This document shows, one piece after another, positions 1 through 64,000 of a stretch of DNA of 64,000 bases; position 1 is the first letter of the stretch; each line of letters begins with the position of its first letter. The translations under genes and the position numbers were made by a program. The stretch comes from Antedon mediterranea. Taxonomy: Eukaryota; Echinodermata; Crinoidea; Comatulida; Antedonidae. The DNA lies in contig NC_092670.1 in assembly GCF_964355755.1 (NCBI RefSeq), forward strand, positions 23,435,201 to 23,499,200, given 5' to 3'. The notes beneath the pieces are model-generated. The model had not been told where the DNA came from, made no database searches, and saw nothing but the letters and a program-made list of their open reading frames with translations.

Positions 1-1984
1 TGCAGTTTCTATCAGGTTTTTTTTTCTGCAATGGCTGTTCTTACCACTCACAGTACACAAAAACATGAATAGAAATTCAAATGTGTTTTTTATTGTTTAA
101 GCAATTTATGACCTAATTTGTACTACAGCCTTGTTGAATTGGTTGTTTGTGCGCTAAAACAACTCAAGATGGAAGAGAAAACAGAAACATCAAGATATTC
201 ACAACTCTACTTTCCTTCTTTTGGAAACACATGATATACCGTCAACCTAACTTTACTGCTATTTACTATTTAGTGAAATATCAACACTTTCAATCTCGCT
301 ATCGAACCTTTCCCATGTGCCTAAATATAACATAACGTTCAGTCTGGTTGTCTACACCTGTGTAGGTGATGGAATAAACAACATAGGTATAAATTTAGGT
401 TAAATCATTTTAAATGATTTATTTATGTCAAGTTGGCATTAAATATGTCTGTGAACCTGTAACATTCTCGTCATAGAATACTTCCTAACATTCAAAACCC
501 GTTGAAGCAGGTGATAAAGATCTTTTTATATCAGAAAATCCATTTTTTGGTTCTTTGAATGATAAAGCTCTGTCTGCAGTAATAAACTTAAAAAAAAAAA
601 AAAGTGATTTGCTCATATATGGACATAATGATGTCATATCACTACCATGATTTAGGCATATCTCTACCATATTTGGGCACATCACACTTTTTTTTATCAA
701 ACTCAGTAAGAAAGAAACAGGAAAGAAAGTTATCTTAACTGAATTCAACCCTTGCTTAGTTTAACTGATTCGTGACTTTTAATAGCTAGACTTTAGGCAG
801 ACTATTTGTATTAAAGTTTGCAAATGTCTGCTAATATTGATCGAAACAAATGCATTAGACGAAATGGCTATTAATTTGATTATTTTACAATCTTGGTTTT
901 TTTACTATGTCTGGTAATTCTATAAATAAAATCATTTTATATTGATGATACAGCCATAGGCAGATCAACATTTGATTTGTTCTATACATATATGGTAATT
1001 TTATTATCCAAAAAATATAGCAATTTAAAAACAAAATTGTCTACAGTACATGTCTTGGTTAGTTCTAAGATACATTATAATTACCCATCCCAATAAGTTA
1101 CTGTAATTAATAAAATAAATGGTTTGTCTGTTTATACTCTAATAATATATATTATTGAGGATTGAATATAACATTTAATCTATTAATACTTCTGTCATTT
1201 ATTTAAAAAATTGATAAAGCAATTATTTCCTCCCTGCCTATTTATCTTAGATGTGTTTAACAATAATTATTGATTTTATGTTACATTATGCTATTTTCAT
1301 AATAATTTATTATAAAAAAGCAGCAATAGTAAGAATAGCATTACATTCAATTATTGCGTGGTTTATAATTTGGACATTTGTACTGCAATATTTATTAATA
1401 TTATTTTATTTGACAATTTTATTATGGAAAATTAAAATTTGTTTGCATTTGAATGATTATAATATTTTACTTATTCTTATTCTCTATTCTTGTATTTCAA
1501 ACAGTGTTTATACCAATAACATTGAATTGAATATAAAAATATCATCTAATATAAAAATTGTACACATTAAAATAATATTTAATCAGTTTCTTTGTTAAAA
1601 ATACATTTAAATTGAGAAAGGTTTATCGAAGTAATCATATTGTGAAGTTTATAAATATTAAATATAATAATTTCATAATTGCTCTATTAATGGTTAAATA
1701 TTTTTTTTTTACACAATTTTTGTAAATTTTTTCTTGGAGACATCTTTTATTTAATAATGGTAATTTACATGTAGAGTTACTTTTACTTTTAACATATGAA
1801 TTATAATCAAATGTCTGTTTCTCTTAGATTGATTTTTTATCTAAGTACGAATTTAGCCGTTGGTCAGATGACATTGTCAGATGATACTTTGTAATATCTT
1901 ACATTACAATTTCATCAAATTTCATAAACGTCTTTCCTATCAAAAGTTATTTCTGATCGATTTTTATTGATGTTTTTTCTTTAG
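1..1984 (+). other. Caskin intron, AT-rich
   Basis: No exon is recognised. The stretch lies before the first visible Caskin ankyrin exon (acceptor ...tttctttag at 1984) and is AT-rich. It contains one short MITE copy at 564-705. The small open frames here lack codon structure or homology. Confidence 0.6.
564..705. mobile_element. Short palindromic MITE (AAGCTCTGTCTACACTATCAA family), copy 1
   Basis: One of five dispersed copies of a roughly 150-165 bp near-palindromic element. Family hallmarks are ends reading AAGCTCTGTCTACACTATC and its complement, an inner CATATATGGACATGATGATG stretch, and paired blocks containing GGGCACATCACA. This copy has an A-rich insertion near 590-604 and a degraded right end. 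Superfamily unknown; no target duplication resolved. Confidence 0.7.
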
Positions 1985-4900
1985 AGTTTTGGTAGAAGCA
2001 GGAGTTGACATCAACATGGAGACACATAATGGTACAGCACTACATGAGGCTTCCTTATTTGGTAAATCAGAAGTTGTAAGGCTATTAATAAGTGTAAGTT
2101 CCTCGTCAATATTTGATTATTATGTACTTTCAGGCAATTTAAATAGAGAAAGAGGAAGTAGAACCTAAATGTATAATGTTGGAGGAACACTAGACAACGA
2201 GACAATAAACTTTTACATCCCCTAAGAGTGCCTTTCGGGTGTCACCAGATGACGTGCTCATTCTTCTGTCCACAGGGGCTGTGATTGACCAGGACACTTG
2301 GGTGTACCTTCATTCCTGACGAACGGGGTTCTTTAAATTAAAGAGCACACATGAAGTGTACACTGAACCTATTAAATTGACTTCACATCTGTGATTAAAC
2401 ACTTCTTCCATAAGAGTAGGGGATTTCCCTGTTATGTAATTAAAGATAGGGCTTTTCCCTGTTGTATAATTAATAATTATGAACTACATAGCCTCTTAGG
2501 CATGTCTTAACCTTAACATTTTAAAGCTACTTCACAAATTAACTTATATCAGTGTGTAGAATATTTTACAAAATCAATTTCATTTACTTTAAGAGCATAC
2601 AAAATGTAAAAATTAATTTAACCTTATTTTTACTTATGAACATTTATAAGGTGAAATAGAGAAATTAATATTCCTATAAAAAGTCTCTGTTTTCATGGAA
2701 CACATGGCAATGGATACTCCATAAAAGTAAACAACAGCATAGCTTTAAATATAATATTTATATTGACTATAGATTTACGATAAATCTATTCAACTGGACT
2801 TGTTATTAATATAACAGAAACGTTTCACGACCTATCCGGGTCGTACCATCAGGCTGAATAATGGAATTGTGCCGTTTTGTCAGTGACCCGTCAACAAGTC
2901 CTGATTTATCCTTCTAAACCTAGATGAATGACAATATCTATACCTATATTGGAATAATTTTGATATTTTCTTTCCAGTATGGAATCAATGTACGTCAGAA
3001 GAACTCACATGGACAAACAGCTTTAGATATAGTCAACAAGTTTACATCCACCAAAGCAGCTCAAGATGTCAAGCAGATGTTGAGAGGTACTGTATTAATG
3101 GACAACAGTTTCTCTTTATTTTAAGTTGATGTATTATAAGTTACTGTATGCTGGTCAGGGCAGAGATATAGAGGCATGCCAGGGCATGTAAACAATCTGT
3201 ATACTGGTCATGGCAGAGATACAGAGGCTTGCCATGGTCCTGTAGACAATCTGTATACTGGTCAGGGCAGAGATATAGAGGCCTGCTATGGGCCTGTAGA
3301 CAACCTGTATACTGGTCAGGGCAGAGATATAGAAGCTTGCCATGGGCTTGTAGACAATCTGTATACTGGTCAGGGCATAGATACAGAGGCCTACCATGAG
3401 CCTGTAGACAACCTGTATACCGGTCAGGGCAGAGATATAGAGACCTGTCATTGAACTGTAGACAACCTATATACTTTTCAGGCCAGAGATATAGAAGCTT
3501 GCCATGGGCCTGTAGACAACCTGTATACTTTTCAGGCCAGAGATATAGAAGCTTGCCATGGGCCTGTAGACAACCTGTATACTTTTCAGGGCATAGATAC
3601 AGAGGCCTGTCATGGGCCTGTAGACAACCTGTATACTGGTCAGGGCAGAGATATAGAGGCCTGCCATGAGCCTGTAGACAACCTGTATACTGGTCAGGGC
3701 ATAGATATAGAGGCCTGTCATTGACCTGTAGATAACCTATATACTTTTCAGGGCAGAGATATAGAAGTTTGCCATAGGCCTGTAGACAACCTGTATACTT
3801 TTCAGGGCATAGATACAGAGGCCTATCATGGGCCTGTAGACAACCTGTATACTGGTCAGGGCAGAGATATAGAGGCCTGTCATGGACCTGTAGACAACCT
3901 GTATACTGGTCAGGGCATAGATACAGAGGCCTGTCATGGGCCTGTAGACAACCTGTATACTGGTCAGGGCAGAGATATAGAGGCCTGCCATGAGCCTGTA
4001 GACAACCTGTATAATGGTCAGGGCACAGATATAGAGGCTTACCATGGGCCTGTAGACAACCTGTATACTGGTGAGGGCAGAGATATAGAGGCCTGCCATG
4101 GACCTGTAGACAACCTGTATACTGGTCAGGGCAGAGATATAGAGGCCTGTCATTGGCCGATAGACAATCTGAGACTACCTCTGGCTCTAGGCACTGGCTC
4201 ATGATGCTTTGTTATTCGTATTCTCAGAATTGATTCTTACTATTTCCAAAAAAGGTGTATAATAAATAGTTCTTTTACTTTTTATTTTCAGAAGTTATAG
4301 GTGGTTTTCGAGCTAGGGCTCTGCAAGACTACTGTAAGATTCATGATCGCAAATGTTTATCATTCAAAGCAGGTGATATAATTTTGGTAAGTTGTAAGAA
4401 ATGCGGTATGGTATACTACTGGTTTTTAGTTGAAAATATGTCAATATGTTGTAGAGTAAAGCTCTGTAGAGTAAAGCTCTGTAGAGTAAAGCTCTGTAGA
4501 GTAAAGCTCTGTAGAGTAAAGCTCTGTAGAGTAAAGCTCTGTAGAGTAAAGCTCTGTAGAGTAAAGCTCTGTAGAGTAAAGCTCTGTCAAGACTATCTAC
4601 AGTAACTAGTTTGACAAATAAGTGTGATGTGCCCAAAATATGGTAGTGATATGACATCAATGTGTCCATATATGGGCACATCACATTTCTTGTCAAATTA
4701 GTTTGATAGTGCAGACAGAGCTTAAGGTACTGAAATACAAATTTATTACAAATATCCAAGCCACATGCCCATGTAAAGTTAGTTGTTCATCCTCGCTCAC
4801 TTTTCTTTTATTTTCCTATTGATTAATACAGTAGATCTCCTATAAAAGGGACTGGGACTTCAGGACCCAACAAAGTTATTATCTTAGGTGTATCACATAG

Positions 4901-7900
4901 GAGTTGGCCATATTGTTTTAATAACATATTATTTCCCCTTGTTCATTTCATAGGAAAGTATCCACATAATGTTTCTACCTTTATTATAAGATTTATTATA
5001 GATAGAAATAATTGCAAAAATTCAACTCAAGATATTAATCAATCCATGTCCAGAACCAGAATGACAAATAATGCTATTTATCTTGCCTCCCACTTTGAAG
5101 GATTTTACAAATGATAATACCTCATCATTAGTGGAAATAGGATGATAGATAATTCTGAAACAGAGTCTACTGATACCATCTGGCATATACAAAGTGGTTA
5201 GGATAGTCTTGCCTGTGTTGAGATAAATATGATATTGTTGTCAGCTGTTTGTATTCATAAACCTACTGTAGGTGATGAATTTATTTTGTAGCTCAGATTC
5301 TTCATTTATTGGGTTATTATATATCTGAAAAATAATTGACCAAATTTCTGTTATTGTTTGAGATAAATATAATATTGTTTGTAGCTGGTATTTATAAACT
5401 TATACTATGCAGTGGCGGATCCAGAGGGTGGGGGAGGGGTGTGACCCTCTGAACCTTCCCCTATAAATCTGGAGAAAAAAAATTATTCTACCATAAAGGA
5501 AAAAAGCATAAGAGTAAAGTACTTTCACTTATTATTCACTTATGATTAAAACACATTGTTTCAGCACCGTGCTAATTTACTCTTTTTTAAAGGTCGCCAT
5601 TGCCGTTGAGTGTTTTGCTAAGTGGTATGACAAAGGCGGATCCAAAGGGGGGGCTTATTTCAACACAAAAAAACCTGTAATGGCGGCGAGTTTAAAACCA
5701 CAATATTTATTTTTATAAATTGGGTTTCTTTTCTCAACTTCACATGGTACAATTTGATTATCTGAGAAATTGTCATTGGCATTTCTAAATATGATTTTCC
5801 ATCTGCTACCCAACAATAAGTCTCTAAATTCATGTTCTAACATAGTTGACAGATTGTAAAAAATGTTATGGGTAAAAGTTTACTTTAAATGTTTCAATTT
5901 GATTGGATTTGGAGTCTCTACCACTCTCCAGGTAACATGACATTGTTTTTCAGTCTGAACTGTGTAGGCATATTATGACCTCCAGAATGAACCGATGACA
6001 GAAAAGTGTCTGTTGAAATTCAATAAATTCAGTACTTTAGAAACATAAAAATGTACGCTGAAGATTATTTAAGATTCAAAATACACAATTCAATAGATTT
6101 ATGTTGTATTGTTTTTTAGCTAAACTATTTTCCCCTACCTTTCTATCTATCTAAAGGTCCTATAAAAGCAAATAGTTACCCAATAGTAATTCAATATAAT
6201 CTGTTATTCTGAGGATAAATCTGTGATGTCTACATGTTAACCTAAAATCAGTGAGATTGTGCAACACAGTGCTTATTTAGAATGTGCACATTGTCTATTA
6301 AATTACTAAAAGGATCTACTAATACTATACTACTACTACACCTAGGCACTATACACCTATACTCAACATAACCCCAAAATAATCAACCGGACTCCTAAAT
6401 ATAACTGAACCTAACTCTCTAAGTTAGTGTTTTAACCTATGGACATATGATACTGTAATGTATGTGGTATGTGTGTGTGTGTGATAATTAGTAAGACCGT
6501 CTTTTTCCTCTACTAAATTCGACCTAGGCACTATACAGGCTATACTCAACATAATCTCTAAATAATCAATTGGACCTAATAATCAACTAGATATAACTAA
6601 GCCTAACCCAAGTTAGTGCTGTAACGTGTGTGGTACTACTATTATGTATAACATATGTGGTGTGTGTTTAGTAGAACAGTCCCGTCATAAAAAGTATTTT
6701 TCCTGTGGTATAATCCTACTTCCCAAACATCTTGTTTGTCTTATAAATGAGCCAGTAGGGTACAGTATACTGCCATCTATAATACTTGTTTTATTGCATT
6801 GACTAATACATCTAACATAATAATATGTATCTAACTATTTGGCATGAACTGTGCTTCAAGTAATCAATATTTATTGTAACTGATACATGTTATTGCATGT
6901 GTTATTTGTACTTTAATTGATTAAAGTGTAAATAGACAAGTAGGTCCTTCTAGTTTGAGGTCATTAGGTGAGTAGGTTGTTGATTTGGTTATGATTATGT
7001 TGTATAGTATTATATACTTTGAAATTGTAATGTTGTATATCAATGGTTTGATTTAATTTATAATTTAATGAAAAAATTTGATTTATCAATATTAATGACT
7101 TTATGAATTTACCAAATTTGATAAAAAAAATATAATGATAAATTTGGAAATCAATTTGAAATGTTTTTTAGAATGCTCATGAAAATGATGATGTTTATTT
7201 TAGCACTGTATTATACTATTAACAAAAACAATCTAAACTTATCTTGGATTTGAGAAGGATTTCGTTATTGATATTCTTTGCATATTCTTGTACAGGTTTG
7301 TTGTCACGTTGGTCTGAGAGGTATTGATCTCAGAGTAGGAAATTAAATACTTCAAATTGAACTTAATTACATATGCAAGATAGGTATTATATAGCTTAGC
7401 ACATGACGTAGATTGTTAAGCCAACTTGAATGCTTTAACACAGTGTAACATAGAATGCGCTAATCTAAATATTTTCGTAATACAGTGAGTGTTGAATTCT
7501 TCATTGATAGTATCAAGATTTTGTTATTTAGGTTAATCTTATCAAACAATCTATTGACTTGTTTGTGTTTTACACAAACAAGAAAGAATCATTTTCTAGA
7601 CTCATACATTCTTATTATACATACTGTATATATATACTACAATCAAACAAATACAATACTGTATATGCCATTGCTTTCGCAGTGGTTTAATTTTGTGAAC
7701 CTTAACGCGAAAAATCATCTACATTTATAGAAAACAGCCTCTGATAGAAAAGGGAAAACATGGAAGCTTCCATTGTGTCAGTTTCGCAGTGGAAGGTTTG
7801 TGGTACAAATAAAACGATATACAGTATAGAAACATTAATACTACAGTAGGCCTACTGCTATAAATGTCTAGTAGGTAGGCCTAGGTTTTGTAGATGTTCA

Positions 7901-10900
7901 TACTCTTGTTAAGCCTAGCCTACGGCGCCTAGACTTACCAAGTAAAACAGCCTGCTATTTGACCTTTGTAATATAAAAAGATTGTAATTTAAAGGTACGT
8001 TATAGGTTTAGGCTAGAATTAGTGTTTTAACCAAAATGTCGTCCGCGAAAACGTCGTCAAGTAAATGGTAAATCGCGAAAAATTCTGTATGAGAAAATTA
8101 TAGCAATATTATTTATACTCAACCAACTTTGTATAAGAGTAAACAAAATATGGTTTTTTGTTGATTTCAGATTCTAGAACAACATCCGAATGGCCAATGG
8201 AAAGGTACAAAAGAAGCGGACAAACAGAAGACTATTGGGTATTTCCCAGCAAACCTTGTGGAGATTATTGATGATTTAACTATGCAAGGTAAATACTTTT
8301 CTTATCTATCTCGTTTTACTACTCAATCTTGCTGTGTCAAATGTTGGTATGCTAGAAGTTGAAGAAATAAAATTAACGAAGGGGGATATATACTCTATAC
8401 AGAGGGTTATACTGTATACGGAGGGAGAGGGTGATATATACTGTATACGGAGGGAGGGTGATATATACTGTATACGGAGGGAGGGTGATATATACTGTAT
8501 ACGGAGGGAGGGTGATATATACTGTATACGGAGGGAGGGTGATATATACTGTATACGGAGGGAGGGTGATATATACTGTATACGGAGGGAGGGTGATATA
8601 TACTGTATACGGAGGGAGGGTGATATATACTGTATACGGAGGGAGGGTGATATATACTGTATACGGAGGGAGGGTGATATATACTGTATACGGAGGGAGG
8701 GTGATATATACTGTATACGGAGGGAGGGTGATATATACTGTATACAGATGGGAGGGTGATATACTGTATACGGAGGGAGGGTGATATATTCTGTATACAT
8801 AGGGTTATATATACTATATACGAAGGGCGATATATACTATATACGGACAACCTCTATTCAGTGGATACTTTGGTCCTGAAAAGTCCCTTATAGGATGGTG
8901 TCTACGGTGTTTGCAATACCTGAAGTAGCTGACCATCATGACTTTGTCATACAACAGATTTTTAAGAAATACCTATGAACTGTCTTGTTCATTGTACTTT
9001 TAACCAGCTGTTTGTTTTTAAATGTTATAGTACTTTTGTGTGAGAAGAGTTATTAAATTTTAGTCCTATTTTTAGCTAAGAATACACATCAATTATTAAA
9101 GCTGTTTATTGATGATATTAGTAATGTTACTTGTAAATTACTGTGGTGGACTGTAAATTTGCTAAAAAAAGGAAAATTTAAGACAATAATAAAGTTTAAT
9201 TTAATATAGCGCAAACTGTAGACGGCCTCTAAAGCTTGGTTCCCACTTGAACGTAACGCAAGGACGTAAATGCAACGCAAGGGTTTTAACCAATGACAAG
9301 CGAAGTTATAGACAGTTAGCAATCACAAGCGAATAAGCCATCACTTGTGATTGGTCAATTCACTTGCGTTGCGTTACGTCCTTGTGTTGCGTCGCCAGTG
9401 GGAACCACGCATTAGCGCTAATAAAAAATAAACATAATAAAGTCATTTAATTTTAAATACAAAAATATAACAAATTAGGAAGGAAAGGAAACTTCAAATA
9501 ACGTTTAAAATATACAAATTCATATTTTTTTTTATTGCTGTTTCGTTTTATTAGGTTAACGATATATAACTATATGTAATAAGGTTGAGAGACTGAACCT
9601 ATTACTTATTAGCCTTTTGACGTAATTCTCATACCCTCTAGGTCTACATTACATGCTTTTAAAGTTTAATGTTCATACCAAATGTTTTCTGAGAATACTG
9701 GTAAATATTTGATCGCCTTGTGCATTATTAAATTAGTTTTGAGATTTGTTTTATAAAGAAAAAAAACCCCTTATGTTATGCTGTGAGTGAATACTTTTCG
9801 AACCTTTTCAATTTATTTTTACTTTTTGCAAAGATAGTTGGAGAGTTACCAATCGGCTTATCCAATCAAGGGGTGGTAAATTACAATGCAAAAGATAGGA
9901 CATTTATTGGTTAAGTTCAGCACTTTCACCATTTTTAGGCCCTCTCCCACCTACCTTTAATAATTAAAATTATTAGATTTTGGTGATAACATGGATCTTG
10001 TCAACAAGGCTATTATACAATCTAATCTGTTCCATACGTACACAAGTTAGCATCATGTTTTATGGATAGTTAAATTTAAATGGTGTCATTATTGCTCCCC
10101 TACTACTTTGTTGACGCATTTCAATACGTGAATTCTTACACAAGTGGTTTGAATAGGACTTTGTACTTTTATTAAACAGTTAATTAACATTTACTACAGA
10201 AAAATTAGTCTGTACGGAGCAATATCCTACAGATCTTGTTTCATATACTTATTTGACATTTGTCTGCAGAATTGATAAAAGTTTTAGTAACTATATTTCA
10301 GAACCTTTATTTTTCAATCATGAATGTGCATTGTAGAGTGAACAAGTATAGCATTAAAGAAGTTAAATATGGAAAAGATGAAACCATTGTTTTCACCATT
10401 TTATACAAACAAGGAATTTTGTATGTGTATGACATGTGAAGGTAAATGACAACATAGGAGATGATTGACATATGTATGACAGCTACTATCAATAAGGTCA
10501 TTGACAGGCTATCAAATAATCCCTTTATCTTGTTAATTTTATTTGAGTTATTTTATTAGTAGTAGTACAGTACTGCATACTATTTATAGTACAGTATAGT
10601 TCCATCTAGAGTTCAGAGTATTTAGAATACATTATTGCTTTAAAAAAACTATTTAGAAAGCTGGCATTCTTATGTCAAATCTTTAGTTAGCCAAAAAATT
10701 GAAACTTGGTGAACTAAAGCCTTAAAGTTCCCAGGTCTCCTACAATTTTACGGGTAGGCCTACCCAATAACTATGTTAAATGTTACGTGCAAGTTTGAAT
10801 GAAAATGGCACTTCATAGAAAAGGAGAGTTCAAATCCTTGCATCCCTACCTCCCCTACCAGCCCTATCTTCCATACCAGCCCTACCTCATCCCACCATCC

Positions 10901-13900
10901 CTACCTCCTCCTACCAGCCCTATCTTCCATACCAGCCTTACCTCCTCCCACCAGCCCTACCTCCTCCTACCAGCCCTACCTCCTCACACCAGCCCTACCT
11001 CCTTCCACCAGCCCTACCTCCTCCCACCAGCCCTACCTCCTCCCACCACCCCTACCTACTCCCACCAGCTCTACCTCCCTGTACCAGCCCTACTTCCCCG
11101 TACCAGCCCTACTTCCCCATACCAGCCCTATCTCCCCGTACCAGCCCTACCAACCCTACCTCCCCCTACCGGCCCTACCAGGCCTACATCCCCCTACCAG
11201 GCCTATCTCCCCTTCCCAAGCCTACCTCCCCCTCCCACCATGGGGACTGTATACACCAATGTAGGACACTTCAAATAAAAGGTTATGAAATCAAGTTTGT
11301 CCGACTGAACATACAGGCTACAAAATTATTGAATTATCATACCACCTTTTTTTCCCTGACATTTATCCAAGTTTTGTTTTATTATAACATTTGGTATATC
11401 ACAGAGGAATTCTAAACTAATTCCTTCATGATCATACTGTTTTATTTGAATAATTATTTTGTTAAATGTCGGACTAAGAAACAGCTGCCATTATCTAGTT
11501 GTCCACGTGAGAGTTTACCGACACACTTGTTGAGAAAAACCAGCACAAAATGGCATAGTGGCATCGTTCTTTTTCTTTTTTGTCCTTATATGTATCAGAA
11601 ATGTGTCCTTCAAATAATTAGTGTAGTATGATTGGACTCTTTAGCCTGTGCTTAATTATGCTTAGCTTTAACTTGTGATGCATCATTACCATATATTATA
11701 TAAACCATTAAACAGAATACTGTTTGTTTATGCATGCATATGCCATGATTGTCTCTCTCCATTTAATTATGAGATATATAGCAAACTATCAAGCAATAGT
11801 ATTGCCATATTTGTACTTATATTATCATAGCGCTTTAAGACTTTTTTTTACGCTTTCAATTTTTAAAAATGTATTCATTTATATTAAGTTATCAGTAAGT
11901 CGCCAATTACAAGATGGATAAAACTATTTTTAACTTATCATGCTTATAAAGTCTCATTTGAGTCTTAGGGAGTGGAGTTGAAAGAGTCGTGAGTTACAAC
12001 CCTGGCACAAGATCAGGATTGAACCCTGGATCTTGTAATTGGAAGACAGGCATGTTAACCACCAACCTATCGCGCCACACATCAACCATTTAACCATGGA
12101 GTCCTCAGTATATTGCCTATCTTAACCATAACACAATACAGGCATCACAGGTGATACTTATTGGACACTGTATTACAGAATTGGTCTATGATTTGATACT
12201 GGAAAGATAATGCCATACTTCCAATTTCACTCTGCACTGTAATAGTACATTCATAGATTAAGCTAGAAATTAAATATAAATGATGAAAAATAATGTAACA
12301 AACACTAATGATTTTACTTTATAATATATACATTATTTTGACACTTAAATATATTGAATGATTTGGTTTTACTAATAAATTTCAATTCCCTTAAATTGAT
12401 GCTTTAAATGAGAAACCAAATCGGTAAAATAAACTTTTCATTGATTTCTTTTAAATGCAATCAAGTACTGCTATATATAGTGATATATTGTTCTTCTATT
12501 GTATTTTGTAATAGTATTAAAGTAATGAGTCCCGTCAGGATTAAAGTATAGATTCCAAGATTTAATCTACCCTTTGTAATAATGGAATAGTCAAAGCACA
12601 GATTATTTCTGCCCAGGTGAATGGATCACCTTTTAGATTCAAGAAAACATTGAAGTAGAAAAGCTGTACTTATCACCTGTCAGGTATATGTAGCAACTAC
12701 TCCTAGCCCATGAAAATAATGTTTGTGTTTACTACTAGTTGGAATTCACTATCCTTATAAGTTATAGGTAGGTGTTGGAAATGTCTTTGTTGAGGATCTG
12801 TTTTAATTTATTGTTTAATTTATTTTTGTACATAATGAGTATAAAAATAGCGTAGTATAAACTAAAATAGTGTTGTATACATTAATTTACTTTTTCGTAG
12901 ATTTTAGCTACTTGTTACTTGTTAGTACTAAAGTCTTGATTCAATATGAGCTGAAGTATTAAACAGACGCTCTGTATTTTGCAGAGTATTTCACTAAGTT
13001 CCTGAGGGCTTAATAATTTTTTCTCTACACTTCAAGAACACGTCAGTACATAAACATGTATACTTAACATTACATTGTAATGTTTATTCTGATAACATTT
13101 TCCGTGACAGTTAGGGTTTTAGGTGTGTTACAAATTATTACAACAATGTAATTAATAAACACGCGTTTCCTGTGACCTGCATTTTCTCCCCTTCCCTCCC
13201 CCACTTGTGCTTTAAAGGGTCAGCCCACTTGTGATTGGGAGTAAACTGTCTTCACTGCCAATGGTGATATGGGAACTAACCTGGTACCTGTGTATCCTGA
13301 TGCTGTAACCTGTTACTATATGTGGGTCTGTTTTTTTGCTGTCATACTGTGCGAATAAATTATTCCCAATTTCTTTGCAGCATAAACCGGACAAATTTTA
13401 AGTAACCTGTTAAATAGAATTCTCAAAATAATGGTTAAAACCTGCTCAATTAGAACATTTAATCTATTTTTAAATAAAACGGTTTTTAGCATTTAATGGA
13501 TCAGAAACGTTCTAAGGAGCATCTGATTATTAATCCAGAAGATGATTGCAGAGCTAAACAATCAAGATATTCTTAAAGACCCCTTCCCTGCAATTTTGGA
13601 CGTTTTTTGGAAAATAATAGATATATATCACTTTAAAAACATTAAACCATGTCATTCCTTGTCTTAAATGTACGTTTTATGGTAAATTATGATAAAAAGT
13701 GAGAAACAATGCACTACCTAAGTAGCTCGCGGCGATCGACCTCTCGTGGACGGTCTCAGGCCTAGCCTAGCTAGGCTTAGTTTTGTAGGCCTAGCTGGTA
13801 AACATCGGTAACGTACGAACATCGTACGCTAGCTATATACCTAGCCTGACGTTGTATAGTTGCTGCATTAATTGTCTTTCTATTTTTGCCAGACTCCGTT

Positions 13901-16900
13901 GATACAAATTGGGGAAAACCCGGTATTTTCGCTGAAAAGTTAGGAGTCTTCCATTTGTTTTGGCTTCACGATCGATCGAAAAGTGGGCGAATTACAGGTG
14001 AAAAACAAAAATATCAATCCGCGCGCAATGCATTTTGGGATTTATAGCGGGCCGCTATAATTATTAAAATCGATTTATTTTTCACATTTTTAACCGTTTA
14101 AAGACGAAAAAAGTTATCGCAATAGGACCATATAGTATTATTTTTACATTAAATATAGTTTGTGATCTTAAATTTAGATCTAAAAAACGTAGGGAAGGGG
14201 GCTTTAACTTTACCTACTTCCTTTTTATATACATAAGAAGCCTCTTGATATTACTTGAAGTAAGGTTTAGAAACTTGTCATAGGTACTTGTTGAAGTGAA
14301 TACTTTGATGTTGTCTCTTCATTTTTGAAGTTTCAAATTATAGAGTTTTTTTTATGTTTTATTGGAGTTTAATTCTGAGGGTCTTAACAAAAGTTTACAG
14401 AGCCTAGGGATATAAAAGAATTACACAGGACGATTTACCTGTTAACAAGCTGTATTCAAAGTTTTCACCACAATTTTACCCGCCAAGGTCCTCTGGTTGA
14501 ATGACATGACTGACAATCTAAAGTTGTACTTGATTGTGTTCATAATTCTGGAAACCTTGTAAGTTTAGAAAAAGTCTTTTGATGTGGTTTTTATAAATCT
14601 TTAATTATTAAATAGTTCAATTTGATTGTAGTTTTAGATACAGAGCCTAGTTTTCTGTGATATACTATTTTTTGTTAGGCCTGTATTGCAGTTCTTTACA
14701 AAAAGAGTTTGATTATTTCACCTGCTAGGCATTTAAAGGGCATGGCTAGTTCAAGTCAAAAATGACAAAAATCACAAAGAAACAGATAAAGAGTAATTTA
14801 ACATGACATTTTACAATTTTAAAATGTTGATGCGAAGACAGTTTCTCGACACACAGAGTTGTAAGCTCATTAGTAATGAAAATGTGTGAAAAAACACACA
14901 AGAAATGTGTTTGCTTAATCTTGTTTATACCTTTGACATTGAATTTAATCATTAAATTTGTTCAGCTGTAGTTTATCTTTAGTGTAGACCTATCAAGTAA
15001 AAGACTCACTCATTAACTGGAGACAGTCTACTAAATAATATGGCCTGCCGCCGCCGTTGTGATTACTTGAGTTAAACACTGTCTTTTAGTACGCTTGAAT
15101 TAAACTACAATAGTGTTACTTAAGACGGTTTCTTTTCCTTTTAATGAAGGCTAATTTGATATGCAATAATGAACAAATTAAACGATTGTTAGCTAATAGA
15201 ACGGTAGGTTTTGTGTACTTTTGTGATTTTCAGTTCATTCTTTGGCGTTACATCCGTTCTAAAACCTGTTAAATTAGCAACAGTTTGGCAGACTGAATAT
15301 CTGGATTTTAAGCTCTGTCTGCACTATCAAAATTTATGTGACAAAAAAAATGTGATGTGCCCCTATACAGTACGGACATGATGATGTAACTTATATATCA
15401 CTACTATATTTTGGTATATCATCACTACCATATTTGGGCACATCACAACTAGTTTGATAGTGTAGAGAGAGCTTAAGTCCAGTTTATTTATAAATCTGTG
15501 CACCATTTTCATTTAGTTCTGCCTTATACCTATATGCAGTAATGAACTAATAATAAGGTTGTTTAGCTACAGTAATCGCAGGATTAGGTTTGTTTACTTT
15601 GGCAATTTGTTCCTTGTTTTGTTTGTCGTAAGAGCTTTTAAATTGGCAACAGTTTGAGGATGTACATATTATCTGGATTTCAGTCCCGTTTATTTATTGA
15701 TAAACTAGTACAAAGTGCCCTACTATACCAATTTTAAATGATTTATTTCTAAATCATCTTGTATCATAATTATAGCATGATAATCAAATTACATGTATTT
15801 GACCCTAGACAAGTTGTAAAAGAATTCATTGTTAGTTGTTGCTTCTTTTAAAAGCTTGCAAAAGATCAGAGGTGGCAGCTCCAATAAATCACTGATGCTC
15901 TCCAGAGATTGCCACTAATAAGAGCTCTTGTCACCTAACAGAAATCCAGCACCAGAATATATGCATCTTTGTTCCCCATGGAAAAGTAGTGTCATGGAAA
16001 GTTTAAACCATCTTCACTTATATTAAGTTTCAACCATCTTCACTTATATTAAGTTTCTTAATTTAGTTTTGAGTACAGTAGAACATGTACAGTAGGTACA
16101 GTATGCTAAATTCAATGTATTTCTATCATACTTTAGTGCAGTTGTTAGTGTTTTTTAACAAATACTTTGGGAAGCCAATATTATGTTATAGGAGAACATT
16201 TAGATAAATTGTGTTCTTCTGGATTTTCTTTACTTTAAATATGAAATATAGATAAGTAGTTGACTGACTGCCTTGTGCCAACAAACTGGCTTGGACTTGG
16301 TGCATGATAAGATGTGTTCGATGTTAAAATAAAATAAAAATACTGAAAGAAATAAAATTAATCTTCTTGGAAGTGTTACATTTGCCTGCCTCTAGAATAG
16401 AAAACAAGGTTATATATTTGAAGTTTTGCATGGCGAAATCAATATGAAGGCATAAAGATTGCCGTACACCATTAGAGTGAAAAGTCGAGAAACTCAACAG
16501 TTCTTTTCAGAAATATACATGGTGTACTGTAAACTTTATATCTACATAAGACAGGGTTAGCTCACTTGCCTGCCGACAAGGAGATGTGCAGTGTGTAGCA
16601 GTTACTTATCTGCCTATAGGGTAGAAGCAGACATATGCAGGGTTACCTCACCTGTTTCTAGCTAGAAGACATAGGCTAGGTAACACATGCTCACCTTCCT
16701 CACCCTAATACTACATCCATCAGCAACAAAAGACTTTTCCACAGGTGTAAGAAGAATGGTATCCTGTATTCATAAGTAGGTCTAAAAAGAGTATAATTAA
16801 ACTTTTCTAGACTTGTTTATTAATGGCAAGCCCTAGAGATTTAATTTTAAACAAGTTTCTGGTTGGTTTGACGTGATGTAAATTTAACATTTGTGAATCC

Positions 16901-19900
16901 TGTACATTATTCAGATTAGAATTCAATTTGTTTATTTTAGAACATTTTCTTTCAATTGAGTTATAGCATTGCATAGAATGGAAGCGACAGTTGTGCACAC
17001 TATTATTTATTCAACACAACAGTGTGTTCTTAATTTTGAGTTTGTTGACTTTTTTAACCATTTAACTCATTTTGTTTGAAGTCTCAAGTAAATTAAATGG
17101 TTCACATACTGTTATGTTACAGCTACACAATTTACTTTATTTATTTCTATTTTACATCTTTAAGAAATAGAATAAAAAAACAACAAATTAAATCAAATAA
17201 CTTCCATCCACCTACCATGGAGGTAAAAATAAACCTCCATGCACCTACTACCAATCCTCCTTTCCCCTCAACCTCCTCATCCTCCTTCTCTACACCAAAA
17301 CTAAAGGAAAGATGTTTCTAATAAAATAATAGCTTTTTTTCAACAATATATCCACAGTTTAAGCCCATCCCTTTGATGATTGGGTAATGACCTAAACTAG
17401 TCCAAGGTCTCTTCACCTCAGCCTACAAGCCATCCCTCCCCAGGCCAGGTGTATAAACACTGGTACTGATTGAAGAAATCTATGCTACTACCTTATAGAA
17501 CTCGCACCGCATTCTACTCTAGGTACCTTTCATTTACCTTCCAATTACAAGTTGATGTTGGCAATTAAAACAATTTATTATGGTAATTTTTCCTATATTG
17601 GAATTATCTTGCAAGTGATATGTGATACTGGGTTGTAATTTATCCTTAGTTTTGAGTTTTACAATATAAGATTTATATTTATTACATAAATGTATATGAT
17701 ATATTATTACTTAGTATTTGCGTTGCTTTGGTTGAATCCATATTTATTCAAAAACAATACTCTATTCAATTATTTATACACAATATAGGCCTACTACTGA
17801 CTGTACAATCTGAACATTTGTTAATCATTGGTTGTGGTACTGTATTTGTAAAACACTCTACATTCTTATTCCAAATATTTCAAGTGACTTATTTATATCC
17901 TAAAAAACAGATTTAATAAAGAAACATTAATTATCAAACTCTCAACCAATGTGAAAAGAAGTCTTTGACTTGTTTTATAATTTCTATCCAACTATTTATA
18001 ACTACGACAAAATGCAATTTGTCGGTCAATTTGCGGCAGAAATTGTATTATCACTTTCCTGTACATTTTACGAGATTTTAATATCGTATTAACCATGAAA
18101 CTGCACCTCTGCATGTAATTTGATATGTTAACCAACTAATAAATCCTCACTACTTGTAGAGACTGTGCTAAAGCATAAAGAAATCTTGTTTTTGTTCACA
18201 TACCTACCCATCCGTAGATATTCAATCTTCTACTGAAAAAGTATCAAAGAATATTTAAAAATATCATATTCATACTGTAGGCAGAAAATATAATCGGTGA
18301 AAAATTTATAATCAATAACAAATTTACAATACTATAGTAGAAAGAAAGCAAGTGATATAAGTTAGCGCAAGTTTATGCAATTGCACAAATAGGTTCCTAG
18401 TTCTTATAAATCTTTCTACAAGTCAATCAATCAGATGTTTCTTAATAGTTTTAGAACACCAAACATCTCAGGAGTACAATTATCTTTTTTTTATAACCAC
18501 AAACTAATTGCTTTTCTGTTTTTATACTTCAGGGTATAAATGAAAGTTTAAAAAAAAATAAATGCAAACCATCATTTTTCAGTTTCTGATGTTGATTATT
18601 GCATTGTAGGCCAAATGGTCTACTTATAATAATATATTAGTTCACTGCTGAATAACCTCTGTATACCCAGTGATGGTTTAAAGTAGAAGACGTAATCTAG
18701 CAATTATGGATTTCTTATTCCTTTCAGACTAAGCCGATTTAGTAATGTCAACAAGCCTTAGGCTAAGTTCAATGCCCAATGCAGATCTGTCGGTCAAAAC
18801 AGACAGCCAATAATCCTAATGTATTCAAATATTCTTTTAAGTTTTATCTTCGTTTCCAGAGAGTAAAATGATATATGTATATATGTATTGTTAAAATGAC
18901 TATTTTTCTTTTCATTTGAAATAAAAGAATGATTGAAAAAATGTATTAATATGGTTTTTGATTGTTTGCATACTGTACCCAATATAATTAAGTATTTACA
19001 ATGTTTGGGAAATTTAGAATATATTTTACTATAACAATAACATTCAAATTCTTTAAAAAATCAATTGAATATCAGCAAATGTATTTCTTGCAAGTTGGTT
19101 TCTTTTTATTAAACTGTTGTCCACACTGAGTCCTTGGTCTTGCGTCCTGAAACAACTAGATATATTTCACACACAGTAATGTTTTGTACAGAATGTGAAA
19201 TGAGCTGGTTCTATTCTTAACACTATACCAATTATCATGATTATTTTTTTCTGGCCACCAAACCAAACTCGTGGCTCAGTGTGAACATAGATTAATGTAG
19301 AAATCATCTATTATGTATGTATTTATGTATGAATCATGATGACATGTATGTACTATATTTCTCTTGTTTAAAAGATGAATGATAAAAATAGTGTATTAGC
19401 AAATTAAAGTCAGTTGTTGTACCATGACAAGCAATTAAAGGTTTAACAAAATGCTGATGCTTTGTTTATTAGTGAAATAAACATCACGTTACAGCATTGT
19501 CTTGTATTCAACATTAAAGCTGAAAATAATTACAATTCTAGTGGAATAGAATTTTCTCCATTAATACATTATACAGTAGTTATCTATTTTGTCATCAATC
19601 TTCATCTCAATTTTATGAGCAGCAGAAAAAAGTCCTTTCGTAGAAAAAAAAAACTAAACATAATGTTTACAATTATAGAAATAAACTGTTCATAGTTAAA
19701 CCAAAAACCCATTGTCAATTTGACTATTTTTTACTTTAAAATACATTTTTTCAGGTAAATATATTTTTTTTTTAATTTTCGGTCAAAGGGAATAACTATT
19801 ATGTGACATTAAAATGTTTCTGGTAATATATTTTAAAAACAAATAAAAACACTTTAGGTGTTCATTATCATACACTTTTCTAGTACTATAGTCTTTGGGT

Positions 19901-22900
19901 GAAACACAAAAAAAAAACCCCAAACACTGATACAATGACACAAAAGATTTTGCGTAACTCCTTGTTTTATTTGTGACCCCAACCACCATTTTTTTTTACA
20001 ATCTCGCCAGTTACCAGAGAAGAATTTGTATTTACATAAATATATACTGTACTTGATTTAATTACTTAATTCCTAGGAAATCAGTATTCTGGATAACCTA
20101 CTACAGGCCCATCAATAATGTCAGTAATAGTTTTACTTAAAAAAATAGTGCAAATTTCAATGAGTCGTGATTCAAACAATCAGTCCACATTGATTAGAAA
20201 TAATGCTGTGTTTTTTTAATTTTATATTTTATTGTACTGTAATCTTTGATATAAAATAAAATTTGTATATATTGTAATTGAATTTTATGGTAAATAGTGT
20301 TTATTCATAATTACCAAATTTATATATTGTATAAAGGAATTACTGACTCATTCAGTCACTATTGGCCTAGGTCGCTTTTGTTTTTCCTGAACCTGTTTTT
20401 ATTGTTGTTTTTTGGTCAAATAAATGAAATTAAATAAAATTGCCGATATAAATAAAACTAATGATTTTGCATTTAACGCCATTATTATGTAAGAGGATAC
20501 ATTATAGTACATTCTTCTGTTTATGAGTACAAACAAGTTTCTTTATTCAATAACAAATCCCTAAGGTATTAAACTGTAAAGATACTAGAATAATCAATAA
20601 AGCTTCTTCAATTCAGTTAACATATAGAATGTAGGGCAAGATGTTAAGACGCCAGTTAAACTAGCCAGGATTGCCATAATCAATAATATTATGTAATACA
20701 ATCATTCAGTGAAAAGATGATTTGTTAAAGTTTGCCTGTGGTTTGAGGTCATTAATGTGTTTTATGGTATAAAACAGGACATGATTGAGAATTGAACTGT
20801 GAACTATATATAGTATTATCCATTTAAAGTTTCTTCCATTTAATTTGTCTATTAAATAAAATTGGCAAATTGTGATGTATTGATCACTATTAGCATATCA
20901 ACATTATGGACCAACTACAGATTTAATCCGGGATTATGATTACAATTACAGTAGGACCCTCCTTCAGGACATCCCTATTCAAGGGTCAGCGGCCTGTAGT
21001 GTTAAGTATTTGTTGGGTGTACTATAGGAAGTTACTGTATCTTTCAACATGTTTTTGTGGAAGATACTATTGTTAATTTCCTGGTGAAACTTGTTGTTTC
21101 TGTTTTGCATGTTTTGTATGGATGTACGTACTATCTGAAATAAAGGAAATGAATGAGTTATGGCCAACCTCTATTAACGGGACACTATTAAAGAGTACTA
21201 CTTTTTTTTTAAAGTGACTATTGTACCATTATATGTAATTGAACAAAATTAAAACCTACAGAACTTGACAAGCACCTGCTTCTTTGTTAATTAGCTGTTA
21301 AATCCAATTAAAGAAACATGTCTAATCAACGATTGTTTGGTTAATATATTCTTTTATTATTTGCGTAAATGGTGGATAAATGTGTGTGTTACTTAATGCC
21401 TGCAGGGTGTATTGTTATTAAACGTTTTGTTGTTGTTATTGCTTAACTTTTAAAAGCAGGAGATTGCTTAGGGCACGGAAATACAGCCTGTTTACACCTG
21501 TGTTGCCATGGAGTTCAACAAATGAAAAATTCTGATTTACATCTATTTTATTTATATGCTTATGACAATATGTACAGAATTTGATTTCAATTAACTAAAC
21601 ATGATTCAACTGAGAGTAGTTGAAATATTAAGTTATAGAGATATTAATCACAATATTCCTATTCAAATATGAATGTAAAAAGATTATTGAAAACTTGTTA
21701 CTTCTAATGTGAAGCACATAGAGGCTTTATGCATCCAAAATTATTATATACATATGACACATACCAGTGTATCAGTTTTGAAAATGATTTAACTTTTCTT
21801 ATATGTTCCAACCTCGTTTCGTTTCGTAATATTTATTCAACCAAAAAACTATATTATTTAACATAAATATTAAACATTTTAACATAATATTTCTACTTAT
21901 TTTTGTTTTTGGTTTTTTGTTTTTTTTGGCTGGTATCTGGTTTAGAAGTATTAAACTTGTCTCAATCAGACCCCTAACCAAACAAATATTAGAAATAGTG
22001 TAATAAGGAAAAAGGTATACGCCTTATTTAGACTTCAAATTATATAAGTAATTATGAAAATAAATATTTTTTTTCCCTCCATATGCCATGCTACTGTACT
22101 ATTACTACTAGCTATTCTCAAATAATAGTAATTTTTTAAAAATGTTATTTTTTTTAGGGAAAAAATCAATAACATTACCAAATCGAAGTGCCAGCACTAA
22201 ACCTCATGGTAAGCAATTACATTAATTGGTTCTTATTACATCTATATATTATACAATGCAGATATCAATATCTATCATACATATTTGCTTATTAATAGTA
22301 TACAGATGCTTTATGGGTTAGACTTAATATAATTATAATTTCTTTAGCTGGATACTACATGTATTTTGGTTGGAAAGCAATAGACAACTAGCTAAAGGCA
22401 CTATGAAAAATAGTGCCCCTGAAGCTATTAAATTACAGTGAAAAACCTAATATAAACGTAATAAAGAAATGTCAATGTTTAGTAAATGTACATTTGTTGA
22501 TGTTTGATTTTGGTCAAAATAAATTTTAAAAATAAATAAACTGAATTTAATGTTGCTTCCAACTGCAATATGTGGGTTCTGCTTTGCATTAATAGTGGGC
22601 GTCATTGCTAGCATTTTAAATGCATGTATTTTTACTGAATACTAAGACAGATCCAGCGATGGGTTGGAGAGTAGGGGGAGATGGAGAGTAGGGGGAGATG
22701 GAGAGTAGGGGGAAATGGAGAGTAGGGGGAAATGGAGAGTAGGGGGAAATGGAGAGTAGGGTGAGATGGAGAGTAGGGTGAGATGGAGAGTAGGGGGAGA
22801 TGGAGAGGAGGGGGAGATGGAGAGGAGGGGGAGATGGAGAGTAGGGAGAGGGAGGGTGATGGAGAGTAGGGGAGGGTGAAGGAGAGTAGTGGAGATGGAG

Positions 22901-25900
22901 AGTAGGGGAGATAAAGAGAGTAAGGGGATGAGATGATGGAGAGTAGGGGGAGATGGAGAGTAGGGGGAGATGGAGAGTAGGGGGAGATGGAGAGTAGGGG
23001 AGATGGAGAGTAGGGGGAGATGGAGAGTAGGGGGAGATGGAGAGTAGGGGGAGGGAGGGTGATGGTGAGTAGGGAGAGGGAGGGTGATGGTGAGTAGGGG
23101 GAGGGAGTGTGATGGAGAGTAGAGGGAGGGAGAATGATGGTGAGTAGGGGGAGGGAGGGTGATGGAGAGTAGAGGAAGGGAGGGTGATGGAGAGTAGAGG
23201 AAGGGAGGGTGATGGAGAGTAGGGGAGAGAGAGGGTGATGGAGAGTAGGGGAGAGAGGGTGATGAAGAGTAGGGGGAGAGAGGGTGATGAAGAGTAGGGG
23301 GAGAGAGGGTGATAAAGAGTAGGGGGAGAGAGGGTGATGGAGAGTAGGGGGAGAGAGGGTGATGGAGAGTAGGGGAGACTTTTCAAGACCCTAACCCTAA
23401 CCTTTCAAAAAGAAACAACGATTTGTATTTTACTTCTGGATCTGTCTGAAGTATCAATTTTGCTTTCTTGTCATTTATCATCCTTTATTATTGTATTCTT
23501 GCTTGTTGATATTCGTCGTCGTTTTTAACCAATGCTCCATGGTGTTCCCTTCTTGTCACTAACAAACTTGTAGGTCTACCAGCTAACCCCCTGTATGGCA
23601 TGTGCCGATCCGTGTCGATTGGCTCGTACGCTGACCTTTATCCTAGTCACTCGTTGGAAATATTGACTTGTAACCTGGGCGACCGACGGTCCACAGATTC
23701 CATCGCTTCGGCCAGTTCCTCTGGAAATTGGTCAAGTAAAGGTTAGTATATTTGGTATCACTGTGGCTAACCATGACGCTTGGTTTTTCTAATTCTAGTT
23801 TATCCATCACAGTTTATATAAAACTGAAGGCACTTTGGCTCACAAAACTAACATGGTTATCTGTTTGGGCCATAAATTACATAACAAAACATAATCGAAC
23901 CATGAAGCTAAATATAACAAATTGCAGGAACAATTCAAAACAAAAAGACTGAATTTTGGAAATCAAACCAAAATCGTGAAATGACCATAAGGAAATGTTT
24001 ATGTCACCACCGATACCAAGCTTTAACATCTTTTATATAAGTGATACATTATTTTAATATAAAAAATTGTGCAATCACCAATATTTTTCAATTGACTCAC
24101 CAAAACATCATAAATAATTCAGTACCTAGTAAATTTGTACAGCTTTATTAAAATTATTTTAATGGTCCTATTATACAGTGTAATATTTATAATGGTATTT
24201 GATGTTTGATATTTTTTTTAAATTTATTTACTCTATAGTTGCAGTTCCTATGCATCAAACGTTCCACCCATTTCATTCACTCCTTTAATTCACTGCTTTT
24301 ACCTTTATTCTATCTTAAATACAATATATTTTTTTCCTTTTTTGTTACAGTACATTTCTTTCTATTTGACTTGTTTAGTAATGTTCTTTGCATTTGTTTT
24401 GTTACACATACACATGCAGTATAAAAGAAACAGACAAATTGATGTAGTTGGGTCTGTAGTTAGACCTAGTTACAATATCTGTTGCGCTATGTGATTAATA
24501 TACGAGTAACAGCATTATCCAACATTCTTCACTGCTTTAGTAGACTCACTCAACATAATTGTCACTTAATGCTACTTGAATCATGGTATTTATACAAGTA
24601 TGTAATGTGAATTTTAACAGAAGAGAGAAAAATAATGTGATAATGCTGAAGTAAAGTAATAATGTGTAAACGAAAATTCAGGAGAGTGAAAAATATCACC
24701 TGAAGAAATGTGCTAAAAGCTCTATAACATGTTATGATGTATCACATCGTCGATGTCGATTCTTGATTACAGTAGAACTCCTATTAAGAGGACACCAAGC
24801 AAATTGTCCCCTTAATAGGGGTCTCTCCTAATCAGATGTTTGCCATAGTGTTAAAACTTATATTATAATGTATCTCGCATCATTGATGTCACTCTTTGAT
24901 TACAGTAAAGCTTCTATTAAGGGGACACCTTTGGGACCAAGCAAAGTGTCCCCTTTTATAGGGATGTCTCCTAATTAGATGTTGACCATAGTGTAAAATA
25001 AATATTTCCCCTTGTTCATTTCATTGAAAGAGGGATGTCCTAAAGAAGAGGTTCTATTCTAATCATTACTTATTTCATCATCTATATATAAATTACTGTA
25101 GAAATATTCTATTCCATTCCTCTTCCTTAAAATAAATAAATCTATTTTATCTTGTTTTTTTTTTTAGAATTGTCTGATTATATGCAACAAACAAAACAGG
25201 ATTCATCACCCCAACAACCCTTACCACCTTCCAACATGGCTCCCATGCCCATAGCAACCGTAAACTACCAACAGTCATATAGTGGATCTCCAACTTACAG
25301 GGTAAGTGGCATGTAGTACTTGAAGTTTGTCTTAAGTCTACACTATCAAACTTGTTTGGCAAAAAGTGTGATATGCCCAAACATGATAGTGATATGCCCA
25401 AACATGGTAGTGATATGATATCATCATGTCCATATATGGGCACATCACATTTTTTTATCACATAAAGTTGATAGTGTGGACAGAGCAGTACTGTGTTTAC
25501 TGAAATTGCAATCCAGTTAAAAGGAAGATTAGAATAACATTTTTCATAACATTGCTTAACATTAACATTTAGTTTTAATTATCTCTAATGCGCCTTGACA
25601 TTTTTTGATAAGGCGCAATATAAATAGTCTATGTATGTATGTAATAAATAGATAATTAATTTAACACATAAATATTTTCTAGCAATCATCTAGCCTTTTA
25701 ATGAAGTTTAATTGTAAACTGTCTTTAATGAATGGTGTGTTATATGGGTTTGCACTTTCTGTTAATTGACTTTGTCCTTCAGGTCATACACCCATAACTT
25801 ATCTTTGTAAAAACCAAGAAACAGACTATAAATTTCATGTATACTCTTTCATCTGATTCGTCATCCATCTGATTTGACATTTAGCTGTTGGCTATATCCA

Positions 25901-28900
25901 GACACACATTAATCTTTGCTTGTTTTATCTAATTTCTCATCCTTCGGATTAAGTGGGTGGTTGTGGAATAGGAATTACTCATTGTTTACGATCCATAATA
26001 ACACTGGATAAAGTGTTTGAAAAGTACAATTAGATGTTACATATTTTATATGTGTTGTCCGTCATTGCCGACAATAATGTTGCTTGTATGTATTCAATGA
26101 TGAACTGTCATATGGCTCCGTAGGCCAAATGCTGAAGCACACATACAACTGCAAATAGGATATTGGAGTATTAAGTGACTATGCTGTTGCTTGATGACCA
26201 ACAGATATTATTGCAAGTCAAAAGGATTACAGTAGAACCCTAGGACCCAGCATAGTGTCCTCTTTATAGGCTCTCTCCCCTGAATAGGGAACATATACTT
26301 CCTCTTGGGCGTTTCATACAAATTGTTCCTCTCTTCATATGGGTGTTGACTGAATATATATAGTGTCCCAAACGATGGATTTACTGTATTAAGGATGTTT
26401 CACACCTGTTCCGGCACGAATCCGGTCCGGTGCCGGAAATCAACGTCAATGTTTTGTTTTCACGCGGCTACGAGTATATCTATTGGAGCGTTGTGGCAAC
26501 AAACATTGATATTTGATGTGCCGGACCAGAACTGTGCCGGAACAGGTGTGGAAGACCCTTTACGATTCAAATATTGTGCTCGAAAAAGTATAGTGTGGTA
26601 CAGTATGTTACATTGATTCTTGTACTGTATTTGTATTATATTTTCATAGCATGCAACAGAGGCATTGCAAAGAAAGTATCAAGGTGGTAGTCAAGGAAGT
26701 CATGAGATGTTAGCAACCAGTAGAAACTCACCTGTGCCGCCTGTAGTTTCCATGGCAAATTCAAGAATTTCACCAGGTAAAATCTAAAAATATATTACAT
26801 TATTGTATAATCATTACAAATGATATTGCGAAGCAATTCACTGACTATAGAATCTGCAACACTGAAAATGTTTTTTAGTCTACTTTATTTTAATATATAG
26901 AAGTAATAATTTCTTTTAGTTATTTGATTTCTTTTTACGTATTTCTTCTTTATACTGAATAACATTTGTTACAAGACCGTACTGCCAGTAACTTAACAAA
27001 CTAAATTAATTATTAAAAAACCTATATACAATTTAGAAACACCACCACCACCTACTTATCTATTGCCAGCAATCCATTAAAACAATTTCATTTAACTTAT
27101 ATTAGGTACTCATTCAAAGGATCCTTTGCTAGCCTCCACCCACAGACAGAATGCCTTACCTCAACATTTTAACCAAGATGTCTGGCCAAGGAGACCAATT
27201 CAGAATGGTAACACATCAGAAGAGGAGAGTGGAGTTGATGTCAACTCATCCACAGAAAGTATGGAAAAGAAAACAAACCAGGTAAATACTTACAAGTTAA
27301 ATAATTTCAGCACACTACCGAAAGCACTTAAGTAAGTTAGTGCAATACCATGCTATCTGAAAGCAACAGCTATGCACTCTAAATAAATATTACATGTATT
27401 GTATTTTTTTTTTCTTTAGGTGGTTGGAAATCACCATGAAATGGTCAATTCTTCACCTTCATCACACCGTGGTATTAACCCTAAACCAAGCAGAAGTTGT
27501 GAGAATGTACTTAATGAAAACTGTATAGTTCCAGGTATTAATACAAGCAATCGAATTATAGGCTTACACATAATATCTCTTGTCTGTAGTCTGTAGTATT
27601 CTGGCATTTTGGATATTTACAATACATATAAAACTAAATATGAAATATCCAAAATAAGATTATATAAATTTGACTAGTACAGTATCATTTAAATGAAATG
27701 AACAATTTATTTAAATTCATTTCAAGATAATTATTGTAATGATAATGATCCATAACAATTTGTATAGATCAACATGTGTTTATTATCCTCCACAGCTCCA
27801 CAACGACCGCACAGTGATTGTCCGCCACTGAAGAAAATTGAAAATGAAATACCATCATTAGATGCTAAGGTAGAACACACACACACATGCATTATGCAAT
27901 AGATTTTAAAAATTTGAAAACAAAAGAGTTTTACATACTATTTATTTAATCAGGGCAGCTGCTGCTGTGAGTCTATTGACGCACGATAATAACTACCTTT
28001 AATTAGCATATATTATGTGCTTTTTTTGTTTATAATTAATTGTAATTTATATTTTTCTCATAGTATCCATCATTTGTTTTCCATCCAGTCATTTGTCCTG
28101 TATTGTTGTCATATTTAAAATTAATTTTTATGATTATTTATTATTATTCTTCGTCTTATTCTAAGGATGCTGATAGAATATATGAGTGGTTAAAGAGACT
28201 ACGATTACCAGAATACACAAACAACTTCACAAAGGCAGGATATGACATGCCAACCATTGCCAAGATGACCCCAGAGGTACAACCATAATTACACAATATT
28301 TTTCTTGTTATTGTAGGGTTTTCGCATTAAATTTTAACATTGTGATACATGTTTTATGTTATTTTACATACACCTTTGCAGAATTAATTTGTTTTCTAGA
28401 CAAATAGACATCCTTTTTTTATATTCTTTCAAAATGTATTACTGTTGTATTAATAAAAAGGAACCAAATGTTAGTAAATGATAAAAGATATAGATGCCCC
28501 AGAAAATCTGAACTCTTCTTTTCTGCTTAATTCTCTGTGACACACATATGATACATAACTTATACATTCATTCTTTTGTATTATTTAATTTATCATTTAT
28601 TCATTACTCCATTCATTCTTTTATTATTTCATTCTTTTATTGATTTTAAGTATATAACTAAAGAGAAATCATTAAAAATGGATTTGACTTGATTTTTCAG
28701 GATTTAACTGCGGTTGGTGTCACAGTGCCAGGCCACCGAAAAAAAATGTTTGCCATGATAGGGCAAATGAAGGAACCAGATGTAGCTCCAAATTTTAAAC
28801 CAGTAACTACAGTATTTTATATGGAAAGAAATTTCCAGTCTTATCCAAAACAAAAATGAAAAATATTACATAACGATTTTAATGGAAGGGAAACAGCAAT

Positions 28901-31900
28901 TCAGTTTCAGTATAAATATTTCATAATTGTTTAAAGGGTCTCATGTTGAATAAACACTATTAAAAAAAAAACTATTACAAGGAAATCAGAAAAAAATGTA
29001 TACCTTCTTTGTTTTTTGAAAATCCAAATACTTTTAAATTCTGCTGTTTAATGTCATCACAGGATCCAATAATTATTGATAATCTATCTAAATATATTTA
29101 TCATGCTTAAGTTAAGATATACGTTTGCTTAGAGAACAAAATTAATTAATTCATTTATCTTGTGACCATAAATTGCTTTATTTTTCAATGTAATTATTAT
29201 TTTGTTAATTACTAGGGGCCAGAGGCCTAAAGTAAATAAAGTCAGGCGATAAGCCTGAATGAATGAAATGAATGAATAAACACTATAAATGTCACCATGT
29301 GTCTCCAAAAGCAAATAATTGTGTTTGAGAATATCTTGACGTTTTGATGTTTCTTTTTGAGTACCGCAGACATACCTTACTAATAATGTCTTTAAATTAC
29401 ATGTATCATTAAAATGTATTGTAAATCCTATATACTATTTTTTTTTCTAGCCTGATGTGCAATCGTGGCTTCGAATTCTTGATCTCCAAGCCTACTACAA
29501 CACACTAATATCAAATGGTTATGACCAGGTTGAGTACCTGCATGACATGACATGGGAAGACCTTCAAGAGATTGGTATCATCAGACTGGGTCACCAGAAG
29601 AAGTTCATGCTGGCACTGAGACGTCTACGGGAGATCAAGAAGCATGAGAAGCATGCACTGGATGCTGCATCTTTTGAAGACTTAACCATGGATACACCAA
29701 CAGCACAGAAACTCACCAGCTCACCTTCTTTTGAAAATGTGACAATTACTGTTCGACAAAAGTCAGCAATCCAAGGAAGTCTGGAAAGCATTGGGAGTGA
29801 TATCTCAAATATATCTGGTGGATCTCTTGGATCTAAAGGGTCAAATGACAGTTATCCTCGTAAATTAATGCTACAAAGAAATCCAAACATGGCTGCGAAC
29901 AATCAAGTAGTCTCTTCTTATGTTCCTTGTATGACAACAGTCAAATCATCTCCAACAAAGGTGTTTACAGGACCACCTGAGAAAGACATCCCAGAGGAAC
30001 ATGATGCAGAGAGTGTTTATCAAAATGTGTCATTCTCTACATTCAAGCAATCAAGCGGTGGATCTCCAAAAGCAGTAGCAACTCCAGTACCTCCAAGATC
30101 TTCTAGTATGGATAGTCCTGACATGGTTCACAGAAATTCTTTTGGCAGTAGTAGCACATCATCTGGTGCTTCTGATCAAGGTTCTTTGAAAAACTTGAAA
30201 GAAAATCCATATGCAATCCCAAAACGTGGCAACTCTATGCACTCAATATCCGACAAACCTCTGATGACTGCAACAATAGGTCGCAGAAAATCTTTAAAAC
30301 AATTTAAAGCTGCACTTGATAATGGAACTGCAATTGATGCTTTGCGATCAACGCAAGTACCAGGCTATGCCACAATCAAACGAACACCCTCTAGACGAAC
30401 TGATCCTGTAAGATTACATCGGCACTTATCTCAAGAAAGAGATGACCAAAATCTTCACAGGCCACCATCTAGTGGAAGTTTGACTAGTGACATAGTAATA
30501 GATCAATCAGACAATGCATCACTTGACAACAGTAGTCTTCCAGATGTAACACAATCTGGAGAGGGTGATGGAAATATTAGAGGAAGTCCTGTTCATACAT
30601 TGAACAGAACCTTAAGTAATGGTGACCTTAATATTGGTGATGGCAGCAGCATTGTCCCAGCAAGCTTTCACTCTGCCAAACAACAATACCACGATCATAC
30701 TAATGCAAAAGGATCACTTCCAAATTATTATCAAACATTAAGAAGACCTCCCAGAAAGCCTCAGCCACTTGCTGATGATTTCCGTCCTCGATCTCGTTCT
30801 TTTACAGACAATGATGAACACATGCAGTCTCCAGTCAGAAAGAGTCCACCGGTCTCTTTTAGACCATCATCAAGCGAAGGAATCGATAAAAACCAATTAA
30901 ACAGAGAGGAACAACAACATAGTTTTCACACACAAAAGAATGTTTCAGCAGAAGAACAGAAAGTTCCAAACAATGATTCTCCATTTAAAAAACCATTCCC
31001 ACCGCCACCTATTGCCTTAAAACCTGTACAACATCAAACTCAAACTATTGCCAACAATGTTGAGTGCAGTGATCAATCCAAACAACCATCACCTCCTTTG
31101 AACGGGTCAAGAGAACAGCAAAGTAGTCAATCAAAGCCACCCATTGCGGCAATGGGGATAAACCTTAAACAGAAACAAATTAATAATGCAATAAAGCAAC
31201 AGCAGCAGAAGTTGGAAAAACAACAGCAACAATTACAGCAACAAAAAGAACAGCAGCAACAAAAGATACAACAAATGCACCAACAGCAACAAATGCAATA
31301 TCAGCAACAGCAGGAACAACAGGTGCAACATCAACAACAGCAACATATGCTGAAACAGCAAGATATACAGCAACAGCAACAACATATACAGCAACAACAA
31401 CAGATAAAACATCAGCAACAGATGGAACAGCAACAACATATGCTGAAACAACAACAGATACAAAATCAGCAACAACAACATATAAAGCAACAACAGATAC
31501 AACATCAGCAACAGATGCAACAGCAGATACAACAGCAACAAAAGCAAATACAACAACAAATGCAGCATCAGCAGCATGTGCAACACCATCATATTCAGCA
31601 AAAACAACAACAAATACAACAGCAACATGAACAACAAAAGCGACAACATCAAGAGTTTCTTCAGCAAAGGCATCAACAACAATTACAGAAAGATCAACAA
31701 CAACAACAACAAAGAGCACAACAGCAACATAAAGAATCACAGCAACAGAGTCATCAACACTTGCACCAGCAACATCAACAACATAGAGAATCACAGCAAC
31801 AGAGCCATAAACATTACTTGCAACAGCAACATCAACAACAAATGCAACATGAACAGCATTTAGAAAAACAACACAAAGATCAACAGATACATAAGCAACA

Positions 31901-34053
31901 ACAAAATGTACAAAGTCATCCGCAATATACACAGCATCAGCAAATGCAGCAACATCAACAAAATATAGAAAAACAACAACAAATACAGAAACACATTTCA
32001 GACCAGGTTGAAACAAATCAAACAAGAAAAGTACCTGGATTCCGTGTGTCATCATTTGGAAAAAACACTAACCCACCAAAGAAACCAACTCGTAATAATT
32101 CTCTACGTCTGGAATTAGTGACTGCACCAAGTACAGTTCCACCAAAACCTACACTTGTTCAGGTTAATCATAGCCCAAGTGACCAATATGCAAATAGGCC
32201 AAAACATTTGCATAATGAACATAAAAGTAATCCAACAGATTTGCATAGTCAACCATTACATTTGCATAAACCTAACCAGCAACCAATGGATTCAAACATC
32301 TTGAATTATGATAAGGAAAAAGAGCAGGCTCATATGAATAATGTTCAACCTAACATAGGTGCTAATTTGCATAAGCCGTTTGTTAAACAAAGGACTTCAC
32401 CTGCACAACAGTATAATGAAATAAGAAATATATCCAGAAGTGATGACTCAACACATCGGCAAAATGTAGAAGCAGTTAAAAAACATGGGGATAAAAATAA
32501 ATCGAAATCATCACCCAAAAAGACATTGAAACCTGATAATAAATGCAACTTGTCTAGTGATGACGAGGAAGGTATTCACAGACCTAAGACTGCTAACCTT
32601 GGTGCTAATGATACAGACACTGTTTTACGTTTACATTCACCTAAACATCGACATTATTCTGATGCAAGCTCCAAAAAGAGCTTCATTCCAGAAGTGCCCA
32701 AACCACCATTTGTACCGGCAATTGCCTCACCAGCTAAAACTGGTGACCAGGATCAAACAAAATTACTTGTCAGAGAACCAAGTGTAGATTTGTACTCTGC
32801 AGACTTTGACCAGTTGGATGGCATGGATGATGCAGTGGAATCAGATAGTAGTGATAATGTGGATCTTTTGTCAGGTTTTGAGAATGAAAACACTGATACA
32901 ATCAAGAAACAGCCAACAAAACAGGTTATAAAAGATATTCCATTTGAGGATTCACCAGGAGACATACAATCCGGACATTCTGTTGGTGCAGGTAACTTGC
33001 TTTTCACTTGTGTTTTCATAGAATGTCAGCCTAATGTTGCCTCCTTCTCTCCCATTTTACTCCTTTTTATTATATTCCATTGTATTTCATTTCATTTTTA
33101 TTTCATTTTACTCCATTTCATTTTATTCCATTTCAGTCAATTTCATTCCATTCCACTACATTTCAGCATTCGCTAAATTATATTATTCTTAATTTCTATA
33201 AAGAAAATGATCATTTTTCATCAAATCTATCACACTTTTTAAGCTTGTCTACACTATCAAACTTTGTCACAACAAAATGTGATGTGCCCATATGGACATG
33301 ATCATGTCATATCACTACAATATTTGGGCATATCACTACCATATTTGAGCTCATAACATAACACAGCTCATTTTGTGTAGATAGAGCTTTATGTTATGGA
33401 ATTTGTAAGCTAAAATTAATTTTGTATTGCTATTTCTAGATCTTGAAGATCTTGAAACTCTACTACTACGAGGAGAAAACAGCAGCCAGAATGTGTCAAT
33501 ATCGTCGTTAGATTTTCCACCTCCACCTTCAGATATTATTGATTATTCAGACTTGAATATACCTGATGATGACCTGCCTCTACCTCCACCACCGTCACAT
33601 CTTCTTCCTCCTGTGTAAGTATCTTCATTTCTTTCAATTTTTTTTTACTGTATAATAAACTTAAGTGACCTGAGGTAATACTGTAATAACTATAATAATA
33701 ATGATATAAAAAAAGTAAGTGTGTGGATGGAGGCCATACTAAGTTTAAAAAACTTTAAGGCATGGTCGCCAGTTAAAATAAGAGTTACAAAAAAAATGAT
33801 TAGGAGAGAGAAAAGAAAAATGTATGCACCTAGCAAGTATTGTTGGTGTTGCTGATAGGAAGAGATGCTTAAGATTATAATGTTGTTGTTGCTTTATTGA
33901 AGTATTGTTTTTCTCCTTTATTTGTTTATTTTAAATGTTTGGTTTTCTTTGTTTAGTCCTGGTGCAGCAGGACCTGAACAAGATGATGTGTTCGATGACA
34001 TTCAGTCAATGTTTACAAACTTAGCAGAGGATTTAGCAAGTATGATGAAATAA
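1985..34053 (+). CDS. CASKIN: Caskin-family scaffold protein (ankyrin-SH3-SAM-SAM), 5' end outside the window
   Basis: Synaptic/cytoplasmic scaffold homologous to vertebrate CASKIN1/2. Sixteen exons join in frame: 1985-2093, 2978-3086, 4292-4386, 8171-8288, 22158-22208, 23574-23741, 25168-25301, 26650-26776, 27106-27281, 27420-27534, 27796-27869, 28166-28276, 28701-28802, 29451-32991, 33440-33614, 33957-34053. They give about 1,766 residues ending in TAA. Order seen: last ankyrin repeats ([32 protein letters not shown]), an SH3 domain split over exons 3-4 ([15 protein letters not shown]), a Ser/Pro-rich linker, SAM1 in exons 12-13 ([23 protein letters not shown]), SAM2 opening exon 14 ([25 protein letters not shown]), a Gln/His-rich tract, Pro-rich stretches, and a short C-terminal helix ([13 protein letters not shown]) like the Caskin tail. 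The mammalian CASK-binding motif between SH3 and SAM1 is not visible, so CASK binding should not be assumed. The upstream ankyrin exons must lie left of the window. Confidence 0.93.
2094..2977 (+). other. Caskin intron
   Basis: Intron between two ankyrin exons. It contains an unrecognised moderately GC-rich block at about 2215-2350 and, at 2796-2901, a 106-bp segment bounded by a 9-bp inverted repeat (GGACTTGTT / AACAAGTCC) enclosing a hairpin with a CTGATG...GAAAC motif on the minus strand (see findings). Confidence 0.5.
3143..4172. repeat. 54-bp minisatellite in a Caskin intron, about 19 copies
   Basis: Tandem units of 54 bp around CCTGTAGACAACCTGTATAC plus GGTCAGGGCAGAGATATAGA. As 54 is divisible by 3, long open frames exist on both strands (for example an 18-residue periodic frame on the minus strand, 3141-4202). 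These are by-products of the repeat, which lies between the ankyrin and SH3 exons. Copies alternate between CTGGTCAGGG and CTTTTCAGGG variants, suggesting higher-order units. Confidence 0.9.
4452..4586. repeat. 15-bp tandem repeat, 9 copies, fused to a MITE end
   Basis: Nine exact copies of TAGAGTAAAGCTCTG. The array runs directly into the left end of the MITE at 4578-4725, and the unit contains that MITE's terminal AAAGCTCTG, so it probably arose by amplification of the transposon terminus. Confidence 0.9.
4578..4725. mobile_element. Short palindromic MITE (AAGCTCTGTCTACACTATCAA family), copy 2
   Basis: Left end AAAGCTCTGTCAAGACTATC, right end TTTGATAGTGCAGACAGAGC, with inner GTGATGTGCCCAAAATATGG and TATATGGGCACATCACATTT. 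The centre is inverted relative to copy 1, as expected of a near-palindrome. Confidence 0.8.
4726..8170 (+). other. Caskin intron splitting the SH3 domain
   Basis: No exon seen. Holds a dispersed CAGTAGAACCTCTATTAAGG-like repeat relic at about 4830-4965 (shared phrase TTCCCCTTGTTCATTTCAT with 25009-25026). Also a possible hAT-like end CAGTGGCGGATCCAG at 5410 with a second GGCGGATCCA at 5635, and a diverged direct duplication at 6335-6700. Confidence 0.5.
6335..6700. repeat. Diverged direct duplication, about 180-bp period
   Basis: The phrase ACCTAGGCACTATACA...CTATACTCAACATAA...AATAATCAA..GGAC occurs at about 6340-6395 and again at 6521-6575. Both copies are followed by AACTAAGCCTAAC / AACTGAACCTAAC, AAGTTAGTG and TGTGTGGT-type tails. 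Two units of an unidentified element or a local tandem duplication. Confidence 0.7.
8425..8790. repeat. 27-bp minisatellite, about 13-14 copies
   Basis: Tandem units of 27 bp (TGATATATACTGTATACGG plus AGGGAGGG), with degenerate copies on both flanks (8383-8425 and 8790-8845). The unit contains the palindrome TATATACTGTATA. It begins 137 bp downstream of the second SH3 exon. Open frames on both strands through it are repeat artefacts. Confidence 0.93.
9234..9410. mobile_element. 177-bp MITE with roughly 50-bp terminal inverted repeats
   Basis: The left end reads GCTTGGTTCCCACTTGAACG then AACGCAAGGACGTAAATGCAACGCAAG; the right end is its near-complement (CTTGCGTTGCGTTACGTCCTTG...CAGTGGGAACCACGC). 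The core carries AACCAATGACAAGCG and the reverse-complementary CTTGTGATTGGTCAATT. Superfamily and target duplication not resolved. Confidence 0.85.
10846..11235. repeat. Pyrimidine-rich minisatellite, about 19-bp unit
   Basis: Imperfect tandem units around ACCAGCCCTACCTCCTCCC; neighbouring variants drop or replace CTCC. The plus strand is almost pure C/T/A, giving a spurious Pro/Thr/Ser-rich frame at 10799-11278. Lies in an intron. Confidence 0.9.
11885..12078 (-). mobile_element. tRNA-derived SINE, copy 1 (minus strand)
   Basis: On the minus strand a tRNA-like head with A box (GGTTGGTGGTTAACATGCC) and B box (GGGTTCAATCC) is followed by a non-tRNA body ending GGCGACTTACTGATAA. The body matches the copy at 48481-48716 along its length (shared AGGGAGTGGAGTTGAAAGAG and TCGCCAATTACA.GATGGATAAA on the plus strand). 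The anticodon-arm region CCTTCCAA resembles tRNA-Gly(TCC), but that assignment is tentative. Confidence 0.82.
13577..14203. mobile_element. 627-bp piggyBac-like MITE, TTAA-flanked, copy 1
   Basis: Flanked by TTAA at 13573-13576 and 14204-14207, the piggyBac superfamily target duplication. Ends are AGACCCCTTCCCTGC and the complement of AGCCCCCTTCCCTACG. The body holds GCCTAGCCTAGCTAGGCTTAG-like palindromes, CGATCGATCG and a GCGGGCCGCTATAA block. No transposase frame, so non-autonomous. A copy of identical length lies inverted at 44150-44776. Confidence 0.88.
15309..15475. mobile_element. Short palindromic MITE (AAGCTCTGTCTACACTATCAA family), copy 3
   Basis: Ends TAAGCTCTGTCTGCACTATC and GATAGTGTAGAGAGAGCTTA. 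The core has GTGATGTGCCCCTATACAGT, a duplicated TATCACTACTATATTTTGG / ATCACTACCATATTTGGG block and GGGCACATCACA. Inside the long Caskin intron. Confidence 0.88.
20945..21195. repeat. Relic of the dispersed CAGTAGAACCTCTATTAAGG repeat
   Basis: CAGTAGGACCCTCCTTCAGG at the left and CCAACCTCTATTAACGGGAC at the right match the family best seen at 24770-25040. The two parts sit about 200 bp apart in opposite halves of the unit. Confidence 0.45.
22209..23573 (+). other. Caskin intron carrying the polypurine array
   Basis: Between the 51-bp exon 22158-22208 and the exon at 23574. Dominated by the polypurine minisatellite at 22657-23375, followed by a short CCCTAACCCTAACC at 23389-23402. No exon seen. 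Confidence 0.6.
22657..23375. repeat. Polypurine minisatellite (GGAGAGTAGGGGGAGAT), about 720 bp
   Basis: Tandem units of 13-19 bp built from GGAGAGTAGGGG plus GAGAT, GAGGGAGGGTGAT or GAGAGAGGGTGAT. The plus strand is almost free of C for about 700 bp and contains runs of four or five G at short intervals. It ends 198 bp before the exon at 23574. The minus-strand Pro/Ser-rich frame (22616-23386) is an artefact. Confidence 0.92.
23742..25167 (+). other. Caskin intron
   Basis: AT-rich with no exon seen. The only structured part is the duplicated dispersed repeat at 24770-25040. Confidence 0.55.
24770..25040. repeat. Dispersed repeat (CAGTAGAACCTCTATTAAGG family), two tandem copies
   Basis: Two units of about 125 bp: CAGTAGAACTCCTATTAAGA...GTCCCCTTAATAGGGG...ATGTTTGCCATAGTGT and CAGTAAAGCTTCTATTAAGG...GTCCCCTTTTATAGGG...ATGTTGACCATAGTGT. 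Each unit contains an internal inverted repeat (ATTAAGGGGACA / TGTCCCCTTAAT). Diverged relatives lie at about 4830, 8850, 20945, 26228 and 42734. Confidence 0.75.
25332..25486. mobile_element. Short palindromic MITE (AAGCTCTGTCTACACTATCAA family), copy 4
   Basis: Begins 30 bp after the Caskin exon ending at 25301. Ends TTAAGTCTACACTATCAAAC and GTTGATAGTGTGGACAGAGC. The core has a duplicated GATATGCCCAAACATG.TAGT block and TATATGGGCACATCACATTT. Confidence 0.88.
25588..25650. repeat. Possible retroposon 3' tail
   Basis: AATGCGCCTTGACA...AAGGCGCAATATAAAT is a short hairpin followed by TATGTATGTATGTAATAAATA, resembling the AAGGCGCTATATAAAT tails of many LINE/SINE 3' ends. Only the tail is recognisable. 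Confidence 0.35.
26392..26560. mobile_element. MITE with CACACCTGTTCCGGCAC ends, copy 1
   Basis: About 169 bp. Left end AAGGATGTTTCACACCTGTTCCGGCAC, right end its near-complement finishing AAGACCCTT. Inner phrase AACGTCAATGTT is mirrored by AACATTGATATTTGAT. A second copy with the same inner phrase lies at 37570-37739. Confidence 0.85.
28803..29450 (+). other. Caskin intron between SAM1 and SAM2
   Basis: AT-rich 648-bp intron with no exon, RNA gene or clear repeat beyond an ATGAATGAAATGAATGAATA microsatellite at about 29260. Confidence 0.5.
31180..32005 (+). repeat. Gln/His-rich coding tract in Caskin
   Basis: About 275 codons inside exon 14, mostly CAA/CAG with interspersed His, Met, Ile and Lys (periodic HQQQ.QQQHM-type units). 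It is in frame with SAM2 upstream and the Pro-rich tail downstream. Mixed CAA/CAG use argues for an old, interrupted tract rather than a pure CAG expansion. The region downstream of the SAMs is Pro-rich in vertebrate Caskins, so this is a lineage-specific low-complexity insertion by comparison with what I know of the family. Confidence 0.9.
33045..33170. repeat. TTCATTTCATT-type simple repeat
   Basis: Degenerate pentamer array (TTCATT, TTCCAT, TTTCATTTTA) directly after the exon 14 donor at 32991. It lets the exon 14 frame read through to 33176, so an end there would be an intron-retention artefact. Confidence 0.75.
33240..33390. mobile_element. Short palindromic MITE (AAGCTCTGTCTACACTATCAA family), copy 5
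   Basis: Left end AAGCTTGTCTACACTATCAA, inner TGTGATGTGCCCATATGGAC and duplicated ATATTTGGGCATATCACTAC; right end TTTGTGTAGATAGAGCTT. Lies in the Caskin intron before exon 15. Confidence 0.85.
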
Positions 34054-34129
34054 CAGTGCAAAACTAAGTGGAATATGTGCCAATATTGGTGCCATAAACT
34101 GCCTGTATTTGTGCCATAAACTTCCATAC

Positions 34130-34310
34130 ACCATGCTGCTGGAAGTGCATGTCATGGTTGCCAAGTACATGCCATGACTACTAGAAGTGCATGTCATGGT
34201 TGCCAAGTACATGCCATGACTACTGGAAGTGCATGTCATGGTTACCAAGTAAATGCCATGACTACTGGAAGTGCATGTCATGGTTGCCAAGTGCATGCCA
34301 TACTGTGGGT
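34130..34310. repeat. 42-bp tandem repeat in the Caskin 3' UTR, about 4 copies
   Basis: Units around TGGAAGTGCATGTCATGGTT and GCCAAGTACATGCCATGACT, starting 77 bp after the stop codon. The unit contains CATG words at regular spacing and imperfect complementarity (GCATGTCATGG / CCATGACATGC) that could fold in RNA. Confidence 0.88.
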
Positions 34311-34910
34311 GTGGTTCTGTGTGACTGCTACAAGCAGTCACACAGCAAACCTTTGTAAGTGGAAAGAATGTAGAATTTATGATAATTAAAATGATATCAA
34401 TTGCTGAATAAATACTGACCTGATGAACAGAAAATGTTACTACCATGATGAAAGACTTGGTGAACCAGTCAGACTTTGGGAGACCAGTAGCATCCACTAG
34501 TTTCTTTCTCCACATTCTTAGTTAGTGGAGAAGTTCGCCATCACAAGGAAACATTAAAAGTATTTGTTACTGACCTTATGGCATGACCAGAAAGATTCAG
34601 TCAACATGTGTCTATTTTACTATGTTTTTATTACAAGCCAAAATAATTTGTGGATACAAGATCAAGGAAGCAACATGTACTAATAATCTGCAAGAGAAAC
34701 TTCAGAAATTGTTTCTGTTTGAGAAAAAAATATTTTATGTTATGGTTATAGTTAGTTGCAGAAGGCATTGTAAAATTATATTATAACCAGTGCAATTTTT
34801 AAAATGAAAATATCTTATATTTATCATGACGGTTGCTATTGGAAGTAGGTGACTAATAGCAATTTAACTTGGATTAAACGATCTCAAAGTCTCTCATACA
34901 GTAAACAGTA

Positions 34911-35427
34911 GGGACTTTTAGATTGAGTGAATGTGCACACAAAGGTAGACAACTTTTCTCGTCGACAGATATAAAAACTTTTAGATTAAGTGGACATTTA
35001 CAATGACATGCCAGTCAACTTATGACGTAATGGAAGTACAGTCTTAGGCCAGGCTAAGTGTGTAGCTTAGTCCTAGCCAAGATTCTTAATTTTCTGAACG
35101 AAGGCTGGCGTCCTAGTGATAAGACGCAGGCCATAACCTGTATTATTGAAAGCTTTATTTAAAATAAAGAATACAAATCAATAATTTGCAAATATAATTT
35201 GATTGAAATTCACCTTACTACATTCTCAGAAAATCATCCCGAGATTCTCGGGCATGATTTTGGGTAAGCATTTGCAGCGTCATTTATTACATCATACGTC
35301 CACTGGTACTCATGTTCGAGAGAGAATGTCAAAATGCCACTGAACAAGCGCACCAGTTGCCTAGCGCATATCATAAAAATTAATAGCGGTTGACATACAG
35401 TAGTCGACTTGAAAATCTAAAAGTCTC
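34911..35427. mobile_element. TA-flanked MITE, about 517 bp
   Basis: Flanked by TA at 34909-34910 and 35428-35429, the Tc1/mariner-type target. Ends GGGACTTTTAGATTGAGT and the complement of GAGACTTTTAGATTTTCAAG. An internal third copy ACTTTTAGATTAAGTGG occurs at about 34977. No transposase frame. Confidence 0.7.
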
Positions 35428-37569
35428 TATTGACTTCAGACAGACTACAAATATGTTGAAAAAAACATATCACATTTGTATCAAAACAAATTCATTCATA
35501 ACCAAGCAATCTCTTGTTTCAAAAACCGGTATAAAACATCATTTGGGTCTGCGCCAAGAATCTTTTAAGGCAATTCCACTTACCTTTTAAAGTTTATAGT
35601 TTTCTAATCAAGAGAGTTTATTTGTGTCGATGTCAATGAAATTTCTTTGCTAATTGATTTGAAAATGGTCAACTATGCAGTCCAAATTTGAGGTGCTTTT
35701 AAATTGATTGATACTTTGCTCATTTGTTAATATGGAACAAATTGTTGTCCGATTCAATATTTAAGTTGTCGTCGTCTTTTTAATCCAGACCAAAACACTT
35801 TTTATTAAGAATAGTCTCATTCATCCAGACCAATAAATATTTGTTAAAGACTACAGTATTTTGTAAATTTGTCAACTCCAGTCACAGATCAAAAAAGCGT
35901 TCCACAATGGAGAGGGACCATTAAATAAGCCAAATCTCATACGCCAGTTCAAAGTTAACCCACTACTTAGTCACGCACCACTATATCTGAGAATATTCTT
36001 ATACAAACTTTGTATGCAAAAAAAAAGACAATTGCCATTAATAATAATTTAATAAAAACTGTTACGTACTGTCATTGACAAAAATATTTAAGTTATTATT
36101 TTGAACATTAAAATACAGGACCATTTTGAGGAGTCCTGTTTGATGTCATTTTGCTGCTGCTTGTTGACCCTCTAGTAATTTAATAGTATGTCTATATCTA
36201 AAACATACCTTATGTATTGTATTCAAAGGTGTATATTTAAAACAGTAGATACTATAAAAAAAACGGCAGTTTGAATATGGGTAAATTATTGCTTTACATT
36301 ATTGTAATATTGTACATTTATACTATAGTTTTTGCACAAATTACTTACGAAGATGTAATTTAAAATTGCTCTTTCTGTCTAAACAGTATTTTTACTTTAA
36401 TTTTATCAAAGTAATTTTTTATTTTATTGTTTATAAATACAAATTTGTTTTATACCGACAAATGTCTTCTAATTTTTGAGAAAAAAATACATATAAAGAT
36501 ATACTGTATTAGTTTGTACAAATGTAAAATAAAATATTAGTGTAGGAAATATGTATAGAAACAGGTGGATAAGATTTTGTATTCATATACATTCATACAC
36601 ATTATAGAATAAGGTATGTGTATGAATAAGGTCTTTTTCTCACAAATTATGTATAGTGTACTGTAAAATTGACAAAATGTGAAAAATGGTAAAATTGTAT
36701 TGTTTTGTTCACATACACATGTTAAACCTTGGTTTCTTGTGCATAACAATGAATAAATACAGTTACAAAATTGTTCCCAAAAGTTGAAAAGAAATGTATT
36801 AATTTCAAGTGAATGTTTTATTAATATTGCCTATTGGATTAATGTTGCTGAACAGTCTTACCTGTTTAACCACATGTGTTCTTAATGGTTGCTTTTGTAA
36901 GGTTGAGCTGGGTTGGTATGGGGAGACACAAGGGACAAAACAACTATTTCACATAAACAAAAATGTATCATTTTACTGGTTGACCTTACTGATATACAAC
37001 CCAGTAATATTAGTACTGTATTACAGTATATTCATGTATTTCTATTTCTTACTTACCTTTACAAACCAACTGTGTACCATATGTGTAGGGCCCTAAATGT
37101 TGTCACCATACCACTTCACCAAACTTTTTTTTAATTGTATTTTTACACCCGATGATGGTGTAACTTTGTAAATATGTTAAATAAGACGTTAAACCGTGAT
37201 CAGTTATTTAAGCAAATCCTTGCACTATTTTGAATTATGTGAAAATATGAACAACGAAAATAAAGTGGAGAAATGTTACGTTATTTATTGTGTGTTTTAT
37301 TTGCCGCAGAGAAAACATATACTGTAACACCTAATTCATTATTACGATAACCAGTATGCTCTTGTATGCTCTGATATGATGAATTTCTAACCCAGCACTT
37401 GTTTGATTGGTTTTAGAACATTCTGAACAGGGTTTGTTCTTGTTGCCCAATAAAAAAAAAAGACACATGAGAACAATGATTAATTATTCCAATAGTTGAC
37501 TTTTATTCTTTTTAGGTCCTTTTTTTGGTTACAATAAAATAACTTGCTAAAATTTGTTTTTATTGAATA

Positions 37570-37739
37570 AAGGGTCTTTCACACCCATTCCATCACGATT
37601 CTGGTGCGACGGCAAATTGAACGTCAATGTTCCGTTTTCATGATGCTCCACATGGCTATGCGCGGATGGATATGCTGGTAGCAGCATGAAAAAGAAACAT
37701 TGATGTTTGATTTGATATGCCGGAACAGGTGTCCAAGCT
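37570..37739. mobile_element. MITE with CACACCTGTTCCGGCAC ends, copy 2
   Basis: Left end AAGGGTCTTTCACACCCATTCC, right end CCGGAACAGGTGTCCAAGCT, inner AACGTCAATGTTCCGTTTTC and AACATTGATGTTTGAT, matching 26392-26560. Lies about 170 bp downstream of the coilin stop. Confidence 0.82.
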
Positions 37740-37911
37740 AAGTTAAAATAAAGCATTTAAAGTGCATATTCATGTACTGTACAGTATCTTGCCTTTTAAT
37801 ACATGATTCTTCATTTGCGTGACACTACCCTGTCAATAATTATGGCAGCAAAACCAATGTTGATGTTTTTGCGGATACCTTGCAAGTTGGTCAAACCTAG
37901 AATTCCATTTT

Positions 37912-40900
37912 CTATGTGATAAGTCTTGGAGCCATAACTGCTGACCACTGCACGGAAACCTGCAAGGTAATTTTAATATTATACTACTACAATTCTAACA
38001 AATTCTTTCTCCACATTTGTATATTTTTTGTGGCAAAATCAACATATTTATACATACCACATTCTCATGTTCTGTTTTATCTTGTATGTATTCTTCATCT
38101 AGTTCCATCTCAAACCGTCCCTCACGTTTCATATTTTCACTTGATGTGAATCCTTCACATAATTCTAGTGTTACAGATTGTGAGGTCGCATCATATTCAA
38201 TTACCTTTCCTTCCTAGAGAAAGAAATCAAATAATATGTTGGATTAAAAAACTAGATGACTTAGTTTAAGGGGGCCCTTATGTCGACACGGAACTAAACT
38301 CAACCCTACTCAACTAAAAGGAACTAGAGAGCACGCATATGTCGAAATTTTGAGCAATGGAACTGAAAGGAATCGGTGTGCGAGCACATATGTCAACACT
38401 GGAACTGATTGTAACTAGTTGTGGTTACCTTACGTGCGCATTTGTATAGGAACCAGTATGCGTGAGCGCTTTTAAATTAAAATTGAACTGATCCCTATTA
38501 GTCGTGTGGCTTGATTCAAAGTTTTGTTGTGCCTGTCAGTGTTCAGTTGCTCGGAGCACTTATGTCAACACAGTTGAGGTGAGTTCCATGTCGACATAAG
38601 GGCAGTTCAGGCAGAAAATCTCAGTTAACAGTCTGTTCTCCACATTTCAATATTAAGGTAAGGTTTCCCATTTGAATACTTTACTAATTGTCAATTTCTT
38701 GATTTAGATCATGTATGATATTTACCTTATATGCAGACACTTCTGGCATGTAACTTGCTGAAAGTTCCAAAATCTAACAAGACAGATCATATAGTAGAAG
38801 TTATCAAGAGACTTTATTGGGTTGTTCCGACACAACCTGCCTCAACAACACGAGTCTCGCCTCAACCCATGAGGTTTCTCCTCAACACCACGATCCTCTC
38901 CTCAACCCATGAGGTCTCTCCTCAACCCATGAGGTCTCTCCTCAACACCACGAGTCTCTCCTCAACAACACGAGTCTCTCCTCAACCCATGAGGTCTCTC
39001 CCTGACCTAAATGTCACTCTATAGTAGAGGGAACCTGCTTCAACACCACGAGTCTCTCCTCAACCCATGAGGTCTCTCCCTGACCTTAAATGTCACTCTA
39101 TAGTAGGGGGAACCTGCCTCAACACCACGAGTCTCTCCTCAACCCATGAGGTCTCTCCCTGACCTAAATGTCACTCTATAGTAGGGGGAACCTGCCTCAA
39201 CACCACGAGTCTCTCCTCAACCCATGAGGTCTCTCCCTGACCTAAATGTCACTCTATAGTAGGGTTACACTTACTTCTACTGTATGGTTACATTAATACA
39301 GATTTTTTTTTTAATATCTGTCGTTCTTTCATTTTTAATTGGTAGTAGCAATAGAATTAAAAAAATATTTTAAACTTTACCTTATAACAAATAACATCTC
39401 CTACTCTTGGTGGTCCTATAAGTGGATTTAATTTGCTGTAGTCTCTTGATGGAGGTGGTGGCAAATTGGTAGGCTGCTAAAATAAAAAATGTTATTCGTA
39501 AACAAATGTAATAGTTGTACAGTATACCTACCCATACAAAAATCTTGCTGATTCTCAGTTATTTTTGTTGTCAAGATAAAAATATTTTTACCTTCTCAAC
39601 CACTTCCTTCTGTATCTCCTGATTCCTTAAAACCTCGATATTCATTTCCTGAATTTCTTCCCCCTCCCATCTGTCTTCCTTATTTTTATCATTCACTTCT
39701 GTTGATTTTATTCCCACTTCATTCCCAGTCTCCTCTTGAATATTTCCAAGATCAGTATCATCATCGTCGCTGCTACTACTATCTGGATCAGACTCGAAGA
39801 ATATGTGTTTTTTGTCGCCGTTCTCCTTGACCCGACGAACCTTGACCTTTGTTTTGTTACCTACGCTGGCCGTCGGTACTTCAACAGCATTTTTAGTCCC
39901 TTGCTTATTGGTGGTAATGTTGTTTTTAGTTTTACTTAGCTCAGTGTTCCATTTAATTCTTGGTCTTTTGTTACCATCTGAAGATGAAGTATCGGAACTA
40001 GAGCTATCGCTACTACTACTACTCTGTACGTCCATTGTTGCTGTTTGCTTTTTCTTTTTAGATTCTTTCAATACATTGTCTTTATCAAGCACCTTTTCCA
40101 ATTGAGATGATTTTGCTTGTTTTTTACTAATTACTTCAGTTTCATCGTTAGTGTTTGTTTGTGAATTACACTGTATTCTATCCAAACTTTTTTCACTAAT
40201 ACTTTTTTTAAATTTGTGTTTCTTTTTCTTATCAATTTTTTTATTCTTCTTCGCACTTTCTGTATCATTTACTTCTTCTACCTTTTTCTTTTTATTTACT
40301 GATTCATTCACTAATAATTGTTTTTTGTCACGGTCATTCTCGCTTGGCGTACTAGCTGTTAGCTGACTGTTTTCAGCAGTTCCTGAAGATTTCCTTTTTC
40401 GTTTCTTAATTTTCTCTTTTTTAGTTTCACATTCGTCTAAACAAACAGAAATATCTGGTTTCAATCGAACCCTGAAAAATTATCAATTGAAAAAAACAAT
40501 GTTGTTAGGATATTAATAGCATCATGTAAACTTGTTTCATAGCCTTGTGTACCAACTGAAAATATTATATTATTGTTTGTAATTTGTATTTTGTGTACAG
40601 TATAAACAAGAAATATTTTTTTACAAAAAACGCTGCTCGCTTATTGAAAAATATTTTATTGTCACATAATAGTTATTTTACCTGAAAAAATGTAATTTAA
40701 AGCAACAAATACTTAAATTGTCTGTCAGACAATGGTTTTTGGGTTTCTTTTCTTTTTTTATATATGTGAATAAATATTATTTTTTTGTTACAGAAGTGAA
40801 TACTCAATTTCTGTCACTTTAGTTAATTTTATTGCTAAGGTCAAATCTGGGGGTCACTTCATCACCCTAGATATTTCAATTGTGAAGTATCCTATTACAA

Positions 40901-41595
40901 ACACAAACTTTAATGGACTGTTTCGATAATAATTCAATGAATATCTGACAGTGAATATACAGTACCTGAAATGCTTAGGGATTTGTAATTTTAGCATGAC
41001 ATGTCCTAATAGACTCTTTCCCAGACGTTTTTTGGGTCTACTGTAGCAGCTGGAATCAATAAATCATAGTGGAGTTTCCATTTTAACAAAACTGTCTGTC
41101 CTTAGAACTATAACTGCTGCTTGCTTTAGCTTCTGATTGAGTAGTCCTAATGGGACGTAGCGGGCTAGAGCAGCAGCGTGAAAAATAAGAATAGACTATT
41201 AACCTACCTAGCTACCTAACTAAGCCTCACAAATAGAAGAGAGAGTGTAGAAGGAAGGTAAAATAATTAATTAGCATGATAAAACTATCCATAAAAGCCT
41301 AACTACGCAAAAAGATAACTATATAAAAGCTAGGCCCTTTTGAAACAGTCAATTGCAGATTTATTGTAGCTTACCTCACGACGACAATGTCGTTATCGTG
41401 TATCAACTCAATACCGTCCTTTGAGGGTAGAATAAAGTCATCAATAAATAAAGACACTTTTGATGATTTCTCAATAGGGAAACGTTTTTTAATACCCTTT
41501 TCTAAGTCTTTAATTATCACATGTTTTGAATCAACAAGGAACATACATTTCTTGATATCAACGCCGTCAAATATTAACTTTATCCTGACAGCCAT
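37912..41595 (-). CDS. COIL: Coilin (p80), Cajal body scaffold
   Basis: Six exons on the minus strand, in transcript order: 41595-41375, 40471-39592, 39476-39381, 38773-38726, 38213-38058, 37959-37912. All phases agree and give 482 residues. The start is the ATG at 41595; the frame extends further up only from a TTG. The N-terminal self-association fold is visible (RIKLIFDGVDIKKCMFLVD; SLFIDDFILPSKDGIELI; DNDIVVVR). The middle exon is a Lys/Ser/Asp-rich disordered region with acidic serine clusters (SSSSSDSSSSDTSSSD; SDPDSSSSDDDD). The last four exons make the C-terminal Tudor-like domain (RDYSKLNPLIGPPRVGDVI; ELSASYMPEVSAYK; EGKVIEYD; VSVQWSAVMAPRLIT). Coilin organises Cajal bodies and snRNP maturation. 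I see no RG-dipeptide box, which human coilin uses to bind SMN. Confidence 0.92.
38275..38602. mobile_element. 328-bp MITE with CCCTTATGTCGACA ends
   Basis: The roughly 30-bp terminal inverted repeats CCCTTATGTCGACACGGAAC and GTTCCATGTCGACATAAGGG are nearly exact. The internal phrases CATATGTCGAAATTT, CATATGTCAACACTGGAAC and ACTTATGTCAACACAG are further degenerate copies of the end. Lies in a coilin intron (between exons 38726-38773 and 38058-38213). Confidence 0.88.
38845..39262. repeat. 78-bp minisatellite in a coilin intron
   Basis: Three to four 78-bp units (CCTGCCTCAACACCACGAGT, CTCTCCTCAACCCATGAGGT, CTCTCCCTGACCTAAATGTC, ACTCTATAGTAGGGGGAA). They are preceded by shorter TCAACCCATGAGGTCTCTCC sub-repeats that look like an older amplification of the unit's first half. 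Confidence 0.9.
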
Positions 41596-42027
41596 TTTTC
41601 GATAAACAGCGTGCTGCAAAACCTTAACTCGAGCGTTTACGATTACTCGAGCGTAGTAAGAAATGTTATTGTATGGAACGCCATTTGGGCATTAAAGACA
41701 ATATACAGTTAGCATATCCTTTGTTCCTTTCATGAATTTAAACTACTATTTACTAACTTTGTCCCTTGTTGAAATGAATTAAGTTCATTGATTGGTTTTA
41801 GGTAGTGATATCAGCACTACCATTATGAACTTTGAATTTAGTACACACTTAAAGTGCGTTTACAAAACAAACGGTATCTACTGTAAATAAGTTCTAAAAT
41901 ATTGCTTACTTAGCCCATATCACATAGGTATATTTGCAATAAATCTGGGACAAAAACTTGTGTGAACTTGTACAGTAGACTTAATTGCATGGTAAAGACA
42001 GCAGAAACAATAATACTTTGATCAAAG
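41596..42027. promoter_or_regulatory. Shared upstream region of divergent coilin and ependymin-related genes
   Basis: 432 bp separate the two start codons on opposite strands, so core promoters for both probably lie here. Near the coilin start ACTCGAGCG occurs twice, at 41627-41635 and 41645-41653, 18 bp apart. No clear TATA box. Promoter activity is inferred from position only. Confidence 0.45.
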
Positions 42028-43748
42028 ATGTCATCAGTGCGTCATACTCTAGTGAAATTTCTTTTCTTGTTGATTTCAGTAGTTTATGTTGCAAATGCTC
42101 AAAAGCCATGCTGTTTGCCGAACCAATATCAAGCCTCATTGGGTAAGCATACCGTCAGAGGTGTGAGTGAAGAATTTGGGCCTCTATATTGCTGTTAATA
42201 CGTCCTACCTTAATAATGGCATTCTGTTAAAATTGATCTGTGATTCATCATATAATAATACCAATTTGCTGGTTAAGTCTAACTATTTTCTTTCTAAACA
42301 GTTATACTCTATGCATATGTTTAAAATAATAGATACATGTGTTTTTATTAGTTTCTTAAAATTCAATTTGATTTACTGGGCCATTAAGCAAAATGGAAAA
42401 CTATCACTTAAGCAAAGGTATGAATTATCTTTTTTCTTGTCTTTCCATAAAACTGACTGTATTTACAGGTCAAACGATAGTGAGTGTGATGAATATGAAT
42501 ACATCGACAGCTGTGGGAACCTTATCGGTGGGAAGGGAAACTTTCGCATATGACTTTACCAGTAAACTAGTTGGATCGTTTAACAGTTTAAACGTGACTA
42601 CATCAGTGGGTGTGTTCCCTGTTAAAAGTCACACCATTAGTGACTACAAATTGGTATGTATTATGTTTATCTTCTTTGTCTTGCTTTAAACTATAAAATT
42701 AAGACCAATATTGAAACATGAGTTAGAAAGGATACTAAACACTCATATTAAGGGGACACTTTCCTGCAGGGACAATTTGTTGGGTCGCTAAGATGTCCAC
42801 TATACTGTATTAAAGTTTGTAAAATACTATTATATACTATGCTTTATTTCGTAGTCTGCAAAATGGACAATTGTTAACAACAAATGCACAGTGGAAAAAC
42901 TGACACAAAACATGTCATCTCCTTGCATTTCAGGTGCGTAGAATACTTTATTACACCTATAACAATTGCTAAAAGCATATTATCTATACAGTAACTTAAG
43001 CAATGCATTTATATTCTTGCTCTTGTTAGATGATGCGACCTATCTCGGCAGCCTTGTGATTGGAGGAGTGTTAAATGGCCACCAATGGATAGTGAAGTCT
43101 GGAGCTATAAACTCTAGCTACACCGTTACTGACAAGTGTATTCCAATAGATATAACAACATACACATACAGTAAAGAAGGTATGTGGGGCATATAGTTGT
43201 CTTGACTGCATTTCAACTTAATATTGTTCAAAAGATCAATATTTTGGCACACATGACATTTAATATGTGTAATACGTGAGCTCTTACTCAACAAAAATTT
43301 AAACGTCAACTGGTGGACTAACATTTAAAGATAATAACTACAGACTTGGGGCAAGTCATGCATACAGTTGTAATAGAGCAATTTAACAACAGGATACTGA
43401 GCTCCAGAGATCAAAGGGTTTATCTGTGGCTGTGACATGGTCAATTCCACGACTTACATTACAAGTTCCTATCTTGGCAAGGCGAGCTCAGTGTCTTTGA
43501 TTAATTAAACCAATCCTTGTTGGATAGTTTAGGCTATTGTATTCCATGGTTTCGAGATAACGTAAATAAGGGTATTAAAACAATTCTAAACAGTGAAACA
43601 ATTTCAATTTCTGAATCCTAAATTTTCAGGTTTGACACTCACAACAAACACCTTTGCTGACTTTGTACCAAATATTGATGATCCAGGCACTTTCTTCACT
43701 GTGCCAAAAGACTGTCCTAAGCCACCTGAGGACTGGATTATTATCTAA
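42028..43748 (+). CDS. Ependymin-related secreted protein
   Basis: Five exons (42028-42142, 42469-42653, 42855-42933, 43030-43179, 43630-43748) give 215 residues with consistent phases. The N-terminus is a signal peptide (KFLFLLISVVYVANA), then QKPCCLPNQYQASL, the typical opening of mature ependymin-family chains. Conserved features: spaced cysteines (PCC, KC, PC, DKC, KDC), the TYLGSLVIGGVLNGHQWIVK region, YTVTDKCIPIDITTY and the closing DPGTFFTVPKDC. N-glycosylation sequons are visible (NVT, NMS, NSS). The family (ependymin, MERP/EPDR1) are secreted or lysosomal lipid-binding glycoproteins; invertebrates have many paralogues, so orthology to a specific member cannot be given. Confidence 0.85.
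42734..42815. repeat. Relic of the dispersed CTATTAAGGGGACA repeat
   Basis: CATATTAAGGGGACACTTTC...GGTCGCTAAGATGTCCACTATACTGTA matches the family seen at 24770-25040, in an ependymin-gene intron. Confidence 0.45.
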
Positions 43749-45300
43749 TGGTCTGTAATAATCACAGAAAACGTAGTATTATGGTAAGGTCTATCATTTC
43801 AGATTATCCAATTATCACCAAAAAAAAAAACTTTACAGGTCTGTCTACATTTAGCCAATAATTGCAAACATAGAAGCCTTCAACAAAAGCATGTCAGCAT
43901 TGGAAATCTGGATCTGCATGCACATATTTACAATTTTCATTTTCTTTCAATTTTTAGGTGAAATGATGGATTCTATTCTGTCAATGAATCTCTACTATGA
44001 GGACACACACAAAGATTGAGTTATCTGATGCCAGGAAAGACATTTATATATTGATACCATGATTATATTTAATTTATTAACAAGTTAATAATACAGAACA
44101 GATCAAATATTATATGAACAATTGTATAAAATTATTTTGCTTAAATTAAAGCCCCATTCCCTACGTTTTTTTAGATCTAATTTAAAATCACAAACTATAT
44201 TTAATGTAAAAATAATACTATATGGTCCTATTGCGATAACTTTTTTCGTCTTTAAACGGTTAAAAATGTGAAAAATAAATCGATTCTAATAATTATAGCG
44301 GCCCGCTATAAATCCCAAAATGCATTGCGCGCGGATTGATATTTTTGTTTTTCACATGTAATTCGCCCACTTTTCGATCGATCGTGAAGCCAAAACAAAT
44401 GGAAGACTCCTAACTTTTCAGCGAAAATACCGGGTTTTACCCAATTTGTATCAACGGAGTCTGGCAAAAATAGAAAGACAATTAATGCAGCAACTATACA
44501 ACGTCAGGCTAGGTATATAGCTAGCGTACGATGTTCGTACGTTATCGATGTTTACCAGCTAGGCCTACAAAACTAAGCCTAGCTAGGCTAGGCCTAAGAC
44601 CGTCCACGAGAGGTCGATCGCCGCGAGCTACTTAGGTAGTGCATTGTTTCTCACTTTTTATCATAATTTACCATAAAACGTACATTTAAGACAAGGAATG
44701 ACATGGTTTAATGTTTTTAAAGTGATATATATGTATTATTTTCCAAAAAACGTCCAAAATTGCAGGGAAGGGGTCTTTAAATTAATATGTACCACATTGG
44801 GGTACTTTTGGGAACACATAGTGTACCGCAAACCTAACTTTACCGGTGTTTATCCACCATGCAAACCTTAAAACAAAACATTAACTACATTTAAGTAAAA
44901 GTGAAATCACCAGCAGCAAATAATTATATTTGAAATTTTGTTCATTAATGTAATAGAAAAGAATATTATTTTATTGATTTAGTTTAATTCAGAAATGCAA
45001 TTCATGAAAAACAAATAAAGGTCACAATACTAACTGTTATAAAATCATTGTTTTGGAAAATATTCTTTAAAATAACTTCAACATTAATTATTAAAATCAT
45101 TGTTCATTAGTCAATATTAATTAAAATCAATGTTTTTGTCATCAATTAAAACCACCTGCTTTGGTCATTATTCAATAAAATCACCACATCATTCATTCAA
45201 CTGTACATTGTAAAATGTGCATACTATTCTATTAAATTAACAACAAATTCTTTACACATTGTATAACTCAATTGGTGCCTGTCCATTGGACAGGTACCAG
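43749..45300. other. Intergenic, convergent between the ependymin-related and cGAS-like genes
   Basis: Contains the second 627-bp TTAA MITE (44150-44776). Otherwise AT-rich 3' UTR-like sequence, with an ATTAAAATCA..GTT repeat-like stretch at about 45040-45190. No coding exon seen. Confidence 0.55.
44150..44776. mobile_element. 627-bp piggyBac-like MITE, TTAA-flanked, copy 2 (inverted)
   Basis: Flanked by TTAA at 44146-44149 and 44777-44780. It is the reverse complement of 13577-14203 over its entire 627 bp with only scattered substitutions, so both insertions are young or still homogenised. Ends AGCCCCATTCCCTACG and the complement of AGACCCCTTCCCTGC. No transposase. Confidence 0.88.
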
Positions 45301-47487
45301 CTAGTGTAATTTCACTGTTGAACCTTCTTTAATACCATATTCACCAAGTGTTTGTGAATTTTCTAATACTCTACCATTGTAAGTAAGTCGTTGGAGATAC
45401 ACAGGTATTCCTTGCCTGCTGAATATCTTTGTCTTCAACTCTCTGACAGTGGATGAAGAAGACAAGTTCGTGTATGTTGCTTGTGTTCGTGAGTCGATGG
45501 AGTACACCTTAATTTTAAAATCACTGCTGGAATGAAATTACAAAAATAGAATAGAAATATCGTTGGGTGTGTAGGGGATTGGTAGTACAGTAAGGTGTAC
45601 TGGTAGTCTGGTGACGTTTGTAAGGAATAACTTTGGAGTGGGTCGAGAGATGGTCCTTGAGGTACACCAAGTGCAGATGTCTTTTAGAATAAAACATTAC
45701 ATTTCTGTTTTTAATATAGTGTAAATATATAGCAGTACTATATTAAAATATAGTACTGCTATATATTTTTATTTAAATTAATGACAAATAGTTTACAATT
45801 ACTTGCCACCTCTCATGGAATAATTGTCCACGTACCTTGTACTGAGATAGGAAAATGCTGCAGTCAAACCAACTGCTGCACCCACAGCAGCAATTCCAAG
45901 CCATCCTAGTCCACCTCTAGCTTGTTCATCCTCCCTTGCTATACAATGAAAAAATTGGTACAAATGAATTCAGTTCAGCTCTTCATTTTATAGTTAAGCT
46001 TTCGACTAATCATGGGCTTGTGGTCGTTACTGGAAACTGACAATATATATTCAAGTATCATATCCTACAAAAAAACTCATAAAAACCTCAGTACAGTGTC
46101 TACCATAACCAGAAGATCCCATACTCTTTTTGAATAATGCACAAATTACAAAAAGCAAGCTTTACTTACCATTTGCTACAGGTGCGGCAAAGACTAATTC
46201 ATCATCATCCTTGCCATCATCGTCTGGTATACTAAATAAAATTTAGAAATGTAGATTTAACAATATAATTCTTATGCTGGTTAACAGTTTAATTCCCTTC
46301 CCTTTTTGCTAAAAATTAGTATATGCAATTTGCATATACCTAGTGCTAAACAATATACTCGAGTTAAATAGACTAACACTCTTAATAAAGTTTATTAATA
46401 TAAATATTATTGAATTTATGGTTTTAATAGCATATTACCTATTTAAGACTTTAATAAGGGATTCTTCGTTTTTGCTTATGCGTTGCAACCAGTTTTTAAA
46501 ATTACCCAATGTGATTGGATTGATTGAATCAAACAAATTAATGCGTCTATCAAAGAAGCAATGCAGTGTGCATTTATCTAAAGAGTGTATTAAAATTTCT
46601 ACAAGTTTTTTGAACCAACTATCAAGATCATCTTTATGCCATGATTTTTCACTTCTTTCATTTAGGTGAAGCAGGCATGTTTTGAGATGGTATGATTTCA
46701 ACTTTCCAAATTGTGAACGATGCTGCTGGTCTGAATCTGCCATTGCCTTCAAAATCTTAAGACATGCACGATGAACTTCATCCATATTATCAACAGCTTT
46801 CTTTTCTTGTTCAGAGTAACTCTTTCGCCAGACATGGTTGAATTTATTATCAGCAGGGTCCTTTGGGGAATGGTAAGGGTCAGCTTGGTTATGACGTTTA
46901 GCAACATAATAATTTCCTTCATAACCAACAGCAGGAACCAAATCAATATCAATAGTGACATCTGTACATTTTACATTAAGTAGCTTTGCTGCACCATGAT
47001 CTCGCATCCTGATTTCATATCGTGGCAATTCTTTTTCCATAAATTTAACTGCTTCATTTACCACTGCCTGCATCGTATGCTGCATTTTTACTGGACTCAG
47101 TACTTGTATACCATCAGTATCAACCTTCTTCCACACGTGACCGCTGTAATATATGTAATAGTAGCCTGGTGCCTCCTTCATCTCTTTAAGAAAAGTGTGA
47201 CCATCCAGCTTTATAGGCAAAAGTAGATCAAACTCAATAGGCTTAGTTACCCTCAGACCTTCAAAGCTACTGCCCTGGCAAATCAATTCACCAAATGTGT
47301 ACTTCGTGCTTGTACTTGTGTACATTTCAAACTTTTCTATGATCTTTTCCAATACACGCCTAGCTGCCTCTTGTTCAGATTCATCGATAACAGCATGTTT
47401 GTAGTAGAATGATCTAAGCTTCGAGAGCAATGGGTTTCCACATTGGACTGGTCCAATAGAATCTTCTCTGTAATAATAATATGACAT
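45301..47487 (-). CDS. cGAS-like (Mab21) nucleotidyltransferase fused to a hydrophobic segment and a ubiquitin-like domain
   Basis: Four minus-strand exons, in transcript order 47487-46439, 46231-46170, 45938-45836, 45526-45301, join with matching phases into 479 residues. Residues 1-350 form a Mab21-type nucleotidyltransferase: QGSSFEG (71-77) is the substrate-binding GS loop, IEFDLLLPI supplies E85 and D87, and VTIDIDLVP supplies D180, so the metal-binding triad looks intact. The cGAS zinc ribbon is absent. An acidic linker (about 351-375) precedes a Gly/Ala-rich hydrophobic stretch (about 379-402, LGWLGIAAVGAAVGLTAAF) that could span a membrane. The C-terminus (406-479) is a ubiquitin-like fold (QRLTYNGRVLENSQTLGEYG, then GSTVKLH-stop) lacking a terminal Gly-Gly, hence not conjugatable. 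Family knowledge suggests a cyclic-dinucleotide synthase sensing nucleic acid; ligand and product are unknown. A 5' UTR acceptor (...attttag at 47500) suggests an upstream non-coding exon. The two domains could still be two genes. Confidence 0.8.
45723..45768. repeat. Perfect 22-bp inverted repeat (hairpin) in an intron
   Basis: The arms AAATATATAGCAGTACTATATT and its exact complement are separated by two bases, forming a 22-bp hairpin in the intron before the ubiquitin-like exon. Confidence 0.9.
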
Positions 47488-48407
47488 CTTTTGTTTTTTC
47501 TAAAATGATAATTAATAAAAAAAATCAATTAGGATTATATTATTCTAATAAAATAATACTACTTTTAATTGTTGGGAATCTTAAATAAAGAAATCAGGTG
47601 TGTGTAATTTATTATTTTTTATACTGGGCTGTAGTGGAAATATTTTGTGCCAATAATAGCAAATAGGAAAATACTGTTGATTGCAAAAACCGTCATCAGC
47701 CCTTCTCCCTGAGGCCAAGCCAAACTTGTATAACTTAAATTCAACTATTGTATATTGACTAAAGTACTTGCCAAACCAATCAACTTTACGACACACAATT
47801 CTTTTTAACAAGTTCTTTATCTTAATAATTAAAACTAAATAGCTTCTTTAATTTTCTCTCTCGGCTCTTTTTGTTGTATGGATAGCGCGTTCGGGAATTT
47901 CCAAAACAGGTCCTGTCTGGAGCCAGATATGTTCGGACCCCCAAAATGAAGACAGGAGCATGTTCATGTACATTGATTATTAACAACTTAGGGAGTTTGA
48001 AAGGAAGATGTGATTGGATATTGAGGGAGAGCGTCATTTCGACGATCGATCATTCTCTACTCTCTATTTAGAGAATGACGGATTAATGAATAAATAATAT
48101 GATCAAAACTATGGAGCACCAATCATTGTTTTGTCTAGCAACCTAAAGAAATTGCCTGTCGTACATGTTTACAACACTAAATGTTTAAAATTTCATTTCT
48201 TTCGCTCTGACACTACAGATTTCAAAATAAGTTTTTTTCTGTGGAAAGTCCTGCGTTGCAGTAAAAAGCCGATGGGATGGTAATTGTCTTTATCATTCAA
48301 TATCCCGTATTTTTTGTGTAATTATATTTTTCTAATTAATAAAAGATTTTTTATTTTGTGTATGTACAGTACTTGTATCTGAATATTTGTTACTTGCAGC
48401 CAAATAT
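47488..48407. other. Upstream region of the cGAS-like gene
   Basis: Contains the probable 5' UTR acceptor (47500) and the outer left arm of the large inverted repeat (about 47895-48062). The promoter of the minus-strand gene should lie here or further right. No coding exon recognised. Confidence 0.45.
47895..48062. repeat. Outer left arm of the large inverted repeat
   Basis: Reads CATGTTCATGTACATTGATT, AACAACTTAGGGAGTTTGAA, GATGTGATTGGATATTGAGG, GAGCGTCATTTCGACGATCG and TCTCTACTCTCTA. The reverse complement recurs at 54780-54935. Small open frames in both arms are similar only because the DNA is duplicated. Confidence 0.85.
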
Positions 48408-51190
48408 ACCATCATTTTGGGTATATGGAACACAATGCATTATATATGATAATTATTATATAATGAGCAATGAGGCCGTTTTTTTTTTCTTTTTTTTTTT
48501 TTTTTTATTCATACTCATCCAACAGCGAGTAACTCGCCAATTACAGGATGGATAAACTATTTAATAATTTATCGTGCTTATAAACTAAGTCTCATTTGAG
48601 GCTTAGGGAGTGGAGTTGAAAGAGTCATGAGTTACAACCCTGCACTAGGTCAGGATTGAACCCGGGACCTTGGGATTGGAAGGCAAGCACGTTAACCACC
48701 AAGCTACAGCTCCACTTCCTATATTAAAGCATTGTGTTCATGTGGTATCATTTTGGGTATATGGAACACAATGCATTATATATGATGAATAAACCACTGT
48801 AATATGAGGCCGTTTTCCTATGTTAAAGCATTGTGTTCCTGCTGGGGTTATCATTTTGGGTATATGGAACACAATGCATTATAATGATAAATAAACCATT
48901 GTAATAAGCAATGAGGCCGTTTTCCTATGTTAAAGCATTGTGTTCCTGGGGTATCATTTTGGGTATATGAAACACAATGCATTATATATGATGAATAAAC
49001 CACTATAAGCAATGAGGCCGTTTTCCTATGTTAAAGCATTGTGTTCCTGTGGTATCATTTTGGGTATATGGAACACAATGCATTATATATGATAAATAAA
49101 CCACTGTAATAAGCAATGAGGCCGTTTTCTATGTTAAAGCATTGTGTTCATGTGGTATCATTTTGGGTATATGGAACACAATGCATTATATATAATGAAT
49201 AAACCACTGTAATAAGCAATGAGGCCGTTTTCCTATGTTAAAGTATTGTGTTCCTGGGGTATCATTTTGGGTATATGAAACACAATGTATTATATATGAT
49301 GAATAAACCACTGTAATAAGCAATGAGGCCGTTTTCTATGTTAAAGCATTGTGTTCATGTGGTATCATTTTGGGTATATGGAACACAATGCATTATATAT
49401 AATGAATAAACCACTGTAATAAGCAATGAGGCCGTTTTCCTATGTTAAAGCATTGTGTTCCTGGGGTATCATTTTGGGTATATGGAACACAATGCATTAT
49501 AGATAATGAATTAACCACTGTAATGAGGCCGTTTTCCTATGTTAAAGCATTGTGTTCCTGGGGTATCATTTTGGGTATATGGAACACAATGCATTATAGA
49601 TAATGAATTAACCACTGTAATAAGCAATGAGGCCGTTTTTCTATGTTAAAGCATTGTGTTCATGTGGTATCATTTTGAGTATGTAACACAATGCATTTAT
49701 ACAGTAATGAATAAACCACTTCAATAAGCAATGAGGCCGTTTTCCTATGTTAAAGCATTGTGTTCCTGTGGTATCATTTTGGGTATATGGAACACAATGC
49801 ATTATAGGCTAATGAATAAACCACTGTAATGAGGCCGTTTTCCTATGTTAAAGCATTGTGTTCCTGGGGTATCATTTTGGGTATATGGAACACAATGCAT
49901 TATATATAATGAATAAACCACTGTAATATGAGGCCGTTTTCCTATGTTAAAGCATTGTGTTCCTGGGGTATCATTTTGGGTATATGGAACACAATGCATT
50001 ATATTTGATGAATAAACCACTGTAATAAGCAATGAGGCCGTTTTCTATGTTAAAGCATTGTGTTCATGTGGTATCATTTTGGGTATATGGAACACAATGC
50101 ATTATATATAATGAATAAACCACTGTAATAAGCAATGAGGCCGTTTTCCTATGTTAAAGCATTGTGTTCATGTGGTATCATTTTGAGTATGTAACACAAT
50201 GCATTTATACAGTAATGAATAAACCACTTCAATAAGCAAAGAGGCCGTTTTCCTATGTTAAAGCATTGTGTTCCTGTGGTATCATTTTGGGTATATGGAA
50301 CACAATGCATTATAGGCTAATGAAAAAACCACTGTAATATGAGGCCGTTTTCCTATGTTAAAGCATTGTGTTCCTGGGGTATCATTTTGGGTATATGGAA
50401 CACAATGCATTATATAATGAATAAACCACTGTAATATGAGGCCGTTTTCCTATGTTAAAGCATTGTGTTCCTGGGGTATCATTTTGGGTATATGGAACAC
50501 AATGCATTATATTTGATGAATAAACCACTGTAATAAGCAATGAGGCCGTTTTCCTATATTATAGAATTGTGTTCCTTGGGTATCATTTTGGTTAATGGAA
50601 CACAATGCATTATATATAATGAATAAACCACTGTAATATGAGGCCGTTTTCCTATGTTAAAGCATTGTGTTCCTGGGGTATCATTTTGGGTATATGGAAC
50701 ACAATGCATTATAGATAATGAATTAACCACAGTAATAAGCAATGAGGCCGTTTTCCTATGTTAAAGCATTGTGTTCCTGGGGTATCATTTTGGGTATATG
50801 GAACACAATGCATTATATTTGATGAATAAACCACTGTAATAAGCAATGAGGCCGTTTTCCTATATTATAGAATTGTGGTCCTGTGGTATCATTTTGGGTA
50901 TATGGAACACAATGCATTATATATAATGAATAAACCACTGTAATATGAGGCCGTTTTTCTATATTAAAGCATTGTGTTCCTGGGGTATCATTTTGGGTAT
51001 ATGAAACACAATGCATTATATATAATGTTTAAACCACTATATAACAATAAAGAGCAATGAGGCCGTTTTGCTATGTTATAGCATTGTGTTCCTGGGGTAT
51101 CATTTTGGTTATATGGAACACAATGCATTATATATAATAAATAAACCACTGTAATATGAGGCCGTTTTCCTATGTTAAAGCATTTTGTTC
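48408..51190 (+). repeat. 104-bp satellite array, left arm, about 25 copies
   Basis: Monomers of about 104 bp (ACCACTGTAATAAGCAATGA, GGCCGTTTTCCTATGTTAAA, GCATTGTGTTCCTGGGGTAT, CATTTTGGGTATATGGAACA, CAATGCATTATATATAATG). Recurrent variants are TGTGGTATC for GGGGTATC and monomers lacking AAGCA. Each monomer has an internal inverted repeat (CATTGTGTTCC / GGAACACAATG). The array is interrupted in its first monomer by the SINE at 48481-48716 and stands in inverted orientation to 52205-54455. Confidence 0.95.
48481..48716 (-). mobile_element. tRNA-derived SINE, copy 2, inserted in the satellite
   Basis: On the minus strand: tRNA-like head GGAGCTGTAGCTTGGTGGTT (A box), CCGGGTTCAATCCTGACC (B box), a body shared with 11885-12078, the end GGCGAGTTACTCGCTGTTGG and a poly(A) tail read as a T run at about 48481-48507. 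It splits a satellite monomer between GAGGCCGTTTT and CCTATATTAAAGC, so it arrived after the array formed. Confidence 0.9.
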
Positions 51191-52204
51191 CATATAAATG
51201 TTCCATATAGGTTGCTCCATCCATATTGCAAAAAAAAAATAACTATCGAGCCATATCACTGATTTTTTAAATTTACGTTTTTACAAAATGTACACTTATG
51301 AAAGACCATACAATTCCAAAGCATTTTTTAAACCTAATAAAGATTTTGAAAAAAAAACCAACAAAAAACGTTCATGAATGAAATTTTGTTTCTGTGAATA
51401 GAGCAACCTATATTGAACATATAAAAGAAGTTTCAAATGTTTTTAAATTCGAAAAGTATTTTTTATCGATGTTTTTTGTATATGTTTTTAAGCAAAATTC
51501 TATCCATAACCTAATTTTTAATGTTCAATGTGATATTTATTGAAGTGCTTTGAATACGCTGATGAAATTTGGAGGTATGAAACTTTGTTAGGAGTAGAAT
51601 CAGCTTCCAGCATTAAATGTTAAAAATATGTTTATATTACTCATTAATTAATAATAATTATTAATAAATTAATAGAAAACTAGAGAGGGCGCTTTTCGAC
51701 AAGGAAATGAATGTTTTTTTATGTGTGTTATTTTTCCGCTCGAGTTTATTCAATGTACTGTAATATACACTGTTACATACTATTTTATTGGGAAGTAATT
51801 ATTTTTGTGTGAATCTTCTTGGAGTTGTTTGAAAGCCTATCCGCTTACTTCTTTTCTTCAGAAAACATCTAATTTAGGTCTTAAAGTGACAAAAATAAAC
51901 CAGATTTTGCCCACACACACTTCATCTCCTGAACTAACATAGTACAGTATAAGTCAAATTAATTGTTTTACATTTTTTTTATTGAAATCAATCTGCCTCA
52001 AAAAATATTATAATAGTAACAATAACAGAAAGGTAGATAGGTATTTTTATAATTTTTAAATTTAAAAATGTAAACAAAAAAACAACTGAATAAATGTTTA
52101 TACATACATTATAAATGAAATAAAATAACTACTATTTTAGTAATGCATACACAAGTACAGAATATCAGAAATCAATGAATTATGTTTCTAAATATGGCAT
52201 TATT
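51191..52204. other. Central spacer of the large inverted repeat
   Basis: AT-rich, about 1 kb. Contains a smaller inverted repeat at 51195-51425 and nothing else recognisable; no transposase frame. Confidence 0.6.
51195..51425. repeat. Inverted repeat (ATGTTCCATATAGGTTGCTC) inside the spacer
   Basis: ATGTTCCATATAGGTTGCTC near 51198-51217 is mirrored by GAGCAACCTATATTGAACAT near 51403-51422. Possibly a MITE of about 230 bp, or the spacer-proximal ends of the arms. Confidence 0.65.
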
Positions 52205-54455
52205 AGGCATAGGAAAACGGCCTCTTTGCTTATTGAAGTGGTTTATTTATTACTGTATAAATGCATTGTGTTACATACTCAAAATGATACCCCAGGAACA
52301 CAATGCTTTAACATAGGAAAACGGCCTCATTGCTTATTACAGTGGTTAATTCATTATCTATAATGCATTGTGTTCCATATACCCAAAATGATACCCCAGG
52401 AACACAATGCTTTAACATAGGAAAACTACCTCATTGCTTATTGAAGTGGTTTATTCATTATACTGTATATAATGCATTGTGTTCCATATACTCAAAATGA
52501 TACCCCAGGAACACAATGCTTTAACATAGGAAAACGGCCTCATTGCTTATTACAGTGGTTTATTCATTATATATAATGCATTGTGTTCCATATACCCAAA
52601 ATGATACCCCAGGAACACAATACTTTAACGAGGAAAACGGCCTCATTGCTTATTACAGTGGTTTATTCATCATATATAATGCATTGTGCTCCATATACCC
52701 AAAATGATACCCCAGGAACACAATGCTTTAACATAGGAAAACGGCCTCATATTACAGTAGTTTATTCATTATAGTGTATATAATGCATTGTGTTCCATAC
52801 CCCGATACTCCAGGAACACAATGCTTTAACATAGGAAAACGGCCTCATATTACAGTGGTTTATTCATCATATATAATGCATTGTGTTCCATATACCCAAA
52901 ATGATACTCCAGGAACACAATGCTTTAACATAGGAAAACGGCCTCATATTACAGTGGTTTATTCATCATATATAATGCATTGTGTTCCATATACCCAAAA
53001 TGATACCCCAGGAACACAATGCTTTAACATAGGAAAAGGGCCTCATATTACAGTGGTTTATTCATTAGCCTATAATGCATTGTGTTCCATATACTCAAAA
53101 TGATACCCCAGGAACACAATGCTTTAACATAGGAAAACGGCCTCATTGCTTATTACAGTGGTTTATTCATTATATAATGCATTGTGTTCCATATACCCAA
53201 AATGATACCCCAGGAACACAATACTCATAGGAAAACGGCCTCATTGCTTATTACAGTGGTTTATTAATTATATATAATGCATTGTGTTCCATGTACCCAA
53301 AATGATACCCCAGGAACACAATGCTTTAACATAGGAAAACGGCCTCATTGCTTATTACAGTGGTTTATTCATTATATATAATGCATTGTGTTCCATATAC
53401 CCAAAATGATACCACAGGAACACAATGCTTTAACATAGAAAAACGGCCTCATTGCTTATTACAGTGGTTTATTCATCATATATAATGCATTGTGTTCCAT
53501 ATACCCAAAATGATACCCAAGGAACACAATGCTTTAACATAGGAAAACGGCCTCATTGCTTACAGTGGTTTATTCATCATATATAATGCATTGTGTTCCA
53601 TATACCCAAAATGATACCCCAGGAACACAATGCTTTAACATAGGAAAACGGCCTCATTGCTTATTACAGTGGTTTATTCATTATATATAATGCATCGTGT
53701 TCCATATACCCAAAATGATACCACATGAACACAATGCTTTAACATAGGAAAACGGCCTCATTGCTTATTACAGTGGTTTATTCATTATATATAATGCATT
53801 GTGTTCCATATACCCAAAATGATACCACAGGAACACAATGCTTTAACATAGGAAAACGGCCTCATTGCTTATTACAGTGGTTTATTCATTATATATAATG
53901 CATTGTGTTCCATATACCCAAAATGATACCCCATGAACACAATGCTTTAACATAGGAAAACGGCCTCATATTACAGTGGTTTATTCATCATATATAATGC
54001 ATTGTGTTCCATATACCCAAAATGATACCCCAGGAACACAATGCTTTAACATAGGAAAACGGCCTCATTGCTTATTACAGTGGTTTATTCATTATATATA
54101 ATGCATCGTGTTCCATATACCCAAAATGATACCACATGAACACAATGCTTTAACATAGGAAAACGGCCTCATTGCTTATTACAGTGGTTTATTCATTATA
54201 TATAATGCATTGTGTTCCATATACCCAAAATGATACCACAGGAACACAATGCTTTAACATAGGAAAACGGCCTCATTGCTTATTACAGTGGTTTATTCAT
54301 TATATATAATGCATTGTGTTCCATATACCCAAAATGATACCCCATGAACACAATGCTTTAACATAGGAAAACGGCCTCATATTACAGTGGTTTATTCATC
54401 ATATATAATGCATTGTGTTCCATATACCCAAAATGATACCACAGGAACACAGTAC
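52205..54455 (-). repeat. 104-bp satellite array, right arm (reverse orientation), about 22 copies
   Basis: Reverse complement of the left-arm satellite (CATAGGAAAACGGCCTCATT, GCTTATTACAGTGGTTTATT, CATTATATATAATGCATTGT, GTTCCATATACCCAAAATGA, TACCCCAGGAACACAATGC). A block of about four monomers (about 53640-53960) recurs almost exactly at about 54050-54390, showing recent higher-order duplication. Confidence 0.95.
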
Positions 54456-54779
54456 TTTAATTTCACTATGGTTACTTAATTTTACTTAATCTTTATTAAT
54501 ACAAATATATTGATTTCCAAAGTGGTTCACAAAAGTTCTACAAAACTAAATGAAAATGATACACATTAATAAAACGCAAATTCAAGAAATGTTTCTACAC
54601 TTCATACAAAAGAAAACTTTTAGAGGAAATCATGGAAGTGAATTGGATTAACACATCTACTTTGCAGAAAATGTAAACAAATAATACTGTAACTGAATTG
54701 ATAAGCACTGATCCCTTTAAACTTTACTATAAAACACTATCAATTACGAAGGGAAAAAAAACATGTTTCCACTACTTGA

Positions 54780-54935
54780 TAGAGAGTAGAGAATGCTCGA
54801 TTGTCGAAATGACGCTCTCCCTCAATATCCAATCACATCTTCCTTTAAAACTCCCTAAGTTGTTAATAATCAATGTCCATGAGCATGTTCATGTCTTCAT
54901 TTTGACGGTCCGAATATAGCTCCTGGAGCTCTGTA
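54780..54935. repeat. Outer right arm of the large inverted repeat
   Basis: TAGAGAGTAGAGAATGCTCG, TCGAAATGACGCTCTCCCTC, AATATCCAATCACATCTTCC, ACTCCCTAAGTTGTTAATAA and TCAATGTCCATGAGCATG mirror 47895-48062 with about 10% differences by eye. Confidence 0.85.
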
Positions 54936-55194
54936 TAAAGTAGATGTATTATTGAGGGCGCTGTTGTAAATGATAACTTTTTGAATACGGTACATGGCGG
55001 TGTGAACGGTGAACTAGTGTAGACCCTAACTAGGCCTACCGTTTTCTTGTAAACAAAATAGAAATGCGTTATTAACAATATAATAAAGAATATGCTTTAA
55101 ACTTGTTGACAACATATATAACGATATACACTGAAACCTTAACTATGTCGAAAAGTATGTAAAGCATTACATTTTTGTAATTTAATAATTGTAG

Positions 55195-55500
55195 GCCCTA
55201 CTACCTAGAGGCAGCAGGCAGGGAGGGGAGGGGAGGGCTAGCTAGTTAGGGCTAGGCCTAGCCCTAGCGGCTAGCCCTAGGCCCTCCCTAGGCTAGCTAG
55301 GGCCTAGGCTGACCAAGCTAGCTACTGGGCTAGGCCCTAGCTAGCCTACCTATTAGGCCTAGCTAGGTTAGATTGGTGGTACGCGAGCGTACCATTTAGA
55401 TTTAGCCTAGGCCTAGATCCGATCGATTGATCACTCCTGTACCATCTGCTGGGTCCGATCGCTTCGCTCGTGTACCATCTAGGGCCTAGCCTAGGTTGTG
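55195..55500. repeat. CTAG/TAGGCCTA palindrome-rich patch
   Basis: Very dense GCTAGCTAGG, CTAGGCCTAG and GCCCTAGC words over 300 bp, with a half-duplicated GTACCAT(C/T)TAG...CCTAG segment and GATCGATTGATC / CGATCGCTTCG palindromes. Similar words occur inside the 627-bp MITE and at 57235-57375. Confidence 0.7.
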
Positions 55501-55634
55501 CCCACATGTGGTTCTCAAATACAAAGTGTAGGCCTAGGCCTAATTTCAACGTAAAAAACTGGCGATTTTAAATGTAAACGTACCGTACCGTAGGAATATA
55601 GTATAGGCCTAATACGTGTTTGCAGGAACGAAAA

Positions 55635-56530
55635 TAGAAATGGTCGAGCGGTTAAGGCAGGGGCGCCGTTTACTGTACCTGTTATGCGCGATTTGAACGA
55701 TTTGCGCAATTTGAAATTGCGCAAGTTGATTGCGCAATTTGAAATTGCGCAAAGAATTCTTGCGCAATTTAAAATTGCGCAAGGATTTTTTTGCGCAATT
55801 TCAAATTGCGCAATCAACTTGCGCAATTTCAAATTGCGCAAGAAAATCTTTGCGCAATTTTAAATTGCGCTGCACAATTTGTAAATTGCGCAAGATAGTT
55901 CTTGCGCAATATGACACCTTTGCGCAATTTGAAAACGAACTGTAAATTTTCCCATACATGGCTAGGCTAGGCCTAGGCAGAGGAGTTTAAAATTTAGTAT
56001 TTTATTATATAAATAAGACCATTTCAATGAAGATAATGTTTAAAACTCACTTTTTAAGTTTTTAATATTAGTTTAAGCTAGGCCATGTAACCTAGTCAGT
56101 ATCAGTAGTCCAGACCCTAGCTAGGCTAGAGTAGTATAGACGGCCGCCCGCGCCGCGCCCGCCTGGTGGAACACCACCGCTTCGTTTCCCTTCGTCGGTT
56201 CTTCGACGGTATGCTAACTTATAACAATATTTGCAGTACTAAAATAAGGAAATGCGATATTTATCTTTAAGTTTGAATCATTCTTAGAAATTACTATAAA
56301 AATATGGGTGTGCATGATTTCACAATCTGTCGAAAAACCTTGCGCAATTTGCAGATTACTTGCGCAATTTAATACGTTGCTTGCGCAATTTGAAACACAT
56401 GTTTCAATTCAAATTGCGCAAGGATTTTTTTTGCGCAATTTCAAATTGCGCAAATCGTTCAAATCGCGCATAACATACCTAAAGAGAAAACAATATCAGC
56501 ATGGGTTCGAGGCTGACTCGCTGACTCGCT
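55635..56530 (+). mobile_element. tRNA-like SINE or pseudo-tRNA split by the foldback element
   Basis: Left of the insertion: ATGGTCGAGCGGTTAAGGCA, a good A box of the Leu/Ser tRNA type. Right of the insertion: CATGGGTTCGAGGCTGACTC, a B box. Removing 55680-56475 and one TACC copy would bring the boxes to a spacing usual for a tRNA with a variable arm. The acceptor ends do not pair well, so a tRNA-derived SINE head is more likely than a tRNA gene. Confidence 0.6.
55680..56475. mobile_element. 796-bp foldback element built of TTGCGCAA palindromes
   Basis: Terminal inverted repeats TGTTATGCGCGATTTGAACG and CGTTCAAATCGCGCATAACA, flanked by TACC (55676-55679 and 56476-56479) as a probable 4-bp target duplication. 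I count 14 TTGCGCAA sites in 55700-55930 and 6 in 56340-56465, mostly paired as TTGCGCAATTT.AAATTGCGCAA. The middle holds GGCCGCCCGCGCCGCGCCCG and the GGTGGAACACCACC palindrome. No open frame of substance. Confidence 0.85.
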
Positions 56531-57431
56531 CCCAGTTCTGGTAGTGGAAGTCTTCTCAGATAAGGACTATAAACTGTAGGTCCAATGTACACCTGTTATA
56601 ATCTGTGTGCACTAAATTAATTATCTAGCAAAACTTAAAGATGTATTGTCCCTTTAAACTTAGAAAATTAAGAACAAAATATTCTAAATTTAAATTGGCC
56701 ATATCAAAGTAATATTAAAGTTATTCACTTTAAGTCGAAAATTCGAGCCAAAAAAAAAAGTAAACAAAGATTTCAAACCACGAGTTATAGGATTGTTTAC
56801 AACTCGTCACGGTTGAGAAGGTGTTTTCACACAGATTGTGAGGAAGTTTTATGATTATGCATACAGAGTAGCCAAACAAGCACGTTGCATTATGAGATAT
56901 ATTTTGATCGAAAACTTTGACTGGAAGTCAAAGTTATTTTTTTAACAAAAAAACGTCTGTATTTACAGTTAAATGATTTTTTACTTTAAAATGACCAACT
57001 TTTTTTTTTGAAATATTTTATTTTTTTGGAAATTAGTCAAAGGGACAATACATCTTTAATTTAGTAAACAGTGTTACATCATATGATTAAAATCAGTACT
57101 GAAAGTATAAACCAACATAATATATACACCATTGAATACAAATTCTAGAAGTAACGCACGATTTACCAAGTTTTGCCCTTACATAAATTTATATATAGAT
57201 TAGAAGCAGTTAGTTTAACTTTAAGGAAGGAGGCCAGCTAAAACCGCCTAGCTAGTCTAGCTTAGCCTAATAATTAGCTAGGATAGCTAGGCCCTATTCT
57301 ATAGAATTAGCCGGCCAGAGCAGAGGGCGTATATCTAAATCTAAGAGGCCCCTCCTAGCTAGCTAACCTAACCTGAATGTTAATACAGTATTACTGTATT
57401 TATACCATACCATATTAAATTATGTGTTTTG

Positions 57432-60400
57432 ATGTTTATAGTTTGGCAGCATCCATTTGTAAATATTTTTAAGCACTATCATATCGAAGAATGGAAAAAG
57501 TCAAGCAAAGAAGGAGAGGTGATATCAGTAATGGTAAGGCAACCCTTGCTGTAATGGCACCAGGTACTGTTTTAAACCAAAACCCCTCCCCAATAACAAT
57601 AATCAGATTGACTGGATTACAGTGTGATGTTTTGTTTTAAATTTTAAGATGTACATTGTCATGAAAATTGTAATTATTATTTAATAAATTTATTGCCTTA
57701 GAATTGATAGCTTACCTTTATTTAAATCTAAAATTAAGAAGTTTAAAGTACTTTGAATTGTTCTTGCTGTCTTGTGTTGCTACATATGTTCCATTTTGTA
57801 AGTGGCAGGCTACTGAGTGTGAATTGAAATAACAAGAGAAAAAATTTTATAAATAAAAATGAATAAACAGAAATTGCAAAAGTTATGTACATTATTTATT
57901 TGGTAGATAGCCTAATTCTTGTTTTATTTATTTTCTTTTCTAACTTAAAAGTAAATTTCGGCTCTAAAACACATAATATTTCCTTTTTTTCAACACAGGA
58001 CAAAACTTTGAAATGCACTGTATACCGCATAACTGGTTCAATCCCTGCAGGCAACTACATCCAACTTCCACAGACATCCACCCAGTCATTGGGATTGACC
58101 GGTCGCTACCTCTACCTACTTTTCCGACCAGCTGGTGGAAAATATTTTGTAGTCCATCTGGATGTGGTGACAGATGATGATCTTGTTGTCCGGATTTCTT
58201 TTTCAAATCTTTTCAAGGAGTTTAAGAGTTCTTCAACTTGGCTACAGCTTCCGTTTGTTTGCAATGCAGGAAAGGATTCTATTGACCACTACACAGCACC
58301 TGCAGATAAGCAAGGTTAGAGACAAAATGTAAATTCTATTTATGGGTCTCAATTTACAAGAAACCGTAAAAAGGCAGATTAAGTCCTGTAGAGGGCCTGC
58401 TCCGGTTCCAGCGGCAGCACTGCAAATAAAATGTGTGTCAATGTTTCTTAGCAAAATGTGCCAATTGAGTAAAAAGATCATTCTAAGCATGCTCATGTGT
58501 TTCTGAATGCGCAGAATTATCTTTTTACTTGATAGCTGCGTGGCACGTCATAAAACCAAAAAGTCACTAATACTTTACGGGCGAATCTGAACTCGAGCAG
58601 GACTCCGAGCGAAGCAGGTGTGAAATACGCTTAATGCCTGGGAAAAGATTTATACAGTATAGGAAAGATGTTTATGCTTTAGTTTTATCACACATACTGA
58701 CTTTACACACACAAAACTGCAACCACTTAAATAAGTGAATATCAATCAAATACAATCCTTATAATACAAATGATTCAATCAAAATAATACTTTTAATTAC
58801 AGTGAGACATGGTCCAGCACCTAATACCACCAAATGGACAGTACTCGTACTTGATTTCCAGTACATTCTTTCCATGTACCTAAATCGCAAATATGCATAC
58901 CTCAAGAACATTCGGCTTTGTGCTAACCTCGCTGTGAAGAACATGTTTACGAGCGACATGCAGTATGAACCAGGTATAACACTGAAGAAGGCAAAGGATG
59001 CTGGGCTACTAGCCCATGGGGTTGCCCCAATACCAAGAGACATGATGTTTCATGTTCCAAAAGGTCAAAATTGGTATGACCTCTATGATTATATAAGGTA
59101 TGTCGTTTTCTCAGTATTTTTATTAAATTTTTCAATAAAAATTCATTATCCTGACAATAGTGAAATTGTGTGATAGACTATGAAAATATATGATTACTGT
59201 ATATATGTACAGTATTTATTATTTATGTTCACAAATAAATAAAATGTAACAATTCTTTGTAAAACAATGTGGTAACAAATTGTGTGCCTTGCATTTGATG
59301 TAAACTTCTAAAGAAATATTTAACAAAGGTTATTCAATCATAATATGTGTAAAGGAGTATTTTATTATATTAATGTTATTCTAACAACTTTAATAGATCA
59401 CACTCAACATTTGGAATAAATGTTATACAAGATGTGTAGCCATCAGGCATTGACAAGTGTTAATGCAGTATGTGAACGCTTATTAACAAGTATGTTACAA
59501 TTTGTTGTAGGTTCCCAGTATCAGCATCAAAAGTACCATTTGACTCCATACAAGTAGCTGCCAGCACAAGGATTGCCTCTAGCCCACAAAAGCAGCCTCC
59601 TCCACTAGGAACTCTCAGTCCACAACGAGTAGAATCTAAGCAAGTGCATGTAAGATATGAGATAATTTATCTATATTTTAAAAATAAGTTTGAAAATGGT
59701 ACATCTACCTTTTTATAATAAAGAACATCAGACAATAATTTTAGATGTGTATGCGTATATACACTACTTAAAGTAAGGTTTGTAGTACACTGTGTGTTTC
59801 CAAAAAAAAGGAAATAAAGTAAGGCTGTCTCTATTGTTATGCTACCACTACCATGGAGAATAGGCTTAAGGTTCTCCAGAAGGTTCTCCGGTGGAAACAT
59901 AGAGAAATTCTCAACCATATTTTATTTCTTTGTGGAAACACATGATGTACCACAAACCATACTTATTCACTTATTTACAATGCAAACCTTTTACTGTATG
60001 TATACAGTTATCAAGTATCAAGTAATAAGTCATCAAAATCACTATTTTTTTTATAGAATTGTTCTTGTTTCTATTCCATTACAGGTTGACAAGAAAACTG
60101 ATGAACGTGTTACTCAAATGGATAATCTTACCAAGCCAAAGAAAGAGCGGAAACGCCGTCCCAAGGTGACCGCTCAACTACCTACCGTGAACTTATCGAG
60201 TAAAGACCCATCGGTTCATGTAGGAGAACAAGGAGAAGTGCATGTGTTTGCTAAGGATCAGGATAATGTCACTTTACATAGGCATGATGCTGCATCAGGA
60301 TTAGTGAGTACATTATCTCATTTACATAGGCATGATGCTGTATCAGGATTGGTGAGTACATTATCTCATTTACATAGGCATGATGCTGTATCAGGATTGG

Positions 60401-63400
60401 TGAGTACATTATCTCATTTGCATAGGCATGATGCTGCATCAGGATTGGTGGGTACATTATGTCATTTACATAGGCATGATGCTGCATCAGGATTGGTGAG
60501 TACATTATCTCATTTACATAGGCATGATGCTGTATCAGGATTAGTGAGTACATTATCTCATTTGCATAGGCATGATGCTGCATCAGGATTGGTGGGTACA
60601 TTATGTCATTTACATAGGCATGATGCTGCATCAGGATTGGTGAGTACATTATCTCATTTACATAGGCATGATGCTGTATCAGGATTGGTGAGTACATTAT
60701 CTCATTTACATAGGCATAATACTGTATCAGGATTGGTGAGTACATTATCTCATTTAATAGGCATAATGCTGTATCAGGATTGGCGAGTACATTATCTCAT
60801 TTGCATAGGCATGATGCTGTATCAGGATTGGCGAGTACATTATCTCATTTACATAGGCATGATGCTGTATCAGGATTGGTGAGTACATTATCTCATTTGC
60901 ATAGGCATGATGCTGTATCAGGATTGGTGAGTACATTATCTCATTTACATAGGCATGATGCTGTATCAGGATTGGTGAATACATTATCTCATTTATATAG
61001 GCATGATGCTGTATCAGGATTGGTGAGTACATTATCTCATTTACATAGGCATGATACTGCATCAGGATTGGTGGGTACATTATGTCATTTACATAGGCAT
61101 AATGCTGCATCAGGATTGGTGAGTACATTATCTCATTTACATAGGCATAATGCTGTATCAGGATTGGTGAGTATATTATCTCATTTACATAGGCATAATG
61201 CTGCATCAGGATTGGTGAGTACATTATCTCATTTACATAGGCATGATGTTGCACCAGGATTAGTGAGTATATTATCTCATTTGCATAGGCATGATGCTGT
61301 ATCAGGATTGGTGAGTATATTATCTCATTTGCATAGGCATGATGCTGTATCAGGATTGGTGAGTACATTATCTCATTTACATAGGCATGATGCTGTATCA
61401 GGATTGGTGAGTACATTATCTCATTTGCATAGGCATGATGCTGTATCAGGATTGGTGAGTACATTATCTCATTTACATAGGCATGATGCTGTATCAGGAT
61501 TGGTGAGTACATTATCTCATTTGCATAGGCATGATGCTGCATCAGGATTACTGAGTACATTATCTCATTTACATAGGCATGATGCTGTATCAGGATTGGT
61601 GAGTATATTATCTCATTTGCATAGGCATGATGCTGTATCAGGATTGGTGAGTACATTATCTCATTTACATAGGCATGATGCTGTATCAGGATTAGTGAGT
61701 ATATTATCTCATTTGCATAGGCATGATGCTGCATCAGGATTGGTGAGTACATTATCTCATTTGCATAGGCATGATGCTGTATCAGGATTGGTGAGTACAT
61801 TATCTCATTTGCATAGGCATGATGCTGTATCAGGATTGGTGGGTACATTATCTCATTTGCATAGGCATGATGCTGTATCAGGATTGGTGAGTACATTATC
61901 TCATTTATATAGGCATGATGCTGTATCAGGATTGGTGAGTACATTATCTCATTTACATAGGCATGATGCTGTATCAGGATTGGTGAGTACATTATCTCAT
62001 TTGCATAGGCATGATGCTGCATCAGGATTGGTGGGTACATTATGTCATTTACATAGGCATGATGCTGCATCAGGATTGGTGAGTACATTATCTCATTTAC
62101 ATAGGCATGATGCTGTATCAGGATTAGTGAGTACATTATCTCATTTGCATAGGCATGATGCTGCATCAGGATTGGTGGGTACATTATGTCATTTACATAG
62201 GCATGATGCTGCATCAGGATTGGTGAGTACATTATCTCATTTACATAGGCATGATGCTGTATCAGGATTGGTGAGTACATTATCTCATTTACATAGGCAT
62301 AATACTGTATCAGGATTGGTGAGTACATTATCTCATTTAATAGGCATAATGCTGTATCAGGATTGTCGAGTACATTATCTCATTTGCATAGGCATGATGC
62401 TGTATCAGGATTGGCGAGTACATTATCTCATTTACATAGGCATGATGCTGTATCAGGATTGGTGAGTACATTATCTCATTTGCATAGGCATGATGCTGTA
62501 TCAGGATTGGTGAGTACATTATCTCATTTATATAGGCATGATGCTGTATCAGGATTGGTGAGTACATTATCTCATTTGCATAGGCATGATGCTGTATCAG
62601 GATTGGTGGGTACATTATCTCATTTGCATAGGCATGATGCTGTATCAGGATTGGTGGGTACATTATCTCATTTGCATAGGCATGATGCTGTATCAGGATT
62701 GGTGAGTATATATAAAGCAGAAACTTTTGATTCCATTATCTCATTTGCATATAGTTCATAGTTCAATTTCAAAAGAAAATTCCTTTTGACATTTAATTAC
62801 TCACAAAAACAAACAATATACATAATAATATATATAATATACAGGCATAAAACAATGTTATGTGAAGAATTTAAACATTTGTTTGGAGGTACAACATGCT
62901 ATGAAGTACTGTACCACAGAAAGGTGTATGCTAGCTTGAGCCTGAGATTGACATCCCTTGTTGTCTACAAGTTTTATCAAAGCATTGTTACCCATTTAGA
63001 CCCTATTTCAGTTTCAGTTTGTATACTGTTATTACCTACATGGTTTTGCCAGACATAATGGCAAAAAAAAAATACTAAATTTAGCTCTTATTAGCATTAC
63101 AAACCATGCATACACTTAGTTTGTGTTGAATATTAATTAAGACCTCTTTTTTATAGAGTACCTCTACAAAGGTGGTTTCCAGCGCTTCTCCGGTTTCCAA
63201 ACAATTTAACAAGGTAAAGGTGAATTGATTGTAATTCAACCATCTATCATCATACAAGTGATTTCATAATAGTGCTTAGCATTTGCTGTTCAAATTGTTT
63301 CACTGGTGGCATACAAGTATGTGACTCCAAAGCCAGGGGGACCTCTGACAAAGATTTAATGAAGCATAAACTGAATTTTTGACATTTTTATTTTTAGACT

Positions 63401-63760
63401 TTGAAACCAGATCCCATTTTAGCATTGCGAAGAATTGTGGGCTTTGGTGGTTACTCTACTACAGAGGTTTGTTTTTTAACAATACATATATTATTAGATG
63501 ATATTTTTTATTTGAATGGGGAGAATATTTTATGAGTTAAAGACTAACTATTTAACCAGCTGAACGTACGTAATTAAAATTTATATCTTGTGTTCTTTCT
63601 TACTTCTACATCCGATATTTTTTTAAAGTTTTGTTTCGTTAAACCCTAGGCAATTTGGTCAAAGGATGGCACTCATATTATCTACCCTTGCCATGCTGTG
63701 GTTGTATCAATGGATGCTAGTAATGGCGTGCAGAGATTTTTCATTGGTCACACAGATAAG
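57432..63760 (+). CDS. WDR90: WDR90 / POC16, 5' part (DUF667 domain and start of the WD repeats)
   Basis: Centriolar and ciliary microtubule-wall protein; in humans it is part of the centriole inner scaffold. Start ATG at 57432, with WQHPFVNIFKHYHIEEWKK four residues later as in the vertebrate protein. Coding exons: 57432-57533, 57999-58314, 58803-59097, 59511-59649, 60085 to a donor inside the 48-bp array, 63157-63213, 63398-63466, 63650-63760, continuing beyond the window. Exons 1-3 form the CFAP20-like DUF667 domain (LPQTSTQSLGLTGRYLYLLF; RISFSNLFKEFKSSSTWLQL; YLNRKYAYLKNIRLCANLAV; PIPRDMMFHVPKGQNWYDLY). Exons 4-5 are a basic linker (KPKKERKRRPKV). The last exons open the WD40 part (RRIVGFGGYSTTEAIWSKDG; FFIGHTDK). 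The next exon begins in phase 0, which matches the GTGAGT donor in the first ten array copies. Confidence 0.9.
57534..60084 (+). other. WDR90 introns 1-4
   Basis: The introns 57534-57998, 58315-58802, 59098-59510 and 59650-60084 are AT-rich and contain no recognised repeat or RNA gene. Confidence 0.5.
60274..62712 (+). repeat. 48-bp minisatellite across a WDR90 exon-intron boundary, about 50 copies
   Basis: Unit: TTACATAGGCATGATGCTGT then ATCAGGATTGGTGAGTACAT then TATCTCAT, encoding a 16-residue period (LHRHDAVSGLVSTLSH) in the WDR90 frame. Nearly every unit holds G|GTGAGT or G|GTGGGT, a 5' splice-site match, and a pyrimidine-poor ACATAG acceptor-like end. One-base deletions at about 60756 and 62338 break the frame. 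The blocks around them are copies of each other 1,583 bp apart (33 units minus one base), so a large duplication built the array. Confidence 0.93.
62713..63156 (+). other. WDR90 intron after the 48-bp array
   Basis: AT-rich sequence between the end of the array and the acceptor ...ttttttatag at 63156. The 90-residue open frame at 62786-63058 has no recognised similarity and I do not call it a gene. Confidence 0.5.
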
Positions 63761-64000
63761 GTACAGTAAAAAAACAAGTTGTAATTATTATGAGGCCCAA
63801 AAAACAAGATAGTATTTATCAAGAGATCTTTGTACCATCAGTTCTGGGTTAAAATAAAGCTTTGTGAAAGCATGAACCTATCTAATTTATAGGTCCATGA
63901 TGAAAGCTTTAGAATAAATTTGACCTAACTGAAATAAAACTGTTAGTTTCTATCATTTTTAGCCCTTCTCGTGATATATATACTATTATATTTATTTATG

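Follow-up and report, generated by a model that had tools for sequence, protein, structure and literature searches.

In the crinoid Antedon mediterranea, a gene that joins a Mab21-type, cGAS-like nucleotidyltransferase to a C-terminal ubiquitin-like (Ubl) domain was found to belong to a recurrent fusion that, judged from its sequences, appears to be under constraint and would represent the OASL-type design of nucleotidyltransferase plus Ubl, now among cGAS-type enzymes. Of greatest interest in this family are its paralogues with an RLRGG tail, which lie outside the coordinates of the focal gene.

Gene model and recurrence of the fusion

The focal gene was found on the minus strand of the window (the whole stretch of 64,000 nucleotides that was analyzed) and was modeled as four exons between 47487 and 45301 with a single open frame of 479 residues:

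Exon 1, 46439..47487, minus strand: carries the start codon and encodes residues 1-349 plus two bases of codon 350, with the Mab-21 nucleotidyltransferase domain and the Mab-21_C domain
Exon 2, 46170..46231, minus strand: acidic linker; GT-AG boundaries, phases 2 and 1
Exon 3, 45836..45938, minus strand: remainder of the linker and a Gly/Ala-rich hydrophobic stretch; GT-AG boundaries
Exon 4, 45301..45526, minus strand: Ubl domain, stop codon included (PF00240, 3.3e-20)

The first-pass annotation had described three consensus splice junctions that keep one frame, and both the coordinates and the open frame were confirmed: all introns are of the GT...AG type, with the donors TAG/GTAATA, ATG/GTAAGT, and AAG/GTACGT in exon order, and their phases, derived from the exon lengths, are 2, 1, and 2. 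Pfam matches to the focal model up to an E value of 1 numbered four, with the OAS family absent among them; Mab-21 (PF03281, 1.4e-14) and Mab-21_C (PF20266, 1.1e-15) were both over their curated cutoffs. The open frame that holds the Ubl does not contain a single ATG, and the Ubl is therefore not a separate ATG-started gene.

Elsewhere in the window, the plus strand carries a large open frame in which a SAM domain precedes a long region rich in Gln (29451-33176) and two CFA20-domain stretches that are likely one gene (57867-59173), and a long minisatellite of SHLHRHDAVSGLVSTL-like repeats is open on both strands (60720-62465).

The focal enzyme exon, used as a query against the genome (354 Mb, 18 contigs), gave 13 matches at ten loci, named focal, C7a, C7b, C1a, C1b, C1c, C1d, C1e, C1f, and C1psi, and 31 matches with E values up to 10 were obtained with the Ubl exon. 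At 6 of the 10 Mab21 loci (focal, C7a, C7b, C1a, C1b, and C1psi), on two contigs, a Ubl exon lies downstream on the same strand within 2.1 kb. The number of such neighbors expected by chance is 0.0018 (57 ubiquitin-family matches in the genome, 2.2 kb, ten loci), and chance placement of the Ubl exons was rejected. The gene models keep the frame from enzyme to Ubl at four loci, the focal locus, C7b, C1a, and C1b, which are referred to here as intact fusions:

C1a, C1:24193181-24191298, minus strand: 457-residue, two-exon Mab21-Ubl fusion that ends exactly in RLRGG and a stop codon
C1b, C1:24236569-24234917, minus strand: 415-residue fusion that ends in RLRGGR, with the broken copy C1psi downstream
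C7b and its neighbor C7a, C7:24487976-24485257 and C7:24492800-24489600, minus strand: Ubl of C7b followed by in-frame hydrophobic repeats

As a gene architecture, the fusion that had been proposed for the focal locus holds up, since its recurrence in paralogues contradicts, within this genome, the notion that all relatives lack it. C7a has a Ubl that is split over two frames by a frameshift and separated from its enzyme by a long minisatellite, and C1psi has stops within the enzyme and an open Ubl ending in RLRGGR. No Ubl was found downstream of C1c, C1d, C1e, or C1f (C1e was scanned 3.1 kb further). A permissive 6.5-kb search at C1c recovered a 32-base stretch that is identical to the Ubl exon of C1b at 28 of 32 bases (E value of 3e-5, where what is probably a chance stretch in the same region reached 6e-4), which hints that C1c once had a Ubl and later lost it.

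In all four intact fusions, phase 2 is shared by the intron that follows the Mab21 exon and by the one that precedes the Ubl exon. In the models of C1a and C1b, a single phase-2 intron is present and the enzyme exon is spliced straight to the Ubl exon. C7b, modeled from nine codons before its first Met, contains a counterpart of focal exon 3 with identical phases (1 before, 2 after) and one extra linker exon. A poly-Asp frame that is open downstream of the enzyme exon in C1a resembles an intronic GAT repeat and was rejected as an exon because the direct Mab21-to-Ubl splice keeps the frame. The alternative that the Ubl exon is a gene of its own, simply neighboring a short Mab21 gene, is highly improbable; it is in keeping with the encoding of both Mab21 domains by exon 1 alone and with the four of ten loci at which no Ubl was found, but the same layout is present at six loci on two contigs, the intron phases match, and in all four intact fusions the Ubl frame contains no ATG upstream of the domain. 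The separate-gene reading of the Ubl exon was rejected on these grounds of phase, missing ATG, and recurrence.

In the Mab21 tree, the focal copy, C7a, and C7b form a group (100/100), C1b is placed less firmly with C1c and C1d (91/100), and the deeper branch order is without resolution. The Ubl domains of the focal copy and C7b pair weakly (81/64), which, together with the grouping of the enzymes, is as expected if both parts descended together. Pattern searches for relatives gave 71 stretches in viral contigs and 18 in prokaryote genomes, and none of these was confirmed as a relative.

The genome contains 48 Mab-21 matches. COX1 was also looked for in the assembly, without a match. An 887-residue open frame on the minus strand (C2:2081513-2078853) has apparent ankyrin repeats, recognized by eye, before its Mab-21 match, and a 654-residue open frame on the plus strand (C6:31598578-31600539) has a charged half that by eye is coiled-coil-like, followed by five ubiquitin-family matches.

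Catalytic residues, enzyme type, and selection

The catalytic residues of the focal copy were positioned by arithmetic from the gene model:

Catalytic residue span, 46942..47235, minus strand: E85 (47233-47235), D87 (47227-47229), and D182 (46942-46944)

A triad of E85, D87, and D180 had been named in the first-pass annotation. Its first two residues stand, and the third is replaced by D182: G72 S73 S74, E85, D87, and D182 are invariant in an alignment of six family members, and at the position of D180, C7b reads Tyr, yet it keeps D182.

Which enzyme the domain resembles most depends on the query. Among solved structures, the focal enzyme exon alone is most similar to 7lt2, a Mab-21 domain-containing protein (9.5e-15), and to cGLR1 8gjy (1.6e-10), followed by MID51 in third place (7e-10) and cGAS (from 3.2e-9). 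With the profile of the six family members, the best PDB match is MID51 (9.6e-48), followed by cGLR1 8gjy (4.4e-38), 4jlx, annotated as an uncharacterized protein (1.7e-29), and structures of cGAS (from about 1e-27). An AlphaFold2 model of the enzyme exon as a single sequence had a pLDDT of 35 and was set aside. MID51 is noncatalytic, and with MID51 as the best profile match, the triad alone is no proof of an active enzyme.

We consider it unlikely that the enzyme part works as a MID51-type pseudoenzyme, which would bind a nucleotide and recruit partners and make no messenger. The top rank of MID51 with the family profile argues for such a protein, as does the Pfam family MID51-like_C, which matches C1a (6e-13) and also C1b (7.6e-9). 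However, the focal sequence by itself ranks 7lt2 and cGLR1 8gjy ahead of MID51 and matches MID51-like_C only at 0.097, the GSS motif and E85, D87, and D182 are retained by the family, and the profile alignment places HIQL of MID51 where the Mab21-Ubl family has EFDL, by which mark the family is not a MID51-type pseudoenzyme. A search of the literature on cGAS together with MID51 in invertebrates (catalysis, phylogeny) found no paper. We continue to favor a cGAS-like enzyme that would make a nucleotide messenger.

For the enzyme parts, calculated from the start codons and with ranges that span NG86 to YN00, dN/dS was 0.34 to 0.47 for focal/C7a, 0.40 to 0.50 for focal/C7b, 0.32 to 0.52 for C1c/C1d, 0.22 to 0.26 for C1b/C1d, and a rather high 0.56 to 0.75 for C7a/C7b. 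For the Ubl domains (NG86), dN/dS was 0.45 for focal/C7b, and the pair C1b/C1psi had a dN of 0.021 and a dS of 0.080, from 8 base differences. With several dS values near 1, the ratios are rough. By these sequence comparisons, both the enzyme and the Ubl halves look constrained yet fast evolving, as immune genes often are.

The Ubl domain, its tail, and the hydrophobic stretch

The assignment of the focal Ubl to the ubiquitin family is supported by its solved relatives, which are ubiquitin, ISG15, and the OAS-family Ubl 7sbi. AlphaFold2 run on its single sequence predicted the element order strand-strand-helix-strand-helix-strand, with a pLDDT of 70.1 for the best of five models and 62 to 36 for the others, and a Foldseek search with the model ranked ubiquitin-like proteins first, a supportive result only, with 0 of 357 matches at an E value of <=0.001. 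In the alignment, the positions of I44, K48, and K63 of ubiquitin are occupied by Thr, Arg, and Glu, which makes detailed mimicry of ubiquitin chains by the focal Ubl unlikely.

The focal Ubl stops at the position of ubiquitin residue 70, and the LRLRGG tail is therefore missing from this copy. A Ubl without Gly-Gly had been described earlier; this is correct for the focal copy, which ends in STVKLH, and does not extend to the paralogues C1a and C1b. Two of the four intact fusions (C1a and C1b) carry the RLRGG tail, and the focal copy and C7b lack it, so that Gly-Gly after an R-L-R run, the mark of a conjugatable modifier, is present in the former and absent from the focal gene. C1b and C1psi have one residue behind the Gly-Gly, much like the polyubiquitin gene of the same genome, which ends in RLRGGL. 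The Ubl domains of C1a and C1b are 41% identical, and their RLRGG is identical although 7 of its 15 bases differ; in a simulation of seven random base changes, the RLRGG peptide was preserved in 7 of 200,000 draws. That the peptide is intact despite these base changes indicates that the tail itself is under selection. On this sequence evidence, the RLRGG paralogues shift the most interesting mechanism from an adaptor to a putative covalent modifier, a point that the earlier reading of the focal copy had missed.

A different account would make the Ubl a purely noncovalent adaptor throughout the family, in the mode of mammalian OASL, with RLRGG left over, unused, from the capture of a ubiquitin or ISG15-like exon. 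The tailless Ubl domains of the focal copy and C7b, still at the dN/dS given above, are consistent with this account, and C5 contains Ubl exons with an LRLRGG end, which are possible donors or relatives; an unused tail, however, should decay, and RLRGG has been kept in C1a and C1b at their low Ubl identity. We judge a family-wide adaptor role to be possible and rather less probable than a tail in use. The C5 exons form a cluster on the plus strand (C5:1830391-1842744) in which three have a Gly-Gly end (two LRLRGG, one LRVHGG), and their open frames contain no Met before the domain. In 20 kb of sequence upstream of the cluster, nothing was recognized by eye.

Between the linker and the Ubl, the focal model contains one further element:

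Hydrophobic stretch, 45844..45909, minus strand: residues 381-402; borderline membrane helix

Its Kyte-Doolittle maximum over 19 residues is 1.83 (residues 381-399), and the usual cut for a membrane segment is 1.6. The top four 19-residue windows of the 479-residue model all lie at 380-402, the fourth has a value of 1.58, and no other is above it; by the same hydropathy windows, the model does not have an N-terminal membrane anchor of the kind that marks MID51. The membrane tethering suggested in the first-pass annotation is thus backed by a borderline value in the focal copy and is not borne out in the paralogues. A membrane-tethered sensor in which this stretch is a true transmembrane helix seems to us improbable: the focal hydropathy and the stronger hydrophobic repeats after the C7b Ubl (2.43) speak for it, whereas the homologous exon of C7b peaks at just 1.10, and C1a and C1b, with the enzyme exon spliced directly to the Ubl exon, have no exon that matches the stretch. 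Tethering is therefore not a family feature at that place, and for the focal copy it is possible on the evidence of its sequence. A spanning helix there would put the enzyme and the Ubl on opposite sides of the membrane. Downstream of the Mab21 paralogue C1e, an open frame on the plus strand (C1:24129101-24129259) contains a stretch of strong hydrophobicity (3.39); the corresponding frame of C1f is broken by a stop, and the coding frame is ambiguous.

Proposed mechanism and known systems

The reading that we prefer, by a modest preference, is that of a cGAS-like family with a Ubl encoded by the last exon, which would signal to STING through a messenger and in which the RLRGG copies would act covalently and the focal copy noncovalently. 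The focal gene would be a member of a small, fast-evolving animal family of Mab21-type nucleotidyltransferases with a C-terminal Ubl from the last exon. The enzyme part may sense a ligand and make a nucleotide second messenger, to be read by the STING proteins of the same genome, in which 18 matches to the STING ligand-binding domain (exons counted singly) were found at C1:19073412-19107563. In the RLRGG paralogues, the Ubl would be activated by E1/E2 machinery and the sensor attached to targets, which would fix an active sensor in place or increase its output. The tailless focal Ubl would be a noncovalent docking or regulatory module, much as in mammalian OASL relative to bird OASL, and the hydrophobic stretch may contribute a loose membrane association. 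The STING array on C1 apparently consists of several tandem genes.

A stronger version, in which animal cGAS-like sensors are themselves ubiquitin-like modifiers, with the activated RLRGG paralogues charged by the E1/E2 enzymes of the cell and covalently joined to targets by their own tail and the focal/C7 branch having dropped conjugation and kept a docking Ubl, is put forward tentatively and with clearly less confidence. If true, it would be an independent eukaryotic counterpart of the Cap2-dependent conjugation of bacterial cGAS and of the conjugation of bird OASL.

The MID51/MIEF1 proteins resemble the family as its closest solved structure by profile, not by the focal sequence alone, and differ in the HIQL motif, where the family keeps the triad. 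MID51 has an N-terminal membrane anchor and is not known to carry a Ubl. ISG15 shares the Ubl fold and is among the solved matches of the focal Ubl; it is a free tandem modifier without an enzyme domain. With the cGLRs, the focal family shares the Mab21 and Mab21_C domains, the GSS motif, the E-D-D triad, and the presence of STING-domain genes in the same genome. In contrast, a survey of cGLRs describes 87% of them as single-domain proteins and names fusions with TPR, ankyrin, death, and multi-cGLR architectures, with no Ubl among these named fusions (PMC9980059). A term search for "ubiquitin" gave no hit in the main texts of that survey and of PMC10732462 and a single hit in that of PMC12424679, apparently in the title of a reference. 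Within the open-licence literature and these three main texts searched by term, no paper was recognizable as a description of a Mab21-Ubl fusion. Such a fusion may be present among the automatic gene models of public databases.

Vertebrate OASL, which had been overlooked in the first-pass annotation, is the nearest working counterpart, as a nucleotidyltransferase with a C-terminal Ubl. Both are immune nucleotidyltransferases in which the tail is kept in some members and lost in others: bird OASL ends in LRLRGG and chicken OASL is reported to form conjugates, and mammalian OASL is described as having lost the tail (PMC8764230). They differ in that OASL combines an OAS-type enzyme with two tandem Ubl domains, which in human OASL are reported to be able to replace K63-linked chains on RIG-I (PMC4446440), and the crinoid family combines a Mab21-type enzyme with one Ubl. 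The OAS proteins of lower Metazoa that were examined in PMC6307210 are described there as being without a Ubl. Two OAS1_C matches were found in the crinoid genome with no ubiquitin-family match near either, and the Mab21-Ubl fusion is therefore probably independent of OASL.

The type II CBASS of bacteria, with its partner proteins Cap2 and Cap3, is similar in that a cGAS-like enzyme is joined to targets by its own C-terminal glycine, with cGAMP output raised as a result of the attachment by Cap2 as reported in PMC10097602. The bacterial cGAS is without a ubiquitin fold and needs the dedicated E1-E2 protein Cap2, whereas here a true Ubl is present, which carries RLRGG in two out of four intact fusions. 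Attachment of a sensor to targets by its own C-terminal glycine is known from bacterial cGAS (PMC10097602), and chicken OASL has been reported as another case (PMC8764230). Mab21-type sensors with a built-in Ubl, some with RLRGG, would add one more independent example, on the side of animal cGAS. With the tail kept in some copies and lost in others inside one genome, they offer a natural experiment that makes it testable why immune nucleotidyltransferases repeatedly turn into ubiquitin-like modifiers.
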